A DNA stretch of 64,000 nucleotides. Origin: Prochlorococcus sp. AG-347-K19 (lineage in GTDB: Bacteria > Cyanobacteriota > Cyanobacteriia > PCC-6307 > Cyanobiaceae). The notes beneath the pieces were generated by a model. It saw only the letters and a program-made list of their open reading frames with translations. It was not told the DNA's origin and did not search any database. Numbering within the stretch: position 1 is the first letter of the stretch; every line of letters starts with the position of its first letter. The position numbers and the translations under genes were made by a program. Below, piece by piece: positions 1 to 64,000 of this stretch. Location of the stretch: contig QCCG01000003.1 of assembly GCA_003281335.1 (NCBI GenBank), positions 1 to 64,000 of the forward strand, read 5' to 3'.

Positions 1-372
1 ACGAATACATTTTTGAAGAATAGTTGTGGCTAATACATCCTTGCTATGAAGAAGAGCAATCGATTTATAAGGTATACCGTCTTTTGTTTTTAAAGAATAA
101 AAGTTTGGTTCTTTTGTGGTGGATAATTCCTTGATGATCGAATCTTCTCTATTCTGGAGAATAAGTTGTCCCTCAGGCTCCTCTGAAAGTTGATAATTAG
201 AATTTTTAGATACATGATTATAAACCGGTACCATTACAGTTTTCCCTTCAATTGTTAGAGCTCTATGGTCCGATGGACCAGCTCCTCCTTTCCTACCCCT
301 GTTGCCCTTTTTAGGAGTAGAACTTATCCCATTAACTTGCAACTCAGTAATAATTTTACCTATGTCAGACAT
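1..372 (-). CDS. Radical SAM protein of the Nit1 nitrilase cluster (MSMEG_0568-type), N-terminal part
   Basis: The reading frame begins at an ATG (372) and runs off the left edge, so only about 124 N-terminal residues are visible. The segment GRKGGAGPSDHRALTIEG near residues 27-44 and VMVPVYNH after it resemble the N-terminus of the radical SAM protein always found in the cyanobacterial/mycobacterial Nit1 cluster. The CxxxCxxC cluster motif lies beyond the window, so the family is inferred from the N-terminus and from context. It overlaps the end of the nitrilase gene by 8 bases, as expected for a translationally coupled operon. The chemical role of this protein in nitrile or nitrogen metabolism is not established. 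Confidence 0.75.
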   Translation of the reverse strand, partial: MSDIGKIITELQVNGISSTPKKGNRGRKGGAGPSDHRALTIEGKTVMVPVYNHVSKNSNYQLSEEPEGQLILQNREDSIIKELSTTKEPNFYSLKTKDGIPYKSIALLHSKDVLATTILQKCIR

Positions 373-1357
373 GATTTATTTCCTCTAAATAGTCTTTTGC
401 AGTTAGATCTTTTGGTATGAAATTTTTCTTATTTGTCATCTCAAATACCTTGTTAGGGGATGTATTTAGTTTTAGAGAAAGAAGATCTGGACGACTGTAG
501 TGACCAACACTATCCATCATTCTTTTCCTTTTAGTAATGAGTGATAAATTAATTTCTGCTATTGCTAATCCTTCTCCATCATCAAGTGGTCCTGCTAAAT
601 ATTTACCTTCTGGACTGATAATTGCTGTGTGACACCCTCCCTGAAATGCTTTATGAAGATTGGTTTCGGACGTTATCTTTTCATAATCTTCTGGATCTAA
701 CCATCCTGTTGAGCAAATCACAAAACAGCCAGCCTCTAAGGCGTGATGTCTCATTGTGACTGCAGTTTGCTCAGTAAATATTGGACCAACTAATGAACCA
801 GGAAATTGAGCACAATGTATTTGTTCACCTTTAGCCATAAGAGCAAATCTAGCTAAAGGGTTATAATGCTCCCAACAAGCCAAAGACCCTATCTTGCCAA
901 GTTGAGTATCTACAACTTCTAAGCCAGAACCATCTCCTTGACCCCAAATCATTCTTTCGTGAAAAGTAGGAGTTATTTTTCTTCTTTTCAAAACAATTTC
1001 ACCTTTTTCGTTGAAAAGAATTTGAGTATTGTACAAACTTCCACCATCAAGTTCATTAACTCCTAAAAGAACTTGAATGTTATTTTTTTTAGCTGATTTC
1101 CCAACTATGTCTGTAACTGGACCCGGGATTTCTACTGCTTGCTCATATAGCTTCATATGAGATTTGCCCATTAGAACTGGCGGCTCTACAAATGAAAAAT
1201 ATGGGTAGTAAGGAAGAAAAGTTTCGGGAAAGACTATCAACTTTACATCTTTTGTAGCTGCCTCTTGGATCTTTAAAAGAACTTTATTCAAGGAACCATT
1301 TAAGTCAAAAAGTACAGGTCTAACTTGAGCAGCAGCTACTTTAAATGTTTTAGTCAT
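365..1357 (-). CDS. Nit1-type nitrilase (carbon-nitrogen hydrolase)
   Basis: A 330-residue carbon-nitrogen hydrolase that should convert a nitrile to a carboxylate and ammonia in the cytoplasm. All three catalytic residues are visible: Glu45 in VFPETFLPYY, Lys127 in KRRKITPTFHE and Cys161 in SLACWEHYNPLAR, the last being the signature that separates true nitrilases from amidases. I chose the ATG at 1357 (MTKTFKVAAAQ); the longer frame to 1387 would overlap the upstream gene. It lies 17 bases after the Sll0783-type gene and overlaps the radical SAM gene, so the three form one operon. Homologues in this cluster (Synechocystis sll0784) are nitrogen-regulated; the natural substrate is unknown. 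Confidence 0.95.
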   Translation of the reverse strand: MTKTFKVAAAQVRPVLFDLNGSLNKVLLKIQEAATKDVKLIVFPETFLPYYPYFSFVEPPVLMGKSHMKLYEQAVEIPGPVTDIVGKSAKKNNIQVLLGVNELDGGSLYNTQILFNEKGEIVLKRRKITPTFHERMIWGQGDGSGLEVVDTQLGKIGSLACWEHYNPLARFALMAKGEQIHCAQFPGSLVGPIFTEQTAVTMRHHALEAGCFVICSTGWLDPEDYEKITSETNLHKAFQGGCHTAIISPEGKYLAGPLDDGEGLAIAEINLSLITKRKRMMDSVGHYSRPDLLSLKLNTSPNKVFEMTNKKNFIPKDLTAKDYLEEINHV

Positions 1358-1374
1358 ATTTTTGGAACTTAGTC

Positions 1375-1857
1375 TTACAGAGTCCAAGTATCTAAAATAA
1401 ATGCACCTTCTTTGCGATGCATTAAAACGATATCAAGAACATCTAAAGGACTTATTGGTTTTATTCCCGGAGTAAGAGCTCCTTCTCCATGTCCGTACAA
1501 AGCTTGTAACGCAAATCGACAAGCATAAACTTTACCGCCTTGACCCATAAATTTTTCTAAGCGAGCATTGAAATTTAAATGACCATCAAATGCTGCATCT
1601 CCAAGCTTTGGAAAACCTCTTTGTAGTCCTAAAGTCACTCCAGGACCATATAGCAATATTGAAGTTTCAAAACCCTTGTTTATAAGACGACTAGCTTGCA
1701 AAAGATTAACAAGTCCAATAGATCCCTCAAAAGCGACAGTATGAAAAGTTAGTAAGGCTTTCTCACCTGGTTCGGCTTTTACATCTGGGAATACTTTTTC
1801 TTCATAATCAACTAAGAATTCTCCAGGCTGATTCGCGGGACGAGTTACGGATGGCAT
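1375..1857 (-). CDS. Sll0783/MSMEG_0572-family nitrogen starvation response protein
   Basis: A 160-residue soluble protein, first gene of the Nit1 operon. The pattern with [31 protein letters not shown] and [15 protein letters not shown] matches the small family whose Synechocystis member, sll0783, is strongly induced by nitrogen starvation. The central part looks like a DsrE-like fold, with a possible reactive cysteine in YACRFA. Biochemical activity is not known. The start at 1857 faces the divergently transcribed flavoprotein across about 154 bases that hold a possible NtcA site. Confidence 0.85.
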
Positions 1858-1907
1858 GAAATTTTTAAAAACTTAGAATATTTTCTGACTTGATTTTCAA
1901 AAAGAAT

Positions 1908-1921
1908 GTAACCGATATCAC
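1908..1921. promoter_or_regulatory. Candidate NtcA box between the divergent nit operons
   Basis: GTA-N8-CAC on the plus strand (GTG-N8-TAC on the minus strand) differs by one base from the NtcA consensus GTA-N8-TAC. It sits in the 154-base spacer between the two halves of the Nit1 cluster, where nitrogen control is expected. On the minus strand a TATTCT hexamer follows about 27 bases downstream, somewhat farther than the usual 22-23. One mismatch in such A+T-rich DNA can occur by chance, so this is a candidate only. Confidence 0.35.
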
Positions 1922-2011
1922 CAAATTAGTTAACTTAAGATTTCAGATTAAAAAATTTTTTAGTGAGTTTGATAACAAATTAAATCTCATAAATATGACA
2001 GAATTATTTTA

Positions 2012-3325
2012 GTGAAGAAAAAAATGCCTGAAGAAATCTTAAATCAAATTTCTGCTAAATGTTCTGTCATTATTATTGGTGCGGGACAAGCAGGATTGTC
2101 TATTGCTCATTCACTCCAAAAAAAAGGGATAAAACCTCTAATCTTAGAAAAAAATTATGTTGGGTTTTCTTGGAAAGAACAACGTTGGGATTCTTTCTGC
2201 CTTGTGACCCCAAATTGGCAATGCACACTTCCTGATTATCAATATTCTGGTGGAGACCCTAATGGGTTTATGGATAAAGAAAATATAGTTAAGTATTTAA
2301 AAAAATATTCTGAATTTGTAAAGGCTGATATTCTTGAAGGTATTGAAGTAAAACAATTAGTTAAAAAAAATGAAAAGTTTTTTATTTCAACTAACCGTGG
2401 AAATTTTGAAGCCGAACAAGTTGTTATAGCAACTGGAGCTTATCATGTTCCGAACCGACATCCTCTTTCTGAGAGATTACCAACCAATATCCTTCAAATT
2501 GATGCGAGAGATTATAAAAATGCAAATTCATTACCGGACGGACCTGTACTAGTTGTTGGCAGTGGTCAATCAGGTTGTCAAATAGCTGAAGATCTTTTTT
2601 TTGAAAAAAGAAAAGTTCATCTAAGTGTTGGGAGTGCTCCAAGATCTCCCAGAAGGTACAGAGGAAGAGATGTTGTAGATTGGCTGGACAGAATGGGTTA
2701 TTATTCAATGCCTATTGGTGAACACGATGATCCTAAAAGTGTAAGGAATAAAACTAACCATTATTTAACTGGAAGAGATAACGGAAGAGAAATAGATCTT
2801 AGAAAGAGAGCAAAAGAAGGGATGAGTCTTCATGGGCGACTTAAAGATTTAACTATTGATAATATTCTATTCTCAAATGATCTTTCAAAAAATCTTGATG
2901 AAGCAGATTCTGTTTATTGCAGAATAAGAAATAGTATTGATGAGTGGATTTCAAAAAATAATATAGATGCTCCTAAAGAAAAAATTTATGTTCCATGTTG
3001 GGAACCAACTGAAGATTTCAAAGGTACTCAACTTGAGTGCAAAAACTTAGCAGTAGTGATTTGGTGTACTGGCTATAAAAGTGATTTTAGTTGGGTAGAT
3101 GTATCAGTTTTTGACGGGACAGGTACACCAGTTCATGAAAGAGGTGTAACACAATCTCCTGGGTTGTATTTTCTTGGCTTGCCTTGGCTTTATACATGGG
3201 GCTCAGGACGTTTTTGTGGAGTAAAAGATGATGCAAACTTTTTAGTAGATATTATTTCATTGAGGTCAAATAAATCGGCTGCTACTAAAGAAATGCTTGA
3301 GTGCAAAGCTCTTTTAGGTTCTTAA
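2012..3325 (+). CDS. Flavin-dependent oxidoreductase of the Nit1 cluster (MSMEG_0569-type)
   Basis: A 437-residue FAD/NADPH enzyme of the flavin monooxygenase type. The FAD-binding motif GAGQAG is at residues 23-28 and the second nucleotide-binding motif GSGQSG at 183-188. The FATGY-like turn appears as VVIATGAY near 137, and VIWCTGY precedes the C-terminal region. The frame opens with GTG at 2012; an in-frame ATG at 2024 is an equally good start and would give 433 residues. It is transcribed away from the nitrilase operon and is a standard member of that cluster. The substrate is unknown. Confidence 0.88.
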   Translation: MKKKMPEEILNQISAKCSVIIIGAGQAGLSIAHSLQKKGIKPLILEKNYVGFSWKEQRWDSFCLVTPNWQCTLPDYQYSGGDPNGFMDKENIVKYLKKYSEFVKADILEGIEVKQLVKKNEKFFISTNRGNFEAEQVVIATGAYHVPNRHPLSERLPTNILQIDARDYKNANSLPDGPVLVVGSGQSGCQIAEDLFFEKRKVHLSVGSAPRSPRRYRGRDVVDWLDRMGYYSMPIGEHDDPKSVRNKTNHYLTGRDNGREIDLRKRAKEGMSLHGRLKDLTIDNILFSNDLSKNLDEADSVYCRIRNSIDEWISKNNIDAPKEKIYVPCWEPTEDFKGTQLECKNLAVVIWCTGYKSDFSWVDVSVFDGTGTPVHERGVTQSPGLYFLGLPWLYTWGSGRFCGVKDDANFLVDIISLRSNKSAATKEMLECKALLGS

Positions 3326-3435
3326 ATCATTAAAATTTTGCTTAAAGTTTGGATAAAGCTTGGGTAGAAAATTATTAGCTACTCACAGTCGAGCCTTTAA
3401 TGTAACATAATGAATTTACATAAAGTAACAATTAA

Positions 3436-3630
3436 ATGAAAAAAATCATACCTTATATTGTCCTTGCTTGTTTAACTGGTTTTACAACTACAACTGGGTT
3501 ACCAGTTATGGCTGGAGCATGCAGCAGCCATATGAATAAGAAAGCAGAGATCAAATGCGCTGAAAATGATACTGAGTGTCAAGCTGAAAAAGCCTCAAAG
3601 TTTGATTTAGAAGATTCTCTTAAGTCATAA
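3436..3630 (+). CDS. Small secreted cysteine-containing protein
   Basis: A 64-residue protein with a clear signal peptide (MKKIIPYIVLACLTG... ending near AGA) and a short, charged mature part with three cysteines (CSS, KCA, ECQ). It is not a family I recognise. The frame ends four bases before a small membrane-protein gene, suggesting joint transcription. It probably acts in the periplasm or at the cell surface. Confidence 0.65.
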   Translation: MKKIIPYIVLACLTGFTTTTGLPVMAGACSSHMNKKAEIKCAENDTECQAEKASKFDLEDSLKS

Positions 3631-3634
3631 AATT

Positions 3635-3739
3635 ATGACTCAAATCAATTCATTTATGAACTGTGCTCCAAGAGATTTGATTGAGTTCATATTCCTTACG
3701 GCTGTTGGCTTCACTGCAGGCTCATTAGGACTAATTTAG
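3635..3739 (+). CDS. 34-residue single-helix membrane protein
   Basis: ATG at 3635 to TAG at 3739. The product has a short polar start with PRDLIEF, then one hydrophobic helix (FIFLTAVGFTAGSLGLI). A paralogue with the same plan (PRDLAEF, GFTAGTLGIL) is encoded at 36167-36271 on the other strand, which supports that both are real. The size and shape are like photosystem or NDH small subunits, but it matches none that I know. Confidence 0.65.
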   Translation: MTQINSFMNCAPRDLIEFIFLTAVGFTAGSLGLI

Positions 3740-3851
3740 GAGTAGAGTTTAAATACTTTATTTCTTCTAACCTTTACAAGTTTTTCTTTCTTTTATATGT
3801 GATCTTACTTAAGCAGAGATTTATTCAATCTAAATTAAAAATTTTTTTAAA

Positions 3852-4094
3852 CTACCTTTTATAAATAAATTTTTGAATGTCTAAGAATAAGTTAGATTTT
3901 GATCTAAAGAATCCATTATTTCTTAAATAAGATTTTCCTTTCTCTATATTTTCAATTCTTTTTTCAAAAGAATTTTCATCTAAATCTTTTTGCATAAAAA
4001 AAATAGTAGGAATCTCATTCTGAATAATACTCACAAATAAGCAGTTACCTAAGATACATAATTTAATTTCTTTTTTGAATTTCTTCTCATTCAA
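3852..4094 (-). CDS. Hypothetical protein (doubtful)
   Basis: An 80-residue lysine-rich frame in an otherwise empty stretch. It has no recognisable domain, no signal peptide and no paralogue in the window. The composition follows the local A+T bias, so it could be a chance frame. It is kept because no other gene explains 3740-4259. Confidence 0.3.
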   Translation of the reverse strand: MNEKKFKKEIKLCILGNCLFVSIIQNEIPTIFFMQKDLDENSFEKRIENIEKGKSYLRNNGFFRSKSNLFLDIQKFIYKR

Positions 4095-4259
4095 ACTAAA
4101 GATCTAAAAAATAGTTTCTTTCTTAAATTTCTCATATTAAATATGAAAATTAAATTAAAAATAAAATTCTTAGAAAAAAAGTTATTTAGGTATGAAACAC
4201 TACATCAATTACCTATCAGGGATAATTAATTTAGGGATATAAATCTATTTCGAATAATT

Positions 4260-4388
4260 ATGGAATTCGCTAAAAAATTCATGACCGAAAAAGCTGAAAA
4301 GCTTAACGGTAAAGCAGCAATGCTTGGAATGTTCGCTCTTATAGGGGCATACTATTTTACTGGACAAATTGTTCCAGGTATTTTCTAA
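4260..4388 (+). CDS. hli: High-light-inducible protein (HLIP)
   Basis: A 42-residue one-helix chlorophyll a/b-binding-like thylakoid protein. The diagnostic core EKLNGKAAMLGMFALIGAYY (residues 12-31) holds the ELNGRxAMxG-type chlorophyll-binding motif, and the short tail TGQIVPGIF is typical of Prochlorococcus HLIPs. HLIPs bind chlorophyll and carotenoids and protect photosystems and newly made chlorophyll under high light. A rho-independent terminator follows 27 bases after the stop, so it is probably transcribed alone. Confidence 0.95.
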   Translation: MEFAKKFMTEKAEKLNGKAAMLGMFALIGAYYFTGQIVPGIF

Positions 4389-4414
4389 GGAAAAGCTTAT
4401 TAAGACTTTTTTGG

Positions 4415-4443
4415 GGGGTTGGGAATTTTCAGCCCCTTTTTTT
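4415..4443 (+). terminator. Rho-independent terminator after hli
   Basis: A G+C-rich hairpin, GGGGTTG pairing with CAGCCCC across a short A/T loop, is followed directly by a run of T. It ends the transcript of the upstream HLIP gene. Confidence 0.85.
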
Positions 4444-4452
4444 ATTAAATGA

Positions 4453-4590
4453 TTAAGAATCTCTTGATAACTTGTTTTTCATATCTTCAATATTCTTGAT
4501 TAATTTGTCTAACCAACCTGTATTTTCTTCTGGTTTTAGATATTTAATTTTGGGTTGATTAATTTCAAGGGTCTCGAAATCTCCACTCAT
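4453..4590 (-). CDS. 45-residue conserved small protein
   Basis: Begins MSGDFETLEINQPKI and continues with an amphipathic segment (WLDKLIKNIEDMKN). A clear paralogue, MSGDYETLEINQPKI..., is encoded at 18794-18937. The shared N-terminus and the conserved WLD-LI--IEDMKN block show that both are real genes. Function unknown; it is soluble and probably alpha-helical. Confidence 0.7.
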   Translation of the reverse strand: MSGDFETLEINQPKIKYLKPEENTGWLDKLIKNIEDMKNKLSRDS

Positions 4591-4817
4591 AAATTCTCCT
4601 TTGTATATTTGTTTAGCTACATCTTTGTTCTAATTGATTTGACTAAAACACTGCGTATCTAATGTGTGCGGTTTGAAGAACATTAAGGTACGGGAAGAGG
4701 TATGCTTTTTTAGTCATTTAAATATATGGCTGACCTAGATTAAAAATAAGGTTGTTATGAATCGGTTGCATTGCTACAACTGAAATAAACCATTAACTCT
4801 AAATTGCATTTAATAAA

Positions 4818-5000
4818 ATGACTTACTACAGTTGCTTTGATCAAAAAGGAAACATAATTGCTCGTTGTCAGACTAAAGAAGATATAAATGTTCTAAAGAA
4901 AATGGGTAGACCAATAGTGGAAATCAAAGAAATGAAAAAAGAGGAATCAGTTGTTTGTTCTTTAACTGGTAGTCCATCCGATTTCAACGAAGATTATTAA
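4818..5000 (+). CDS. Hypothetical small protein
   Basis: A 60-residue protein beginning MTYYSCFDQKGNIIARCQ, with a beta-rich start and then a charged KEMKKEE segment. Three cysteines are scattered. The next frame starts four bases after its stop, suggesting an operon. No family recognised. Confidence 0.6.
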   Translation: MTYYSCFDQKGNIIARCQTKEDINVLKKMGRPIVEIKEMKKEESVVCSLTGSPSDFNEDY

Positions 5001-5004
5001 GAGT

Positions 5005-5103
5005 ATGACTCAAAGAACACTTCAATCAAATCAACATGGAAGATCATTAGTTCTTTTGTTGGTTGCATTGAATAACATTTATACTTTCTTTTCTACTTTT
5101 TAA
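5005..5103 (+). CDS. 32-residue hydrophobic peptide
   Basis: ATG at 5005, four bases after the preceding stop. A polar head (MTQRTLQSNQHGRS) leads into one short hydrophobic helix (LVLLLVALNNIYTFF). The spacing and the membrane helix argue for a real gene, but it is very short and has no paralogue here. Confidence 0.45.
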   Translation: MTQRTLQSNQHGRSLVLLLVALNNIYTFFSTF

Positions 5104-5192
5104 AAAGCATTAACTGATCACTAGAGCGCGAGATAAAAATATTTAGGTATTTGTGGATTAACAACAAATCAATAAAATTTAAGACATAAAAA

Positions 5193-5217
5193 AAGACCCT
5201 GTTACAGGTCTTTTTTT
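5193..5217 (+). terminator. Rho-independent terminator
   Basis: AAGACC pairs with GGTCTT across a short loop, followed by T's; the A-run before it would also allow weak termination on the other strand. It lies after the two small plus-strand genes at 4818-5103. Confidence 0.7.
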
Positions 5218-5259
5218 AATGGTGACGACAGAAAGGAGATCTATATAATCAGATTAAGA

Positions 5260-5424
5260 ATGTTCTTAGAAATGAGTTTTGGAAGTAAAAGTGATTGCTC
5301 ACTTCTTCATGCTTTACAAACGACTTTATTTTTAAGAAAGTTCAGAATTAATCCCGAAAGTTTAATTTCTGATCACTTAACTTTCTTTCCGGAGGTTAGA
5401 GAAGTTAAATTACCTTGGATTTAA
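5260..5424 (+). CDS. Hypothetical 54-residue protein
   Basis: ATG at 5260 (alternative ATG at 5272) to TAA at 5424. The composition is mixed and protein-like (SDCSLLHALQ, FFPEVREVKLPW), unlike a random A+T-rich frame, but no family is recognised. An AAAGGAG sequence lies about 24 bases upstream, too far for a normal ribosome-binding site. Confidence 0.4.
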   Translation: MFLEMSFGSKSDCSLLHALQTTLFLRKFRINPESLISDHLTFFPEVREVKLPWI

Positions 5425-5619
5425 AGACCATGGATTAGTGAAGATCTAGTTGGTCAACCTTGGTCGAGTCAATCACCAGATCTGTCGTAATATTAAATTA
5501 ATCGGTTTCAGATATTTTGCATGAATCCTTAAGATTGATTTAATCATGATTAATTAAATCTTTAATCAAAGGACTAAATCATTTCGTAGTTATCGAATTT
5601 TGTTTTTAAATTTGCTTCT

Positions 5620-6405
5620 TTATGTATTAGCTTTATCAAGCCCCCTTTTTACTGTATTTTTTTCTTTTTTATTTTCTAATAATTCAAATAATTTAATTAT
5701 TAGAAGCTTTCTTTTTAAAAAAGTTTTATCAATATATTTTTTATTCTCTTCTTTTAAAATTTCCTGACCATTTAAGCCTAATCCTTTAAGGACAAACTCT
5801 TTATCTTCTTCAATCCAGTTATTTATCATTCCCCCCGTGGTCTCTATATGGAATTGTAATCCGTAAGCAAAATTACCAATCCTAAAAAATTGTTCCTTAC
5901 AACGTGCACTACTAGCAATGAGTACTGCTTTATTAGGTAATAAAATCCTATCTCCATGCCAATGTAGTACATGAAAAGGGTCTTTAAAAAGTGCTTTAAA
6001 GTCTTTATTCGATTTGTCTATAAAAATTTGAGACCATCCAATTTCTGGTAATGCTTTTGGAGGTGATCCATATTTAAGAATTTCTACATCTCCCCCAGCA
6101 GCACTCGCAAGCAACTGAGCACCTAAGCAAACACCGACTATAGGTCTCTCATTTTCTAATTCTTTTTTTATAAAATCTCTTTCTAACTTAAGCCATGGAT
6201 ATCTTTCGCTTCCAATATCTTTAACTCCCATTGGTCCACCCATAATTAAAATCAAGTCACCTTTTTTTGTTTGCGGCAGAGCATTTTTATTGTATAAACG
6301 AATAATTTCTATTTTTAAATCTCTTTCTTTAGCAAATTGTTCAAAAAGACCAGGCCCCTCTATTTCTAAATGCTGCAAAACTAATAGGCGTTTTATTTCC
6401 TTCAT
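5620..6405 (-). CDS. Class I glutamine amidotransferase-like protein
   Basis: A 261-residue free-standing glutaminase domain of the GMP-synthase amidotransferase type. The nucleophile elbow GVCLGAQLLA places the catalytic cysteine at 93; QFHIE supplies His186 and Glu188. The oxyanion segment MGGPMG is at 55-60. Such stand-alone domains hydrolyse glutamine or related gamma-glutamyl compounds; the substrate cannot be told here. Its start overlaps the stop of the secreted protein at 6402 by 4 bases, so the genes at 7001, 6698 and 6405 form an operon. Confidence 0.9.
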   Translation of the reverse strand: MKEIKRLLVLQHLEIEGPGLFEQFAKERDLKIEIIRLYNKNALPQTKKGDLILIMGGPMGVKDIGSERYPWLKLERDFIKKELENERPIVGVCLGAQLLASAAGGDVEILKYGSPPKALPEIGWSQIFIDKSNKDFKALFKDPFHVLHWHGDRILLPNKAVLIASSARCKEQFFRIGNFAYGLQFHIETTGGMINNWIEEDKEFVLKGLGLNGQEILKEENKKYIDKTFLKRKLLIIKLFELLENKKEKNTVKRGLDKANT

Positions 6406-6698
6406 TCACTTTCTATTATTTCAGTTGATTCAAAACAGACATTAACGCTAAACCACTTCATTGCAGACCAAGTATCTTCTTGATATGTACCTGCTGCAAT
6501 ACTTACAAAACAATCATTTTCATACCAACTTCGATAACTGGGAGTTACTCCCGTTCCTTTTAATCTATTTTCTAAGCCTTTTCCATATTTTTTAATAACA
6601 AGATTTATAGCTTCATTCTCAATTTCTCTTTGTTTTTCATCAGCAAAACCTCCTAGTGGAGTAAAAAAAAGAATTGATGCAATAAGTAAACGTATCAT
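6402..6698 (-). CDS. Secreted hypothetical protein
   Basis: A 98-residue protein with a signal peptide (MIRLLIASILFFTPLGGFADE), then a mature domain with two cysteines (NDCFVS and NVCFES) that could form a disulfide. It overlaps the amidotransferase start by 4 bases and follows the gene at 6711 by 12 bases. Family not recognised; the location is probably periplasmic. Confidence 0.7.
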   Translation of the reverse strand: MIRLLIASILFFTPLGGFADEKQREIENEAINLVIKKYGKGLENRLKGTGVTPSYRSWYENDCFVSIAAGTYQEDTWSAMKWFSVNVCFESTEIIESE

Positions 6699-6710
6699 TG
6701 AGTATTTAGT

Positions 6711-7001
6711 TTATATGTAGCTAATTTCATATCGATTAATTAATTTTTTAAAATCATCTACTCTATTTTGTCCATTTTTTAATGGTCTTGAGGAGTCAAG
6801 AACGGCTGCACAACATAATTGCCAGCAAGATTTTTCATCTAGTCCCAATTTCTTGCATATATTTTTTGGAGCTTTGATAACTGTATTTATTTCTGCAATA
6901 TGTTGTGTGGTTTCCCATAATTCTCCTTCAAGAAAATCAATTTCAATACTTGATAATAATTCTGTAGCAACGTAATCCTTAATTAGCTCAGTTAATTCCA
7001 C
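6711..7001 (-). CDS. Hypothetical protein, paralogue of 12760-13059
   Basis: A 96-residue soluble protein with the pattern P-x2-IC-x2-L-x-L...W-x2-C-x-A-x2-LD-x3-P-x3-G...V-x2-F-x2-L. The same pattern appears in the protein at 12760-13059, although overall identity is low. The conserved Cys and Trp residues suggest a structured domain of unknown function. First gene of a three-gene operon with the secreted protein and the amidotransferase. Confidence 0.7.
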   Translation of the reverse strand: MELTELIKDYVATELLSSIEIDFLEGELWETTQHIAEINTVIKAPKNICKKLGLDEKSCWQLCCAAVLDSSRPLKNGQNRVDDFKKLINRYEISYI

Positions 7002-7114
7002 GATATTTTATTAAAGCAGAGAAGTTAAATAATCTCTTAGTATTTTTTATAGCAAGATAAAAAAAAAGGAACTAGTTTCTACCTCACCTTGAATATCTTG
7101 TAGATATTAAGAGA

Positions 7115-7252
7115 TTACATCATTTCGTATTGATCAAGTTTGGTTTTTAATTTTGTTGCTTGTTTAATCAATGACAAAGCTTCTTTTCTGCCAGTTGAAC
7201 TATTGGCCTGGACTATAAGATCGGCGTATTTCTTTGCGATTTTTTTTTCCAT
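7115..7252 (-). CDS. 45-residue helical protein, paralogue of 14670-14804
   Basis: Lysine-rich, predicted all-helical, with the core KKYADLIVQANSSTGRKEAL. The peptide at 14670-14804 shares KKY...QA...GRKE--SL-K-A, which supports both as genes. No known function. It stands alone between non-coding stretches. Confidence 0.65.
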   Translation of the reverse strand: MEKKIAKKYADLIVQANSSTGRKEALSLIKQATKLKTKLDQYEMM

Positions 7253-7513
7253 AATTTAATATATATAAATACCGTTTTTGAATCTTTAAACTAGCGAATT
7301 ACAACTAGAAGTAGATAAGGTGTCAACGGTTAAAACCTCAGAGTCAACAAATTGGAACGGGTTAACTCGTGTTTTTAATTTATAACCAATTAATAAAAAA
7401 GCTGTTGGTATCTACGATTACATTGTTTTCAAACCCTGATTTAAATTATAGTTAGCTGTGAATAGGATTAAAAATTTTCAAATAAACAAAAATGCTTTTA
7501 TTGGAGTGATCAC

Positions 7514-7783
7514 TTATCCGTAATTATGAGCTACTTCTGTCCACCCTTTTTGGTGAAGTTCGTGCCACTTTTCCCAGGCTGAATCTATGTTGAGTTTTTC
7601 AGAGGATTTATACCCTCCTGGTTCTCCAAGGTGATTTGTGTAGAAAAGGTGAGCATGAATTTTTAAATTAGGTTTAGGAGAATTTTTGCATTCTTCGAAA
7701 AAGATCATTCTGCTGCCTTCGGGATTTAGTAGACATCCGTTGGGTTTGCTCGTGCTACAACCAAATGAGTACTTAGACTTCAT
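7514..7783 (-). CDS. DUF1651-type protein
   Basis: An 89-residue protein. The sequence GCLLNPEGSRMIFFEE followed by AHLFYTNHLG and the C-terminal AWEKWHELHQKGWTEV fits the DUF1651 family, which is common in marine picocyanobacteria. Its role is unknown. It has four cysteines. The assignment comes from remembered family patterns, not from a search. Confidence 0.65.
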   Translation of the reverse strand: MKSKYSFGCSTSKPNGCLLNPEGSRMIFFEECKNSPKPNLKIHAHLFYTNHLGEPGGYKSSEKLNIDSAWEKWHELHQKGWTEVAHNYG

Positions 7784-7896
7784 GCTTTCACCTTAACGGG
7801 CTATTTGAATATCAATACATTTGTACTATAAATTATATTCTTTTTGTTTTGCTGTCAATCCATTTAGGATAATGTACTTATTTACTAATAATAATT

Positions 7897-8115
7897 TTGT
7901 TTTTTAATAAAAAAGATAATTTAGTTGAGCTTATGAATTACAGGGAAGATTTAGAAATCAAACTACAAAAAGTAACACTTGCAATGCAGGAAGTTTTAGA
8001 TGATATCCATAAAACTGATCCTGAGAAGCAAAGAATAATTTCCAAACTTATTGAATTTAAAGAAGCAATCATTTCAAAGGGAATTGAACTTAATATTGAA
8101 CTAGAGGCAGCCTAG
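7897..8115 (+). CDS. Small helical hypothetical protein
   Basis: Opens with TTG at 7897 for 72 residues; an ATG at 7933 (MNYREDLEIKLQK) would give 60 residues and may be the true start. The sequence is a charged amphipathic helix (EIKLQKVTLAMQEVLDDIH), possibly a coiled coil. No family recognised. Confidence 0.5.
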   Translation: MFFNKKDNLVELMNYREDLEIKLQKVTLAMQEVLDDIHKTDPEKQRIISKLIEFKEAIISKGIELNIELEAA

Positions 8116-8188
8116 AAATATTGAATACCTCAGGAATGTTTAACAACTTTTAGAATAGTTTTACTAATAAACAAGGGTTATTTATCAA

Positions 8189-8350
8189 ATGCAGCCTGGA
8201 ACTTTTGAATTGTTGATTCTTGTATTTATCTTTTTAGGTCTTCAAGCTTGGTGGATTATCCCAATAGTTATTAAGAATAATCAATTAAATAAGAGAGGTA
8301 AGGATTTAAGAGATGAAATAAAGCAATTAGAAAAGTTATATAAAAAATAA
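8189..8350 (+). CDS. 53-residue single-helix membrane protein
   Basis: ATG at 8189, TAA at 8350. One hydrophobic helix (FELLILVFIFLGLQAWWIIP) is followed by a basic, coiled tail (KRGKDLRDEIKQLEKLYKK), giving an N-out/C-in anchor. Function unknown; the tryptophan pair at the membrane edge is a reasonable sign of a real membrane protein. Confidence 0.65.
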   Translation: MQPGTFELLILVFIFLGLQAWWIIPIVIKNNQLNKRGKDLRDEIKQLEKLYKK

Positions 8351-8385
8351 ATTAGTTTATTATTTTTGCGAACTACCTATTATTA

Positions 8386-8826
8386 GTGAAACTTAAATAT
8401 CTAATGAAATTAAAAAAATTTATTCCATTATGTTTCCTTTCTATTGGGACTTTAGCTTTACCATACCCATCTCTCGCTGAAGAAAAGATTGAAGTTATAC
8501 CTATTATTCAAAGTTCAAAAGGACTTAGTGGTAAAAATTTTAATTATCTCGAGGGCAAGCCTGAATTAAGACTCTTAAAAGTAAAAATTCCAGTTGGCTT
8601 GAAAACTCCAATTCATACTCATCCTTCCCCAATGTTGATTCATGTCTCTAGAGGAAGATTAAAACATGTGAGAGGTGAAGAAATTAATTTCTTTAAAGCG
8701 GGTGATGCATTTATAGAGAGTAATAATGGGGGACCCCACTATGTGAAAAATGTCGGGAAGAAGCCGGCCATACTTCATGTGGGAGTTGTATCGGTAGTTG
8801 GAACGCCTACGGCCATAAATGAATAA
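8386..8826 (+). CDS. Secreted cupin-domain protein
   Basis: A single-domain cupin exported by a signal peptide (...CFLSIGTLALPYPSLAEE). The frame opens with GTG at 8386 (146 residues); the ATG at 8404 is likely the real start and begins a cleaner signal sequence. The metal site is shown by PIHTHPSPMLIHVSRG, with PHYV in the second motif and GDAF between. It probably binds a divalent metal in the periplasm. Whether it is an enzyme or a binding protein is unknown. Confidence 0.8.
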   Translation: MKLKYLMKLKKFIPLCFLSIGTLALPYPSLAEEKIEVIPIIQSSKGLSGKNFNYLEGKPELRLLKVKIPVGLKTPIHTHPSPMLIHVSRGRLKHVRGEEINFFKAGDAFIESNNGGPHYVKNVGKKPAILHVGVVSVVGTPTAINE

Positions 8827-8870
8827 AATTTTCTATAAGTTATTCAATCTGCATTTTTAGGATTCACCTT

Positions 8871-10577
8871 TTACGAAGAACAACTGTAATGAGATACTCC
8901 TCCATAGTTAAAATACTGGCTTGGCTTTAGTCGATTATATTTTTGATCTATTTCTGGGGATTGTTCTACATATGGATTGCTAAAGACATCCTGTAACTCT
9001 TTTATTTTTTTGTAATTTCCCTTTTCAGCTTCTTCATATGCGGGAACGACCATCCATTCGCGCCAAGTATAGACTGGATTAAGTGATTTCATTAATGCCG
9101 ATTTTGCTTTGATATTTCCCTCTTTCTTTAAGACTGATTGCCAGTTTTCAAGCCATACTTCCCACCTATTATTGAGCTCGTCTCTAATTGGTAAATAGAA
9201 ACAGTTTTTTAAAGAATCTAAGTTATCAGGTATATCAGAGAGTTTACGGAACAACATTGTATAGTCTGCTTTTGAAATGACCATGAGATTAAAAAATTCA
9301 TTTATTAGAGTTTCGTTGTAATGTTCTAAACCAAGCTTGTTTGCCCACATATTCATCAATTTCTTATTCATTAATTCAGAAAAGTCTTTTTCGATTTGAT
9401 CTAACTTTTCTTGATCTTGTTTGCTTTGTGAAAGTAACGGACTAAGAGATGAACAGAATGTTTTAAAGTTGATTGCCGCTGCAGAAGGCTGGTTAAAAAA
9501 TGAGAAATGTTCACCTCCACCTGTCCATGGTTGAAATCTTGGATCAAATAATTCACAGAATCCAAAGGGGCCATAATCCAAGGTATAACCTCCAGCAGCA
9601 CAATTATCACTATTGAAATTACCCTGGCAATAACCAACTCTCATCCAGTTGGCTATAAGTGATATAAGTCTTGATCTGTATAAATAAGCCAGTTTTATTA
9701 CTTTACTTTCAATTGAAATCTCGTATTCAATTTCATCTTTATAATTTCTTTCAATTAGATGTTGAACTATCATCTCTAGTTCATTTAGGGCCTCATCATG
9801 CGCATTATTACGAACTCTTCTTGCAAAAAGTTCAATCTGGCCTACACGTAAAAAAGATGGAGCGACTCTCGTAGTAATTGCCGCTTGATTATCAATCATG
9901 ATATCAGGTTCAAAATGTCTGGACCCTTTGGAATACCATGGTCTTCTAACTATTTCTGAACGTGAGACATAAAGTGTTAAAGATCTTGAGGTAGGGATTC
10001 CCAAGTCATGCATTAATTCCTGTGCGAGAAATTCCCTTACGCTAGATCTTAAGACAGCTCTACCATCTGCTCCACGACAATAGGGAGTTTGACCTCCTCC
10101 TTTAAGTTGCATTTCCATTCTTTTCCCATTGAATAAACCTTCAAAAACAGAAATTGCCCTACCATCGCCATAACCATTGCCAGTTCCAAAGGGACATTGT
10201 TGGGTATATTCAGTCCCGTAAATTGATAATGCATAACCTGTTGCCCAACCAACAGGACTCATTGGATAATTAGCAACAGAAATATCACCTGAGAAAAAAC
10301 GACAAAAATTCTGGTCTTTAGTAAGATCTGAGCTTAGCCTTAGTTCTTTAAAAAGTTTGTTGCTATGGGAAATATATTCTGGATCTGGAATAGCAGTTGG
10401 AATTACTGGTACGTAATGACCTGAATATACTGAACGCGGCTTATGATCATTTCCATCTTTTGTTGATTGAGGATCTGCTTTAAGAGAATTCATAAAAGAA
10501 TAGTCAGATAATTGAGAAAATTCAGAAAAATTTTCTGTAAGCTTTCCTTTTAATGAATCAGATTTGGTTGACATCAA
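8871..10577 (-). CDS. selO: SelO/YdiU-family protein adenylyltransferase
   Basis: A 568-residue pseudokinase-fold enzyme that transfers AMP to Ser, Thr or Tyr of target proteins, often linked to redox stress. Visible motifs are QLKGGGQTPYCRGADGRAV (157-175, with the ATP-binding Lys159), NSDN (322-325) and YTLDYGPFGF (331-340), whose aspartates bind the metal. The family's usual His before Gly in the HGxxNTDN motif is replaced by Gln (CQGNFNSDN). Length is usual for the family. About 400 non-coding bases separate it from the transporter gene, so it is probably monocistronic. Confidence 0.92.
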   Translation of the reverse strand: MMSTKSDSLKGKLTENFSEFSQLSDYSFMNSLKADPQSTKDGNDHKPRSVYSGHYVPVIPTAIPDPEYISHSNKLFKELRLSSDLTKDQNFCRFFSGDISVANYPMSPVGWATGYALSIYGTEYTQQCPFGTGNGYGDGRAISVFEGLFNGKRMEMQLKGGGQTPYCRGADGRAVLRSSVREFLAQELMHDLGIPTSRSLTLYVSRSEIVRRPWYSKGSRHFEPDIMIDNQAAITTRVAPSFLRVGQIELFARRVRNNAHDEALNELEMIVQHLIERNYKDEIEYEISIESKVIKLAYLYRSRLISLIANWMRVGYCQGNFNSDNCAAGGYTLDYGPFGFCELFDPRFQPWTGGGEHFSFFNQPSAAAINFKTFCSSLSPLLSQSKQDQEKLDQIEKDFSELMNKKLMNMWANKLGLEHYNETLINEFFNLMVISKADYTMLFRKLSDIPDNLDSLKNCFYLPIRDELNNRWEVWLENWQSVLKKEGNIKAKSALMKSLNPVYTWREWMVVPAYEEAEKGNYKKIKELQDVFSNPYVEQSPEIDQKYNRLKPSQYFNYGGVSHYSCSS

Positions 10578-10979
10578 ATTTGCTATCTATTCTTGTGGGC
10601 GTTCTAATCTCTTTAAATTATAAATCTAAATTTATTTTATAAAGTTTCTACTAGGGATGGTTTTTCCCGATACGTTAGAGATTAAATTGAAGTTAAATTT
10701 TAATACTTCATTAAAAAAAGGTTCCGCAGTAAAACATTTTCTTGAGAAAGGTATTTAGCCTTTAGTAATAAAACAAAGCACTTAGCCTTCAAATTAATTT
10801 TTTATTTAATAACCATTGCAAATACTTAATTATTGACTAGTATTTTTTGAGTTTGATCAAAAATAATGCGAAAAAGTTAAAATGTTTTATCTTTTTTGAC
10901 TTGTACCACTCCCTCTATTTCCGCACTATATCGCAGTAAATTTATTTAATCTTATACATTATTATTTTTAAATTTATTT
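10578..10979. other. 402-base intergenic stretch
   Basis: Very A+T-rich DNA between selO and the transporter gene. I see no convincing frame, tRNA or strong hairpin; only short A/T tracts are present. Confidence 0.6.
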
Positions 10980-12323
10980 TTAACTTACCCAGCCTTTGAG
11001 TAAATCAAACACACTAATAAATAGTCCTAAACCAATAATTGGGGGAGCAACCCATCTTGTCATGAATTTCAAATAACGTGTCGTTTTGATTCCAACTTTT
11101 GAATCACTAAGTTCTTCATTAAACTTTTTAGGTACTACCCATCCCATAAAGAAAGTAACTAAGAATCCACCAAAGATAAGTAATACCCCACCAAAAATCG
11201 AATCAATAGTTCCGAGAATGTTTAAGTTTAATGCAGAAGGAATGCCTGCTAAGAATAGAAAAAGAGTTATCAGCCAAACAGATTTTTCTCTTTTAAAACC
11301 AAATTTATCCATTAAAGAGGAAACTGGAACTTCTAATAATGAAACAGAGGAAGTTATTGCTGCAATGTAAGCTAGTGCAAAAAATGCAACAGCTACAATT
11401 CTTCCAACCGCTCCATATGAACCAAGGCCCGTAGGGATCGATATAAATAATGCACCAACTGTTGATTCAGAAATAGCATCACTTAAACCAAAAGTTAAAA
11501 CAATCGGAAAAGTAATAAGTCCTGCCATAAGGCCCACCAAAGTATCCAATGATGCAACTCCAACACTTAGTTTTGGAAGATTACTCTTTTTATTTAGATA
11601 GGAAGCGTAAGTCACCATAACTCCAATTCCTAAGCTTAAAGAAAAGAATGCTTGAGTAAAAGCATTTCTTATGGTTTGAGGGTTCCTTAATTCATCAAAG
11701 TCAAATTTAAACAAAAATGTTTTATATCCTTCCCATGAGCCTGAAAGTGAAGTTGCCCATATTGCAAGAGATAGAAGAATTATAAAAAGTATAGGCATAA
11801 AAAATCGTGTCACCTTTTCGATTCCTTTTTTTATACCTGATGAAACTATTATGGCTGTAAGAACAAGACTTAATAGGTGCCCCAATAAAACACTGCTACC
11901 ACTACTAATTGAGCCAAAGAAAGTTTCTGCTTCACTTAAGTTTTTTGGTAATCCAAAAAATAATGAATGAAACAAGGTATCTGCGGTCCACCCCATTATG
12001 ACTGAATAATATGACGCTATTCCCAAGGGCGCTATAAAGAAAAGAATTCCTAATGGATACCAATTTTTTCCTGCTAACTTTACTGGTGCAAGCAATGTGC
12101 TGGCAGTAGCGTTTCTTCCTAAAGCCATTTCAGCAACAAATACGGGAAGGCACACTATTAAAACGATTAGTATATATAAAAGCACAAAAGCAGCACCTCC
12201 ACCTTGAGAGGCTCTGTAGGCGAACCCCCAAAGGTTGCCTAGACCTACCGCGCTACCAGCAGCTGCAAGAATGAATCCCAACTTACTAGTCCATTGTTCT
12301 CTTGGAGAAATTTTTGAGTCCAA
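10980..12323 (-). CDS. Sodium-dependent transporter of the NSS (SNF) family
   Basis: A 447-residue inner-membrane symporter with about 11-12 helices. The N-terminal signature WTSKLGFILAAAGSAVGLGN (unwound TM1 with the substrate/sodium site) and NLWGFAYRASQGGGAAF are characteristic. Bacterial relatives such as LeuT, TnaT and MhsT import amino acids with sodium; here the substrate is not predictable. It stands alone and diverges from the small genes starting at 12463. Confidence 0.92.
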   Translation of the reverse strand: MDSKISPREQWTSKLGFILAAAGSAVGLGNLWGFAYRASQGGGAAFVLLYILIVLIVCLPVFVAEMALGRNATASTLLAPVKLAGKNWYPLGILFFIAPLGIASYYSVIMGWTADTLFHSLFFGLPKNLSEAETFFGSISSGSSVLLGHLLSLVLTAIIVSSGIKKGIEKVTRFFMPILFIILLSLAIWATSLSGSWEGYKTFLFKFDFDELRNPQTIRNAFTQAFFSLSLGIGVMVTYASYLNKKSNLPKLSVGVASLDTLVGLMAGLITFPIVLTFGLSDAISESTVGALFISIPTGLGSYGAVGRIVAVAFFALAYIAAITSSVSLLEVPVSSLMDKFGFKREKSVWLITLFLFLAGIPSALNLNILGTIDSIFGGVLLIFGGFLVTFFMGWVVPKKFNEELSDSKVGIKTTRYLKFMTRWVAPPIIGLGLFISVFDLLKGWVS

Positions 12324-12462
12324 AATTAAAATCTGTTTTTTATAGTTGATTTATAACTCATAAATAAAAAATAGTTAATACATTGCTTAATAAAAACTAA
12401 TCTTTATTCAATTATTTTTTTTTGCAAAAAGATTTAAAATCAAAAAACATCTTATTACTACT

Positions 12463-12744
12463 ATGACTATTGAAACGACTATTCTAGATTTTCAACTAAG
12501 TAATACGTTTGAACAATATAAATCTCATATGAATGCTGAGGAACAGCAGTCGATGTTTAAAGAAATGGGAGTTAAAACATTTTATATTGGCAAATCATTA
12601 GATGATCCTCAAAGGGCAACTGTAATTTTTCAAGGACCAGAAAATGTTCTAAATGATATTTTTATGAATCCTGAAACAAAACCTATTGTTGAAGCTTCAG
12701 GGCATATTTATGCGGGTACAAAAATAACTCGATGGATTTCTTGA
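12463..12744 (+). CDS. DUF3764-type small protein
   Basis: A 93-residue soluble protein, probably a dimeric alpha+beta barrel, with FEQYKSHMNAEEQQSMFKEMG and a C-terminal YAGTKITRW. The pattern fits the cyanobacterial DUF3764 family, whose members are often stress-responsive; function unknown. The next gene starts 16 bases downstream. Confidence 0.6.
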   Translation: MTIETTILDFQLSNTFEQYKSHMNAEEQQSMFKEMGVKTFYIGKSLDDPQRATVIFQGPENVLNDIFMNPETKPIVEASGHIYAGTKITRWIS

Positions 12745-12759
12745 AAAAATAAATCTTTT

Positions 12760-13059
12760 ATGAATTATCAACTTTTAATTGAATCATATTCTTTTGGGGC
12801 ATCGCTTTCTGAGCAAGAAATAGAACTTTTAAGTCTGGAACTTGAAACCCAAATCATGAACATTAATATATCAACAGAATTTGGCTGTTTTAAATCGGCA
12901 CCCAGCCATATTTGTGAAGGTCTAAATTTAAAAAAAGATACTTATTGGATTATGTGCCTTGCTCAAATATTAGATTTACATAAGCCCCCCCGATTTGGGA
13001 AAACGAAAAGTGTGGAGGTTTTCGATTTACTTCTTGAAAAAGGACTTGTAATTGGTTAA
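12760..13059 (+). CDS. Hypothetical protein, paralogue of 6711-7001
   Basis: A 99-residue protein. The run SAPSHICEGLNLKKDTYWIM and the following CLAQILDL...P-FGK...VFDLL mirror the protein at 6711-7001 motif by motif. Sequence identity outside these positions is low, so the duplication is old. Probably co-transcribed with the DUF3764-type gene. Confidence 0.65.
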   Translation: MNYQLLIESYSFGASLSEQEIELLSLELETQIMNINISTEFGCFKSAPSHICEGLNLKKDTYWIMCLAQILDLHKPPRFGKTKSVEVFDLLLEKGLVIG

Positions 13060-13130
13060 TTATTTGAGTATTAAAAAATAAGTTGTTTTTTCTTTATTCT
13101 GATAGCATTAAACTAACGTAAGATAAATAA

Positions 13131-13487
13131 ATGAAAGATTCTAATAAATTTATATTAGGAAATATTATTAGCCTAACTAGATCAAGTGAAAAGAAATTTA
13201 AATTGGGAAATTTTAAAGGGGCAATAGATGACAAAATGAAGGCTAATGCAATATTGAAATCCAAATCTTGTGATGAAAAAATTATTGAAAAATATAGAGA
13301 AGAATTATCTAGATTGTATTCCTCAAAATTTGATCTTATATTCGATCATAAGCTGAAAATTGATGAAATAAAGAGAAATGAAATAGTAAAAATGCTGGAA
13401 CAAAAAAGTAAGGAAAAATTAAAAACTCTCGATTATAAAGGAGCAATAAAAGCATTTAGGAGGGCAGAAAAATATTTTTTAAATTAA
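13131..13487 (+). CDS. Hypothetical protein with two TPR-like units
   Basis: A 118-residue basic protein with two similar blocks: KKFKLGNFKGAIDDKMKA near residues 21-38 and EKLKTLDYKGAIKAFRRAE near 95-113. Each looks like the second half of a TPR repeat, as in the cyanobacterial TPR-like families. It is probably a helical scaffold; no partner can be named. Confidence 0.6.
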   Translation: MKDSNKFILGNIISLTRSSEKKFKLGNFKGAIDDKMKANAILKSKSCDEKIIEKYREELSRLYSSKFDLIFDHKLKIDEIKRNEIVKMLEQKSKEKLKTLDYKGAIKAFRRAEKYFLN

Positions 13488-13616
13488 AGTCAACCTAATT
13501 CTAAGAAATTTTATAAGACAAACTAAATTTATAAGTTTGAGAATAAAAAAGAATGAAAGGGTTGATTTTTTTTCAGAATTCGTTTCTTTAAAGATATATC
13601 ATTTTTGGTACTACTC

Positions 13617-13730
13617 ATGGTTATGCCCCAATCTACCTTGGAAAGCTTATTATTTTTTTTGATACTTTCTCTTCTTGCAACGTACATTGTTAATTTAAAG
13701 TATTCCTCTAAATTAAAAATACAGAAGTAG
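13617..13730 (+). CDS. 37-residue single-helix membrane protein
   Basis: ATG at 13617 (alternative ATG at 13623). One hydrophobic helix (LLFFLILSLLATYIV) is followed by a basic tail (NLKYSSKLKIQK), consistent with a cytoplasmic C-terminus. Unknown function. Confidence 0.5.
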   Translation: MVMPQSTLESLLFFLILSLLATYIVNLKYSSKLKIQK

Positions 13731-13759
13731 TTTTTATTTATCTTTTTTCTTAATTAGAT

Positions 13760-13957
13760 TTATTTACTTGGATCACTCCAAGTCTCTTTGTATAACCAAC
13801 TCAAAAAAGTAAGAGTGAGTATATTACCAAATGCATAAGTTATTCCTAATAATGGGTCATAAATATTGGCAATAATCGTCGACATAATAAAGATTATTAA
13901 CCCTGAAACAACCAAATCCTGAATAGGCAAATGGTTAAAATTCACCGAATTTATCAT
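13760..13957 (-). CDS. Small membrane protein, two predicted helices
   Basis: A 65-residue frame with helices around LVVSGLIIFIMSTIIA and GITYAFGNILTLTFLSWL. It ends convergently with the preceding small gene. No family recognised; the hydrophobic pattern and the Trp-rich C-terminus favour a real gene. Confidence 0.5.
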   Translation of the reverse strand: MINSVNFNHLPIQDLVVSGLIIFIMSTIIANIYDPLLGITYAFGNILTLTFLSWLYKETWSDPSK

Positions 13958-14039
13958 TTGATAATTGTTTTTAATAGATTAAATTAATTATAAAACCAAC
14001 AAGTACCTTTTTAATTTATAAGGTAATATCATCTAGGAT

Positions 14040-14264
14040 ATGAATAATTTTAGGATTGCTAAAATAATTGTAGTTATTTCATCATTATCGTATTTGAGTG
14101 TTTCTTTTTTAAGAAATTATAATTCTCCTGAAAATATAGAAAAAAGATGTATTCTTAAATTTGAAAAAGATTTTAAAAATAATTTGGAAACATCTAATGA
14201 AGAATGGAATCAAATTTTAGATTTGGCTGATAATAATTATTTAAAATGTATGGGAATACTTTAG
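14040..14264 (+). CDS. Hypothetical protein with N-terminal membrane anchor
   Basis: A 74-residue protein: an N-terminal helix (IAKIIVVISSLSYLSVSF), which may be a signal peptide, precedes an acidic helical part with two cysteines. It ends eight bases before the interrupted DUF2839 gene, suggesting co-transcription. Confidence 0.55.
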   Translation: MNNFRIAKIIVVISSLSYLSVSFLRNYNSPENIEKRCILKFEKDFKNNLETSNEEWNQILDLADNNYLKCMGIL

Positions 14265-14272
14265 TATTAATT

Positions 14273-14488
14273 ATGGGAGAGGCAAAGAGAAGAAAAAATT
14301 TAGGTATTCCGCCTAGAGAAAAAACTGAAGATATAAAGTTACCTCAACTTGATAAAAAAGCCATACAACAAAAAGTAAGGTCTACTTTGTATAAATATCA
14401 AATTATCCCTTTTCTTTTTTATTGAGCTGCAATATTGATCCTAATCGGAGGTTTATTTTATGTTTTCAAATCCATCAATCTAGCTTAA
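14273..14488 (+). pseudogene. DUF2839-family gene interrupted by an in-frame TGA
   Basis: Begins MGEAKRRKNLGIPPREK, the signature start of DUF2839 proteins; an intact paralogue is at 16686-16883. At codon 51 a TGA (14423-14425) stops the frame. The same frame continues for 21 codons with a typical membrane helix (AAILILIGGLFYVFKSINLA) to TAA at 14486-14488. One base change, TGG to TGA, would explain it. Without readthrough, the product is a 50-residue protein lacking most of its membrane helix. A sequencing error cannot be excluded. Confidence 0.75.
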
Positions 14489-14669
14489 TTAAAAGGATTA
14501 CTAATTTTGATATTTATGGTTTTTTGGTACTATAAATTAAAAAAAATCTAAGGATAATAAATAAGCAATTTTTATTGTGCGAAAATAATCAAAGAAATAA
14601 TATATGAGAATTATTTACAATTGACACCATTATATGGTGTTGTAATTTTAGATTAAATTAAAAATATTT

Positions 14670-14804
14670 ATGAAAAAAATTAATAAAAAATATGATGAGA
14701 TAATGCGTCAAGCTGATAATGCAGTTGGAAGAAAAGAAGTAGTTAGTTTATTAAAAAAAGCTGCAATAATTATGTCTAAATCTGAGGAAAACTTAGCTGC
14801 TTAG
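14670..14804 (+). CDS. 44-residue helical protein, paralogue of 7115-7252
   Basis: ATG at 14670 and TAG at 14804. The core KKYDEIMRQADNAVGRKEVV aligns with the peptide at 7115-7252. It is basic and soluble, with no known function. A weak AT-rich leader precedes it and the downstream small membrane gene runs toward it. Confidence 0.65.
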   Translation: MKKINKKYDEIMRQADNAVGRKEVVSLLKKAAIIMSKSEENLAA

Positions 14805-14813
14805 ATTAAAAAA

Positions 14814-14945
14814 CTATTTTATTAGGATAAATAAAATACCATAAAGAATGATTGATGAGGATGCAGCCATAATGATAAATGGTAGTATCATGCCTGAATT
14901 TAACCATCTTAAAAGTCTAATTTTTTTGTTAATTACTCTTGGCAT
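14814..14945 (-). CDS. 43-residue membrane protein
   Basis: ATG at 14945. A basic start (MPRVINKKIRLLRWLN) is followed by one long hydrophobic segment (MILPFIIMAASSSIILYGIL). The positive-inside rule places the N-terminus in the cytoplasm. Function unknown; convergent with the gene ending at 14804. Confidence 0.55.
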   Translation of the reverse strand: MPRVINKKIRLLRWLNSGMILPFIIMAASSSIILYGILFILIK

Positions 14946-15171
14946 CTTTTCTGAATCCCTTGATTGCAACCTAACAAGTAAATAAATGGTGTAAATGTTT
15001 AATTAATCTTTTTAAATAATATTCTTTAGCTATTTTGTAATTAAATTTTCTAAAGAAAATTATTTTAATTGCATCCGGATTTTTTTCTCTTAAGAGAAAT
15101 TTTTAGGTAATTAATACCTTGTATTCTTCAAATTTCTTATGCAAGATTTAGAAACATTAGATTTCTAAATA

Positions 15172-15447
15172 ATGATTAAAAATTTTAAAGAGGTCCCTGA
15201 AGAATTTAAAGATTATGATTCAGAACTCTTACTTAAAATTATAAATAAGACATCACTGGAGAATGAAAAAGGTGATGATAAAGAACTATTTGTAGATGAA
15301 AATTGGAAAATTAATTCAAAAAATATTAGTAATATAATTCCTTCAGATAATTCAAATTTGAAAAGAATATTATCAGATATTTTCCCAAATAAAAAAATAA
15401 TGATTCAGGATAATAATGATGGGTCGCAAACTATTCTCTTATCTTAA
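15172..15447 (+). CDS. Acidic hypothetical protein
   Basis: A 91-residue soluble protein rich in Asp, Glu, Asn and Lys, with a hydrophobic C-terminus (KKIMIQDNNDGSQTILLS). No domain recognised. It ends about 100 bases before the riboswitch. Confidence 0.55.
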   Translation: MIKNFKEVPEEFKDYDSELLLKIINKTSLENEKGDDKELFVDENWKINSKNISNIIPSDNSNLKRILSDIFPNKKIMIQDNNDGSQTILLS

Positions 15448-15551
15448 TTTACGGATTATTAAAAGCTTATTTTTTCAATGTTTAATTTTTTTGAGAAAAA
15501 TTAGTAAAAATTACTCTCGCGGAATTTTTTTTCAGATGTTATCGTTCACTA

Positions 15552-15603
15552 ACGTTCATCCAAGTTTATATATCTGGACGCATGAAATGGGAGTAGGGAA
15601 CGG
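15552..15603 (+). ncRNA. Glutamine-II (Downstream-peptide type) riboswitch
   Basis: The sequence has the expected three-stem layout. CGTTC (15553-15557) pairs with GAACG (15598-15602) as P1. TCC (15559-15561) pairs with GGA (15576-15578) as P2. CAT-GAA-ATG forms P3. The conserved strand GGAGTAGG closes the junction. This is the arrangement of the glnA/Downstream-peptide RNAs, which bind L-glutamine in marine cyanobacteria. It is followed 26 bases later by a small-peptide gene, the defining context of the Downstream-peptide class. It probably controls translation or transcription of that peptide by nitrogen status. Confidence 0.8.
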
Positions 15604-15627
15604 GATTCTCATTAACTGCAAAAGACC

Positions 15628-15798
15628 ATGAATAACCTCTTACATATAAGAGAAAAAATTAAAAGAGCCAATAGGCTATATGAAGCCCAAATTTTGGCTA
15701 CTATAAGTGGAGAAGTTACTCCATACAGAAGATCCGTCTTTGAAGAAAGAATCAGTAAAACACAAAAAGAAATGAAATTGAAAGACTTAAAAAATTAA
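15628..15798 (+). CDS. Riboswitch-controlled downstream peptide
   Basis: A 56-residue basic helical peptide beginning MNNLLHIREKIKRANRLYEA, with GEVTPYRRSVFEERI in the middle. It is the only gene between the glutamine riboswitch and a strong terminator, so it forms a dedicated glutamine-sensing unit. In other cyanobacteria such peptides act in nitrogen control (for example as inhibitors or PII partners); the target of this one is unknown. Confidence 0.75.
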   Translation: MNNLLHIREKIKRANRLYEAQILATISGEVTPYRRSVFEERISKTQKEMKLKDLKN

Positions 15799-15823
15799 AT
15801 TCTTTTTTGAAACTGATCAATTA

Positions 15824-15848
15824 GGAGAGGGTTTTATCCCTCTCTTTT
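15824..15848 (+). terminator. Rho-independent terminator of the riboswitch unit
   Basis: GAGAGGG pairs with CCCTCTC over a six-base loop, followed by an uninterrupted T-run. It ends the transcript that carries the riboswitch and the peptide. Confidence 0.9.
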
Positions 15849-15988
15849 TTTATTTTTATTAAATAACGCAATTATTAATTTATTTTTCGATTATCGATTA
15901 TTAAAAAGAACATAATTTTTATGTTCTTACTGTTGATTTAAATTTTATAAATGGCAAATTTAATTAAGTAATTAAGAGGTAAATAAAT

Positions 15989-16279
15989 ATGTTTACAAAG
16001 AAAAATAAACAAATTAAAACCTCAACCAATAAATCAAATTTAGATCAAGTTTTATGGTTTATAGAAAATTATTTGCCCCAAAAGAAAGATCGGGGTGTTA
16101 CAAAAAAATTGTATATGGATAATCTAGAAGCAGAGACTATTAAGATATTCTCTAAATTAGCCTCTACACGTTCTAAAACATTATTACCAACAAAAAAAAA
16201 TACGACAATCTCTTTTACTTTTGGTAATTGGGCCTTGCCTTACTTGAAATTGCTTAGGAAAATAGGATTAGCGAAGTAA
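15989..16279 (+). CDS. Hypothetical basic protein
   Basis: A 96-residue protein with a lysine-rich start and a more hydrophobic C-terminus (FTFGNWALPYLKLLRKIGLAK). It has a good ribosome-binding site (AAGAGGT) upstream. Family not recognised. Confidence 0.6.
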   Translation: MFTKKNKQIKTSTNKSNLDQVLWFIENYLPQKKDRGVTKKLYMDNLEAETIKIFSKLASTRSKTLLPTKKNTTISFTFGNWALPYLKLLRKIGLAK

Positions 16280-16432
16280 GAAAATTGTGATCGGCTAGAA
16301 CTAGATTTATCCCGCAAATAAAAATAAGTACAGATTTTAAAGTTTCAGAAAATTCTTTTTGAAATTTAGGAGGAATACTTACTTTACATAAAAAATACAA
16401 TTGCTAAGTTAAAAATAAGAGATCTATTGATT

Positions 16433-16579
16433 ATGTTTCTAAATTATCTGCCTAGTGAGATGGTTGAAGTTGTTGGTTTGACAATGATTTTTTCATTTCT
16501 AGTTGGAACTATATTAATTTTGTTATTTACATCAGATCAGGCAAATACAAAGAATTTATATTTAAAGAAGGCTAAATAA
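16433..16579 (+). CDS. 48-residue single-helix membrane protein
   Basis: ATG at 16433. An acidic start (LPSEMVEVVG) leads into one long helix (LTMIFSFLVGTILILLF) and a polar basic tail. Size and layout resemble small photosynthetic or NDH subunits, but no match is recognised. Confidence 0.55.
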   Translation: MFLNYLPSEMVEVVGLTMIFSFLVGTILILLFTSDQANTKNLYLKKAK

Positions 16580-16685
16580 ATTTTAAATAATTTGTTTATA
16601 TATAAAGGACCTCTGTTTTTAATAAAGTTAACTCGCAGGTGCAGAGCATAATTTTTAATATTGATACATAAACAAATTTAAGATT

Positions 16686-16883
16686 ATGGGCGAAGCTAAA
16701 AGAAGAGAAGAATTAGGATTGCCACCTAGACAAAAAAATGAATTAAATAAATCTGATAGATACTTTTCATGGCTTCCAATTACTAAATCAAGAATTAAGA
16801 AATACCCTTATATGGGAGTAGCAACAATGGCACTAGGAGCGATAATTTTCTTAGTAAGTGGGGGCGCAAATAATATTAATTAG
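16686..16883 (+). CDS. DUF2839-family membrane protein
   Basis: A 65-residue protein with the family start MGEAKRREELGLPPRQK, a charged linker, and one C-terminal helix (MGVATMALGAIIFLVSGG). DUF2839 proteins are confined to oxygenic phototrophs; function is unknown. It is the intact relative of the interrupted copy at 14273. Confidence 0.85.
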   Translation: MGEAKRREELGLPPRQKNELNKSDRYFSWLPITKSRIKKYPYMGVATMALGAIIFLVSGGANNIN

Positions 16884-16911
16884 TTAGATTGTAGCTTGGA
16901 CTAGAATATAG

Positions 16912-17172
16912 CTAAAATTTTTTTTGTAATAGTTTAACGCCAGATACTATAGAGATTATTGAAGCTATACCAAGAAATATCGAGTAAAAAGGTTGCAAAT
17001 TAATAATTCCAAAATTACCTGTATGCCATTTTATTAACCAAAAAGCATCTACTCCTAATGGTTGAAGAATACTATAAATAGTCCCAGATAAAATTGTAAT
17101 TAGTAAGGGGATTGCTGAAATTGCGGTTATCTTTCTGTGAATTTTTCTTTGATTTGTTTTTAATTTTTTCAT
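16912..17172 (-). CDS. PepSY-type small membrane protein
   Basis: An 86-residue protein with two to three hydrophobic helices and the start RKIHRKITAISAIPLLITIL, which resembles the first segment of PepSY-associated membrane proteins. The histidines at HRK and KWH could bind metal or haem. It directly follows the DUF3721 gene (stop and start adjacent), as the last gene of a metal/redox-type operon. Confidence 0.65.
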   Translation of the reverse strand: MKKLKTNQRKIHRKITAISAIPLLITILSGTIYSILQPLGVDAFWLIKWHTGNFGIINLQPFYSIFLGIASIISIVSGVKLLQKKF

Positions 17173-17394
17173 CTATTTCCTCAAATAGATATGTAATTCT
17201 TTTTCGTTTTTGCATGGCATCCATTTATCTTGATTCTTATGTATTCCTTCGCAACCAAGTTCTAAAGATCTATTTTCGGCGTCCTTTTCAGAAAGAAATC
17301 TACCCCTCATATGTGCATGCGAATAACTATTGAAATTTAGAGATAAGGAAAATAAAAAAATAAAAAATTTAAAATTTCTAAGAAAAATATTCAT
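17173..17394 (-). CDS. DUF3721-type secreted protein
   Basis: A 73-residue protein with a signal peptide (IFLFSLSLNFNSYSHA), then HMRGRFLSEKDAENRSLELG, CEGIH and MPCKNEKEL. The region matches the short DUF3721 domain found in cyanobacteria, with a cysteine pair about 18 residues apart. It lies between the DUF411 and PepSY-type genes. Periplasmic; role unknown. Confidence 0.65.
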   Translation of the reverse strand: MNIFLRNFKFFIFLFSLSLNFNSYSHAHMRGRFLSEKDAENRSLELGCEGIHKNQDKWMPCKNEKELHIYLRK

Positions 17395-17415
17395 TATTTC
17401 AAATAAGTATTTGTA

Positions 17416-17934
17416 TTAAGGAGAGATTTTATCAAATATTTTTGTTTTGCCAGTTTTACTAAATGAAACTACTTTGTAGTTCTCATAATCATGAGAGTGC
17501 GATTCGTGAGAATGCATTTCCATCCCTGGAGAGCCAAGCGGCATTCCGGGAACTGCAATCCCATTAATATTTGGTTTTTCTTTAAAGAGTTTGTTGATTG
17601 ATTCAATCGGGACATGTCCTTCAATCGTATAGTTAGCTATTTGAGCAGAGTGACATGATCTCAAATTATTGGGAATTTGATATTGGTTTTTGATTACTGA
17701 AACATCTTCAACTATATTATCAACAACTTCTAATCCATTATCTCTTAAATGATTGATCCATTTTTTGCAACAACCACATGATACAGATCTGTAAGAAACA
17801 ACTTTTGGGATATCTATATTTTCTTGCGTTGCTGCACTAATCCTGTGAACGTTAATTGTATTTGCAAAAAGAATTCCAGAAGAAATTAGATAATTTAAAA
17901 ATCTGGTTTTAATAAATACCTTATTAATTGCCAT
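17416..17934 (-). CDS. DUF411 (CopG-like) metal-binding protein
   Basis: A 172-residue exported protein. The DUF411 domain is seen as VSYRSVSCGCCKKWINHL, then LRSCHSAQ, EGHVPIESI and GIAVPGMPLGSPGME. These are the conserved cysteine and Met/Gly motifs of this family, members of which are linked to copper and silver tolerance. A His-rich patch (HSHESHSHD) near residue 142 adds possible metal ligands. It has a signal or anchor segment near residues 14-26. It sits in a seven-gene operon with a MauE-like protein. Confidence 0.88.
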   Translation of the reverse strand: MAINKVFIKTRFLNYLISSGILFANTINVHRISAATQENIDIPKVVSYRSVSCGCCKKWINHLRDNGLEVVDNIVEDVSVIKNQYQIPNNLRSCHSAQIANYTIEGHVPIESINKLFKEKPNINGIAVPGMPLGSPGMEMHSHESHSHDYENYKVVSFSKTGKTKIFDKISP

Positions 17935-17995
17935 GCAAATTAAGAGGATTAAATTAAGTATTTAAATCAACAATAAATGAAAATTTATAAAAGTG

Positions 17996-18448
17996 CTATT
18001 TAATCAAAATTAAGACACTCATAATTGCCATTAAAAGATTTTCGATAAAACTAACAATTCCCAAAGGAGTTTTTGCATATCCACCAATACATGCACAATT
18101 TAATTTTAATTTATCCAAATAAACGGCTTTGAATACTGAAATCATTCCAGAAATTCCTAAAACTAGAGCAATAAAAATAATTAGAGAAGGTGGAGAAGAA
18201 TTAAGAAAACTTATCCCAATTATTAATTCAAAAAAAGGATAAATATATATCCAGCTATCAAATTTAGAAGATATTAAATCATATTTCTTATAACTTGTTC
18301 CAAAAGCTTCAATATCCATAAGCTTGAGCATCGCTAAAAGACAAATTGATATCCCCATAAAAATTTGGAAACTTTTAAGCAATGTAATGGTTATCAGAAA
18401 TGAAGTACCAAAGACTGCAATTAAGGGGGTAAATGACTTGATCTTCAT
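17996..18448 (-). CDS. MauE/DoxX-like redox membrane protein
   Basis: A 150-residue inner-membrane protein with four helices. The motif LNCACIGG near residue 116 carries the Cys-x-Cys pair seen in MauE-type proteins that pass electrons for disulfide or metal-cofactor maturation. Neighbouring cysteine-rich exported proteins (DUF411, DUF3721) are plausible partners. The start ATG is two bases from the preceding stop. Confidence 0.75.
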   Translation of the reverse strand: MKIKSFTPLIAVFGTSFLITITLLKSFQIFMGISICLLAMLKLMDIEAFGTSYKKYDLISSKFDSWIYIYPFFELIIGISFLNSSPPSLIIFIALVLGISGMISVFKAVYLDKLKLNCACIGGYAKTPLGIVSFIENLLMAIMSVLILIK

Positions 18449-18450
18449 TT

Positions 18451-18681
18451 TTAACTTTTCAGGATAGAGTCACAAATACCAGATGGATTTGCTTGTTTAA
18501 CTATTTTTAGTCTTTTGATAAGTTCATCTCGATCTATTTGATGTTTTAAATATTTAATACATAAATTTTTTTCCTGATATACCAATGCTATTGGAGCAAT
18601 CTTTAAAGCAATAGCAAAAGTACCAATAACTAAAAGAATGTTTGTAGCTAGTCGAATATTTGGTCGAAAATTTGATCTCAT
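18451..18681 (-). CDS. Hypothetical protein with one membrane helix
   Basis: A 76-residue protein with an N-terminal hydrophobic helix (ATNILLVIGTFAIALKIAPIAL) and a soluble part with two cysteines (LCIKYL and GICDSIL). Its start overlaps the stop of the preceding 38-residue gene by four bases. Part of the metal/redox operon; no family recognised. Confidence 0.65.
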   Translation of the reverse strand: MRSNFRPNIRLATNILLVIGTFAIALKIAPIALVYQEKNLCIKYLKHQIDRDELIKRLKIVKQANPSGICDSILKS

Positions 18682-18794
18682 TCGTATTCTTTATTTCTGT
18701 CAATAATTTCTCTTAAATATATATCTTTTAGCTCGTCATTGTATCCATTTTCTTTTGCAAATTGCTCTAATTCCTTCAACTCTTTTTCTGTCAT
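18678..18794 (-). CDS. 38-residue acidic helical peptide
   Basis: ATG at 18794 shares its bases with the TAA of the upstream gene, and its own TGA overlaps the next start at 18681. The tight overlaps on both sides argue strongly for a real gene. The product (MTEKELKELEQFAKENGYND...) is a charged helix of unknown function. Confidence 0.7.
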   Translation of the reverse strand: MTEKELKELEQFAKENGYNDELKDIYLREIIDRNKEYE

Positions 18795-18937
18795 TAAGCA
18801 GATTTGGATATATTGTTTTTCATATCTTCAATTTGGTTGATTAATTCATCTAACCATTCTGTATTATTTTCGGATCTTTTCTGAAAATATGTAATTTTAG
18901 GTTGATTGATTTCTAGTGTCTCATAATCTCCACTCAT
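18794..18937 (-). CDS. 47-residue conserved small protein, paralogue of 4453-4590
   Basis: Starts MSGDYETLEINQPKI and contains WLDELINQIEDMKN, closely matching the protein at 4453-4590. First gene of the operon that continues through the MauE-like, DUF411, DUF3721 and PepSY-type genes. Function unknown; the promoter should lie in 18938-19083. Confidence 0.72.
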   Translation of the reverse strand: MSGDYETLEINQPKITYFQKRSENNTEWLDELINQIEDMKNNISKSA

Positions 18938-19083
18938 AAATTACCCCTAAATTTATACTCTGCATAATTTATCTAGAGAGATTATGCACATCAATAGGTT
19001 CTATTACTTATTAGACATTTACCATGAGTAATAAGTCGCTTTTTTAATAGTATTAATATCAAGGAATTTATCTCTAAAAAAAA

Positions 19084-19188
19084 ATGGCAACTAATGAAGA
19101 ACTAGAAAAAAGAATTGAAACTTTAGAAAAAGAAGTACATCATCTAAAAGCTGTTCTACAATATCAAATGAGAAATAAGAAAAAGTGA
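19084..19188 (+). CDS. 34-residue coiled-coil peptide
   Basis: ATG at 19084. The sequence is almost entirely a heptad-like helix (LEKRIETLEKEVHHLKAVL) with a basic end. It recalls the leucine-zipper part of SlyX-type peptides, but is shorter. An imperfect hairpin ATTACTT/AAGGTAAT with a T-run follows at about 19205-19231 and may terminate it. Confidence 0.55.
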   Translation: MATNEELEKRIETLEKEVHHLKAVLQYQMRNKKK

Positions 19189-19372
19189 TTATTATTGCAT
19201 AGTAATTACTTTTGGTAAGGTAATCATTTTTTCTTGGCGGTATTTGGAACCTAATGAAAAAGCTAATTATTAAAAATTAGTCCATAAAAATAACTTTTTG
19301 AAAAAAATAAATTTATTCATTGATATTTAGAACATATTTGTTTTTATATATATAAAACTAAAACTACTTGAT

Positions 19373-19489
19373 ATGATTAACTCAATAGCTATTACATTGT
19401 TATTATTAGGCTCTTTAGTCGCTTACAAAAGACTCAAAAGAAAGAAACGGCAATTTCACGCACCACCTACAAATCAGCTTCCTAGTTGA
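19373..19489 (+). CDS. 38-residue single-helix membrane protein
   Basis: ATG at 19373. A hydrophobic N-terminal helix (SIAITLLLLGSLVAY) is followed by a very basic stretch (KRLKRKKRQFH) and a Pro-rich end. It is likely anchored with a cytoplasmic tail. Function unknown. Confidence 0.55.
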   Translation: MINSIAITLLLLGSLVAYKRLKRKKRQFHAPPTNQLPS

Positions 19490-19492
19490 AGA

Positions 19493-19606
19493 TTAAATTC
19501 CGTCTTCGTCTTCTCCAAAAGGATTATATCTAATATCCCAGATGAGAACTACTGCTATAGATAAAAGCAATAGCCCAAAAATAACTTGAGTAGGTGGTAA
19601 TAACAT
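19493..19606 (-). CDS. 37-residue single-helix membrane protein
   Basis: ATG at 19606. One helix (VIFGLLLLSIAVVLIWDI) is followed by an acidic tail (GEDEDGI). It faces the gene ending at 19489 with four bases between stops. The layout resembles small photosystem subunits, but no match is recognised. Confidence 0.55.
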   Translation of the reverse strand: MLLPPTQVIFGLLLLSIAVVLIWDIRYNPFGEDEDGI

Positions 19607-19639
19607 TAATGAAATATAACAATTATCCTTAAGCTTTGC

Positions 19640-19765
19640 TTAAGAAAATTTTAAGGGGTAATCGATATTGTTTGGTTCTAAATGTTTTACATAACATGCT
19701 GTTGTGCAATCTACTCCCTCATTATTGATGCTACAAGAAGTTATACATTTAAAAAAACTTTCCAA
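19640..19765 (-). CDS. Possible twin-CX3C micro-protein or gene remnant
   Basis: An open frame with TTG at 19765 gives 41 residues holding two CX3C motifs (CITSC and CTTAC) eight residues apart. The frame stays open upstream to about 19807 but has no ATG there; an ATG lies in another frame, so a longer secreted protein may have lost its start by a frameshift. The cysteine spacing is the main reason to record it. Confidence 0.3.
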   Translation of the reverse strand: MESFFKCITSCSINNEGVDCTTACYVKHLEPNNIDYPLKFS

Positions 19766-19899
19766 AGCATCTGAATCTTTAATATTTGAATAAATGTCTT
19801 TATTCTTTATTCATGATTAATCTTCCATTCTGAAGCTTATCTAGCAATTAATTTTTAATAATGTCAAATTTTAGGTAAAGTACCTTCTTACCATTTTTT

Positions 19900-20004
19900 T
19901 TAAAAAAAACTATTAAATCTATAAGTTTTTTCCACCCTTCCTCCAATAGTTTTTTTATATTCGTTTCTCGATTTTTCTATAGATTCAACCCTAGAGCCTT
20001 TCAT
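19900..20004 (-). CDS. 34-residue basic peptide
   Basis: ATG at 20004. The start MKGSRVESIEKSRNEYKKTI matches the pattern MKGRRVEIIEAGRKEYKKLL encoded inside the frame at 26837-26950, which supports a small family. Function unknown; the C-terminus is unlike the relative. Confidence 0.4.
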   Translation of the reverse strand: MKGSRVESIEKSRNEYKKTIGGRVEKTYRFNSFF

Positions 20005-20148
20005 GACTGGCTTACTTCATCGCTTCAAAACACAATCATAAGAGATTAAAATTAAATTAATTATAAAAAAGTTCTTTGAACTATCTTCAAAAGGTTGAAA
20101 TACTTTAATATTAGAGCTGGCTTTATTGATTAAAGTAAATTATTCCAT

Positions 20149-20340
20149 AAAAAAAAGGGCGTTAGCTTCGCCCCAATCAAAAAGCGGGATAATCCCCATC
20201 ACCCAGCCTTTTTAAAAATCTTAGCACTACATATGGTGTTTGTAAGTATTTAAAATTACCTATTGATGGGGTTGTTTGTTTTTGTTTAATTTGTCATTAT
20301 AGGAGTCCCCATCACCTAGGCTCGTAAGAGTCTTTTTTTT
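20149..20340. ncRNA. Structured non-coding region with switching repeats
   Basis: On the minus strand a strong hairpin (GGGCG/CGCCC, 20157-20173) is followed by eight T's, an ideal terminator with no gene upstream on that strand, so a small RNA ending here is likely. The region also holds CCCCATCACC at 20194 and 20307 and the complementary TGATGGGG at 20264, which can pair with either copy. On the plus strand a T-run follows the second copy about 95 bases before the DUF3303-type gene. Confidence 0.45.
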
Positions 20341-20435
20341 TGCCATTTAGGCTTATAAGTTTTTAATTAGTGTTTAAAGACTTTTTATTTAATTTTTAAA
20401 TTCGATAATTAATAATTAAAAAAATAATTTTATTC

Positions 20436-20747
20436 ATGCAAACTTACATAGTACACTGGCAATTTCCAGATCAAGAAAGTCATATGCAAGGGGCCGAAGC
20501 TTTTGCGGGTTTTGTGGAAGGAGGTTGCGAAGGTGATGAATTTGATGGGTTTAAAGTTCTTAATCGAGTAGTAAATCCTGAGGGGGCTAATGGTTGGGCA
20601 ATAGTTGAATCTTCAAACCATCAGAACATTTGGAAATGGAGTAGTATTTGGGTTGATAATTTTGGAGTAGAAATTGAAGTTACACCAGTTCTAACAGATA
20701 AAGAATTTCTTTCCGTCCATAAAGAAATTGCGGCAGCCTCTAACTAA
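20436..20747 (+). CDS. DUF3303-type protein
   Basis: A 103-residue soluble protein with a ferredoxin-like pattern: MQTYIVHWQFPDQ, then GFKVLNRVVNPEGANGWAIV and WSSIWVDNFGVEIEVTPVL. It fits the DUF3303 family of small barrel proteins found across marine picocyanobacteria. Function unknown. A structured non-coding region lies upstream and could regulate it. Confidence 0.7.
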   Translation: MQTYIVHWQFPDQESHMQGAEAFAGFVEGGCEGDEFDGFKVLNRVVNPEGANGWAIVESSNHQNIWKWSSIWVDNFGVEIEVTPVLTDKEFLSVHKEIAAASN

Positions 20748-20800
20748 TATTTTGAGTGATTGACTGTTGAACTAAAATAAAGGGGTAGTAGCTATTGTTT

Positions 20801-20968
20801 ATGGGAAAATTTTCTTCTGAAGAAATTGAAAGTCAATACAATTTGATAAAAATGCTTTTAGCTGAACCTGAAAAGTATGCAGATGCCATTAATGCAATAA
20901 AGAAAGATATAGCATATATGCCAATAGAGCTTAAAAAAAAACTTGAGGAAGAGAATATTATCTTATAA
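20801..20968 (+). CDS. 55-residue helical hypothetical protein
   Basis: ATG at 20801, preceded by AGGGG. Acidic and helical (EEIESQYNLIKMLLAEPEKY), with a Pro break and a charged end. No family recognised. Confidence 0.55.
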   Translation: MGKFSSEEIESQYNLIKMLLAEPEKYADAINAIKKDIAYMPIELKKKLEEENIIL

Positions 20969-21032
20969 ATGAAAAGCAAATATTCACTATGATCGTTAAT
21001 TTTAGAAATTAGAAAATAAACATTCTCATAAA

Positions 21033-21197
21033 CTAACCGAGAGAGTCTAAATCTCTACGATGGTGAACTGTATTCCCTTCATCTAGTGGAATTTTTTGTT
21101 CTCTCATTAAATCTGCAATTGTTGGATAATCTTTTGCATAATCAAGATCTCTTGCATTTTTATCTAAAATTGCGAATGGTGATCTTTTAAAATTCAT
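21033..21197 (-). CDS. 54-residue hypothetical protein
   Basis: ATG at 21197, ten bases after the stop of the gene at 21208, so the two are probably co-transcribed. The sequence (AILDKNARDLDYAKDYPTIA, then LDEGNTVHHRRDLDSL) is polar and protein-like. No family recognised. Confidence 0.6.
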   Translation of the reverse strand: MNFKRSPFAILDKNARDLDYAKDYPTIADLMREQKIPLDEGNTVHHRRDLDSLG

Positions 21198-21207
21198 AAT
21201 TAATTCC

Positions 21208-21393
21208 TCAAAATTTTTGTTGGATTCTTATTACAGATGCTGGATGGTCATGTACGTAAGAGTTGAATTCCCTCGCAAGCATTAGGCAACCGTATGCATC
21301 GCGTGCGTAAAAACCAACTTCATGTGTCTTATTTGATGAATCCTTGTAAGTCAACACATATTTATTACAAGATTTGATTGGAGTTGAAGGCAT
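21208..21393 (-). CDS. 61-residue hypothetical protein
   Basis: Small soluble beta-rich protein (NKYVLTYKDSSNKTHEVGFY, then ARDAYGCLMLAREFNSYV). The pattern suggests a single compact sheet with one helix. First gene of a two-gene unit with 21033-21197. Function unknown. Confidence 0.65.
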   Translation of the reverse strand: MPSTPIKSCNKYVLTYKDSSNKTHEVGFYARDAYGCLMLAREFNSYVHDHPASVIRIQQKF

Positions 21394-21643
21394 TTAATTT
21401 ATTTCTGTTACTAATAAGTTCTAACTAGGCATGCTAATCAACCGACCATTTAAAAAGTACGGTTTAAGGCACAAACATATACGGATAGAGGACCAACAAC
21501 TAAATTAAAAAATGAATATAATGATTTTGATTTACGTGAATAAGCGTTAATATTTCTGTTACTTCTATAAAACTATTTTCAGATGGAGCTGTTTTTTCCA
21601 GAAACTTTTGATGGATAATATGACTTAATAAACATATTAACTA

Positions 21644-21787
21644 TCATGCTAAATTAGTATGTTCGAGATTATAAATATATTTTTCTCCATCATCATCACC
21701 ATCGTCATCATCATGGAAGGAAGAGATTAATACATAAACTCCTCCAAGTCCTAGTAACATAGATAAATAAAGAATAGGATCTGTCAT
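21644..21787 (-). CDS. 47-residue membrane protein with Asp-rich tail
   Basis: ATG at 21787. A hydrophobic helix (PILYLSMLLGLGGVYVLISS) is followed by an unusual run HDDDDGDDDGE that could bind divalent cations. Single-gene unit; function unknown. Confidence 0.6.
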   Translation of the reverse strand: MTDPILYLSMLLGLGGVYVLISSFHDDDDGDDDGEKYIYNLEHTNLA

Positions 21788-21973
21788 AGGTTAAGTTTGA
21801 AACATTCAAATTAAATTCGAGGAAGCTTTTCAATATCTATATTTTCTTTTAATTATTTAGATAAAGAACATTCTACGATCAAAAAATTGTTATTATTTGA
21901 GAAAAATAAAAGTAGATCTAAAATAAGGTAAATTTGCTTTTTTAAGTGAGTTTTAAAAATATTTTAAAAATCA

Positions 21974-22612
21974 ATGTGCGGAAGATTTGAGCTTAAAACT
22001 AAATTTGAGAATTTACCAACGGTTTTGAAACAAGACTATCCAAGTGGACTTGATTCAAAATATGAAACTCAAAATCTAATAAGACCTAGTGATCCTGTTC
22101 TTGTAATTAAAAACGAAGGAAGAATTAAAACTACTTTTATGACATGGGGCTTTATTTCTCCTTGGGCGAGAGACCCATTTGATAAGGACAGACCAAGACC
22201 ATTTAATGCAAGATCAGAAACCGTAGAAGAAAAAAAATTATTTAGTGGAAGTTGGAAACATAAAAGGTGCCTAATACCTGCGAGCGGTTTTTTTGAAAAA
22301 AAATATCGTGTTCGAAAAGCGAATTATGAGACTTTTTGGTTGGGAGGAATTTGGAGTAAGTGGACCTCACCAGATGGAGCAGAACTTGAGAGTTGCTGCG
22401 TTTTAACTACTGATCCAAATGATTTAATTAGACCCTTACATCACCGTATGCCTGTGATCGTTCCTAATGGATATGAGGAACAATGGACAGAGCAAGTTAA
22501 AGATGCAGATGAATTAAAAGGATTATTTGCAATCATGATGAGTTGGTCATCTGATGGTTGGCTAGTAGAAGATGTAAAGAAAAAAGAAACTGATCAAATG
22601 AGTTTGTTTTAA
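21974..22612 (+). CDS. SRAP-family protein (YedK/HMCES)
   Basis: A 212-residue protein that protects abasic sites in single-stranded DNA by forming a covalent link through its N-terminal cysteine after Met removal. All key residues are visible: MCGRFE (Cys2), NARSE (Asn78), SGFFE (Glu108) and HHRMP (156-160). Length is normal for bacterial members. It ends 32 bases before a small gene and may be transcribed with it. Confidence 0.95.
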   Translation: MCGRFELKTKFENLPTVLKQDYPSGLDSKYETQNLIRPSDPVLVIKNEGRIKTTFMTWGFISPWARDPFDKDRPRPFNARSETVEEKKLFSGSWKHKRCLIPASGFFEKKYRVRKANYETFWLGGIWSKWTSPDGAELESCCVLTTDPNDLIRPLHHRMPVIVPNGYEEQWTEQVKDADELKGLFAIMMSWSSDGWLVEDVKKKETDQMSLF

Positions 22613-22644
22613 ATGAAACGCTTACTAATTCCAAGGCTAGATTA

Positions 22645-22890
22645 ATGGCAAAATCTTATTGGTTGATTAATTCAAATAGGTCAGAAGTTAAAAGATTTAT
22701 GAAAAACGATAAGAGTATTGATGGAGTTTTTGAGTATATGTTTATAGATACTGGAAAAATAGTGGGTGGATTAGAAAACAAACTACCAGTAATGACAAAC
22801 ACAGTTTCTGTTGAAATAGATTTAGCTAGAGAAATTTATGAAAGATTACTTTCTAAGGGATGGAGGAAAATTGAAGAAAATTGGAATTAA
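22645..22890 (+). CDS. DUF1651-like small protein
   Basis: An 81-residue protein starting YWLINSNRSEVKRF, with FIDTGKIVGG and ending AREIYERLLSKGWRKIEE. The ending and overall order resemble DUF1651, also seen at 7514-7783, but the match is weaker. Function unknown. Confidence 0.5.
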   Translation: MAKSYWLINSNRSEVKRFMKNDKSIDGVFEYMFIDTGKIVGGLENKLPVMTNTVSVEIDLAREIYERLLSKGWRKIEENWN

Positions 22891-23036
22891 AAAGAGAGTT
22901 AGATCAGTGCGGTATAAATTACTGATGAATATAATTTAAAATTCAGTAATGAGATCAATAAAAATTGACAGCCGATTAAAATATGAGGAAATATGTAAAT
23001 TTTTTTATTTAGTGCAGATAAAATGCAACATCAAAA

Positions 23037-23759
23037 ATGGCTACCAGAATAAATAAATATTTAAGTGAAGTCGGTTATTGTTCTAGAAGAGAAGCAGATA
23101 GATTAATCCTGGAAGGAAAGGTAACCATCAATGGCAAAATTCCAGAAATTGGAGCCAAAGTAGAAGATAGTGACCAAGTAGAAGTTAAAGGTCAAAGAAT
23201 AGAAAAATCAAAGAGACAAAAAAACATATACTTAGCCTTTAATAAACCTGTAGGAATTGTTTGCACAACAAATAGAAAAGTGGAACCCAATAATGTCATA
23301 GATTTCATTAAATATCCTAAAAGAGTTTTCCCTATAGGAAGATTAGATAAGCTCAGTGAGGGATTGATTTTTTTAACTAATGATGGAGATATCGTAAATA
23401 AAATTCTCAGAGCAAGAAATAATCATGAAAAAGAATACATTGTAAAAGTTAATCGTCCGATTAATAGTGACTTTATCAAAAACATGAGTAATGGAGTTGA
23501 AATATTAGATACAAAAACTAAAAATTGTTTAGTAAAACAATTGGGTCCAAGAAATTTTAAAATAATTCTCACACAGGGACTTAACCGCCAGATTAGAAGA
23601 ATGTGTGAGGCCTTAGGATACAGAGTACGATCATTAAAGCGTGTAAGAATAATGAATATTAAGTTAGACGTTCCAACAGGAGAATATAGAGAACTTAGTA
23701 AAGAAGAACTCCTAGAATTAAATGGATTACTAGAAAACTCCTCAAAAACATATGACTAA
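23037..23759 (+). CDS. rluF: 23S rRNA pseudouridine synthase RluF
   Basis: A 240-residue enzyme that isomerises uridine 2604 (E. coli numbering) of 23S rRNA. The S4 RNA-binding domain covers about residues 1-60 (INKYLSEVGYCSRREAD). The catalytic motif GRLDKLSEGL has Asp104; ILRARNNHEKEYIV and LTQGLNRQIRRMCEALGY follow as in E. coli RluF. The C-terminal basic extension of the E. coli protein is absent. RluF-type enzymes are unusual in cyanobacteria, so this may be an acquired gene. Confidence 0.9.
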   Translation: MATRINKYLSEVGYCSRREADRLILEGKVTINGKIPEIGAKVEDSDQVEVKGQRIEKSKRQKNIYLAFNKPVGIVCTTNRKVEPNNVIDFIKYPKRVFPIGRLDKLSEGLIFLTNDGDIVNKILRARNNHEKEYIVKVNRPINSDFIKNMSNGVEILDTKTKNCLVKQLGPRNFKIILTQGLNRQIRRMCEALGYRVRSLKRVRIMNIKLDVPTGEYRELSKEELLELNGLLENSSKTYD

Positions 23760-23961
23760 GCAAAAACCAATAAAAGTAATTTAGAAGTTAAAGTAAATTA
23801 GTTAGAAAAAATGCAAGATTTATACTTTTCGATTTTGTTAGAAATAACTTAAATAGCATGACGCTTACTAATTGCATCGCAATTAATTAGTATTATTTGA
23901 CTATCTATTAAGGGTTAGAAGCCTAGCTCATTTTTTTTGTCAAATCTTCCTAAGTTCTTCT

Positions 23962-24033
23962 CTAAAGCTGAGTAATAAATTTTTCCCATTCTTCTCTAGC
24001 TGCATCTTTCTATAATTCTCCTCGGGTTTTCAT
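23962..24033 (-). pseudogene. Micro-gene interrupted by an in-frame TAG
   Basis: From ATG at 24033 the frame reads MKTRGEL, stops at TAG, and continues KDAAREEWEKFITQL to a second TAG. The continuation is typical of an acidic/basic helical peptide, and a TAT or TAC codon would restore it. Too short to be certain; the frame could be chance. Confidence 0.3.
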
Positions 24034-24220
24034 GACAGGTGGTTATTTTGCCTTATGTAGAAATAACCTTCCCAGAATCAATAAACATATATTTAAAAAA
24101 AAATTGATCTTTATTTTTTGTATTTTCGATAAACCTTTTTACCCTTGATCTATTTTAATTAACCAACCAATAATAACTAGCAATTACTTTTTTAAGGATA
24201 AAAGTCTACTTTCCAACGCT

Positions 24221-24421
24221 TCAGGCAATAAAACTTAATGGGTTATATCCATTACAATTCCAGAACTTGAATATTTTTATAGAGAAATGGTGGAAATCAG
24301 CCTCATTGAAAAATACCCAGCCAAAATAAATAGCAAATGCAGTTATAACAAACGCAGCATATTGAAGCCAATGTTTTCCAGACTTATCTAAACCATTTTT
24401 GTCAAAATTAGAATTACTCAT
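24221..24421 (-). CDS. Small membrane protein next to an HLIP gene
   Basis: A 66-residue protein with one hydrophobic helix (WLQYAAFVITAFAIYFGWVF). Its ATG begins immediately after the stop of the HLIP gene, so the two are coupled and the product may associate with HLIP or a photosystem. The C-terminus (KFWNCNGYNPLSFIA) looks less conserved in style. Family not recognised. Confidence 0.65.
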   Translation of the reverse strand: MSNSNFDKNGLDKSGKHWLQYAAFVITAFAIYFGWVFFNEADFHHFSIKIFKFWNCNGYNPLSFIA

Positions 24422-24676
24422 TTAAAGGATTGGATAAGCTATCCATCCAAATAAGGTGTAGTTGATAATGACAGCCATGAAACCTATCATTGCGAGTCTT
24501 CCATTTGTTCTTTCAGCAATAAACCAGTAGGTATTTGGCCATTCAAAATTTTCACCCATATTAGATTTTTGATCTTCTGGAATTGAATCCTCTTTAGGAG
24601 TATTATCTTGGTCAAGATAATAATTACTATCTGGGTAAAAACTTTCGCTTGAAAAGTTATCTTTAAACTTACTCAT
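24422..24676 (-). CDS. hli: High-light-inducible protein with N-terminal extension
   Basis: An 84-residue thylakoid protein. After a polar acidic N-terminal region, the chlorophyll-binding helix ERTNGRLAMIGFMAVIINYT (about 53-72) and the end GWIAYPIL mark the HLIP family. I chose ATG 24676 (MSKFKDNF); the longer frame from 24724 adds a hydrophobic leader without support. Probably co-transcribed with the downstream small membrane gene. Confidence 0.9.
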   Translation of the reverse strand: MSKFKDNFSSESFYPDSNYYLDQDNTPKEDSIPEDQKSNMGENFEWPNTYWFIAERTNGRLAMIGFMAVIINYTLFGWIAYPIL

Positions 24677-24929
24677 TGTTATTAGAAAATTAATACTGTA
24701 TATATTAAAAAATAAAAAGGCCAAATAGGTTAAATTAGCATTTTCTTATTTTCACCAAGTCGTGTTGGGTATTTGTTTATAAGGCATATCCATATTTAAA
24801 ATTGTTATTGTCTAAAAGATTTAGCTTAGTTTTTAATATCTTTCTGAGATTTAAAATAGATTAGTTTATGTTTTTTGAGAATTTTAATAGTATTATTCAT
24901 TGATAGATATCTTCACTATATACTGTTCA

Positions 24930-26738
24930 ATGAAAAAAGATATCAATGAGCTGATATTAAATAAAGAATATGAAAAAGCAGAAAATTTACTAAGAAATTT
25001 ATACGATAAAAATGAAATTGACTATCTTCAGTTACATCAATTAGCTTTTTTAAATATCATCAAATCCAATAGTAAAGAAGCTATAAATTTATTAAAAAAA
25101 TCTATAGAAAAAAATCCAAAATATCCAAATTCATATAGTGACTTAGGAAGTTTATATCTTAAAGAAAATCAAATTTCCGAAGCAAAAAAATATTTTTTAA
25201 AATCTTTGGATTTCAACAAGAATTTATTTAGCTCTCTCAACAATCTAGGTCTCATATATAAAAATCAAAAAGATTATAAATCATCGATTAAATATTTTTT
25301 GAGTGCTTTAAATGTCAACCCTAGGAATTATTTGGTGGTCTATAATTTAGCTCAACTTTTCGATGAAATTGAAGACTATAGCAAAGCAAAGGATTTTTAT
25401 ATAAGAACAATTAATTTAAACCCTGCGTATGGTAATGCAATAGTTGGTTTTTATAACTTATTATTGAAAACATTTGAATGGAGAATTATTGATAAATTTG
25501 AACCTAAATTAAAAAATTTTGGGGTTAAGTCTTTTCAAGGTGGTGAGCCTTTAACATTTCTTTATTTAGAAGAGGAAAACTACATAAGAAAATTAAGAGC
25601 AATAAATTTTTTTAATTCAAACTTTAGAAGGGATCATATAAAATTAAAGCCTCGGAATAATAAAAAAATAAGGATAGGTTATATTTCACACAATTTTATT
25701 TTTCATCCAGTTTCATTTCTAATCTCAGGTGTTATTAAGAAGCATAATCGTGAAGAGTTTGAAATATATGGTTATTCTATTAATACAAAAAAAGATAATA
25801 TTACAAAAAAAATATCAAAAACCTTTGATTTTTATAGAGATATATCTGTTAAAACTGATGATGAAGCGGTCAATATAATTAGATCAGACAACTTAGATTT
25901 TATTATTGATTTAATGGGATACACGTCTGGATCAAGAATGGGAATATTATCTAAAAAGGTAGCACCTATTCAAATTAGTTATTTAGCATATCCTTCCACT
26001 ACTGGATCTGATCAAATAGATTACTTATTGGCTGATAAACATGTTATCCCTGAAACGGAAATCGACAATTTTACTGAAAAAATAGTAAATATTCCTGGAA
26101 CATTTATGTGTTTTGACGATACTACAAAAATTTCAGATAAATTTACTAAAAAGCATTTTTATAATTTCAAACAAAATAGTTTTATTATGGTTGCTTTTCA
26201 TAGACCTCAAAAATTAAATTTAAAAACTGTTTCATGTTGGTGTGACATACTTAATTCAATTGAAGATAGCTTTTTATGGATTAGAAAGCCAAATAAATAC
26301 GCTTTGAAAAATCTTTTAGAATTTTTTGAAATGAGAGATATAGATCGTTCTAAAATTATCTTTGCGGATAGAGAACCAACTTATGAAAAACATCTTTCAA
26401 GATATAAAGTCGGTGATTTATTGCTAGATACTTTTAATTACAATGGACACACCACCACAATTGAGGCATTGTGGTCTGGACTCCCAGTAATCACCCTTCA
26501 AGGTAAAAATTTTGCATCAAGGGTAAGTGCAAGCATCTTAAGATCAATTGGTTTAGAGGATTTAATAGCAAACACAATTTATGAATATAAGCAAAAAGTA
26601 ATTTTTTATTCAAAAAATCCAAGTGAAATACAGAGCCTCAAAAGTAAGTTATCTAAATTGAAAAGTGATGGAGAATTGTTTAATACAGAGGCTTTTACAA
26701 TAAAACTTGAAAAAGTTTTAAAAGATTTAAAAAGATAA
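24930..26738 (+). CDS. SPINDLY/OGT-like TPR glycosyltransferase
   Basis: A 602-residue protein with TPR repeats over about the first 190 residues and a GT41-type catalytic domain after them. IRIGYISHNFIFHPVSFLIS opens the catalytic half; YLAYPSTTGSDQIDYLLAD and GHTTTIEALWSGLPVITLQG are GT41 landmarks. It should add a sugar from a nucleotide donor to proteins. I start at ATG 24930; the frame also opens at TTG 24900. With the TPR-sulfotransferases at 36.7 and 40.5 kb it suggests surface or protein modification. Confidence 0.88.
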   Translation: MKKDINELILNKEYEKAENLLRNLYDKNEIDYLQLHQLAFLNIIKSNSKEAINLLKKSIEKNPKYPNSYSDLGSLYLKENQISEAKKYFLKSLDFNKNLFSSLNNLGLIYKNQKDYKSSIKYFLSALNVNPRNYLVVYNLAQLFDEIEDYSKAKDFYIRTINLNPAYGNAIVGFYNLLLKTFEWRIIDKFEPKLKNFGVKSFQGGEPLTFLYLEEENYIRKLRAINFFNSNFRRDHIKLKPRNNKKIRIGYISHNFIFHPVSFLISGVIKKHNREEFEIYGYSINTKKDNITKKISKTFDFYRDISVKTDDEAVNIIRSDNLDFIIDLMGYTSGSRMGILSKKVAPIQISYLAYPSTTGSDQIDYLLADKHVIPETEIDNFTEKIVNIPGTFMCFDDTTKISDKFTKKHFYNFKQNSFIMVAFHRPQKLNLKTVSCWCDILNSIEDSFLWIRKPNKYALKNLLEFFEMRDIDRSKIIFADREPTYEKHLSRYKVGDLLLDTFNYNGHTTTIEALWSGLPVITLQGKNFASRVSASILRSIGLEDLIANTIYEYKQKVIFYSKNPSEIQSLKSKLSKLKSDGELFNTEAFTIKLEKVLKDLKR

Positions 26739-26836
26739 CTTATGGATTAATTTGCATTGATAAATAAGGGAAAATCAAGAATAAAAGTTTTTGAACCATT
26801 TTAAGATGTATCGAAGCCTATCCAAGTATTGATGCA

Positions 26837-26950
26837 ATGATGATTAGTTATGGATGTGTATATAAAAGGATTGGTAAGCTAGTTATGAAAGGGAGAAGAG
26901 TTGAAATTATTGAAGCAGGAAGGAAGGAATACAAAAAACTACTAGATTAG
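26837..26950 (+). CDS. 37-residue basic peptide
   Basis: ATG at 26837. It ends MKGRRVEIIEAGRKEYKKLL, matching the start of the peptide at 19900-20004; the family may actually begin at the internal ATG (26885). Function unknown. Confidence 0.4.
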   Translation: MMISYGCVYKRIGKLVMKGRRVEIIEAGRKEYKKLLD

Positions 26951-27105
26951 GGGTGGAAGCAAATAAGTATCTTCAGGAACTGTTTCTAGGTACTAAATAT
27001 ATCAAAGTACATACCATGAGACCCCCACAGCTACTCCCTTTATAACTTATTGTATTTGCAAAGTTTCTTACATTTGTTAATTTTAGTGAGCTTAAATAAG
27101 TTCAA

Positions 27106-27321
27106 ATGCAAGATCAAAGAATTGAAAAGTTAGCGGCTGTTGCAATAAGCATAACTAAGGTGCTTTTAATAATTTATCTAGGCTTTGAAGAAGTATTTAA
27201 AATAATCAAATCAATTCAAAAATTGTTAGATGCTGAATTAGATATTTCTCGAAAATGGGCTTCACAAAATTATTCAATTCTAAAAAAACGACTAGAGGAA
27301 AGAAAAGTAGCAGGAGTTTAA
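27106..27321 (+). CDS. Hypothetical protein with amphipathic helices
   Basis: A 71-residue protein with a moderately hydrophobic helix (AAVAISITKVLLIIYLGF) and a basic helical tail (WASQNYSILKKRLEERK). It may associate with membranes. No family recognised; followed by a hairpin-rich region and a terminator. Confidence 0.5.
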   Translation: MQDQRIEKLAAVAISITKVLLIIYLGFEEVFKIIKSIQKLLDAELDISRKWASQNYSILKKRLEERKVAGV

Positions 27322-27343
27322 AAATTTTTGCTATGAATTAATT

Positions 27344-27464
27344 GAGGCCAAACCTCGTCAGCACACTCTACGTTTGCTGCAAGACATAGATTGATTCAAT
27401 ATAGTTGTGGGTCGATTTAATAACCCTTTCAGTAGTTGGAATTTCTGGAAGGGTTTCTTGTTTT
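27344..27464 (+). terminator. Hairpin-rich 3' region ending in a terminator
   Basis: Two short hairpins (GAGG/CCTC at 27344-27356 and CAGCA/TGCTG at 27359-27379) precede AACCCTT/AAGGGTT (27422-27455) with a T-rich tail. The last is a terminator for the 27106 gene. The hairpins before it could be part of a small RNA. Confidence 0.5.
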
Positions 27465-27546
27465 AAACTTCCCAATCAATGTCAAAATTTTCATCTAGAT
27501 CTTCGTCTTGTTCTTATTCCATATAATTTTTCTTTTTATCCAGAAT

Positions 27547-27864
27547 TTAGTTAATTATTTTTTTAATTTTCTCTAAATTCCATTTATCAAATATTAATTT
27601 CATTTCTCTTTCGTAGTATCTTACTTTCTTTGCGAAAGGTAATAGTTGAATAATCATCCCAAAGGGAAATTTAAAAAAAGAAGAAACATAAACAATATAA
27701 AATTCGATAAATGAAGGTTTTGGTGGGATAGGTAAATTTTTTATATATGCCCAATCAATGCAAGGTTTAAGTTGCTTATCACTAGCGATAATATTTTTTT
27801 TGCATCTCCACCAAGAGAATAGATAAATGCAAATAAAAATCGGTAACGGAAGAAGTCTCAACAT
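27547..27864 (-). CDS. Hypothetical membrane protein
   Basis: A 105-residue protein with an N-terminal helix (LPLPIFICIYLFSWW) and a second hydrophobic segment (FIEFYIVYVSSFFKFPFGMI). The DNA in front of it is the left copy of the ~230-bp direct repeat, so it shares its upstream region with the gene at 31523. Function unknown. Confidence 0.6.
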   Translation of the reverse strand: MLRLLPLPIFICIYLFSWWRCKKNIIASDKQLKPCIDWAYIKNLPIPPKPSFIEFYIVYVSSFFKFPFGMIIQLLPFAKKVRYYEREMKLIFDKWNLEKIKKIIN

Positions 27865-27876
27865 TAAATATCAATA

Positions 27877-28106
27877 TTTAATAGCTATCTGCTAATTAAG
27901 GATAGCAACCATCTCTATTTATCTACACAAAGTAGGTTTGTATCCTAAAAAATCAAGAAAATTCTATAAAGTCTAGGGAATTCCATAAGAAATCCATAAA
28001 AAGGAGGTCATTTCCCCTAATATCTTCCTAAGTCAAACTAGGTAATCTCTGAAAAGCCATTCGGGGCGAAAGGATTCTAACCTGCGACCTAGTGCTTTCA
28101 AAACAC
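27877..28106. repeat. Left copy of a ~230-bp direct repeat ending in a tRNA-Pro fragment
   Basis: Aligns with 31810-32043 over its whole length with scattered substitutions and small gaps. Shared blocks include CAAGAAAATTCTATAAAGTC, AGGAGGTCATTTCCCCTAAT and CTGAAAAGCCA. Both copies begin just upstream of a minus-strand membrane-protein gene and end in the 3' part of tRNA-Pro. Confidence 0.85.
28061..28106 (-). pseudogene. tRNA-Pro 3' remnant, degenerate (attachment scar)
   Basis: Matches the 3' 46 bases of the intact tRNA-Pro at 35267-35340 with several substitutions (for example GCGAAAGG for GCGACAGG). The 5' half is missing. Behind it, CCTAGTGCT and AGCACTAGG (28125-28133) form an inverted pair. 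Interpreted as an old integration scar. Confidence 0.8.
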
Positions 28107-28292
28107 CGCACAGGGCAAGTACAGCACTAGGTTTTTAAGCTATAGCTGATTTCTTGCTGGGCTCTGCGTGATTTGTCTTGTCAAATAAAGCAATATTTGA
28201 CTGCAATTTGACCGCAAAATATTATTTGAGAAAAATTTAAATAGCATTTTATACAAGATATTGATCTATTTAAATCAATAAAAATTTGAGAG

Positions 28293-28454
28293 ATGGAATA
28301 TAGTTTTGGGGAATTACGAGCAAAAATTTTGGAATCATTTGATTACTTCGAATATCTAAATTCAATATCATTTCACCCACCTGTAATGATAATAACTACA
28401 TTAGTATTTTTTTATATAAGAAGAAAATTTTTATTAGCTGGCAAAAAACATTAG
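28293..28454 (+). CDS. 53-residue single-helix membrane protein
   Basis: ATG at 28293. A soluble acidic start (MEYSFGELRAKILESF) is followed by a hydrophobic helix (VMIITTLVFFYI) and a basic end. It is the first gene right of the leftmost tRNA scar. Function unknown. Confidence 0.5.
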   Translation: MEYSFGELRAKILESFDYFEYLNSISFHPPVMIITTLVFFYIRRKFLLAGKKH

Positions 28455-28542
28455 CAATTTATTTAATATTTGTATTTTTAAATGAGTCAAAAATTAAATA
28501 AACAAAACAAGTAATAAAAACAATTACATATAAAGATTCCAT

Positions 28543-28911
28543 TTAACTTACCGTTGTTATTGAACTACTTAATCCATAAGTGAGAAAAATAAAACTTGCA
28601 AAAGTAACTCCAATCATTACTGTTGTGTAGAGTTTATTTAGTTTGAAATTATTATTTACTGATGAAAAGTCTGCAATAACCAAATTTTTCATAGAATATG
28701 TGTCTCTATTTTTGAAATTATTGCTGTTAACCAAACTGCCTAAAATTGGATCTGTTGAAGCTTTTATTTCTTGATTGATAACAGTATTTAAACCTTTATC
28801 TTCATTGAAGAATCTTGGAATCATATATGCATGCCATAAAGCTATTATTGCCACCCAAAAAACTACACTAACTCCTGCAAAACCAAAAAGTAAGAATCTA
28901 AAGGTTTCCAT
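28543..28911 (-). CDS. Hypothetical protein with two membrane helices
   Basis: A 122-residue protein with helices near residues 6-28 (FLLFGFAGVSVVFWVAIIAL) and 94-115 (TTVMIGVTFASFIFLTYGL), separated by a polar Asn/Lys-rich loop. No family recognised. It lies in the first cassette between tRNA-Pro scars. Confidence 0.6.
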   Translation of the reverse strand: METFRFLLFGFAGVSVVFWVAIIALWHAYMIPRFFNEDKGLNTVINQEIKASTDPILGSLVNSNNFKNRDTYSMKNLVIADFSSVNNNFKLNKLYTTVMIGVTFASFIFLTYGLSSSITTVS

Positions 28912-29131
28912 ATTTGTTCTCTAATTAACTAAAATCTACATCAAAAAAATATCTAAATATCGCAATCCCAAAAAATATACTTTAAATAAATCAATTAATC
29001 ATTTCATAATGTTACTAATGATTAGAGACAATGTTATTAGGAGTTTTTCTTTAAATATAAGTTAATGATCGAATCATTTATTTAACTAAAAAAGACAAAA
29101 TAAAAATTACATTTATTATTACTTTTTAGAA

Positions 29132-29428
29132 ATGGATTTTAGGATTTTACTTGTTATTACTCCAATAATATTCTCATGGATATTCACAATCTTTTGGTTA
29201 GGTAGGTGGGACGTATTTAGATTAACACCACTAGGATTACCAAAGAAGGGAGTAGCTCCTTTTAAAAATTATCAAGTATGGGAAGATTCAGCATTAATTC
29301 CTGATAATGGTAGACCAGCAGAAGGTTATCCAGTATTTACTGTAAGAACGGCAGCAGTCAATGCACTAGGGATTCCAACTGTTTTCTTCCTTGGAGCAAT
29401 ATTGGCAATGCAGTTTAAAACTTATTAA
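29132..29428 (+). CDS. Small membrane protein with PsbY-like N-terminus
   Basis: A 98-residue protein with a first helix [20 protein letters not shown], a polar loop with [13 protein letters not shown], and a second helix ending [16 protein letters not shown]. The start resembles PsbY-type helices (compare the real psbY at 44910) but the protein is much longer. It is 12 bases ahead of a second gene with a similar start. A photosynthetic role is a guess. Confidence 0.6.
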
Positions 29429-29440
29429 TAGGAAATTTTG

Positions 29441-29626
29441 ATGGACATTAGATTTTTAATTGTTGGAGCACCATTTTTAATCGCATTTTTTTATACCTTA
29501 TTTTGGCTTAAAAAATGGGGTGCTTTTAATTCTAAGAATAATAATTTGCCAAAAAATATTTCTCTTAAAAATGAATCAATAGAACAAAGTTATATTTTAG
29601 AGAATATCTTTTTAACAAAAAATTAA
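29441..29626 (+). CDS. Small membrane protein related to the preceding gene
   Basis: A 61-residue protein (ATG 29441) with the helix MDIRFLIVGAPFLIAFFYTL and WLKKWGAF, parallel to [13 protein letters not shown]...WLGRWDVF in the preceding protein. The two probably arose by duplication and are co-transcribed. The C-terminus is polar. Function unknown. Confidence 0.6.
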   Translation: MDIRFLIVGAPFLIAFFYTLFWLKKWGAFNSKNNNLPKNISLKNESIEQSYILENIFLTKN

Positions 29627-29661
29627 TCAAATTTACTTACTCTTTTAATTTATACATTCTT

Positions 29662-29760
29662 ATGATTCCAATAGAACAGTATTTGTTTTTTGCAGTTTCT
29701 CTTTATGCATTTTTTTATCTTTCAATAACTATAGTAAGTACATTAATAAACTTTTCCTAA
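29662..29760 (+). CDS. 32-residue hydrophobic peptide
   Basis: ATG at 29662. Almost the whole length is one helix (YLFFAVSLYAFFYLSITIV). It follows two small membrane-protein genes and may share their transcript. Confidence 0.45.
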   Translation: MIPIEQYLFFAVSLYAFFYLSITIVSTLINFS

Positions 29761-29843
29761 GCAATAATCACATAAAATATTAAACACTTATTTGTATAAA
29801 ATTAATCTTCCTGTAATTTAAAACTTATTATATAAATATAAAA

Positions 29844-29961
29844 GTAGATATTAGGGCAATCTACTAACCGCTAGCTTTGATAAAGCGGTTCGTAATGAGA
29901 ACCTCCCTTTGACCTCATTTTCTTTTTCGCAATCTTAGAAAATGAGGTTTAAATATTTTTT
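29844..29961 (+). ncRNA. Pseudoknotted RNA, copy A, with terminator
   Basis: Stem 1 is GTAGAT/ATCTAC (29844-29849 with 29859-29864) with a nine-base loop ATTAGGGCA. Stem 2 is AACCGC/GCGGTT (29866-29871 with 29885-29890). The loop bases AGGG (29853-29856) pair with CCCT (29905-29908) as a pseudoknot, and a terminator hairpin (29911-29949) with a T-run follows. Copy B at 30078 repeats the plan with compensating changes. It matches no RNA class that I know; it may be a riboswitch or a small RNA. Confidence 0.7.
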
Positions 29962-30077
29962 AATAGTCATGAATATTCAATTAAATTCTTAATTAAAACT
30001 CTAAATTATTAAATATTATTCCTTCTTATGTATATTATTTACTTTTTAAAAAAGAGTTTTTTATTTATAAAGAATAT

Positions 30078-30187
30078 GTAGATATTTGGCGAATCTGCAA
30101 CGGTATAGATTCCGTCTTTATGAACCTAGCCAACGAAAATATTCCTAGCTACGTTTTAGTTATTTTAGTAGTTAGGAATATTTTTAT
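30078..30187 (+). ncRNA. Pseudoknotted RNA, copy B, with terminator
   Basis: Stem 1 is GTAGAT/ATCTGC (30078-30083 with 30093-30098), loop ATTTGGCGA, again nine bases. Stem 2 is ACGG/CCGT. The loop bases TGGC (30087-30090) pair with GCCA (30129-30132). ATGAACCT just before this strand matches AATGAGAACCT in copy A. A terminator of 11 pairs (30137-30183) follows. It lies 40 bases before the gene at 30226 and may control it. Confidence 0.7.
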
Positions 30188-30225
30188 TTATTCCAACTTT
30201 TAAAGTAATTTTTTCTGAAAATCAA

Positions 30226-30639
30226 ATGATCAATAAATCAAGAAATGAATCTACATTAGAAAATATTTATAAGAATTTGGAATCTGGAATGCCAGAGAAT
30301 AAATCTATCAAAGAGTATGCTCTGCCTAATGCGAGACAGTGGCTTGGTGGAAGATTCGTTGCTATTTGGGTTTTACCTATTTATTTTTTAAGAAAAATTG
30401 CAAAGTTTTCTGCTTCTTCAGCCTTTGTTAAGCCATATTCTCCTTCTGTAAATGGGCCATCTTATAAGCAACCAGAAACTCTATTTACTTCTTTACGAAG
30501 TGTTTTCAGGGGTCAAGATCATTTAAGATTTTTTGATCATAGATTTATTGGTATTTGGGTATTGCCCATTGCGTTGACTGGAATTGTTTTTGAAATCCTA
30601 CTAATAGCTCCTACTAATAACACTTCACCTTTCAATTAA
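30226..30639 (+). CDS. Hypothetical membrane protein with a repeated motif
   Basis: A 137-residue protein with two similar membrane segments: GRFVAIWVLPIYFLRK (about 42-57) and HRFIGIWVLPIALTGI (about 105-120). The repeat suggests internal duplication with symmetrical helices. It is the first gene after RNA copy B. Family not recognised; possibly involved with thylakoid or envelope membranes. Confidence 0.6.
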   Translation: MINKSRNESTLENIYKNLESGMPENKSIKEYALPNARQWLGGRFVAIWVLPIYFLRKIAKFSASSAFVKPYSPSVNGPSYKQPETLFTSLRSVFRGQDHLRFFDHRFIGIWVLPIALTGIVFEILLIAPTNNTSPFN

Positions 30640-30691
30640 GCCTCTTTGACCGCAATTTGACCGCAACCATTTCGGTCATAATATGGGTATT

Positions 30692-30718
30692 AAAAAAGAC
30701 AGGCTGAGGAACCTGTCT
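30692..30718 (-). terminator. Terminator left of a tRNA-Pro remnant
   Basis: AGACAGG pairs with CCTGTCT, followed on the minus strand by a T-run. It sits 19 bases beyond the 3' end of the tRNA remnant at 30737, the position expected for a tRNA gene's own terminator. Confidence 0.7.
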
Positions 30719-30736
30719 ATAATTGGATTTTTAGAG

Positions 30737-30778
30737 TCGGGGCGACAGGATTCGAACCTGCGACCTAGTGCTCCCAAA
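30737..30778 (-). pseudogene. tRNA-Pro 3' remnant (attachment scar)
   Basis: Forty-two bases identical to the 3' part of the intact tRNA-Pro at 35267-35340, ending inside the anticodon loop. No 5' half is present; the following bases do not fold as a tRNA. Exact identity suggests a recent integration or maintenance by recombination. Confidence 0.9.
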
Positions 30779-30987
30779 TCACTAGTTTCGAATTACTTAT
30801 AACTGCGATTTGAAGGTATAACTTATTTTGAATGCCATTTTTCCTTCTAAAACCTTATAAGACTTTCTAATACTTATTGGATTTTTCCCTAAATTTTCCC
30901 TAAAGTTGACCTAGTGCTTCATGAGGTTCTAGAAGATGCCACAAACTGATAATTAAGGAAGAAGACTTCTATATTTAGAAGTTATTT

Positions 30988-31275
30988 TTAAGCAGCATCA
31001 TATTCTTCATCTTCAAGTTCTCTCAAAAATCTTTTATCTAATAAGTAATTGTCTATAAGCTCTGCTGCCATTACTATCTCAGTAGCATTTTTAGATAGTT
31101 CTTGTGGATCTTTGTCTAATAAGTAATTGTCTATAAGCTCTAGATTGTACTCGTTTTCTTTAATTGGTTTTTCGCTTTCTAATAGCTTTCTTATTTGTGT
31201 AAATACAAGCTCTTGATCGTATCCACTTTCTCTAATTTCTTTCAACATTTCATCTGGAATTTGCATAATCGTCAA
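30988..31275 (-). CDS. Hypothetical acidic protein with internal repeat
   Basis: A 95-residue soluble protein. The segment ELIDNYLLDK occurs twice (about 45-54 and 71-80), encoded by a nearly exact 30-base DNA repeat. A strong ribosome-binding site (AGGAG) precedes the start. No family recognised. Confidence 0.6.
   Translation of the reverse strand: MTIMQIPDEMLKEIRESGYDQELVFTQIRKLLESEKPIKENEYNLELIDNYLLDKDPQELSKNATEIVMAAELIDNYLLDKRFLRELEDEEYDAA
31034..31141. repeat. 30-base direct repeat inside the 30988 gene
   Basis: The unit at 31034-31063 recurs at 31112-31141 with one mismatch and a spacing of 78 bases (26 codons), so it keeps the reading frame and duplicates ELIDNYLLDK in the protein. 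Confidence 0.85.
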
Positions 31276-31426
31276 CTCCTATGTGAAAACCTATGTACGC
31301 ATACTTACGAAAAAATAAAGAAAAAGCAAGAAAATTGGAAAAAATCGAGGTGTATAAAGCTTGTATTTACAATCATTTATGGAAAAAGGTTGGAAGAAGA
31401 ATTCTATCTTTAGAAGTTATTTTTAG

Positions 31427-31522
31427 TTATCTAATGAAGTAAATTATCCCACCAACAAAAGTGCTACCTATAAGTAGCAAGACCATAAGAAGAGCTATTA
31501 ATTTAGGTAAGCTTCCAATCAT
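31427..31522 (-). CDS. 31-residue single-helix membrane peptide
   Basis: ATG at 31522 adjoins the stop of the gene at 31523 with no gap, indicating coupling. Nearly all of it is one helix (LIALLMVLLLIGSTFVGGII). Confidence 0.55.
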   Translation of the reverse strand: MIGSLPKLIALLMVLLLIGSTFVGGIIYFIR

Positions 31523-31804
31523 TTAAAAATATCTTCTATAAGGTCTTCCTTCTTCAGTAGTATCTTCTGTATATCTTCCACCTCTCTTACCAATAAAAAC
31601 ATCAGGGGGATTATTAGGTTGTTTTTGAAAGGGTTTCCAAGTTTTTCTCTTAACACCATTTTTCCTTCTTAATGCAAGAGTAAACCAAAGTAGAGCAAAT
31701 AAAAATATAAATATTATTCCAAAAGTAACAACATTTTCAGTATCTATTTTGTTTTTATATTGGTCATATGTACTTTTAGTTGTTGCTACTAAAATTTCTT
31801 TCAT
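31523..31804 (-). CDS. Hypothetical membrane protein
   Basis: A 93-residue protein with one helix (VVTFGIIFIFLFALLWFTLA) and a basic, Arg/Gly-rich C-terminus (GKRGGRYTEDTTEEGRPYRR). It is preceded by the right copy of the ~230-bp repeat. Family not recognised. Confidence 0.6.
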   Translation of the reverse strand: MKEILVATTKSTYDQYKNKIDTENVVTFGIIFIFLFALLWFTLALRRKNGVKRKTWKPFQKQPNNPPDVFIGKRGGRYTEDTTEEGRPYRRYF

Positions 31805-31809
31805 TAATA

Positions 31810-32043
31810 CTTAATAGCCATCTGCCAATAAGGATAGCAACCAACTCTATCTATTTATATAAGGTAGGCTTATATCCTAGAAAATTCAAGAAAATTCTAT
31901 AAAGTCTAGGGAAAAACCATAAGAAAACCCCCTAATAAAGGAGGTCATTTCCCCTAATTTTTCCCTAAGTCAAAATAGGTAATCGCTGAAAAGCCAGTCG
32001 GGGCGACAGGATTCGAACCTGCGACCTAGTGCTCCCAAAGCAC
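31810..32043. repeat. Right copy of the ~230-bp direct repeat
   Basis: Pairs with 27877-28106. This copy keeps the tRNA-Pro fragment without substitutions, while the left copy has decayed, so the left is older or less constrained. A shorter, related piece (TTTTCCCTAAATTTTCCCTAA and GACCTAGTGCTT) is seen at about 30884-30922. Confidence 0.85.
31998..32043 (-). pseudogene. tRNA-Pro 3' remnant (attachment scar)
   Basis: Forty-six bases identical to the 3' end of the intact tRNA-Pro, reaching past the anticodon into its 5' stem, then diverging. It ends the right copy of the long direct repeat. Confidence 0.9.
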
Positions 32044-32139
32044 TCGATCAGCAAAATGCGACAGCACCCATGAGAACGAAGTGAGGCTATGACTTTAGTT
32101 TGAAATATTTGTTATCAAAATGAGTCTCAAGAATTGTCT

Positions 32140-32207
32140 TATATGCAGCAAAGTGTTGCAAAGTTAAGCATTTGATCGCCCCAGGATCGCCCGCTTGCGA
32201 CCTAGTG
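32140..32207. repeat. Flank duplicate with a short tRNA-Pro fragment
   Basis: TGATCGCCCC-AGGATCGCCCG and neighbouring TATGCA/TTGCAAAG words match the left flank of the real tRNA (35188-35239). They are followed by TGCGACCTAGTG (32196-32207), a 12-base piece of tRNA-Pro. The stop codon of the 32209 gene begins one base beyond it. Confidence 0.6.
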
Positions 32208-32208
32208 T

Positions 32209-32931
32209 TTAAAAATGTAATCCAAATCCATTTTTTTTCTTTTCTGATTGATATCCAGCCCTTACGAATTGAGTATTATCAGTCCCTACATCATAGAGAG
32301 TATAATTTTTGCCTGCTCCAACACCAATGACAGCTTTTTGAGGAACCTTCTGCTCCTTCTTATGATTTCCGGTTAAATCGTGTACTTCCGAATTAAGAAT
32401 CCCCTCTGTTAATTCCAAATGAAATTGTTGTGTACTTCTCGCAGTAAATAATCTGTTTACTTGAAGACGTGTAAGTCTATCCAGGAGTGTTAATGGCGGG
32501 GTATCTAATGTTAAATCGTCGCCAACATCTTTTGAGCTCCCGTGAATTAAACCACAATCAAGTTCAACAAATCCAAATTGAAGTGCTGCTATCCAATCAA
32601 GAAATGATTTATCAACAGCATTTATTAGAGATTTGACCACTTCTTCACCTTTATTTATTCTCAAAGCTTCAGCTCTTTGATTGCCACGGTAACCACTTTC
32701 TAAGAGGATTTGTTCTTCCCACCAACCATATATGCACCATGGTTGTAAATCATTACTTTTTGGATTAATTAATCTGTGTAGAAGTTTATTACAGTTTTTT
32801 TCAGGGCCTATCATATCCCCCAAAACAAAGAGGGTTATGTTCCCAGGAGTTTTTTTTAAATCTTTTTGAATAAGTTCATAAGTATCTAGATCCCCTTTTA
32901 ACCCACTTATAAGTGCCCAGCGTTCTATCAT
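32209..32931 (-). CDS. Degenerate metallophosphoesterase homologue
   Basis: A 240-residue protein built like a YfcE-type phosphoesterase, but with altered motifs: ISGLKGD instead of the metal-binding SDxHGN, VLGDMIGP, YGWWEEQIL in place of GNHD, and LIHGSS. It has probably lost part of its metal site. It overlaps the intact relative at 32928 by four bases and ends next to a tRNA scar, so its C-terminus may have been created by integration. It may be a partner subunit of the neighbouring enzyme. Confidence 0.75.
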   Translation of the reverse strand: MIERWALISGLKGDLDTYELIQKDLKKTPGNITLFVLGDMIGPEKNCNKLLHRLINPKSNDLQPWCIYGWWEEQILLESGYRGNQRAEALRINKGEEVVKSLINAVDKSFLDWIAALQFGFVELDCGLIHGSSKDVGDDLTLDTPPLTLLDRLTRLQVNRLFTARSTQQFHLELTEGILNSEVHDLTGNHKKEQKVPQKAVIGVGAGKNYTLYDVGTDNTQFVRAGYQSEKKKNGFGLHF

Positions 32932-33743
32932 CTTTCACAAAAATGAGAAGCATCTTCAGCTCGTTCGGCAAATTCAAATCCGTTTTTTAAACGCCATGCA
33001 AAAATCGGAGGAAGACCAGCATTTATTATTGCTTTGCAGGTAAGTTCGATATCATATTCAACTTCTCTAATTTTTACGTCATTAGTGATGTCGTTATAAA
33101 CCACATAAGTAGCTTTAGTTCCTCCATGCCGTGGCTCTCCCACTGAACCTGCATTTACTATTCTTCGCATCGGCAAATTCATTTCTTTCTTTTGAATATC
33201 TTTCGAACCACTGTTTTTGACCTTTACGGAAATTGAACCATTTGCTAGTTCACGTATATAAGGTTGATGAGTATGTCCACAAAATAGAATCTCGGCTTTG
33301 GCATTTTCAACTCTCTCAAGAGCTGCGAATGCATCCATATCGGGCAGCAGATATTCATGTTGACTATTAGGACTACCATGAACAAAAAGACATTCATCTT
33401 TACGAATTGAGTAGGGTAAATTAGCTAAAAAATCCTTATTTTCTTTTGTTAATTTTTCCGTAGTCCATTGATGAGCGAAATGACCTCTCCTTTCAGCGAT
33501 CTGAGAAGGGTAACTACAATCGCAGGCATCTAATCCATCAACTACATCTTCGTCCCAACAACCCTGACAAGTGGCAATTTTTTTCTCTTTGATTAACTCA
33601 ATAACCTCATTAGGTTGAGGACCATAACCTACTAAATCTCCAAGGCAGGTAATATTCGTAATCCCTTGTAATTCAATATCTTTTAATACGGCTTCTACTG
33701 CAGGTAGATTTGCATGTAAACATGAAATAACAGCTTGATTCAT
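32928..33743 (-). CDS. Metallophosphoesterase
   Basis: A 271-residue calcineurin-like phosphoesterase. Motifs: ISCLHANLPAVEAVL (first Asp replaced by Cys), CLGDLVGYGP, CQGCWDEDVV (where GNHD is usual), FVHGSP, FCGHTHQP and NAGSVGEPR. The later His/Asp ligands are kept, so activity is plausible, perhaps with a modified metal site. Middle gene of the Fur-box operon, six bases after the CobW-like gene. The substrate is unknown. Confidence 0.85.
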   Translation of the reverse strand: MNQAVISCLHANLPAVEAVLKDIELQGITNITCLGDLVGYGPQPNEVIELIKEKKIATCQGCWDEDVVDGLDACDCSYPSQIAERRGHFAHQWTTEKLTKENKDFLANLPYSIRKDECLFVHGSPNSQHEYLLPDMDAFAALERVENAKAEILFCGHTHQPYIRELANGSISVKVKNSGSKDIQKKEMNLPMRRIVNAGSVGEPRHGGTKATYVVYNDITNDVKIREVEYDIELTCKAIINAGLPPIFAWRLKNGFEFAERAEDASHFCER

Positions 33744-33749
33744 TTTTAA

Positions 33750-34532
33750 TTAATTTCGAGAAGTTTGTAATTGTGAATTTCTAAGTGTGGCTTGATGATG
33801 CTCTAGAACAGCATCACTAAGAAGGCAATTATTGATAGTTGATTTTATTAATTGGAAGTTTAAGTTTTTCCCCTGTATGACAATTTCAGAGTGTCTTTCT
33901 GGTCTTCCATTAAGAGGAGCAACTTGATTTAAGGTTTGATATTGAGAACCTTTCTGAGTCAATATCCAGTTAAACAAGATATAACGACCATCTGGTAAGT
34001 TCATTAATGCTTTTGCTCTATATACGTCTCCATAAGCACCGTTCACTAATTCGAACCAAAAAGTATTTAAACTTGCAGGATCCCAAATATTTTTTTTGAG
34101 GTCAATACTACATGATTCAATTGCTTTAAAATCTAAAGTATCCTTTATTGGTAATTCTAGATCTCTGCCAAAATGCAAATATTTATTTGGTTGAAGATTA
34201 TATATTTCAAGCTCTTTTATAACTCTCAAATCAATACCACTAATACCCTGAAATTTAGGTATGAAAAATTGAGGAAATTCAATAATAATCAAAATATTCT
34301 CTTTCTCTACCTTTAAGGGCAATTTTGAACTTGACAAATCTAATAAATTAGGAATTTGATCTTTCAAAAAAGCAAAATCAATTGTTGAATTTATTGCTTG
34401 CTCTAAATTAATTTCTGAATATCCGCCAAGACGTACATAACCACAATTTCCAGAGTGATTCTTAAAAGTATTTAGTATCCAACTTGTCTTACCGCATCCT
34501 GGAGGCCCTGATATTATCCAAGTTTGACTCAT
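33750..34532 (-). CDS. CobW/COG0523-like P-loop protein
   Basis: A 260-residue protein with the P-loop GPPGCGKTS (9-17) and a C-terminal region (DGRYILFNWILTQKG, then PLNGRPERHSEIVIQG) like the CobW C-terminal domain. The usual CxCC metal motif is absent and the switch region reads IIIEFPQFFIP. COG0523 proteins deliver zinc or other metals; here it heads an operon with two phosphoesterase homologues behind a Fur-family box. A metallochaperone for those enzymes is a reasonable inference. Confidence 0.75.
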   Translation of the reverse strand: MSQTWIISGPPGCGKTSWILNTFKNHSGNCGYVRLGGYSEINLEQAINSTIDFAFLKDQIPNLLDLSSSKLPLKVEKENILIIIEFPQFFIPKFQGISGIDLRVIKELEIYNLQPNKYLHFGRDLELPIKDTLDFKAIESCSIDLKKNIWDPASLNTFWFELVNGAYGDVYRAKALMNLPDGRYILFNWILTQKGSQYQTLNQVAPLNGRPERHSEIVIQGKNLNFQLIKSTINNCLLSDAVLEHHQATLRNSQLQTSRN

Positions 34533-34568
34533 AAAAAACTACCTGATGTATAAAATTTACACCAAAAT

Positions 34569-34588
34569 GAAAATGAAAATCATTTTTG
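34569..34588. promoter_or_regulatory. Fur-family (Fur/Zur) box
   Basis: GAAAATGAAAATCATTTTT matches the classical Fur consensus at 15 of 19 positions, and its core TGAAAAT-C-ATTTTTG is a near-palindrome of Zur type. It lies 37 bases upstream of the CobW-like start, so it probably represses that operon when metal is sufficient. It could also serve the divergent IscA-like gene at 34726. Confidence 0.55.
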
Positions 34589-34725
34589 TTTTTGTTTTTA
34601 GATATTTCTTATGAGAAGAAATAAAAAATTCAGAGAAATTACGCAGCTAATAAAGTGAGAACATTATGGAATGCTTGTTATTGAATTAAAAAATAATTAA
34701 TCTATGTACTAAGTGTATTTAAAAA

Positions 34726-35058
34726 TTGAGTTCTTTAACTATTACCAAGGCTGCTTCAAATGAATTGCTCAGGCAATCAATTTATCGTGGTACACCTGGA
34801 GAAATATTCCTATATTTGCAACCTGATATTCTTGATGATGGATGGATGTTTCTGAGAGTTAATATCTGGGAAAATTCAGGAATTCCGATTGCAAGAACTG
34901 ATGGCTTAACTGTCTACGCTCCAGAATCTCAAAAAAGTTTACTAGATGAACTATCACTTGATCATTATCAGGATTTATCCGGAGGAGGATTCTTGATTAG
35001 TACTCCAAAAGGCGCGACAAAAAGTTCTTGTGGTTCGGGTTTTAAATTTAATAAATAA
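34726..35058 (+). CDS. HesB/IscA-like protein lacking canonical cysteines
   Basis: A 110-residue protein with TTG start. SLTITKAASNELL, LSLDHYQDLSGGGFLIS and the end SSCGSGFKF follow the A-type iron-sulfur carrier fold. The first cluster cysteine is missing and the terminal CxC is reduced to Cys-Gly-Ser. Cluster transfer of the usual kind is therefore unlikely. It diverges from the Fur-box operon. Confidence 0.75.
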   Translation: MSSLTITKAASNELLRQSIYRGTPGEIFLYLQPDILDDGWMFLRVNIWENSGIPIARTDGLTVYAPESQKSLLDELSLDHYQDLSGGGFLISTPKGATKSSCGSGFKFNK

Positions 35059-35177
35059 AAACCTATTTAAAATGAAAAAATGATTATTTTGAAAGACTAT
35101 TAACTCGCAAGGGTAGATCTTAATTTTTAGTATTGGAGCAATGGTCTGTTTAATATTGCTTATTTAGTTGTTTTAGC

Positions 35178-35239
35178 GGGCGATGCAGTATGCAAAGCTA
35201 TGCAAGGTATAGCAAATGATCGCCCAGGGATCGCCCAAG
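35178..35239. repeat. GGGCGAT-rich flank of tRNA-Pro
   Basis: Holds GCGGGCGAT, TATGCAAAGC, ATGCAAGG and TGATCGCCCAGGGATCGCCC, able to form nested hairpins. A diverged copy is at 32140-32195, also beside a tRNA-Pro fragment. Probably the end sequence of an integrated element. Confidence 0.6.
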
Positions 35240-35266
35240 GACTATTTAAGAATCGTGAGAAGTCAA

Positions 35267-35340
35267 TCGGGGCGACAGGATTCGAACCTGCGACCTAGTG
35301 CTCCCAAAGCACCCGCGCTACCAAGCTGCGCCACGCCCCG
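35267..35340 (-). tRNA. trnP: tRNA-Pro(TGG)
   Basis: A 74-base cloverleaf: acceptor CGGGGCG/CGCCCCG with discriminator A, D arm GCGCAGCTTGGTAGCGC, anticodon TGG at 35304-35306 in the loop TTTGGGA, and T arm AGGTTCGAATCCT. CCA is not encoded. It is the only complete copy; four partial copies of its 3' region lie to the left. Confidence 0.97.
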
Positions 35341-35597
35341 CTCATAAGATCTTAGTTCATAACAGACATCTATAAAAGACCAAATTGCTAAATTTTTTAT
35401 AAAAAATCACTTTTTAAGTAAAAAATTAGTTTTATAGATTTTCAGTAGCCAGAAATTTTAGTATTTTGTCACTATTTATTTCTAGAAGCTTTGTGCGAAT
35501 ATTTTTCAGTTTTTTTATTTATCAAACTATGGAAATATCGCATTATTAAATTTCTTAGAAGAATTATTATCATAAATAATAAATTAATTTTGAAGAT

Positions 35598-36110
35598 ATG
35601 AAAAATCTAGAGAGATTGATCAAGACATATTATGATTTCCCCAAAAAAGGTATTGCTTTTAAAGATATTTTTGGAATAATTCAAGATCCTGAAGTCTTTA
35701 GGGAATTAATCCTTAAGATGTCTTCAAACAAAGTAATAAAAAATTCCGAGGCGATTATCTCAATAGAGGCTAGAGGTTTTATTTTTGGATCGGCAATTTC
35801 TCTACAAACATCAAAACCAATGGTAGTGGCTAGAAAGCCAGGAAAACTTCCTGGTGAACTTCTAAAAGAAAACTACTCCTTAGAATATGGGAAAGGTACT
35901 CTATCAGTACAAAAGGATTCACTCGAGAAGTTTAACTCATATGCAATTGTTGACGACTTACTTGCTACTGGGGGCACAATTGAGTGTGTAGCTAATCTAA
36001 TAAGAAAAAGTGGCAAAAGAGTAAGTGGTTCAGTCACAGTAATTGAACTCATGGAGCTCAATGGAAGATGTAGGTTTGATTTCCCTGTGGAGTCTATGCT
36101 ATGTATGTAA
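35598..36110 (+). CDS. apt: Adenine phosphoribosyltransferase
   Basis: A 170-residue purine-salvage enzyme that joins adenine and PRPP to give AMP. The PRPP-binding motif AIVDDLLATGGT is at 116-127; DFPKKGIAFKDI near the start and EARGFIFG (57-64) are typical of APRT. The ATG has a clear AAGA leader. First core gene to the right of the tRNA-Pro island. Confidence 0.95.
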   Translation: MKNLERLIKTYYDFPKKGIAFKDIFGIIQDPEVFRELILKMSSNKVIKNSEAIISIEARGFIFGSAISLQTSKPMVVARKPGKLPGELLKENYSLEYGKGTLSVQKDSLEKFNSYAIVDDLLATGGTIECVANLIRKSGKRVSGSVTVIELMELNGRCRFDFPVESMLCM

Positions 36111-36166
36111 ATAGGTTTTGAAGGTTTGGAAACGAATAGAGAATTATTGTGAGTAATTTTATTTAA

Positions 36167-36271
36167 TTAAAGAATACCTAAAGTACCCGCAGTGAAACCA
36201 ATTATTAGAAAGAAAACAAATTCTGCCAAATCTCTTGGCATTGAATTAACAAACAAATTTAATTGAGTCAT
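36167..36271 (-). CDS. 34-residue single-helix membrane protein, paralogue of 3635-3739
   Basis: ATG at 36271. The plan PRDLAEFVFFLIIGFTAGTL repeats that of the peptide at 3635-3739 (PRDLIEFIFLTAVGFTAGSL). The similarity at this length supports both as true genes. Function unknown. Confidence 0.7.
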   Translation of the reverse strand: MTQLNLFVNSMPRDLAEFVFFLIIGFTAGTLGIL

Positions 36272-36455
36272 TTAACCTTGTGCTCCTCAGGTGTATAAAT
36301 TTTCAAAAATATAACTAAGAAATTTTTTATTCGAGATAATATCAAGTATTTTTTTCTATTTTCTAAAGATTTCGGACTTAATTCAAAAAAGTTATTGTAT
36401 TAAGTAATTATTAGGTATATTCTTGTTAATGTAAGTAAATTTATAGAATTTCTCG

Positions 36456-36626
36456 ATGGAATATAAAAAAAAGTCTCTTGCAAATCTTGATATAAAAAAA
36501 GATTATGAAGAAATAGATACACGTTTAGCTTCTGGTTGGTACGTTGATGATACTTATATGTCGAAAAAAAAAATTTATAAAACAAAGAAAACTTCTTTTA
36601 AAATTTCTAAAAAAATTAACTCATAA
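36456..36626 (+). CDS. 56-residue basic hypothetical protein
   Basis: ATG at 36456. Central block DTRLASGWYVDDTYMSKK surrounded by lysine-rich ends, suggesting nucleic-acid or ribosome contact. Family not recognised. Confidence 0.5.
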   Translation: MEYKKKSLANLDIKKDYEEIDTRLASGWYVDDTYMSKKKIYKTKKTSFKISKKINS

Positions 36627-36736
36627 AGAAATTATTTAGAGTCCTAGAATAAGTTCATGTAAGTTCTTATATGTAGAAAATATTTCCATAATTTAGGTTC
36701 TAGTTTTCTACTTCTTACTAGATCTCAGACTATATT

Positions 36737-38908
36737 TTATGAATATTTAAAGTAACTTAACCACTTTTCGAGATATTGATTGGAATTTTCAAAATACTTT
36801 TCGTAATTTTTCCACTTGTTTATTGATGATTTGTAAAGTGGTTGAACAACTTGTGAAGATGAGGGAGTATTTATTTTCCCTCTTTCATGAGCTGTATTTC
36901 TATAATTTTTGATGTTTTCATCCCAACTAACATCTAAGAAATCCAAAATTTTTAAAATATGTTTATCAAAATTCTCTATTAAATCTTCGTATTTAGACGT
37001 TATGTAATTCATTTTTAAATTTTTTTTATAGTCCAACCAAATACTCATGGTCAAGTCATAAATTCTCGAAGCTGATTCAATACTACGGAAGTTAGCCATT
37101 GCATTGTTTGGCTCGAACGATTGTTGGAAGCATGATAAGACAGTGTCGTAGGGGTTTCTATGAGTGAAAATTATTTTTGAGTCTGGAAATAATAAATTTA
37201 TGAGAGGTAAGCAAACAGTTTGAAATGGAAATTTATCAATCAATGTTTTTGCACTTTTATTATCACAATTATTTTGCAATATTTCCAAATAGTGATTTCG
37301 TAAAAAATCCAGTTCATCCAAACTTAATTTATGGAGTTCATCAAGAGAGTATTTGAATTTTGATTTTATAATCTGTTCAACCGAATTAATTAAAGGCTTT
37401 TCTTCTAAAACATCAATTTCAGGATGGCTCCTTAGGATTGTGTCAAGCAATGTAGTTCCTGACCTAGGGAAGCCGATTAAAAAGACGGGTGAATTTATAA
37501 GCATTTTTTTATTTTTGTTTTTTGCTAAAAAAGCTTTGTTATCTAAATTTTTTCTGTAGGTATGAATGTAATTTTGAAAAATTTCTGGATTCCAATCCTC
37601 ATACTTCAAATTAAGTTGGCTTTTCTCAAAACATTTAAAGGCTTCATCATAATCATTAACTTTTTCCTCAATAAATGCTCTAAAAGACCAATATAGGAGA
37701 TTGGTAGAATGATCAATATTTTTTATCCATTCATTTGAAATTTGATCAATTAATTTTTTTGCTGTAATAAAATCCTTTTCTCTAAAAGAGATTCTTGCTT
37801 TAAACATCAATATTTCATTAACAAGATTTTTATTTTCTATTAAACTTTCAATTTTATTTTTTAATTTGCTTAGTTTGTTGGTTTTTTCATAAAGTCTAAA
37901 AAGATTTCTATATGCATAGGCATAGTTTTTATTAATTTCAATTGCATCAAGAAATATTTCTTCTGCTTCTGATAACTTGTCTAAATCTATTTTTATTGAT
38001 CCCAAATTAACATAAGCTAATTCAAACTTTGGGTTATAATAAATAGCTTTTTCTGTAATCTTTTCTGCCTGAATAAGATTTCCCTGCTTTGATAGGAGGG
38101 AACCGAGGTTACTATACGCAAGAGAAAAATCTGATTTAATCTCTATTGCTTTACGGTAGCAGATCTCTGCCTCCTTGAAATTTTTTTTGTTGGAAAGAAT
38201 GTTGCCTAAGTTATTTAATGCCATTGGCGAAGATGAATTTATACTAAGTGCCTTTCTTAAGCATTGCTCTCCTTCATCAAATTTCTCTAATTCATTTAAT
38301 ACAGCTCCAAGATTAATAAGGGCAAAATCGTAACTGGGATTAATTTTAAGAGCATCTTTTAAGAATTGTTCTGCTTGCTTAGGGTTCCCTGAATCTTTGA
38401 GTACGCAGCCTAAATTGACTAAAGCATTAATATCTTTTGGATTAATTTTTATACACTTTTTTAAAAAAAATTCCGCTTTTTTAAGATCACCTTCTCCTAC
38501 CAATATTCCCGCCATTATTGAATATGGCATTACATAATTAGGATTTAATTCAAAAGCTTTATTCAAAATATTTTTAGCAGCATCACTTCTACCTTTAGCC
38601 ACTAGAACATTGGCTAAGTTTGGGTATGCCTCTATACAATTCGGGAATTTTTTAATTGATTCATCAAATAACAATATTGCTTTATCAAATTGTTTTGCTT
38701 GAGAATAAATACTACCTAAATTATTAAGTATCCTTGGGTCATGGATTTTATTTTGAATCAAAAAATTATATATTTCTAACGCTTCTTTGATTTTTCCTTT
38801 CGAATGTAAAGATAGTGCATTCGAAATTAATTTATCTTTTTGCAAGCTGTTAATTTGTTTTTCTTTTGACTTTTTCTTGGTTCTACTATTGTTCCCAAAT
38901 CCTTTCAT
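36737..38908 (-). CDS. TPR-sulfotransferase
   Basis: A 723-residue cytoplasmic protein. About ten TPR repeats fill residues 30-440 (for example AYPNLANVLVAKGRSDAAKN). The sulfotransferase domain begins at FLIGFPRSGTT (PAPS 5'-phosphosulfate loop, near 476); IIFTHRNPYDTVLSCFQQ is the 3'-phosphate motif. It probably sulfates a peptide or surface glycan using PAPS. It lies upstream of two porin genes and has a shorter relative at 40487, so a joint role in surface modification is possible. Confidence 0.9.
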   Translation of the reverse strand: MKGFGNNSRTKKKSKEKQINSLQKDKLISNALSLHSKGKIKEALEIYNFLIQNKIHDPRILNNLGSIYSQAKQFDKAILLFDESIKKFPNCIEAYPNLANVLVAKGRSDAAKNILNKAFELNPNYVMPYSIMAGILVGEGDLKKAEFFLKKCIKINPKDINALVNLGCVLKDSGNPKQAEQFLKDALKINPSYDFALINLGAVLNELEKFDEGEQCLRKALSINSSSPMALNNLGNILSNKKNFKEAEICYRKAIEIKSDFSLAYSNLGSLLSKQGNLIQAEKITEKAIYYNPKFELAYVNLGSIKIDLDKLSEAEEIFLDAIEINKNYAYAYRNLFRLYEKTNKLSKLKNKIESLIENKNLVNEILMFKARISFREKDFITAKKLIDQISNEWIKNIDHSTNLLYWSFRAFIEEKVNDYDEAFKCFEKSQLNLKYEDWNPEIFQNYIHTYRKNLDNKAFLAKNKNKKMLINSPVFLIGFPRSGTTLLDTILRSHPEIDVLEEKPLINSVEQIIKSKFKYSLDELHKLSLDELDFLRNHYLEILQNNCDNKSAKTLIDKFPFQTVCLPLINLLFPDSKIIFTHRNPYDTVLSCFQQSFEPNNAMANFRSIESASRIYDLTMSIWLDYKKNLKMNYITSKYEDLIENFDKHILKILDFLDVSWDENIKNYRNTAHERGKINTPSSSQVVQPLYKSSINKWKNYEKYFENSNQYLEKWLSYFKYS

Positions 38909-39261
38909 GCTTTTCGATCTTAATAATCCAGAACTTATTTAAAGTTAAACTTAACTTTGAATAACTAAAAATGTTGCTCAAAAATCAATAATTCTTATAA
39001 ATTCAACATAATTATAAGGAAATTTTTTGTTTAGGGACACAAATAATACCGTCACATTCTCCTGGTTGATTATTTTACTTCCTTTAATTTAATCCTCAAA
39101 TCGCTTTGATATCAATTGTTCTTACGTTTTCAAATAGATATCTTTTCAATATAAAAATTAAATATTTGGATCCAATTTAAAAATGTATCCATCGATACTT
39201 GAAATTAGATATTATTTTACGTTATTTTAAGGTGTCCTTTAAATTTCGTGTGAGGAAATTT
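38909..39261. other. 353-base upstream region of the first porin gene
   Basis: No gene seen. Contains the divergent promoters of the TPR-sulfotransferase and the porin, and a GAGGA ribosome-binding site just before 39262. No strong operator recognised. Confidence 0.6.
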
Positions 39262-40347
39262 ATGAAGCTTTTTAAGAGCTTACTCGTGGCACCTGCAACA
39301 TTAGGCTTACTTGCCCCAATGTCTGCATCAGCCAACGAAGTCACTATTAATGATTTCAACGCTGCAGAAGAAATTGCAGTTACAAATAGCCGTGTAGACG
39401 GTTTAGAAGCTAGATTCAATGATCTTGAAGCTGGTTCATTCTCCGAAACAACTACAGCATCTTTTGGTGTAGATTTTCTAGTTGGTGCTGTTGATAAAAC
39501 TGGCGCTAACGAAAAAGTAACATTTGATTATCAAATGGGTATTGGCTTAGAAACTAGCTTTACTGGCGAAGATTCTTTAAGCGCAACAATTGACATAGGT
39601 GAAACTGGATCTGTTGTTGGTGGTGCTGACGGTTTGAACTTTGATTCAACAACCAATGCACTAAACCTTGACGGTCTTACATATTCATTCCCACTAGGTG
39701 GAGCAACAGTATTGGTTGGTGATAACACTGACGTCAGCGCTGTTTACACTGGAGCTTGCGCTTACAATGCTTTCACTGACTACATGGGTAACTGTGGTAC
39801 AGGTAACTCTGTTGGCCTTGGTAATAAAGGTGTTACTGCTGCAATGTCATACGCTTTTGATAACGGATTCTCACTGGCTGGTGGTATATCTTCTACTCCT
39901 ACTGGAATTGCAACAAAAGTTGAAGATGATGTTTTCGGAATCGAAGCTGCATATACTGCAGATTCTTGGGGATTAGCAGTTGCTTATTCTGATGTTGAAA
40001 GTTCAGCATCTGGTACTACTGATGCAACTTACTGGGGTATCAATGGTATGTATGCCTTTGACTTCGCAACATTAAGTGTTGGTATTGAATCTGAAGATCC
40101 TGCTAGTGGTTCTACTGCAGAAGGTTTCTTTGTTGGTTTAAGTTTCCCTGAAGTTGGAGCTGGTAGTTTTGACATAGGTATGGGAACAACAGGTAACTTT
40201 GCTGATGGTGCTACTGAGTACTACATGTACGAAGCTTCATACTCTTATCCAATAAATGATGGTATGACAGTCACTCCAGGTATATACATCAAAGAGGCGG
40301 GAACAGACACAACTGGTTTCGCAGTTAAAACATCATTTAGTTTCTAA
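39262..40347 (+). CDS. Outer-membrane porin (copy 1)
   Basis: A 361-residue protein with a signal peptide (MKLFKSLLVAPATLGLLAPM...ASA). A short N-terminal region with VDGLEARFNDLEAG may form a coiled coil; a beta-barrel follows and ends in Phe (KTSFSF), the outer-membrane insertion signal. ATG 39262 follows a GAGGAAA site; an upstream extension to 39199 is unlikely. From residue 59 onward it is identical to copy 2 at 42385. It fits the abundant picocyanobacterial porin family, which admits small solutes. Confidence 0.9.
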   Translation: MKLFKSLLVAPATLGLLAPMSASANEVTINDFNAAEEIAVTNSRVDGLEARFNDLEAGSFSETTTASFGVDFLVGAVDKTGANEKVTFDYQMGIGLETSFTGEDSLSATIDIGETGSVVGGADGLNFDSTTNALNLDGLTYSFPLGGATVLVGDNTDVSAVYTGACAYNAFTDYMGNCGTGNSVGLGNKGVTAAMSYAFDNGFSLAGGISSTPTGIATKVEDDVFGIEAAYTADSWGLAVAYSDVESSASGTTDATYWGINGMYAFDFATLSVGIESEDPASGSTAEGFFVGLSFPEVGAGSFDIGMGTTGNFADGATEYYMYEASYSYPINDGMTVTPGIYIKEAGTDTTGFAVKTSFSF

Positions 40348-40397
40348 TTAAATTAAATTAATTATTAATTAAAACTACACACGTAAAAAGGCCTACC
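39438..40397. repeat. 960-base identical repeat, copy 1
   Basis: Identical, as far as I can read, to 42600-43559 (offset 3162). It covers the porin barrel, its stop, the spacer and the first arm of the terminator. Frames in other phases are also identical between the copies, so synonymous sites have not diverged. Confidence 0.95.
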
Positions 40398-40420
40398 AAT
40401 AAAGTAGGCCTTTTTTTTAC
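40388..40420 (+). terminator. Terminator of porin copy 1
   Basis: GGCCTAC pairs with GTAGGCC over CAATAAA, followed by eight T's. Its right arm lies just outside the identical repeat but is complementary as required. Confidence 0.9.
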
Positions 40421-40486
40421 GATATATAAGTGTAAGTAAAAAAGGATGTATCATTGATTAATTGGGATTATTTCTTTTGAATTAAA

Positions 40487-42304
40487 ATGGAAGAGAATTC
40501 ATTAGAAGTTACAAAATATATTCAAATTGCAAGAAAGAATTTTGAGGAAGGAAATATATATCAAGCCAACGAAATTTATAGGAAATTAATCAATCAAAAA
40601 ATTTACACATACGAATTACTAATTTCATACGGAATATTTAATAAAGAGATTAATAATCTAAAGATTGCAAAAAATATTTTTATTTTATCTATAAAGAAAT
40701 ATCCCTCAAAAATTAATTCATATATATTGCTAGCTGAAATTTTAAGAAAAGAGAACAAATTTAATGATGCTTTAAGAACATTGAATGCAGCAAAAAAAAT
40801 TGAAAAACTTAATTCTGATATTGATTACAATTTATCGATAACTTACAAAACTATTAAATTATTTAAAGAAGCAATACTTTCTATTGATTCTGCGATCAAG
40901 GAAAAGCCTGAAAATCAAATTTATAAAATCTTGAAAGCTGATATACTTATTGATTGTTTTCAGGATGAAAAGGCAAAAGAAATATTGCTTGACTTGAAAG
41001 TAGAAAAAGATAGTTTCTTTTATTTTCAGAGAGAGATTTTAATCTCGAAGATATTAATTAATCAAAAAAAATTTAAATTAGCTGAAGAAACCCTTTTAGA
41101 ACTAAGAAAATTATTTAGTAAACAGAAAATTTTATATCTAAATCTGAGTGATCTTTATTTCAAAAATAAAGAATTAAAAAAAGGAATTGCAATCTTGAAG
41201 GAGGGCATTAAAAATTTCCCAAAATTTATTCCATTGAGGTTTAATTTGGCAATAATGTACAGAAATTTAGGTTTGATAGAATTATCTATCAAGACGCATA
41301 TAGAAATCTTATTAGACGATCAATTTAATTCAAATAGTTTTTATGAGTTATCAACTATGTATGATTTCTCTAGTCATAATGAATTACTTGAAACTCTTTT
41401 AAATATTGAGATAGAAAAGCTCCCTTCAAAGCAAAAAATATACTTTGGTTATTCAAAAGCTAATATTTATCATCAGAATAAAGAATATAAAAAAAGTGCT
41501 TATTTTCTAAAAATTGCAAACGAAGAAAAACTAAAGATTCAACCATCTGATATTAAAAGAAAATTGAATACTGGAGAATACTATAGAAATTTAAAAATAG
41601 ATGAGAACTTAAACATAAATAGAATTACTGATAGTTATAGGTATTTATTCATCGTGGGTATGCCAAGATGTGGAAGTACATTGTTGGAGAGCATTTTAAG
41701 TCTTAATCCTGAAGTTAAAGATCTTGGTGAGGTTTCTTTTTTAGAAGAATCTCTTCAAAAAACTAATGATTTGCTTAAGGTTAAAAATATTTACTCAGAA
41801 AAAGTCAAGCTCATCAACTCGGAAAAGAAAATTTTTACAGATAAGAATTTGTTCAATTTTTTATATTGTCCTGTTATATTCAATTTGTTCCCAAATGCAA
41901 GAATTATTCACTGTACTAGAAATCCACTTGATAATATTCTTTCAATTTATAGGACTAATTTTTTAAATCAAAGTTTTTCTAGTTCATTAAAGGATATTAC
42001 TGATCTTTATTTGTACCAGATGAAGCTTATGCATGAATATAAAAACAAATTTAATTCAATGATTTATAGTTATGAGCATGATAAAGTAGCTAAGAATCCC
42101 GAAGAAAATATCAAATATTTAATCAATTGGCTTGATTGGGAATGGAGTGAAAATTATTTATCACCTCAAAAAAGTAAAAGAAGTGTATTTACAGCAAGTA
42201 GTGCTCAAGTCAGGAAAAAAATTAACTCTCATTCTTCAGGTTATTGGAAAAATTATGAGGATTTACTAAAACCAATTAGTGAGCTATTCCCCAAGTACAA
42301 TTAA
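40487..42304 (+). CDS. TPR-sulfotransferase, second copy type
   Basis: A 605-residue protein with TPR-like repeats in about residues 1-350 and a sulfotransferase domain after FIVGMPRCGSTLLESIL (near 388). RIIHCTRNPLDNILSIYR is the PAPS 3'-phosphate motif. It differs considerably from the protein at 36737, so the pair is old. It lies between two identical porin barrels and could be lost by recombination between them. Confidence 0.9.
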   Translation: MEENSLEVTKYIQIARKNFEEGNIYQANEIYRKLINQKIYTYELLISYGIFNKEINNLKIAKNIFILSIKKYPSKINSYILLAEILRKENKFNDALRTLNAAKKIEKLNSDIDYNLSITYKTIKLFKEAILSIDSAIKEKPENQIYKILKADILIDCFQDEKAKEILLDLKVEKDSFFYFQREILISKILINQKKFKLAEETLLELRKLFSKQKILYLNLSDLYFKNKELKKGIAILKEGIKNFPKFIPLRFNLAIMYRNLGLIELSIKTHIEILLDDQFNSNSFYELSTMYDFSSHNELLETLLNIEIEKLPSKQKIYFGYSKANIYHQNKEYKKSAYFLKIANEEKLKIQPSDIKRKLNTGEYYRNLKIDENLNINRITDSYRYLFIVGMPRCGSTLLESILSLNPEVKDLGEVSFLEESLQKTNDLLKVKNIYSEKVKLINSEKKIFTDKNLFNFLYCPVIFNLFPNARIIHCTRNPLDNILSIYRTNFLNQSFSSSLKDITDLYLYQMKLMHEYKNKFNSMIYSYEHDKVAKNPEENIKYLINWLDWEWSENYLSPQKSKRSVFTASSAQVRKKINSHSSGYWKNYEDLLKPISELFPKYN

Positions 42305-42384
42305 ATAAATGGCTTAGAACCTTTTGCAATTTATTTATATTGGATTAAAATATAAGAACAAATATTTCTGTGTGAGGAATTTTT

Positions 42385-43509
42385 ATGAAGCTTTTCCAGC
42401 AATTGTTGGTAGCGCCAGCTGCTCTTGGTCTTTTAGCTCCACTATCAGCTAGTGCTTCCGAAGTTAATCTCGATGCCATCTCTAATTACTACGAAGAATA
42501 TTCAGAGATAGATTCAAATTCATTTGAACAAAAATCTTCAGATAATATCCTACTGTCAGGGGGAGAAGGTTTAGTTGAGAGTAGTGATTTTACTGGTGGA
42601 TTCTCCGAAACAACTACAGCATCTTTTGGTGTAGATTTTCTAGTTGGTGCTGTTGATAAAACTGGCGCTAACGAAAAAGTAACATTTGATTATCAAATGG
42701 GTATTGGCTTAGAAACTAGCTTTACTGGCGAAGATTCTTTAAGCGCAACAATTGACATAGGTGAAACTGGATCTGTTGTTGGTGGTGCTGACGGTTTGAA
42801 CTTTGATTCAACAACCAATGCACTAAACCTTGACGGTCTTACATATTCATTCCCACTAGGTGGAGCAACAGTATTGGTTGGTGATAACACTGACGTCAGC
42901 GCTGTTTACACTGGAGCTTGCGCTTACAATGCTTTCACTGACTACATGGGTAACTGTGGTACAGGTAACTCTGTTGGCCTTGGTAATAAAGGTGTTACTG
43001 CTGCAATGTCATACGCTTTTGATAACGGATTCTCACTGGCTGGTGGTATATCTTCTACTCCTACTGGAATTGCAACAAAAGTTGAAGATGATGTTTTCGG
43101 AATCGAAGCTGCATATACTGCAGATTCTTGGGGATTAGCAGTTGCTTATTCTGATGTTGAAAGTTCAGCATCTGGTACTACTGATGCAACTTACTGGGGT
43201 ATCAATGGTATGTATGCCTTTGACTTCGCAACATTAAGTGTTGGTATTGAATCTGAAGATCCTGCTAGTGGTTCTACTGCAGAAGGTTTCTTTGTTGGTT
43301 TAAGTTTCCCTGAAGTTGGAGCTGGTAGTTTTGACATAGGTATGGGAACAACAGGTAACTTTGCTGATGGTGCTACTGAGTACTACATGTACGAAGCTTC
43401 ATACTCTTATCCAATAAATGATGGTATGACAGTCACTCCAGGTATATACATCAAAGAGGCGGGAACAGACACAACTGGTTTCGCAGTTAAAACATCATTT
43501 AGTTTCTAA
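42385..43509 (+). CDS. Outer-membrane porin (copy 2)
   Basis: A 374-residue porin with signal peptide MKLFQQLLVAPAALGLLAPL...ASA and the same GTGAGGAA leader as copy 1. Residues 26-71 are unlike copy 1 (acidic, Ser-rich, SNYYEEYSEIDSNSFEQK); beyond residue 72 the two proteins are identical. The N-terminal part faces the periplasm in this family, so the two copies may differ in peptidoglycan or partner contact while sharing the pore. Confidence 0.9.
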   Translation: MKLFQQLLVAPAALGLLAPLSASASEVNLDAISNYYEEYSEIDSNSFEQKSSDNILLSGGEGLVESSDFTGGFSETTTASFGVDFLVGAVDKTGANEKVTFDYQMGIGLETSFTGEDSLSATIDIGETGSVVGGADGLNFDSTTNALNLDGLTYSFPLGGATVLVGDNTDVSAVYTGACAYNAFTDYMGNCGTGNSVGLGNKGVTAAMSYAFDNGFSLAGGISSTPTGIATKVEDDVFGIEAAYTADSWGLAVAYSDVESSASGTTDATYWGINGMYAFDFATLSVGIESEDPASGSTAEGFFVGLSFPEVGAGSFDIGMGTTGNFADGATEYYMYEASYSYPINDGMTVTPGIYIKEAGTDTTGFAVKTSFSF

Positions 43510-43559
43510 TTAAATTAAATTAATTATTAATTAAAACTACACACGTAAAAAGGCCTACC
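42600..43559. repeat. 960-base identical repeat, copy 2
   Basis: Partner of 39438-40397. The boundaries are sharp: upstream the N-terminal coding regions diverge completely, and downstream identity ends inside the terminator loop. Confidence 0.95.
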
Positions 43560-43579
43560 TTATTGGTAGGCCTTTTTTA
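43550..43579 (+). terminator. Terminator of porin copy 2
   Basis: GGCCTACC pairs with GGTAGGCC over TTATT, followed by a T-run. The right arm differs in length from that of copy 1 but keeps pairing. Confidence 0.9.
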
Positions 43580-43677
43580 TGAGAGAATTAAAACTATCAA
43601 AAAATTGTAATTTTTTACTTTTCAATAAAAAAGTTATAAATTTTGAATTTCATAAAATGAAATAATTTTTTTATACT

Positions 43678-43818
43678 ATGTCTCCGATATTTAAGTGTTT
43701 GATTTGTAGAAAAGATATTGAGAGATCTACAAGGACATTTTGGAATAAAAAAGGACACTTATTGTGTTCTACATGCTTAGATAATATCGATAAAAAAAAA
43801 TTGAATAATGAAGGCTAG
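43678..43818 (+). CDS. Small zinc-ribbon protein
   Basis: ATG at 43678, 46 residues. Two CxxC pairs (CLIC at 7-10 and CSTC at 30-33) 20 residues apart fit one zinc-binding ribbon or LIM-like knuckle. Basic and soluble; may bind nucleic acid or protein. A 307-base stretch without a clear gene follows (43819-44125). Confidence 0.6.
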   Translation: MSPIFKCLICRKDIERSTRTFWNKKGHLLCSTCLDNIDKKKLNNEG

Positions 43819-44125
43819 AAAAAAATTTTAAGAAAACTGATTAATTGATTAAATCAAACTTGGAGCTAACCAGATAGAAATAGTGTTATTACTACCATAA
43901 AACTGTATTATGTCTTCAGTTGTTTTTTTACTGCTAGCCAATAAGTTATTGGCATGTGATTAGATCTTTAATAATAGATAAAATCAAAAAAAATTTCCTC
44001 AAATATCGAAATTAGACAAGAAATGGTAATTTCGAATAAGTTGAGGAATAACTAGATACGAATAATATCTTATATTCGAATCAAAATGATGTTAGTAATT
44101 AAATTTTAAATTCAGTTTAAAGAAC

Positions 44126-44233
44126 TTAAAACCAACCAGGGATGATTTGTCCAGTAGTTACGTAGGCGCCAACTGCTGCAACGAAACCAAGCATTGCTGC
44201 CCATCCGTTAAAACGTTCTGCTTCAGGAGTCAT
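44126..44233 (-). CDS. hli: High-light-inducible protein, 35 residues
   Basis: MTPEAERFNGWAAMLGFVAA with the ending VTTGQIIPGWF is a short HLIP. The chlorophyll-binding core ERFNGWAAMLG is complete. It is transcribed alone, with its promoter in 44234-44660. Confidence 0.92.
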   Translation of the reverse strand: MTPEAERFNGWAAMLGFVAAVGAYVTTGQIIPGWF

Positions 44234-44660
44234 GATGAAAATTAAATAATATATTAATCATTGTAACAGGAATTATGAAGCTTTGTAAAGTAATTTTTAG
44301 TTTTTTTGCGAAATTTGATTATTTTATAAATGTTTTTCTGTATTTTTACACTATTGCTACATAAATGTGTTTTATAATAATTTTTTGTCCAGTAATTATT
44401 TAAAAAGGGTTGCAGATATTTATAAGAAGCTTATTGAAATTTTTAATGAAATTAAATAGTGTCCTGTGTAACTTGATGGGATTTAAAACTGCTTTGATGT
44501 TTTAAGCCACCTGATGATAATCATAGATATATTTAAGGAAAAATATGCTCAAAATTTAAATCAAAGCTTAAATAACCTTAAGCTTAAAGATTAGTTAGTT
44601 ATTGTTAAATTTATGTTGTATTATGTTTCAATTTTAAGGTGTTGAACTCAATAAAAAATG
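44234..44660. other. 427-base intergenic stretch between hli and tRNA-Lys
   Basis: No convincing frame. Contains short inverted words such as CTTAAGCTTAA and the promoter of the HLIP gene; a small RNA is possible but not supported. Confidence 0.5.
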
Positions 44661-44732
44661 TGGGTCGCCTGAGATTCGAACTCAGGACCAGCCGGTTAAA
44701 AGCCGGATGCTCTACCGCTGAGCTAGCGACCC
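44661..44732 (-). tRNA. trnK: tRNA-Lys(TTT)
   Basis: A 72-base cloverleaf: acceptor GGGTCGC/GCGACCC with discriminator A, D arm GCTC/GAGC, anticodon TTT in the loop CTTTTAA, T arm with GTTCGAATC. No encoded CCA. Confidence 0.97.
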
Positions 44733-44909
44733 ATTTTGTAAAATTGAGTACATATGAAATTATCCCTTCTTAAGGTAAAAAAAACAACTTTTTATCTCAA
44801 GTTGAACAATAGAAAAACAATTCTTAACTTATGAAATAAAAAATTAAAATTTCTCTCTAAATTTACAGTTAAAAGTTAAAATAATCTAATAAATAACAGG
44901 ATTTCTAAA

Positions 44910-45026
44910 ATGCTTAGAACAGTCGTAGTTTTTGCACCCATAATTGCAGCTTTAGCTTGGGTTATTTTCAATATACAGAAACCAGCAAGAGAGCAATTCA
45001 ATAGAGACTTTTTGGGAAAGGATTAA
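44910..45026 (+). CDS. psbY: Photosystem II protein PsbY
   Basis: A 38-residue single-helix thylakoid protein: [20 protein letters not shown], then [11 protein letters not shown]. The helix with P at 10 and W/N near its end is typical of cyanobacterial PsbY, a peripheral subunit near cytochrome b559. It ends seven bases before trmFO. Confidence 0.85.
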
Positions 45027-45032
45027 CACAAT

Positions 45033-46445
45033 TTGTTTGATAAAGAGGTAATAGTTATTGGAGCTGGTCTCGCGGGATCTGAAGCTGCTTGGCAAGTAGC
45101 AAATTCTGGTGTACCTGTTAAATTAGTTGAAATGAGACCTATCAAATCAACACCAGCTCATCACTCGAGCGAATTTGGCGAATTGGTTTGTAGTAATAGT
45201 TTTGGAGCTTTAAGTCCTGATAGGGCTGCAGGTTTATTGCAAAAAGAACTCAGAATTTTCAAATCATTGATAGTTCAAACAGCTGATAAATTTGCTGTTC
45301 CAGCTGGAGGGGCTTTGGCGGTTGATAGATCTAAATTTAGCAACGCTTTGACTGAAGCATTATCAAATCATCCGTTAATCAAAATTAAGAGATTTGAACA
45401 ATTGGATCTCCCAAGCAAAGAAAATATAACTATTCTTGCAACTGGTCCATTAACGGCAGAGGAATTGTCCTATAAAATTCAAGCTTTTACAGGTATCGAT
45501 GCGTGCCATTTTTTTGATGCCGCTAGTCCTATTATTTATGGAGATACTATTGATCAAGAGATTGTATTTAAAGCTAGTAGATACGACAAGGGAGATCCGG
45601 CATATCTTAATTGTCCTATGGATAAAAATGATTACATCCATTTCAGAAATGAACTCATAGAAGGAGAACAAGCTAATTTAAAAGACTTTGAGAAAGAATC
45701 AGCTAATTTCTTTGAAGCTTGCTTACCAATTGAAGAAATTGCTAGAAGAGGAGTTGATACGATGAGGTACGGACCATTAAAATCTATTGGATTGTGGAAT
45801 CCAAAATGGGGAGATTTATTTGATAGGGAAAATAGATTAAAAAAGCGACCTCATGCAATTGTCCAATTAAGGAAAGAAGATTTAGAAGGAAAATTGCTAA
45901 ATATGGTAGGTTTTCAAACTAACCTCAAATGGTCTGAGCAAAAAAGAATATTTAGGCTGATTCCTGGTTTAGAAAAGGCGGAGTTTGTACGTTTTGGAGT
46001 AATGCATAGAAATACTTTTTTAGAGTCTCCAAAATTACTTTTACCCACCTTACAGTTTATTAAAAGAAATACTCTTTTTGCTGCTGGGCAAATAACAGGA
46101 ACGGAAGGTTATGCGGCAGCAGCAGCAGGGGGATTGCTCGCAGGAATAAATGCATCCTTATTAGCTAAGGGTAAAAAACCAGTAAGTTTTCCTAATCAAT
46201 CAATGATTGGCTCTCTAATGAATTTTATCAGTAACAAAAATCAAATATTATCTAATCAGAAAAAGAATAAATTCCAACCAATGCCTGCTTCATTTGGTTT
46301 AGTGCCAGAACTAACCAAAAGAATAAAAGATAAAAGATTAAGGTACAAAGCTTATCAAGAAAGATCTACAGAAGCCTTGAATGACTTTAAAAATAAACTA
46401 GATTCTTGTTTTGATAAAGACCACTTACTCAGCAAAATTTACTAA
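45033..46445 (+). CDS. trmFO: Folate/FAD-dependent tRNA m5U54 methyltransferase TrmFO
   Basis: A 470-residue flavoprotein that uses methylene-tetrahydrofolate to make 5-methyluridine at position 54 of tRNAs. The FAD motif [11 protein letters not shown] is at 10-20; [18 protein letters not shown] and [19 protein letters not shown] are family hallmarks. TTG start at 45033; the family's usual N-terminus begins exactly here. Close behind psbY, so probably co-transcribed. Confidence 0.95.
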
Positions 46446-46469
46446 GATTAATTATCAAAGATCCAAAAA

Positions 46470-48014
46470 ATGGAATTAAACAAGGAAAACTTCGATGCAA
46501 TTATTGTTGGCTCAGGAATAGGAGGGTTAGTAACTGCTTCACAATTGGCGGCAAAGGGAGCACAAGTATTAGTTCTTGAAAAATATATTATTCCAGGCGG
46601 CAGTGGAGGCTCTTTCAAGAGAAAAGGCTATACCTTTGATGTAGGGGCTTCAATGATTTTTGGATTTGGAGAGAAAGGTTATACCAATTTATTAACTCGT
46701 GCTTTGAAAGATGTGAATGAAAAATGTGAAACTATTCCCGATCCTGTTCAACTGGAATATCACTTACCACATAACTTTAATATTTCTGTAGATAAAAATT
46801 ATGAGCATTTTATAAGTAAATTATCAGCTAGTTTCCCCAAGGAAAAAAAAGGTATAAAGAAATTCTATGATACTTGTGCAAGTGTATTTAAATGTTTAGA
46901 TTCAATGCCTCTTTTATCAATAGAGGATCCAAGTTATCTTTTTAAAGTTTTCTTTAAATCTCCATTATCTTGTTTAGGGTTAGCTAGATGGTTACCCGCA
47001 AATGCAGGAGATGTTGCGAGAAAGTTTATAAAAGATCCTGAACTTTTAAAATTTATCGATATCGAATGTTTTTGTTGGTCTGTAATGCCAGCTCTAAAAA
47101 CCCCTATGATTAATGCGGGAATGGTATTTACTGATAGGCATGCTGGGGGGATAAATTATCCAAAAGGGGGAGTTGGAACCATAGCAGAGAAGTTTGTTTC
47201 TGGTATTGAAAAATTTGGAGGAAAAGTTCGATATAAAGCCAATGTGACTGAAATCCTTTTAAAAGATGAGAAAGCGGTAGGAGTTAAGCTCTCAAATGGG
47301 GAAAAGATATATTCAAATATTATTGTATCCAACTCCACTAGATGGGATACATTTGGATTAAAAGATAATACTAAAGGATTAATTTCTAGTAAAAACGTAC
47401 CTAAAAGTGAATATAAGTGGTCAGAAACTTATAAACCCTCACCTTCTTTCGTTTCGATTCACCTTGGAGTAGAAAAAAATCTAATATCCGATAATTTTAA
47501 TTGTCATCATATAATCGTTGAAAATTGGGATGAATTAGAGAGCGAAAAGGGAGTTATTTTTGTTTCTATCCCTACTTTGCTTGACTCTTCTTTAGCTCCA
47601 GAAGGTAAACATATCGTACATGCATTTACTCCTTCATCAATGAGCGAATGGGAGGGTTTGTCAAGGAAAGAATATTTGCAAAAGAAAGAAAAATATTTTT
47701 CTTTTCTTGTCGAAAAAATATCAACTATTCTTCCTAATCTTGAAGAAAATATTGATCACAAAGAAATTGGTACTCCCAAAACTCACAAAAAGTTTCTTGG
47801 AAGATATGAAGGTAGTTATGGGCCAATTCCCAGTAAAAAGTTACTTGGACTTTTGCCAATGCCTTTCAATACTACAAAAATTCAAAACCTTTATTGTGTA
47901 GGGGATTCATGCTTCCCTGGCCAAGGCCTAAATGCAGTTGCTTTTAGTGGATACGCATGCGCTCACAAAATAGGTGCAAAGTTAAACATAAATAGTTTTA
48001 AATTGCCCGATTAA
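46470..48014 (+). CDS. crtH: Carotenoid isomerase CrtH
   Basis: A 514-residue FAD enzyme that turns poly-cis-lycopene into all-trans-lycopene for carotenoid synthesis. The dinucleotide motif GSGIGGL is at 14-20, followed by EKYIIPGGSGGSFKRKGY. GDSCFPGQGLNAVAFSGY near the C-terminus is characteristic. Length fits plant and cyanobacterial CrtISO. It lies 24 bases after trmFO and 15 bases before a membrane-protein gene. Confidence 0.93.
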   Translation: MELNKENFDAIIVGSGIGGLVTASQLAAKGAQVLVLEKYIIPGGSGGSFKRKGYTFDVGASMIFGFGEKGYTNLLTRALKDVNEKCETIPDPVQLEYHLPHNFNISVDKNYEHFISKLSASFPKEKKGIKKFYDTCASVFKCLDSMPLLSIEDPSYLFKVFFKSPLSCLGLARWLPANAGDVARKFIKDPELLKFIDIECFCWSVMPALKTPMINAGMVFTDRHAGGINYPKGGVGTIAEKFVSGIEKFGGKVRYKANVTEILLKDEKAVGVKLSNGEKIYSNIIVSNSTRWDTFGLKDNTKGLISSKNVPKSEYKWSETYKPSPSFVSIHLGVEKNLISDNFNCHHIIVENWDELESEKGVIFVSIPTLLDSSLAPEGKHIVHAFTPSSMSEWEGLSRKEYLQKKEKYFSFLVEKISTILPNLEENIDHKEIGTPKTHKKFLGRYEGSYGPIPSKKLLGLLPMPFNTTKIQNLYCVGDSCFPGQGLNAVAFSGYACAHKIGAKLNINSFKLPD

Positions 48015-48029
48015 AAGGATCCTTTTGAA

Positions 48030-48536
48030 ATGATAGAAAAATTTAAAACTCTTTTTTTTGTGAAAAGTTCGTTAATTTCTCTTTATTTAGCGCTTACAAT
48101 TCCTTTACCATTTATTTCAATCGAAAAATTAAAAATTCCCTCTATTATAATTTTTGCCCTAGGATTTTCTTTGATAATCAATATAACTAGTGATTATGTA
48201 GAAACTTGCAGTAATAAAATTTCATACAAAAGTAGCTTTATTTCTAAATTCTTAGGAAAAAAAAATTGGGAGATTTCTTGGAAAGATATTAAATTAATCA
48301 AATCTTTGCCAACCAGTCAGGGTAGCAAAGTTTATTACTTCAATACTTTTCAAGGTGATAATTTTCTTGTCCCACAAAGAGTGGAAAACTTTGAAAAATT
48401 TTTATTAATTGTTTCCAGTAATACTGGGATTTCTACTAATGAAATATGTTACATATCACCACTATGGACGTATAAATTACTGACACTAATATCAGTTTTA
48501 ATGATTGTTGGTGAACTTTTTGCTTTTCTAAATTAA
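48030..48536 (+). CDS. Hypothetical membrane protein downstream of crtH
   Basis: A 168-residue protein with two N-terminal helices (near 13-52), a central soluble part (WEISWKDIKLIKSLPTSQGS) of PH-like pattern, and a C-terminal helix (LLTLISVLMIVGELFAFL). It ends four bases into the convergent regulator gene. Function unknown. Confidence 0.75.
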   Translation: MIEKFKTLFFVKSSLISLYLALTIPLPFISIEKLKIPSIIIFALGFSLIINITSDYVETCSNKISYKSSFISKFLGKKNWEISWKDIKLIKSLPTSQGSKVYYFNTFQGDNFLVPQRVENFEKFLLIVSSNTGISTNEICYISPLWTYKLLTLISVLMIVGELFAFLN

Positions 48537-49270
48537 ATATTATCAATACTGAATCTATAACCTTGTTGTCTAACAGTGGTTATTCCCCCACCTTCTCCCA
48601 ATCCAGCCTGTTCTAATTTTCTCCGCAAAGTTAATACCTGAGTATCCACCGACCTAGGTCCACCACTGAAGGGCGGCCAGGCCATCCTTAAGAGCTCTTG
48701 ACGACTTCTAACCATTCCAGGTGGCATCAAAAGAGCGCAAAGCAGTGCAAACTCCCTAGGGCTTAATTCTACGGGCTTCTCGCTTAGAGTAACTTGTCTT
48801 AAAAGAAGATGAACCTCTAAAGGTCCGACTTCAACTTTTTCTTGTAATCCTATCCTTCCCCTTTTTAAGAGGGTTCTACATCTTGCCGCAAGTTCTTCCA
48901 ATCCAAAAGGTTTTCTAAGAACGTCATCTGCACCTTCATCTAATAAATTCACTAATGATTCAACACCTGATCTTGCTGTTAAAACTATGACAGAGGACCC
49001 TAATTGTTGGGCTAGTCTCATTGCAGTATTATGATCGAGGATTTCTGCGCTAACTAATAGGTCAGGTGATTGTTCTCTGCATAAATCAATAGCTTCTGCA
49101 GCTGTACCTACTGCTGCAGCCAAATGGCCATCCTGGCGAAGCCTTTGCACGAGGACCGTTCTAAGTGTGGGGTGAGGCTCAACAACGAGAACTCTTGAGG
49201 GAGTTTGTGTACTCGTTGGCAATTGTGAACTGCCGGGAGTTGAAGCTAAGATTTGCTCATTTGTTTGCAT
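48533..49270 (-). CDS. OmpR-type response regulator with degenerate receiver
   Basis: A 245-residue DNA-binding regulator. The receiver (26-135) keeps the Thr (VIVLTAR, 98) and Lys (VLRKPF, 120), but the acidic pair is EP (31-32) and the phospho-acceptor Asp is replaced by Ser-Ala (74-75). The winged-helix domain (about 150-245) contains ELSPREFALLCALL and SVDTQVLTLRRKLE. It probably works without phosphorylation, like NblR-type regulators. The DNA is visibly richer in G+C than its neighbours. Confidence 0.88.
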   Translation of the reverse strand: MQTNEQILASTPGSSQLPTSTQTPSRVLVVEPHPTLRTVLVQRLRQDGHLAAAVGTAAEAIDLCREQSPDLLVSAEILDHNTAMRLAQQLGSSVIVLTARSGVESLVNLLDEGADDVLRKPFGLEELAARCRTLLKRGRIGLQEKVEVGPLEVHLLLRQVTLSEKPVELSPREFALLCALLMPPGMVRSRQELLRMAWPPFSGGPRSVDTQVLTLRRKLEQAGLGEGGGITTVRQQGYRFSIDNI

Positions 49271-49356
49271 TCTTAATCACTGTTTGACCAGGCAACATTT
49301 AAATATCCTTAATAAGGTATAACAAATGCTAAATAAAAATCAGAATCTATCTAATT

Positions 49357-49626
49357 ATGACATCATTTGAAAATCCAAAAGCAATTCGTCATTTTCAATC
49401 AATTTGCGATAGCTGCCAGGACTTAGTTACTCGTTTTCATACACCATCTGACCTCAAATTATATAGTGATGGTTATCTCCAAGCCTTAAGGAATTGCAGT
49501 AGTTTAGAGCAAAAGGATCAAGAGAAATTAGAAAGATTAATTGAAAGATGGATTCTAGATCCATCGAGTTTTATTGATCAAGATGGAGATGGAAATAAAG
49601 GTTTTTTTGATAAAAAAAAGTTTTAA
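49357..49626 (+). CDS. DUF6761-type cyanobacterial protein
   Basis: An 89-residue soluble helical protein: AIRHFQSICDSCQDLVTRF, LKLYSDGYLQALRNC, RLIERWILDPSSF. The pattern fits a small family conserved in cyanobacteria (DUF6761 as I recall it). It ends with an EF-hand-like acidic loop, DQDGDGNKG. Function unknown. Confidence 0.65.
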   Translation: MTSFENPKAIRHFQSICDSCQDLVTRFHTPSDLKLYSDGYLQALRNCSSLEQKDQEKLERLIERWILDPSSFIDQDGDGNKGFFDKKKF

Positions 49627-49674
49627 AATATTAATTTTTATTAATCAATTCAGTATTTATACTTACTAATTGTC

Positions 49675-49998
49675 TTAAGACGCTAATTCAATTTCTATTT
49701 TTTCTTTGAGTGATCCTGAATTGTACATCTCGATAAGAATGTCTGATCCACCAAGAAATTCTCCTTTTAAGTAAACCTGAGGAATTGTAGGCCAATCTGA
49801 ATATTCTTTGATTCCTTCTCGTATAGTGAAATCACTCAAAACATCAAATGTGCCAAATTCTACACCTAGAGAATTTAGTATTTGCACTACATTGTTAGAA
49901 AAACCGCATTGAGGCATTAATTTAGTCCCTTTCATGAAAACCATTACTGGATTAGAGTCAATGAGTTTTTGTATTTTATCTTTTGTTAGGTTGTCCAT
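49675..49998 (-). CDS. grxD: Monothiol glutaredoxin (Grx4/GrxD type)
   Basis: A 107-residue protein with the CGFS motif at 31-34, the [17 protein letters not shown] segment and the KGT loop before the active site. It carries a [2Fe-2S] cluster with glutathione and partners with BolA. The bolA gene lies immediately upstream with three bases between, so they form an operon. Confidence 0.95.
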
Positions 49999-50001
49999 AA
50001 T

Positions 50002-50232
50002 TTAATTTGGTGTTTCTGTTTTTAATGCCAGTGCATGGATAGCTTCTGAAGCTAATTCTTCCTTTAAAGCAGAATAGACTAGCTGATGTTGTTTAACTAA
50101 TGATAATCCATTGAATTCAGACGCAATTACAGTTACTTGCAAATGATCGTTTCCCTTAAGGTTTTCAACAAAAACTTGGGAATTTGGTAATTTTTTAGTA
50201 ATTAAACTAATGACTTCGCCTTTCGTAATCAT
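50002..50232 (-). CDS. BolA-family protein
   Basis: A 76-residue protein with the KH-like fold: HLQVTVIASEFNGLSLVKQH is the core and HALALKTETP the end. BolA proteins form [2Fe-2S] complexes with CGFS glutaredoxins in iron-sulfur handling. The adjacency to grxD supports that role here. Confidence 0.92.
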   Translation of the reverse strand: MITKGEVISLITKKLPNSQVFVENLKGNDHLQVTVIASEFNGLSLVKQHQLVYSALKEELASEAIHALALKTETPN

Positions 50233-50244
50233 AATTAATTTTAA

Positions 50245-50772
50245 TTAACCTTTGAATTTTGTCTCAACAAATCCTAGTTGTATCAATATTTCATAAGCTT
50301 CTTTACCTTCTGGACTATTTGGTGACATTATTCTAATTGTTTCAACAAGTAAGGGGACCGCAACCTCAGGTTTTTCAGTTTTTATATACATAGAGACTAA
50401 TCTCTCATTTGATTCTGCCAAAATTTGTAATGTTTCCTTTCCTTTCCTTTGCATCTCATTTGGTATTCTCGCATCAATTCCTTTGAAGGATGAATTCAGA
50501 TCAGAATAAAAAGAGGCAAGTTGCTTTGCTAATTTTCTAGCATCTAGGTAAGAATCCTTAGCTTTTTCGAAATCCCCGTCATTAATATATTTATCACCTT
50601 GTTTTATAAAATATTCAACGTTTGAAATGGAAAGCTTTTTACTATCATTTGAAAGAACTTTATATTCTTTTGGATTATTTATTTCTGCATGAACTTCACT
50701 TTTGTAAGGAACATTTCCAAAAAATATAAATAAAATTGGGATTAATTTTAAGAATTTCATTTTCTTTTTCAA
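50245..50772 (-). CDS. Secreted TPR-like hypothetical protein
   Basis: A 175-residue protein with a signal peptide (LKLIPILFIFFGNVPYKSEVHA) and helical TPR-like repeats (FIKQGDKYINDGDFEKAKDS, then YIKTEKPEVAVPLLVETI). ATG 50772 or 50760 may be the start. Probably periplasmic scaffold; ends 12 bases before bolA. Confidence 0.75.
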   Translation of the reverse strand: MKKKMKFLKLIPILFIFFGNVPYKSEVHAEINNPKEYKVLSNDSKKLSISNVEYFIKQGDKYINDGDFEKAKDSYLDARKLAKQLASFYSDLNSSFKGIDARIPNEMQRKGKETLQILAESNERLVSMYIKTEKPEVAVPLLVETIRIMSPNSPEGKEAYEILIQLGFVETKFKG

Positions 50773-50803
50773 TTATTAAATTTTATAGTAACTTATTGAA
50801 GAT

Positions 50804-51478
50804 TCATCTACCTATATTTTTTAATGCTTTTTGTTCCTCTTGCGTCATTTTTTCATTTAGAAAAATATTAAAGTCCTCGATATTAGAGTTTAAGTAATCA
50901 TTAATTGGTATTGGTCTTCCAAAGGATAAACAAAATTCGCCCCTAAAGTTCGGAGGTACTTTGCTATAAGCAATTCCAATTGGAATAATAGTAATAGAAG
51001 TTGTTTTTTTTGTAGCTAATCTAGCTAATCGATATAGTCCTTCTTTGAGGACTAGTTTTTTCCCATATTTATTGATCTTTCCTTCAGGGAAAACAACTAG
51101 TTGTTCTCCTTTTTCTATGAGATCAATCGCATATCTTAACGCTGAGAGAGATGGAGATAATTGATTTATCGAAAAACATCCTAGTCTTTTTAAAAACCAA
51201 CCTTGTATTCCCCTCATTTCGGATTTAGTAACCATAAATCTACAATCCTTTTTTGTTACCCTTCTACCCATTGCCATGGTCAGTATTAAGCCGTCCCATC
51301 TTGATCTGTGGGTTGGAGCTAAAATAATAGAGGAATTTATGGGAATCGAAAAACCATTATTTAATATTTTCTTTTTCCTAAAAAAGAACCTCAAAATGAC
51401 GTCTTGGGTAACGAACATTGCAATAAATCCCAATACAGGATTGATTTCATGCCAAATATTTAAGGGTTTCTTCTTCAA
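50804..51478 (-). CDS. 1-acyl-glycerol-phosphate acyltransferase (PlsC-like)
   Basis: A 224-residue membrane-associated acyltransferase. The catalytic HRSRWD (57-62) and substrate-binding FPEG (130-133) motifs are clear; NxSIILAPTH precedes. It should add the second acyl chain in phospholipid or glycolipid synthesis. The start faces pdxJ about 100 bases away. Confidence 0.9.
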   Translation of the reverse strand: MKKKPLNIWHEINPVLGFIAMFVTQDVILRFFFRKKKILNNGFSIPINSSIILAPTHRSRWDGLILTMAMGRRVTKKDCRFMVTKSEMRGIQGWFLKRLGCFSINQLSPSLSALRYAIDLIEKGEQLVVFPEGKINKYGKKLVLKEGLYRLARLATKKTTSITIIPIGIAYSKVPPNFRGEFCLSFGRPIPINDYLNSNIEDFNIFLNEKMTQEEQKALKNIGR

Positions 51479-51578
51479 ATTCTATTTACTACATATTAAT
51501 AATTTAAGTGTTTGCCCTTTTTTATTAGCTATTATTGGGCGGTTACTAGATTGTCTAGGAACTAAAATTTCAAAAATT

Positions 51579-52295
51579 ATGGCTACTTTAGGAGTAAACA
51601 TTGATCATATTGCAAATGTGAGGCAAGCAAGGAAAACTGTGGAGCCTGACCCTGTACAATTTGCTTTTTTAGCTGAATTAGGAGGTGCAGACTCAATTAC
51701 AGTTCATCTAAGAGAAGATAGAAGACATATACAAGATAGAGACGTATTCCTTCTTAAAGAGACTATAAAAACAAAACTCAATTTAGAGATGGCTGCCACA
51801 GAAGAAATGTTAGAAATTGCCAAAAAAGTTCTTCCCAATTATGTAACACTTGTACCCGAAAAAAGAGAAGAAGTTACTACCGAAGGAGGGTTGGATGTAA
51901 AAAGTAATGTGCAATATCTTAAGAATTTTGTTGGAAATCTAAAAGAATCAAATATAGAAGTAAGTGCATTTATTGATCCTTTTTATGACCAGATAAATTA
52001 TTCCAAAAAAATAGGGTTTAACTTTATAGAGTTACATACTGGAAAATATGCTGAACTATCAGGCTCAGAACAGCATAAAGAGCTCCTAAGGATTATAGAG
52101 TCTACACATTTAGCAAATGACCTTGGATTAGTTGTTAATGCTGGTCATGGCCTTAATTACAATAATGTTAAAAAAATTGCATCAATTAACAATATGAACG
52201 AGTTAAACATAGGTCATAGTATTGTTGCAAGGGCTTTAGCGATAGGATTAGAAAAGTCTGTACGTGAAATGAAGTCCCTTATTACATCAAATTAA
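51579..52295 (+). CDS. pdxJ: Pyridoxine 5'-phosphate synthase PdxJ
   Basis: A 238-residue TIM-barrel enzyme that forms pyridoxine phosphate from deoxyxylulose phosphate and aminoacetone phosphate. MATLGVNIDHIANVRQARKT is the classic start, chosen over a 101-residue upstream extension that overlaps the acyltransferase. ITVHLREDRRHIQDRD, NLEMAA and NAGHGLNYNNV are family motifs. Confidence 0.95.
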   Translation: MATLGVNIDHIANVRQARKTVEPDPVQFAFLAELGGADSITVHLREDRRHIQDRDVFLLKETIKTKLNLEMAATEEMLEIAKKVLPNYVTLVPEKREEVTTEGGLDVKSNVQYLKNFVGNLKESNIEVSAFIDPFYDQINYSKKIGFNFIELHTGKYAELSGSEQHKELLRIIESTHLANDLGLVVNAGHGLNYNNVKKIASINNMNELNIGHSIVARALAIGLEKSVREMKSLITSN

Positions 52296-52303
52296 ATTTC
52301 AAA

Positions 52304-52621
52304 ATGGCAAAATATTTTTTCGTCGCAGCAAGTGAAAAGTTTTTAACAGTTGAAGAACCAATTGAGGAGATTTTGAAAGAGAGGATGAGGAACTATAAAG
52401 AAAACAATAAAGAAATTGATTTCTGGCTTTTAAAAAATCCATCATTTTTACAAACCACCCAATTTGTGCATCTAAAAGGAAAGATTCCATCACCACCAGC
52501 AGCTATTTTATCTACGGATAAAAAATTTATAACTTTCTTAAAGCTTCGTTTAGAGTATGTTGCTGTGGGGGAATTCGAATGTCCTAATGCAGAAATAATT
52601 GATCCACTTAAAATTGAGTAA
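52304..52621 (+). CDS. ycf54: Ycf54, MgPME-cyclase assembly factor
   Basis: A 105-residue soluble protein required for the oxidative Mg-protoporphyrin monomethylester cyclase (AcsF) in chlorophyll synthesis. YFFVAASEKFL, EIDFWLLKNPSFL and STDKKFITFLKLRLEYVAVG match the family along its full length. It lies nine bases after pdxJ and 17 bases before recC. Confidence 0.92.
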   Translation: MAKYFFVAASEKFLTVEEPIEEILKERMRNYKENNKEIDFWLLKNPSFLQTTQFVHLKGKIPSPPAAILSTDKKFITFLKLRLEYVAVGEFECPNAEIIDPLKIE

Positions 52622-52638
52622 TATATCAATCTAGTAAA

Positions 52639-55600
52639 TTGCTCAATCTTTATAAGTCAAATAAAATTGAAGTAATTAGTGAGCTGTTAGCAGAGGAATT
52701 AAAAATATGTCCTCCGCCTGTAAATGCGAAATTAGAAATAGTAGTTCCCAATTACTTCTTGGGGAATTGGTTACGTGAACAAATAACTATAAAAAACAAA
52801 ATAAGTGCTCTTTATGAATTAAAGACAATATCAACGTATACCGAATCTTTATTGACAAATTTTTTCCCTGCAATTGATATGAGCGCTTGGAATTTTGAGT
52901 CAATTAAATGGGGTATTATTGATTCTTTGGAAGAATTAAATAGCTTTAAAGAATCATTTCCGCTAAGAAATTGGATTAATAAATATTTGGAAAATAAAAA
53001 GACAATTGATGGAGACATATATAATCTGACAAAAAAGATCACGAATAATTTTATTGAGTATCTGATTTTTAGACCTGAAATGATTGCTCAATGGAATAGA
53101 TATGAAATTAATTCATCCAATCTATTTAAGAATTTAAACTCAGATCAATTTTGGCAACCTATTTTATATAAATTATTAGAGGAAAAGATATCTGAAAAGC
53201 CATCATGTTTATACATGATTGAAGTAGTAAAGAATTTAAGAAAAATTAAAAACTTTCAATTTCAAGTACCAAATCAAATTTATATTTTTTCAGATAATAA
53301 CTTATCAAAACTACATATTAATTTTTATTCAGAACTTTCAAAATTTATTAAGGTAAATTTGTATTTATTATCCCCTGGAGAAGATTTATGGAATAGAATA
53401 AATTATCTTGAAGGTGAGTTAGAATTTGATGATAATGAAAGTAAATTGAATTTAAATAATACAAATATAGAGAAAATATTTGGTAAATTTGGAGCAAACT
53501 TTCAGAAATTAATTGAGGAAAATATTAATAATGAAGGTATAAATTTAAAAAATAATCTTATTTATCTCGATCCAACAACTAATTTTCATAATAAGAAAGA
53601 TATTCCTCTTCTTAATCAAATACAAAAAAGACTAATTGATAATAATAGTAATGATTTTTTAGTAAATGAAGGGGATGATTCAATATTACTTTGTGAGCAT
53701 TTTAATCAGAATAGTCAATTTGAATATTTAAGAAATAAAATTATAGAAATAATAAATTCTTGCGAGAATATTAAATATAGTGATATTGCTGTTTTATCAC
53801 CACAAACTAATTTAATTAAACCTTATCTAAGGTACATCTTTAATAATGAGTTAATTAATGGTGAAAAGATACCTTATTTTTTTATTGATGAGGATAATCA
53901 TGACTCTTCATGCATTTATGAATTTCTAATTGACATCACCGAAATAGCAGGTGAAAAAATTACACTTGAAAAAATAGATTATATTCTTTCGAAAAAAGTA
54001 ACACAGAACATTTTTGATTTTAATATTACTGAGAAGGATGAAATTATTTTCTTACTTACCCAAGCCGGGTTTCATTGGGGATTAGATGATAAAGAAAGAT
54101 TAGGTGAAGAGAAAAATACTCTAGATTGGTGTATAAATAGAATTACTTTAGGCTTAATTTATGACAAAGAAGTAAATTTAAGTACTTTTAATTTAAAACC
54201 ATTTAGCTATAAAAACATAAGTTTGGATTTGAATAAATGGGTTAAAATATTAATTCATTTAAAAAAATATATTAATTTGATAAGGGGATCTTTTTCTTAC
54301 TCGAATTGGGTTAAAAAGATAAAGTTTATATTAAAAAGTATTGCTGATTCCAATTCAAATTTCAATTTAGAAATAAGTGAAATAAATAGAATTCTAGATA
54401 ATCACGAAATACCTTTAATACCTGATGATCTTATCTTGTTAAAAGTTTTTAGAGAAATATTAATTTCTTGCATAAATAAAGCTAAATATCAAAGCAAATC
54501 ACGACTCAACAAGATCCTAGTAAGTGATATTGAGAATTCAAGGCATATTCCACATAAGATTATCTTCCTCATAGACATGAATAATGTTAATTATCCGAAA
54601 TTACCAAAGAGTGAAAACATTAATTTATTGAAAAACAAATATCATTTGGGTGATCCATCTGTTTTTGAAAGAGAGAAATATGCATTTCTGGAATTATTAA
54701 TTGCCTGCAGAGATAAATTTATAGTTACTTGGGTAAAAAATGATAAAGAAAATAAAAAATTAGATGTTTCCTTTCCTATAAAAGAGTTAATTTCTTTTTT
54801 TGATAGTTTCCTAAACCAAAGCCAAAGAGAACTAATAATTAAAGATTCTGATTTGAATAAAAATGAAATAATTGATCTTGATAAATTTAAGATTGTTAAA
54901 AGTAATTATTCTTTAATAGAAGATATAAATTGGAATGAAAAAAAATCTGATATTAAAAATTACAAATTATCAGAATTGATTTATTGGTTCAAGACTCCAC
55001 AAAAATATTGGTTGAATAAAAAGAATATTTATCCCAAGGAAATATTTATTCATCATCCAGATGAGGAGTATGTAAGCAATCTTCAAAAGTCGCAACTAAT
55101 TACAAAAATAATCCAGCAAGTAGAGATTGATAATCATAATATTATTAATGATTTAAATGAATTAAATATTAATGATCAATTGGCTGAAAATGGTATTATT
55201 ATGCCCAAAAATAGCATTTTTACAAAAGAAAAAGAAATCAAAGACTTATTAAGCAGTCTATCTACAAGTTTGAGTCAACATAATAAGATTAATAAAATCT
55301 ATGTTAAGTTAAATGCGAATAAACAAGAATATTTAATCGCTGATGATACCGTAATTGAATTAATTAATGCGCAGTTAAGTTTAACTCGTTTGACTGAAGC
55401 TTGGATAAAATTACTCTTTATTTCTTCTTTAAAGAGGAATATAAAAAGGACTAAAGTAATTTTTAGAACAGAAAATAATTATAAATCGCAAATTATTCAA
55501 TCACCGGGAGCAACTGAATCAAATCTAATTTTGGAGGAGTACATAAATATTTTTAAAAATTATTCTGAAAAATGTTTACCTCTTCCTCCAGAAAGTGCTT

Positions 55601-55821
55601 ATAAATATGTAGAAGCAAAAATAAAATCAAAAAATGAAAAAAAAGCTTTTACAGATAAATGGATTGGTAATAAAATTTTTTCTAAAGGAGAAAGAGATAA
55701 TATCGAAATGAAAATGTGTTTTGGTAGTGTAAAAGAACCAGATTTCTTTCTTGGAAATAATAATTTTGATAAATTATCATACAGATTATATGGTCCTCTA
55801 ATTAAAGCATTAAAGAAATAA
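52639..55821 (+). CDS. recC: RecC subunit of exodeoxyribonuclease V
   Basis: A 1060-residue protein that should recognise Chi-like sites and act as scaffold in RecBCD double-strand-break repair. Typical elements are VVPNYFLGNWLREQI near 38, DIAVLSPQTNLIKPYL near 393 and LIDMNNVNYPK near 648. TTG start at 52639. The protein is strongly drifted and Lys/Asn-rich. First gene of a recC-x-recB-recD operon. Confidence 0.92.
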   Translation: MLNLYKSNKIEVISELLAEELKICPPPVNAKLEIVVPNYFLGNWLREQITIKNKISALYELKTISTYTESLLTNFFPAIDMSAWNFESIKWGIIDSLEELNSFKESFPLRNWINKYLENKKTIDGDIYNLTKKITNNFIEYLIFRPEMIAQWNRYEINSSNLFKNLNSDQFWQPILYKLLEEKISEKPSCLYMIEVVKNLRKIKNFQFQVPNQIYIFSDNNLSKLHINFYSELSKFIKVNLYLLSPGEDLWNRINYLEGELEFDDNESKLNLNNTNIEKIFGKFGANFQKLIEENINNEGINLKNNLIYLDPTTNFHNKKDIPLLNQIQKRLIDNNSNDFLVNEGDDSILLCEHFNQNSQFEYLRNKIIEIINSCENIKYSDIAVLSPQTNLIKPYLRYIFNNELINGEKIPYFFIDEDNHDSSCIYEFLIDITEIAGEKITLEKIDYILSKKVTQNIFDFNITEKDEIIFLLTQAGFHWGLDDKERLGEEKNTLDWCINRITLGLIYDKEVNLSTFNLKPFSYKNISLDLNKWVKILIHLKKYINLIRGSFSYSNWVKKIKFILKSIADSNSNFNLEISEINRILDNHEIPLIPDDLILLKVFREILISCINKAKYQSKSRLNKILVSDIENSRHIPHKIIFLIDMNNVNYPKLPKSENINLLKNKYHLGDPSVFEREKYAFLELLIACRDKFIVTWVKNDKENKKLDVSFPIKELISFFDSFLNQSQRELIIKDSDLNKNEIIDLDKFKIVKSNYSLIEDINWNEKKSDIKNYKLSELIYWFKTPQKYWLNKKNIYPKEIFIHHPDEEYVSNLQKSQLITKIIQQVEIDNHNIINDLNELNINDQLAENGIIMPKNSIFTKEKEIKDLLSSLSTSLSQHNKINKIYVKLNANKQEYLIADDTVIELINAQLSLTRLTEAWIKLLFISSLKRNIKRTKVIFRTENNYKSQIIQSPGATESNLILEEYINIFKNYSEKCLPLPPESAYKYVEAKIKSKNEKKAFTDKWIGNKIFSKGERDNIEMKMCFGSVKEPDFFLGNNNFDKLSYRLYGPLIKALKK

Positions 55822-55823
55822 AA

Positions 55824-56297
55824 ATGTCTAAATTTCAGTTAAAAAAATTTTTTAAAGTTGCTAATGATTTAATGCTTGTTTTTTTACAGTTCTTTATTAT
55901 TAGTCTTCATTTCTTTCAATGGGAATTTCTTCCACAAAAACAAATAATTAAAGCAAGTACTTTTTCTTATTTCCTAGGTATTTTAATTATTATAATCTCT
56001 TTGATAATAATGTTAGTTTCAATTAAAGACTTAGGCAGAAATTTATCCCCTTTCCCAAGACCTATAAACAATAGCAATCTTGTGACTACAGGTATTTATC
56101 GATTTACGCGTCATCCTATGTACTATTCTTTAATATTTATTTCCATTGGAGTTTTTATAATAAAATTATCTATTTATTATTTATTTTTGACAATAATTTT
56201 AGCTTTAATAATTAAAATTAAGATTGCATTAGAAGAGAAATATTTAATGAATAAATTTAAGAATTACTTACTTTATAAAAATGAGGTCAAAGTTTAA
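55824..56297 (+). CDS. Isoprenylcysteine carboxyl methyltransferase-like membrane protein
   Basis: A 157-residue membrane protein with about four helices. LVTTGIYRFTRHPMYYSLI and the ending EEKYLMNKFKNYLLYK match the ICMT/PEMT-type methyltransferases (SAM-binding RHP and E-x-Y elements). It is embedded in the rec operon, two bases after recC and 12 before recB, though no repair role is known. Confidence 0.85.
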   Translation: MSKFQLKKFFKVANDLMLVFLQFFIISLHFFQWEFLPQKQIIKASTFSYFLGILIIIISLIIMLVSIKDLGRNLSPFPRPINNSNLVTTGIYRFTRHPMYYSLIFISIGVFIIKLSIYYLFLTIILALIIKIKIALEEKYLMNKFKNYLLYKNEVKV

Positions 56298-56309
56298 TTT
56301 AATAAAGAA

Positions 56310-59300
56310 ATGGATATTAACCAAATTAAATTAGATAATAAGTTTAAATTAGTAGAAGCAAGTGCAGGAACTGGTAAAAGTTTTACTTTGGCTCACATAG
56401 TTTTAAGAAATGTTCTGGAGAAAAAAGTTAAACCAGATGAGATACTCTTGCTAAGTTTTACAAAAAATACTTGTTCTGAATTAAGAGATAAAATACTCTC
56501 GAGATTTCATAATTTAAAATTATATTTGCAAAAACATAATGAAAGTAAGATAGATAATACCCTTAAGGATTGGTATCTAAAATTTAAAGAGAAGGAAAAA
56601 TCTAAGAAAAAAATTATATCAGAAATTGATAATTTTGCTAATGAAATTTATAAGTTACAAGTAACTACATTCCATTCTTTTTGCAATAATATTATTGATG
56701 AATATAGTATTGAAATAGGTTTAGCTCAAGATCCATATATTGAGAATAATATTGATAATTTGTATAAAGATGTAATAGATAATTTGTGGATTGATGATTT
56801 TTTGAGTCTTAATTACGAGCTTATTTCAGCAGTCAACAAAAAAAAAATAAGTTCTAGATTTGGAAGTAGGATAAATAAGTCATTTTTTGTAGAAATTTTA
56901 AAAAATATAGATCAAGAAAATATCAGTAAATTTCAAATAAATAATAAATATAAGATTATAGATTTAAACAATTATTTTAATGAATATTTTTATTTGCATT
57001 GGAGCGAGTTTTGTTTTGAATGGAATAAGAAAGGTAAGGAATTATTTTTACAACTCATAGAGTTGGGAAAATTAATTAAGGAGAGTGGTGGGAAAAGTCA
57101 AATATATGCTGCAAAACCAAGAAATGATAAGTTTAATCAAATAAATTGTTGGATTGAAGAGATTAACAAAAGGCTTAATTCGAAAAATGTGATTGATTTT
57201 ATATATGATATTTCTAAGGATGATCTTTTATCTAAATATTTTTATATTGATAATATATCTAAAGAAATTAATAAAAATAATTTAAAATTAGATTTTACTA
57301 AATTTAATTTATTACAAGATAAAATTTATAAAATAAAAGAAGGTTTCTTTACTGAATTTGTAAGAATATTTACCCAATTAGCTTATATAAAATTAATTGA
57401 ATTAAAGAAAAGTTTTTCTATTTTCAACTTCAATGACCTTATAAAGACTGTAGAAAATACATTTCTAGATTCAGAAATTAGTAATAGCAATACTCTATCT
57501 AAAATTCAAAAAAGATTTAAATGTGTCTTAGTTGACGAGTTCCAAGATACAGATATTACGCAGTGGAATTTAATAAAAAAGTTCTTTAATACAAAAAATC
57601 ATTTTTTACTTTGCGTAGGTGATCCAAAACAAGCGATTTACAAATTTAGAGGTGGAGATATTGAAACTTACTTAGATGCAAGATCTAAGGCAGTCGAAGT
57701 TTTTGGTCTTACAGATAACTATAGATGCTCAAAAAAGTTAATCGATGTTCTAAATAAACTTTATAAGAATGGACTTAAACAATCAAAACTAAACTATAGT
57801 AGATTAACCTCAAGAGTTAATGAAAATATTAATCCTGAATTTAAATTTAAGGATGTATTTGAAATTGTAGAATTTTCAAAAAAAGAGACTGATATAGAGG
57901 ATCTTGTAACTCGTTATATAGTTAACTTTATTTTAAATAATAAAGAAATTGATATTAATAAGATTGCGATTCTCACATTAAATAATTCGCAATGTTTAGA
58001 TTTAAAAAAAAAATTAAATGAGTTTAATCTCCCATGCAAAATTCAAAATAAACAAAATATTTTTGATACAGAAGCAAGTTCTATACTATCTTTATTCATT
58101 GAATGTTTATTAAATCCGAGGTCTTTAAAAAATATAACTTTGCTTGCTACTTCTAAGTTTATAGAAATAAAATTAGAGGATTTACTTAATAATGGAATTA
58201 GTAATAATATAGAAATTTTAATTAATAAATGCATTAATTGGTCCAAAGAACTAAGAGAAAAAGGTTTTTTAAACATAGTTAATGAACTACTTATAAATTA
58301 TAAGTCATCTTCGATTATTCATGATTTAGATTTAAATTTAAATTTATTTCAACTTTCTGAAATTGTTGAAATAGAATTAATAAATAATAATTTTGATCTC
58401 AATATAGTCTTCAACTGGTATAAAAATCAGTTAGATCATATTTTAAGAAGTTCTACTGGAGAAGATTTTTTTACGAAAGATTATAATCTTCAAAATGGAA
58501 TAAATCTTTCTACCATTCATAGTAGTAAGGGCCTCGAATTTGAAATAGTCCTATGTCCATATCTCTCAATTATTTCAAATAAGTCAAGTAAAATTAAAGG
58601 ACCTCTTTGGAAATCAAATATTGATAGAAATATATACATTAATATTTCTAATAATTACGCCAAGGTTGAAAAATTTAAATTAATAGAAGAAAAAGATTTA
58701 TTTAAGGAGAGTGAGAGGTTAATTTATGTAGCACTTACAAGGAGCAAATATAAACTTATTGTTTTTAATGATTTAGAGGATACAAATAATATTTTAAATA
58801 ATGATTTACTTAATAATTTGGAAAATATCAATATTTATAAATCTACTTTTGAAGTCAGGATAGAAAAAAAGAAAATAAAAGAAATTTTTTCTAAGTTCCA
58901 AACCAACAGATTGAATAATAATCTTTGGAAAATCGATAACGTTAATAAAAAAATATCTAATGCATTTAACTCTGATCAATTTATTTCTTATTCAAGTTAT
59001 TCTTCTTGGATACGTAAAGATAAAAATATTGATGCAGTTATTAATCAATATAAGGATTATGAAGATAATATATCAATTATAAAAGATTCTAATTTTAAGA
59101 ATTCAAAGAATTATCCTAATTATTTTTCTCATCCAAATCCCTTAAGTGAATTTCCAAAAGGAACTATTGCTGGGACTTGCCTGCACAAAATAATAGAAAG
59201 ATTTGAATTTAGAAACGATAATAATCAAGAATTAATTGATTTAATTATTGAGGAATTGAACTTTCATCAAATCGATACTTCTTTGGCTTTTAAAGTAAAA

Positions 59301-59936
59301 GATGCGATTTTAAGAATCATAAATATTTCTTTAGGAAGAGAATTACAAAATAAGAAACTAGTTGATATTCCAAATGAATACTTAATTAAGGAACTCAAAT
59401 ATGATTTAACCCTATCTTATGAAGGTAGAAATATTAATTCTAATGATATATCAAATTGCTTTTTTTTAGATCAGGAATATGAATTTGGTGAAGAATATGC
59501 AAATAAAATAAATGATCTTCAAATTATGAATAAAGGCTTTCATTCAGGATGTATAGATTGTGTTTTCCCTGTAGGAAATAAATTAGAAGATAGTAAGTGG
59601 TGGGTAATTGACTGGAAAAGTAATTTGATTTCTGGTAATGATAATAGTGATTGTTTACCAAAAAACTATAACTATGAAAACATGAGAAATGAAATGATTA
59701 AACATCATTATCCATTGCAATCTCATCTTTATTTATTAGCATTACATAGATTATTAAAGTGGCGACTAAAAAATTATCAACCACATAAACATCTAGGAGG
59801 ATATATCTATCTGTTTTTAAAGGGATTACCAGATTTTGAATTATTTGAAAAATCTAAGTCTGAAGATATATCTCCAGGTATTTTTATTAGCAAAGCACCT
59901 TTAAAAAGAATTAATTATTTAGATAACCTTTTTTAG
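56310..59936 (+). CDS. recB: RecB subunit of exodeoxyribonuclease V
   Basis: A 1208-residue UvrD-type helicase and nuclease. Walker A ASAGTGKSFT is at 17-26; VDEFQDTDITQWNLI, GDPKQAIYKFRGGD, LSTIHSSKGLEFEIVLCP and YVALTRSKYKLIV are helicase motifs in order. The C-terminal nuclease motif is WVIDWKSN. It unwinds and degrades DNA ends with RecC and RecD. Confidence 0.96.
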   Translation: MDINQIKLDNKFKLVEASAGTGKSFTLAHIVLRNVLEKKVKPDEILLLSFTKNTCSELRDKILSRFHNLKLYLQKHNESKIDNTLKDWYLKFKEKEKSKKKIISEIDNFANEIYKLQVTTFHSFCNNIIDEYSIEIGLAQDPYIENNIDNLYKDVIDNLWIDDFLSLNYELISAVNKKKISSRFGSRINKSFFVEILKNIDQENISKFQINNKYKIIDLNNYFNEYFYLHWSEFCFEWNKKGKELFLQLIELGKLIKESGGKSQIYAAKPRNDKFNQINCWIEEINKRLNSKNVIDFIYDISKDDLLSKYFYIDNISKEINKNNLKLDFTKFNLLQDKIYKIKEGFFTEFVRIFTQLAYIKLIELKKSFSIFNFNDLIKTVENTFLDSEISNSNTLSKIQKRFKCVLVDEFQDTDITQWNLIKKFFNTKNHFLLCVGDPKQAIYKFRGGDIETYLDARSKAVEVFGLTDNYRCSKKLIDVLNKLYKNGLKQSKLNYSRLTSRVNENINPEFKFKDVFEIVEFSKKETDIEDLVTRYIVNFILNNKEIDINKIAILTLNNSQCLDLKKKLNEFNLPCKIQNKQNIFDTEASSILSLFIECLLNPRSLKNITLLATSKFIEIKLEDLLNNGISNNIEILINKCINWSKELREKGFLNIVNELLINYKSSSIIHDLDLNLNLFQLSEIVEIELINNNFDLNIVFNWYKNQLDHILRSSTGEDFFTKDYNLQNGINLSTIHSSKGLEFEIVLCPYLSIISNKSSKIKGPLWKSNIDRNIYINISNNYAKVEKFKLIEEKDLFKESERLIYVALTRSKYKLIVFNDLEDTNNILNNDLLNNLENINIYKSTFEVRIEKKKIKEIFSKFQTNRLNNNLWKIDNVNKKISNAFNSDQFISYSSYSSWIRKDKNIDAVINQYKDYEDNISIIKDSNFKNSKNYPNYFSHPNPLSEFPKGTIAGTCLHKIIERFEFRNDNNQELIDLIIEELNFHQIDTSLAFKVKDAILRIINISLGRELQNKKLVDIPNEYLIKELKYDLTLSYEGRNINSNDISNCFFLDQEYEFGEEYANKINDLQIMNKGFHSGCIDCVFPVGNKLEDSKWWVIDWKSNLISGNDNSDCLPKNYNYENMRNEMIKHHYPLQSHLYLLALHRLLKWRLKNYQPHKHLGGYIYLFLKGLPDFELFEKSKSEDISPGIFISKAPLKRINYLDNLF

Positions 59937-59937
59937 A

Positions 59938-61641
59938 ATGACTAAAAATACTACAGATATTGAAAAGTTCCAATACGAGCATTTATTTAACTTGATCTTG
60001 GCTATTTTCAAATTTAGTGAAAAAAAATATGAAAATTTCGTAAAAGATGTAATAAGAATTTTATTAGAGTTTGAAAAAAATGGTGAAACTATTGTTGATG
60101 TTGATAATAGTTTAATAATCTTTGAATTATTAGAAGATGGCTGGCCCAATAAACATATAGATGTTCTAAAAAATATAGGTTTGATTGGTTCCCTTCATTC
60201 TCCATTCGTATTAGTAAATAGAAAATTATCCTTATCAAAATGGTCAAAAAAGATAGAAAGAGTTATTAATTCATTTCTAAAAAAAATAGATACCGATAAT
60301 TTAATGAACTCAATAATTTATAAAAATGATAATAAAATTGATCAAATTAAAACTATATTTAAATATTCAAACTTAGTTTTCCTTCAAGGAGGACCAGGTA
60401 CGGGTAAAACTACTTTAATAATAAAGTTAATACTAGAACTCCTTAAAATTGACAACTTTTTAAATATTGGTTTGTCTGCTCCAACTGGAAAAGCTACAGC
60501 TCGTTTAAAAGAAGCTCTTAATGATAAAAAAAATATTTCTATTAGCAAATTTCTAGACCAAATAGAATTTCAAACTTTACATAGATGGATTTTAAATTCT
60601 CAAAATAAATCTCTTAATTTGAAATTTAAACTAAAAGAGCTTGATATTTTCATAATTGATGAAATGTCAATGGTTAATATCGATTTGATTGAATCAGTTT
60701 TAAATTTGTTAGCAAAGGACTGTAAAATTATTTTAGTTGGAGATAAAAATCAATTGTCTCCAGTAAATAACTGTTCTATATGGAATTATTTGTTTGAATA
60801 TTCCGATAATAGTTCAATTAAATCTTGTGTAGTAAATTTAGAAAAAACTTATAGAAATATTGGAGATATAGCATTAATTAGTAGTTTAATATTTAATAAT
60901 GATTTTTCTTTGCTTAATCAAAAGATAAAAGAATTAGAAAAAGATAATAATTCAAAAGAAATTACAATTTCAAAGAGTAGAGAAAAAGATATTCCAAAAG
61001 ATCTATTATTTTCGATTACAAGTCATCTAGAACAGTTAAATATTTCAACTTCAAATTTAAGTAAAAAAAAATATATATTTGATGAGAGTATTGATAATTT
61101 ATTGCTTAATGAAAAAAATTTAGTAGATAAGATATTTCTTGATTTACAGAGTCAATTGATTTTATGCGAAAAAAATTCCGGAATATGGAGTGTTGAATAT
61201 TTGAATGAAATTGTTTTTGGTCAAAAAAAACCCTATGATCTTAAAACTCTTAAAGAGGGTGTTCCGATCATGTGTACAAAAAATAATAATGAACTTGGAT
61301 TGTCAAATGGGGATATCGGAGTACTTATAGGTTTAAAAAATAAAAGAAAATATCTTTTTAGAAAATTTAATGATAATAACGAAGAAATTGTCGCATTAAT
61401 TGATCCATCTAATTTAGAAAATGTTGTACCAGCAATAGCCATTACTATTCATAAATCTCAAGGAAGTGAATCTGAAAAAGTAAAGATTTTGTGGTCCCAA
61501 AATTATAGAAGAAATAAATATGCTGCAAAAGAAAAAAAAGATAATCAAAATATCTTTTGCAGAGATAATTTTGAAAGAAGGTTATTTTATACTGCTGTTA
61601 CAAGAGCGAAAAAATCTTTAAAAATATATTATTTAAATTAA
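59938..61641 (+). CDS. recD: RecD subunit of exodeoxyribonuclease V
   Basis: A 567-residue 5'-3' helicase. Walker A GGPGTGKTT is at 151-159; LSAPTGKATARLKEAL, IIDEMSMVNIDLI, LVGDKNQLSPV and AITIHKSQGSE follow, then YTAVTRAKKSL. The start is one base after the recB stop, so translation is coupled. Confidence 0.95.
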   Translation: MTKNTTDIEKFQYEHLFNLILAIFKFSEKKYENFVKDVIRILLEFEKNGETIVDVDNSLIIFELLEDGWPNKHIDVLKNIGLIGSLHSPFVLVNRKLSLSKWSKKIERVINSFLKKIDTDNLMNSIIYKNDNKIDQIKTIFKYSNLVFLQGGPGTGKTTLIIKLILELLKIDNFLNIGLSAPTGKATARLKEALNDKKNISISKFLDQIEFQTLHRWILNSQNKSLNLKFKLKELDIFIIDEMSMVNIDLIESVLNLLAKDCKIILVGDKNQLSPVNNCSIWNYLFEYSDNSSIKSCVVNLEKTYRNIGDIALISSLIFNNDFSLLNQKIKELEKDNNSKEITISKSREKDIPKDLLFSITSHLEQLNISTSNLSKKKYIFDESIDNLLLNEKNLVDKIFLDLQSQLILCEKNSGIWSVEYLNEIVFGQKKPYDLKTLKEGVPIMCTKNNNELGLSNGDIGVLIGLKNKRKYLFRKFNDNNEEIVALIDPSNLENVVPAIAITIHKSQGSESEKVKILWSQNYRRNKYAAKEKKDNQNIFCRDNFERRLFYTAVTRAKKSLKIYYLN

Positions 61642-61746
61642 ATTTTATTTTTGATGAATTAGTAATATCTTAACCCCAAGATGTTAGATTAATAATTCGG
61701 CTCTGTAAGGCTAATCAACAATTTAAGTCAATTTAGATATTTGTTG

Positions 61747-61775
61747 AATGCCTAATCAGAAGATTATTAGGCATT
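61747..61775 (+). promoter_or_regulatory. Perfect hairpin abutting the DEAD-box helicase start
   Basis: AATGCCTAAT (61747-61756) pairs fully with ATTAGGCATT (61766-61775) over a nine-base loop, ending four bases before the ATG at 61780. It fills the place of a ribosome-binding site and could hold translation off until the helix is melted, for example by the helicase itself. Confidence 0.6.
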
Positions 61776-61779
61776 TAAA

Positions 61780-63561
61780 ATGGCTTTAAAAAAAGATAGT
61801 AACTCTCTTAGTAGTGAGCAGGAAAAGTCTCAGAATGAAGATTCTTCCTTACTTGAGTTCAAGAAATTAGATAACAAAAAAGAAATTGAATCTCAACTAT
61901 TAGAAGTATCGAAAGGAGATGATAATGAGAATGGATTTCTCGATTTTGGGTTTAATCAATCGATCTTAAATTCTTTAATAAATAAAGGGTATAAAAATCC
62001 AACTCCCATCCAAAAAGCTGCAATTCCCGAACTAATGTTAGGCAGGGATTTACTAGGCCAAGCACAAACAGGAACAGGAAAGACTGCAGCTTTTGCATTA
62101 CCAATAATAGAAAAACTTACAGATAATAAAAAATTAAATGCGAAGGTTTTAGTTATGACTCCTACAAGAGAATTAGCAACTCAAGTGGCAGAATCTTTTA
62201 AAAGTTATAGTTCTGAATCTAGTAATTTTAAGACGGTTGCAATATATGGAGGTACCGACTATCGAAATCAAATTTCTGCATTAAAAAGAAAAGTTGACGT
62301 GGTGGTTGGGACCCCAGGCCGAATAATGGATCATATAAGGCAAGGGACTTTTAAAATTCAAGATATAAATTGTCTTGTTTTAGATGAGGCAGATGAAATG
62401 TTAAATATGGGTTTTCTTGAAGATATTGAGTGGATAATAGATCAACTTCCGGGAAATAAGCAGATGGTATTGTTTTCAGCAACAATGCCTAGTGAGATAA
62501 GAAATATAGCAAAAAAATATCTAAATGATCCCGCCGAAATATTAATCAAAAGTGTCAAAAAAGAAACTCAATTAATTTCGCAAAAATTTCTACATGTACA
62601 AAGGCATCATAAGTTAGATGCTTTAAAAAGAATACTAGAACTTAATAACGAGGGAGTAATTATCTTTGTTAGAACTAAACTACTTACTACTTCAATAGCT
62701 GAAGCTTTAGAGAATTCAGGTCATACTGTGGCAGTACTTAATGGAGATATACCTCAAAATCAACGAGAAAATACTGTAGATAGATTGAAAAAAGGATTTA
62801 TTAATATCCTTGTTGCAACTGATGTCGCAGCTAGAGGCTTAGATGTTGAGAGGATAAAACTTGTTGTTAATTACGATTTTCCTTTTGACAAGGAAACATA
62901 TACTCATAGGATTGGAAGAACTGGAAGGGCAGGCAGATCAGGAGAAGCAATCTTATTTGTTAATCAAAGAGAAAAACATTTTCTAAGAAACTTAGAAAAC
63001 TCAACAAGAACCAAGATTGAAGAAATTAATATACCAAGTAATAAAATAATAAATGAAAAAAGGATGGAGAAACTTATAGATAATGTTAATGAGAGTTCTT
63101 TAGCTAAAGATGAAAATGAAGAAAATAAAGCTTTGATTATTGATGTACTGGATAATTTAAAAGAAAAGTACTCTATGGATGACTCAAATATTGCAATGGC
63201 TGCGATTAATTTAGTAATAGGTAATAAATCATTTTTTGTTAATGACGATGATTCTTGGATTAATAAACAAAATAATACTGATCGAAATAGATCAAATAGA
63301 AATTATAATAATCGTATGAGAAATTCAAATAGAAGAAATAATTATCAAAATGATTCTTTTGAAACCTACAAATTTAACTTTGGTAAATTTGATGGAGTTA
63401 GAGTTGCAAATATTATATCCTCAATCTGCAATTCAACTAATATAAATGGTAGATCCATAGGTAAGATACAGATTTTTAATGATTACAGTTTGGTAGATTT
63501 ACCAAGAGATCTGCATAGAGAAACTAAAAATAAATTAAAAAAAATTAAAGTCAGAAACTAG
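61780..63561 (+). CDS. DEAD-box ATP-dependent RNA helicase (CsdA/DeaD type)
   Basis: A 593-residue RNA helicase. Q motif PTPIQKAAIPE near 75, AQTGTGKT (95-102), PTRELATQ, GTPGR, DEAD (202-205), SAT, and the HRIGRTGRAGR C-terminal motif are all present. A basic Asn/Arg-rich linker (about 500-525) precedes a DbpA-like RNA-binding domain. Likely in ribosome assembly or cold-linked RNA remodelling, like Synechocystis CrhR. A hairpin in the leader may regulate it. Confidence 0.95.
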   Translation: MALKKDSNSLSSEQEKSQNEDSSLLEFKKLDNKKEIESQLLEVSKGDDNENGFLDFGFNQSILNSLINKGYKNPTPIQKAAIPELMLGRDLLGQAQTGTGKTAAFALPIIEKLTDNKKLNAKVLVMTPTRELATQVAESFKSYSSESSNFKTVAIYGGTDYRNQISALKRKVDVVVGTPGRIMDHIRQGTFKIQDINCLVLDEADEMLNMGFLEDIEWIIDQLPGNKQMVLFSATMPSEIRNIAKKYLNDPAEILIKSVKKETQLISQKFLHVQRHHKLDALKRILELNNEGVIIFVRTKLLTTSIAEALENSGHTVAVLNGDIPQNQRENTVDRLKKGFINILVATDVAARGLDVERIKLVVNYDFPFDKETYTHRIGRTGRAGRSGEAILFVNQREKHFLRNLENSTRTKIEEINIPSNKIINEKRMEKLIDNVNESSLAKDENEENKALIIDVLDNLKEKYSMDDSNIAMAAINLVIGNKSFFVNDDDSWINKQNNTDRNRSNRNYNNRMRNSNRRNNYQNDSFETYKFNFGKFDGVRVANIISSICNSTNINGRSIGKIQIFNDYSLVDLPRDLHRETKNKLKKIKVRN

Positions 63562-63570
63562 TGATAGATA

Positions 63571-63864
63571 ATGAAAGCTAGCAAATATAATTTATTTATT
63601 TTTGTGAATCTGATAATACTATTCAACTCCCTTAATAGTTATTATTTAGCTCAAACAAAACAAAATTCAATCATAAAATTATTTTGTCTTCAGAGTGTCA
63701 AAGAGGAAATGATTAAAGCAGAAATGTTATATAGTGAAGAAATTGCGAATGAAACTTGTGATTGTTACTACGAAGAATTTATACAAACTGCAAGTCATCA
63801 AGATGCAAAAACAAAATGTAAATTAGAAACTAGAGAAAATTTAAATCATAATAGAAAAATTTAA
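63571..63864 (+). CDS. Secreted cysteine-containing hypothetical protein
   Basis: A 97-residue protein with an N-terminal signal or anchor (YNLFIFVNLIILFNSLNSYY) and a mature part with four cysteines (LFCLQ, ETCDCYYEEF, KCKLE). Ten bases after the helicase gene. Family not recognised; likely periplasmic. Confidence 0.65.
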   Translation: MKASKYNLFIFVNLIILFNSLNSYYLAQTKQNSIIKLFCLQSVKEEMIKAEMLYSEEIANETCDCYYEEFIQTASHQDAKTKCKLETRENLNHNRKI

Positions 63865-63875
63865 TTATTATTTTT

Positions 63876-64000
63876 ATGAGGTCTAAGAACAATCAAAATC
63901 CAATAATTAGACTTTATTTAAATCTGATTGAGGAAAGAAGGTTACTATTTTTTGCTTTTCTTAGTTCCATAATTAATAAAATATTAGATTTAGCTCCCCC
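63876..64000 (+). CDS. ABC transporter (ATP-binding/permease), N-terminal part
   Basis: Only about 41 residues are inside the window: a polar start, then LYLNLIEERRLLFFAFLSSI and NKILDLAPP. The last motif is typical of MsbA-like exporters in cyanobacteria (NKLFDLAPP). The gene continues beyond the right edge, so substrate and domain order cannot be judged. Confidence 0.65.
   Translation, partial: MRSKNNQNPIIRLYLNLIEERRLLFFAFLSSIINKILDLAP

Follow-up and report, generated by a model that had tools for sequence, protein, structure and literature searches.

Tandem pseudoknot-headed RNAs, each resembling a small-RNA gene, accompany one small protein gene in Prochlorococcus

About half of the sampled relatives of Prochlorococcus sp. 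AG-347-K19 carry two or three tandem RNA copies beside one small protein gene. In the window analysed here, a stretch of 64,000 nucleotides of that genome (contig QCCG01000003.1, positions 1 to 64,000), two such copies, RNA A (29844-29950) and RNA B (30078-30185), lie ahead of a gene for a 137-residue protein. The reading that we favour, and to which we give roughly an even chance, is that the copies are independently transcribed, pseudoknot-headed small RNAs (sRNAs) that likely act with this adjacent basic protein. Prochlorococcus is the ocean's commonest phototroph, and its streamlined genomes retain little non-coding sequence. In so closely studied a genus it is unusual to meet a structured RNA family that is backed by covariation yet absent from the library, and the strict partnership of RNAs and gene in a movable cassette yields a clear, testable claim about what the RNAs act upon.

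Both copies give, by sequence, the fold that a preliminary description of this DNA had proposed (Table 1). Each has a 6-bp stem (P1) with a nine-base loop, a second stem (P2) and a conserved strand, and part of the P1 loop can pair with the end of that strand as a pseudoknot. The P1 loop reads ATTAGGGCA (9 nt) in A and ATTTGGCGA in B; the conserved strand is AATGAGAACCT in A and ATGAACCT in B, and the P2 loop letters AGCTTTGAT are present in almost every A copy. The pseudoknot AGGG/CCCT of A stands as first described, and that of B, given earlier as TGGC/GCCA, holds and gains one pair, becoming TTGGC/GCCAA. Two pseudoknot pairs do differ on both sides between the copies, and the A-T to G-T change reported in P1 is present as U-A in A and U-G in B. 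Topologically, the head is an H-type pseudoknot made of P1 and the loop-to-strand helix, with a hairpin and an A-rich strand as its third loop. Folded with nested pairs only, the heads are no more stable than shuffles (z -0.93 and -0.43). The full-length z values of A and B are low (-3.79 and -3.87) and, since the heads alone are unremarkable against shuffles, this is probably for the most part the contribution of the 3' hairpins. These hairpins follow the heads at once, as the earlier proposal of immediate intrinsic terminators held; their status as terminators is less secure, as a simple consensus scan calls none and the U-tract of A is weak. That scan allows terminator loops of up to 8 nt, and the loops of the A and B 3' hairpins measure 13-15 nt. 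It called neither a promoter nor a terminator at A or B, the -10 box of A included, whose promoter status is a prediction, and elsewhere it found two promoter-like sites, against 6.2 in shuffles, and no terminators.

Table 1. Features of the two RNA copies, the partner gene and their surroundings (window positions unless a locus is named)
Feature	Position	Strand	Basis or remark
RNA A predicted -10 box, TATAAATA	29831..29838	+	Kept in 43 distinct A upstream sequences at constant distance to P1
RNA A stem P1 (GTAGAT/ATCTAC)	29844-29849 / 29859-29864 (span 29844..29864)	+	Sequence, covariance-model matches, pair counts
RNA A pseudoknot 5' strand AGGG	29853-29856	+	Sits in P1 loop
RNA A hairpin P2 (AACCGC/GCGGTT)	29866-29871 / 29885-29890 (span 29866..29890)	+	Sequence, pair counts
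RNA A conserved strand AATGAGAACC and pseudoknot 3' strand CCCT (29905-29908)	29894..29908	+	Sequence, pair counts
RNA A 3' hairpin, predicted terminator, weak U-tract, loop conserved	29911..29950	+	Identity 0.985 (22 loci), folds
RNA B predicted promoter: -10 TATAAA (30066-30071), conserved TTTACTTT block upstream	30041..30077	+	40 distinct upstream sequences
RNA B stem P1 (GTAGAT/ATCTGC)	30078-30083 / 30093-30098 (span 30078..30098)	+	Sequence, covariance model, pair counts
RNA B pseudoknot 5' strand TTGGC	30086-30090	+	Sequence
RNA B hairpin P2 (ACGG/CCGT)	30100-30103 / 30112-30115 (span 30100..30115)	+	ACCG/CGGT in divergent loci
RNA B conserved strand ATGAACC and pseudoknot 3' strand GCCAA (30129-30133)	30120..30133	+	Different genomes: TTGGC/GCCAA, TCGGC/GCCGA, TGGGC/GCCCA
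RNA B 3' hairpin, predicted terminator, loop conserved	30135..30185	+	Identity 0.947 (22 loci), folds
137-aa protein gene	30226..30639	+	RNA-gene co-occurrence; pI 9.9
195-aa gene between A and B in some relatives	L130 1712-2299; L016 438-1025		Crp-family by Pfam in L130
122-aa cassette protein	28543..28911	-	Open reading frame, locus comparison
98-aa 'cytochrome b559 subunit beta, long form'	29132..29428	+	NCBIfam NF002720, E 7.5e-62
62-aa protein, resembles N-terminus of 98-aa protein	29438..29626	+	NF002717, E 2.4e-7, below curated cut-off
tRNA-Pro 3'-half fragment, left of cassette	28050..28107	-	86% to tRNA-Pro region
tRNA-Pro 3'-half fragment, right of cassette	30737..30782	-	98% to tRNA-Pro 35267-35340

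The family extends well beyond the window. A DNA search placed the A-B region in 16 of 37 same-genus genomes, its own genome counted. The covariance-model search for homologues with compensatory changes that had been suggested as a check did find them: R1, a model built only from A, had matches in 128 of the 266 genus genomes, with a best E per matched genome of at most 2.4e-7 (E-values of custom-built models are rough), and also recovered divergent tandem copies. A joint model (R2) found both A and B in the window's genome and, among the matches listed, two or more in each of the 128 R1-positive genomes. The heads recur in tandem in relatives with their order unchanged, and the duplication first described extends, in divergent loci (L184-L190 and L192), to a triplication in which three units, C-A-B, stand ahead of the gene. 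Among 80 loci fetched through the 137-aa gene, a strict pattern recognised A and B in 74 and a single copy in 6, and R2 recovered the second copy in all 6, in L109 as an A that lacks its P1. Since one genome (L109/L191) has lost the P1 of copy A yet keeps B and the gene, copy A is apparently not always needed. The unit lists used below for upstream sequences, pairing and variants hold only copies that fit fixed patterns; they omit decayed copies such as this A and some intact ones (B of L186 and of L092). One genome, G096, carries two whole cassettes (L199 and L200), far apart. In L130 and in the genome of L016/L131 a 195-aa gene is inserted between A and B, and A keeps its pseudoknot intact despite the insertion; the region before the inserted gene in L016 contains GATAATGAGAAT, which resembles a Fur box.

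Towards its edges the family fades. A set of 400 genomes of the family Cyanobiaceae (59 genera, with part of the set from the window's own genus) yielded weak matches in five genomes of other genera (E 0.0066-0.087), and none of 11 weak matches inspected by eye, covering three of these five, has all the parts. The MED4 genome has no significant match; its best, at E 0.095, covers model positions 1-51 only, in a coding-like stretch. The earlier suspicion that the layout belongs to no known riboswitch class was borne out by comparison with Rfam release 15, in which no family scores above gathering score at A or B, or in the divergent loci L184, L189 and L192. Over the whole window Rfam names only Yfr13, Glutamine-II and two tRNAs; at E 10 over 29740-30300 it offers three eukaryotic families, all below gathering scores, and at E 3 over L184, L189 and L192 an archaeal sRNA model (E 0.54, opposite strand of L192) and a snoRNA model. 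No description of the family was found in the open-licence Prochlorococcus RNA literature, judged by titles and abstract openings. Its absence from MED4, the high-light strain of two sRNA surveys, may explain the missing library entry. We also considered and rejected derivation from a phage: relatives of the 137-aa protein are encoded in none of the phage records or viral contigs, 43 viral-contig matches to a P1 pattern lack the remaining motif in the 75 bases after each (by eye), and phage DNA matches span 9% of the query at E 0.4.

Pair counts across the family indicate which helices are maintained. The counting alignment was built with R2, which contains P1 and P2 and leaves out the pseudoknot; its 77 sources were picked for diversity from more than 200 loci, and the counts cover 107 distinct rows from the best 150 of 162 matches. 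The pseudoknot is paired in 98.1% of cells, with two-sided changes in three of its four pairs, and P2 in 88.7%, with two-sided changes in all five. P1 is paired in 96.5% of cells, with a two-sided change in one of six pairs and three pairs invariant; it is maintained by sequence and not by covariation, which suggests that its letters matter too. Taking all helices together, 94.5% of cells are paired; sliding the partners by 1-3 columns lowers this to 38.2-47.3%. The covariation score reaches 0.360, compared with 0.143 for the shuffles. Two of five covariation measures do not rise above the 500 shuffles; pairs with a two-sided change number 9 against 7.9 (96/500), and further pair types 20 against 19.7 (285/500). 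Many of the double changes divide A from B, so that few events are represented. The 12 lowest-scoring matches, omitted from the counts, are all B copies, 10 of them from divergent loci; 11 were inspected by eye (L092 is the remaining one), with the outer pair of the five-pair helix mismatched in L189, L190 and L192 and a G-U pair in L185, L187, L188 and L189. Changes also occur inside unit types. Within A, AGGG/CCCT gives way in other genomes to AGAG/CTCT, with AGGG/CTCT as G-U intermediates; B has three pairings, each from different genomes (Table 1), and unit C pairs GGGA with UCCC. On this comparative evidence the shape of the pseudoknot is maintained by compensatory mutations, which is the selection on structure that the preliminary description had argued for from two copies.

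Conservation also outlines where each unit begins and ends. In a comparison of 22 loci, the A head has an identity of 0.886, the B promoter 0.885 and the B head 0.933, and the hairpins are higher still (Table 1). Identity drops to 0.633 in the A-B spacer and to 0.529 in the spacer between B and the gene, the least conserved stretch. The corresponding values for codon positions 1, 2 and 3 of the gene are 0.892, 0.924 and 0.659; the RNA units are about as conserved as the codon positions that determine its amino acids. As the units are conserved and the spacers are not, selection spans each copy from promoter through hairpin and ends there. A conserved TATA-type box lies directly before P1 in every unit type (43 A, 40 B and 8 C upstream sequences). 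In the window the end of TATAAA is 7 nt from P1 in A and 6 nt in B, C has a TATATA run just ahead of P1, and B and C each have a conserved block around -35. Within a unit type the 3' loops are conserved; they differ between types, and those of A are altered in L184-L190. A TATA-type box in front and a 3' hairpin at the end give every unit the appearance of a self-contained small-RNA gene.

The RNAs keep close company with the 137-aa gene, which is present in 134 of the 266 genus genomes, in 7 of them only as pieces. When the RNA is tabulated against the full gene, with the 7 pieces-only genomes scored as gene-negative (the piece in G177 is cut by a contig end), 126 genomes have both, two have the RNA only (G013 and G106), one has the gene only (G031) and 137 have neither; all three exceptions fall at contig ends. 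The gene lies downstream of the RNAs in 8 of 8 compared loci that were fetched through the RNA (L184, L185, L186, L189, L190, L192, L199 and L200). In G069, sequence up to window position 28381 joins directly to sequence from 30446 onward, as if one deletion took the RNAs and half of the gene together. The co-occurrence partly reflects physical linkage and block deletion. The protein has a single clearly hydrophobic stretch at about residues 107-130 and a repeated RF(V/I)xIWVLPI-like motif, and matches nothing in Pfam, NCBIfam, PADLOC or PDB sequences; its AlphaFold model (mean pLDDT 53.5) is too poor for a fold search. Public data contain 702 relatives. The named loci of the gene are Prochlorococcus or Synechococcaceae records, and two metagenome relatives (P0001 and P0002) contain an additional internal repeat of the motif-bearing module. 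Antisense control of the gene was rejected. Duplex energies computed in 9 loci for C, A and B paired with the start of the gene had z values between -2.95 (B of L016) and 0.97, each against 30 mononucleotide shuffles and with a window target stretch that includes the end of B's own hairpin, and no interaction recurred between loci.

If each copy is a small-RNA gene in its own right, extending from a promoter through the pseudoknotted 5' head to a terminator hairpin at the 3' end, transcription would start at or beside the first base of P1 and stop at that hairpin, and the transcripts would be about 110-118 nt long. A single partner would then recognise the head that the copies have in common. 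The simplest candidate is the adjacent basic protein, which we propose because its gene is found travelling with the heads throughout. Linkage, the shared heads and the protein's high pI are the grounds for proposing such binding, through which the RNAs might hold or tune the protein's activity, and the unit-specific 3' loops could provide each copy with a different second contact.

Several other readings bear on the same observations. The preliminary description had offered either a ligand-binding attenuator for the gene at 30226 or a duplicated small RNA. As tandem riboswitch-like attenuators, B, like A and C before it, would stop transcription short of the 137-aa gene as long as no ligand or protein altered the pseudoknot. 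Pseudoknot heads that adjoin terminator-like hairpins suit this idea, as does the fact that, in the loci viewed, B stands in front of the gene and shares its strand, and an exclusive link to one gene is equally expected of a cis element. In window-type A, moreover, AATGAG of the head can pair with CTCATT in the hairpin 5' arm, which is the top pairing in all ten A units listed out of 54. However, that pairing is absent from the A of L184-L190 and from C, and over 8 C, 54 A and 52 B units the head pairs with the 5' arm no more strongly than shuffled heads do (median z -0.04, -0.22 and 0.49, respectively), which gives no sign of a conserved antiterminator. A TATA-type box before every copy would bypass the copies upstream of it, the spacer between B and the gene is the unconserved stretch noted above, and A stays intact behind the inserted gene of L130 and L016/L131. 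Because of these separate boxes, the lack of head-arm pairing, the drifting spacer and an A kept intact behind a Crp-family gene, the small-RNA alternative fits better; attenuation of the 137-aa gene is not favoured and we regard it as doubtful, the evidence against it being less conclusive for B.

Separate promoter boxes and conserved, unit-specific 3' loops would equally suit trans-acting sRNAs that regulate other mRNAs by base pairing through those loops, with the 137-aa gene as a neighbour or one target. This we consider unlikely. The 14-mer complement of the A loop occurs at 47 places in 121 genomes, 46 of which are A itself, no outstanding RNA-gene complementarity recurs between loci, and RNA without the full gene is found solely at contig ends. 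A conserved target with a perfect complement to the A 3' loop was thereby discarded for 121 of the 266 genus genomes, in a search that concerns exact complements of that one loop and has weaker targets beyond its scope. The elements might instead be structured sequence with no dedicated RNA role, such as a recombination or attachment feature of a mobile cassette, and the tRNA-Pro 3' halves that bracket the cassette in the window and in some relatives would agree with this; the compensatory changes in the pseudoknot, the conserved TATA-type boxes and the many loci without tRNA-Pro repeats make it very improbable. A leader peptide was rejected as well: ATGAGAACCTCCCTTTGA forms a five-codon frame in the window's A, but neither C nor the A of L184-L190 has it, B lacks any comparable short frame, and the variation at the stop also fits hairpin pairing (by eye).

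Separate sRNAs acting with a neighbouring protein recall type III toxin-antitoxin systems (ToxIN, CptIN and TenpIN), which, according to the review PMC5086642, place tandem pseudoknotted RNAs ahead of a gene for a small protein, separated from it by a terminator-like hairpin; one promoter serves the operon, the antitoxin repeats are cut from a single sRNA, and the toxin is an endoribonuclease of the ToxN type. The present loci resemble those systems in their two or three tandem units, covariation-supported pseudoknots and small protein gene downstream; in the loci viewed, a stable 3' hairpin that the simple scan does not score, and that we call a predicted terminator, precedes the gene. They differ from those systems in having, judged by sequence, a conserved TATA-type box and a hairpin for each unit, and in a 137-aa protein with no ToxN-type match in the four collections named above. 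As we find neither a single promoter nor a ToxN-type toxin, we would not file the cassette under type III. In outline the heads also resemble the preQ1-II riboswitch (RF01054), an H-type pseudoknot with an extra hairpin in its third loop. Unlike that riboswitch, they give no match to RF01054 at E 10 (window copies) or E 3 (three divergent loci), do not stand ahead of queuosine genes and have TATA-type boxes of their own.

The surroundings suggest mobility. In the window and in some relatives the cassette is flanked on both sides by tRNA-Pro 3' halves in direct repeat. The window also has a further copy (31981-32046) and an intact tRNA-Pro(TGG) (35267-35340), and all of these share one orientation. 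With a pattern allowing up to 2 mismatches, tallied by hand from positions, 16 of the 80 loci have both flanking repeats, 14 have one of the two and 50 have none; in some loci the two repeats are almost the same in sequence (45/45 bases in L127, 97% over 104 bases in L142). An array of tRNA-Pro fragments that ends at an intact tRNA is consistent with stacked insertions of small mobile cassettes. Tycheposons are tRNA-anchored mobile elements of Prochlorococcus that carry cargo between tRNA 3' fragments. The cassette resembles them in lying between tRNA-Pro 3' fragments, but no integrase was found among the four cassette proteins scanned (a 53-aa frame lay outside the scan) and the repeats accompany only part of the loci. 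Among its other products, the 98-aa b559 beta-like protein has, in its C-terminal part, an Asn at the position of the haem-binding His of PsbF. The other cassette genes, that of the 98-aa protein included, were not found in six compared C-A-B loci, in which the RNAs and the 137-aa gene stand together, and the RNAs and this gene appear to be gained and lost as a single cassette. A bolder reading is that two or three independently transcribed pseudoknot RNAs restrain a basic, probably membrane-associated protein, as an addiction or control module on a mobile, tRNA-anchored cassette that would resemble a type III antitoxin array with separate genes and a non-nuclease partner; in this full form we think it decidedly unlikely.

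Other structured RNAs lie nearby or invite comparison. Yfr11, Yfr16 and other Yfr RNAs are related Prochlorococcus sRNAs, often located in islands, that were mapped in MED4 according to PMC2518516; unlike those, the A/B family has no significant match in MED4. One Yfr RNA, Yfr13 (RF02364), occurs at 27344-27441, immediately outside the cassette, and MED4 Yfr13 lies at 621601-621701 on the minus strand, exactly as in Table 1 of PMC2518516. Further away, a Glutamine-II riboswitch (RF01704) occupies 15550-15612, upstream of a short open frame that begins at about 15630.
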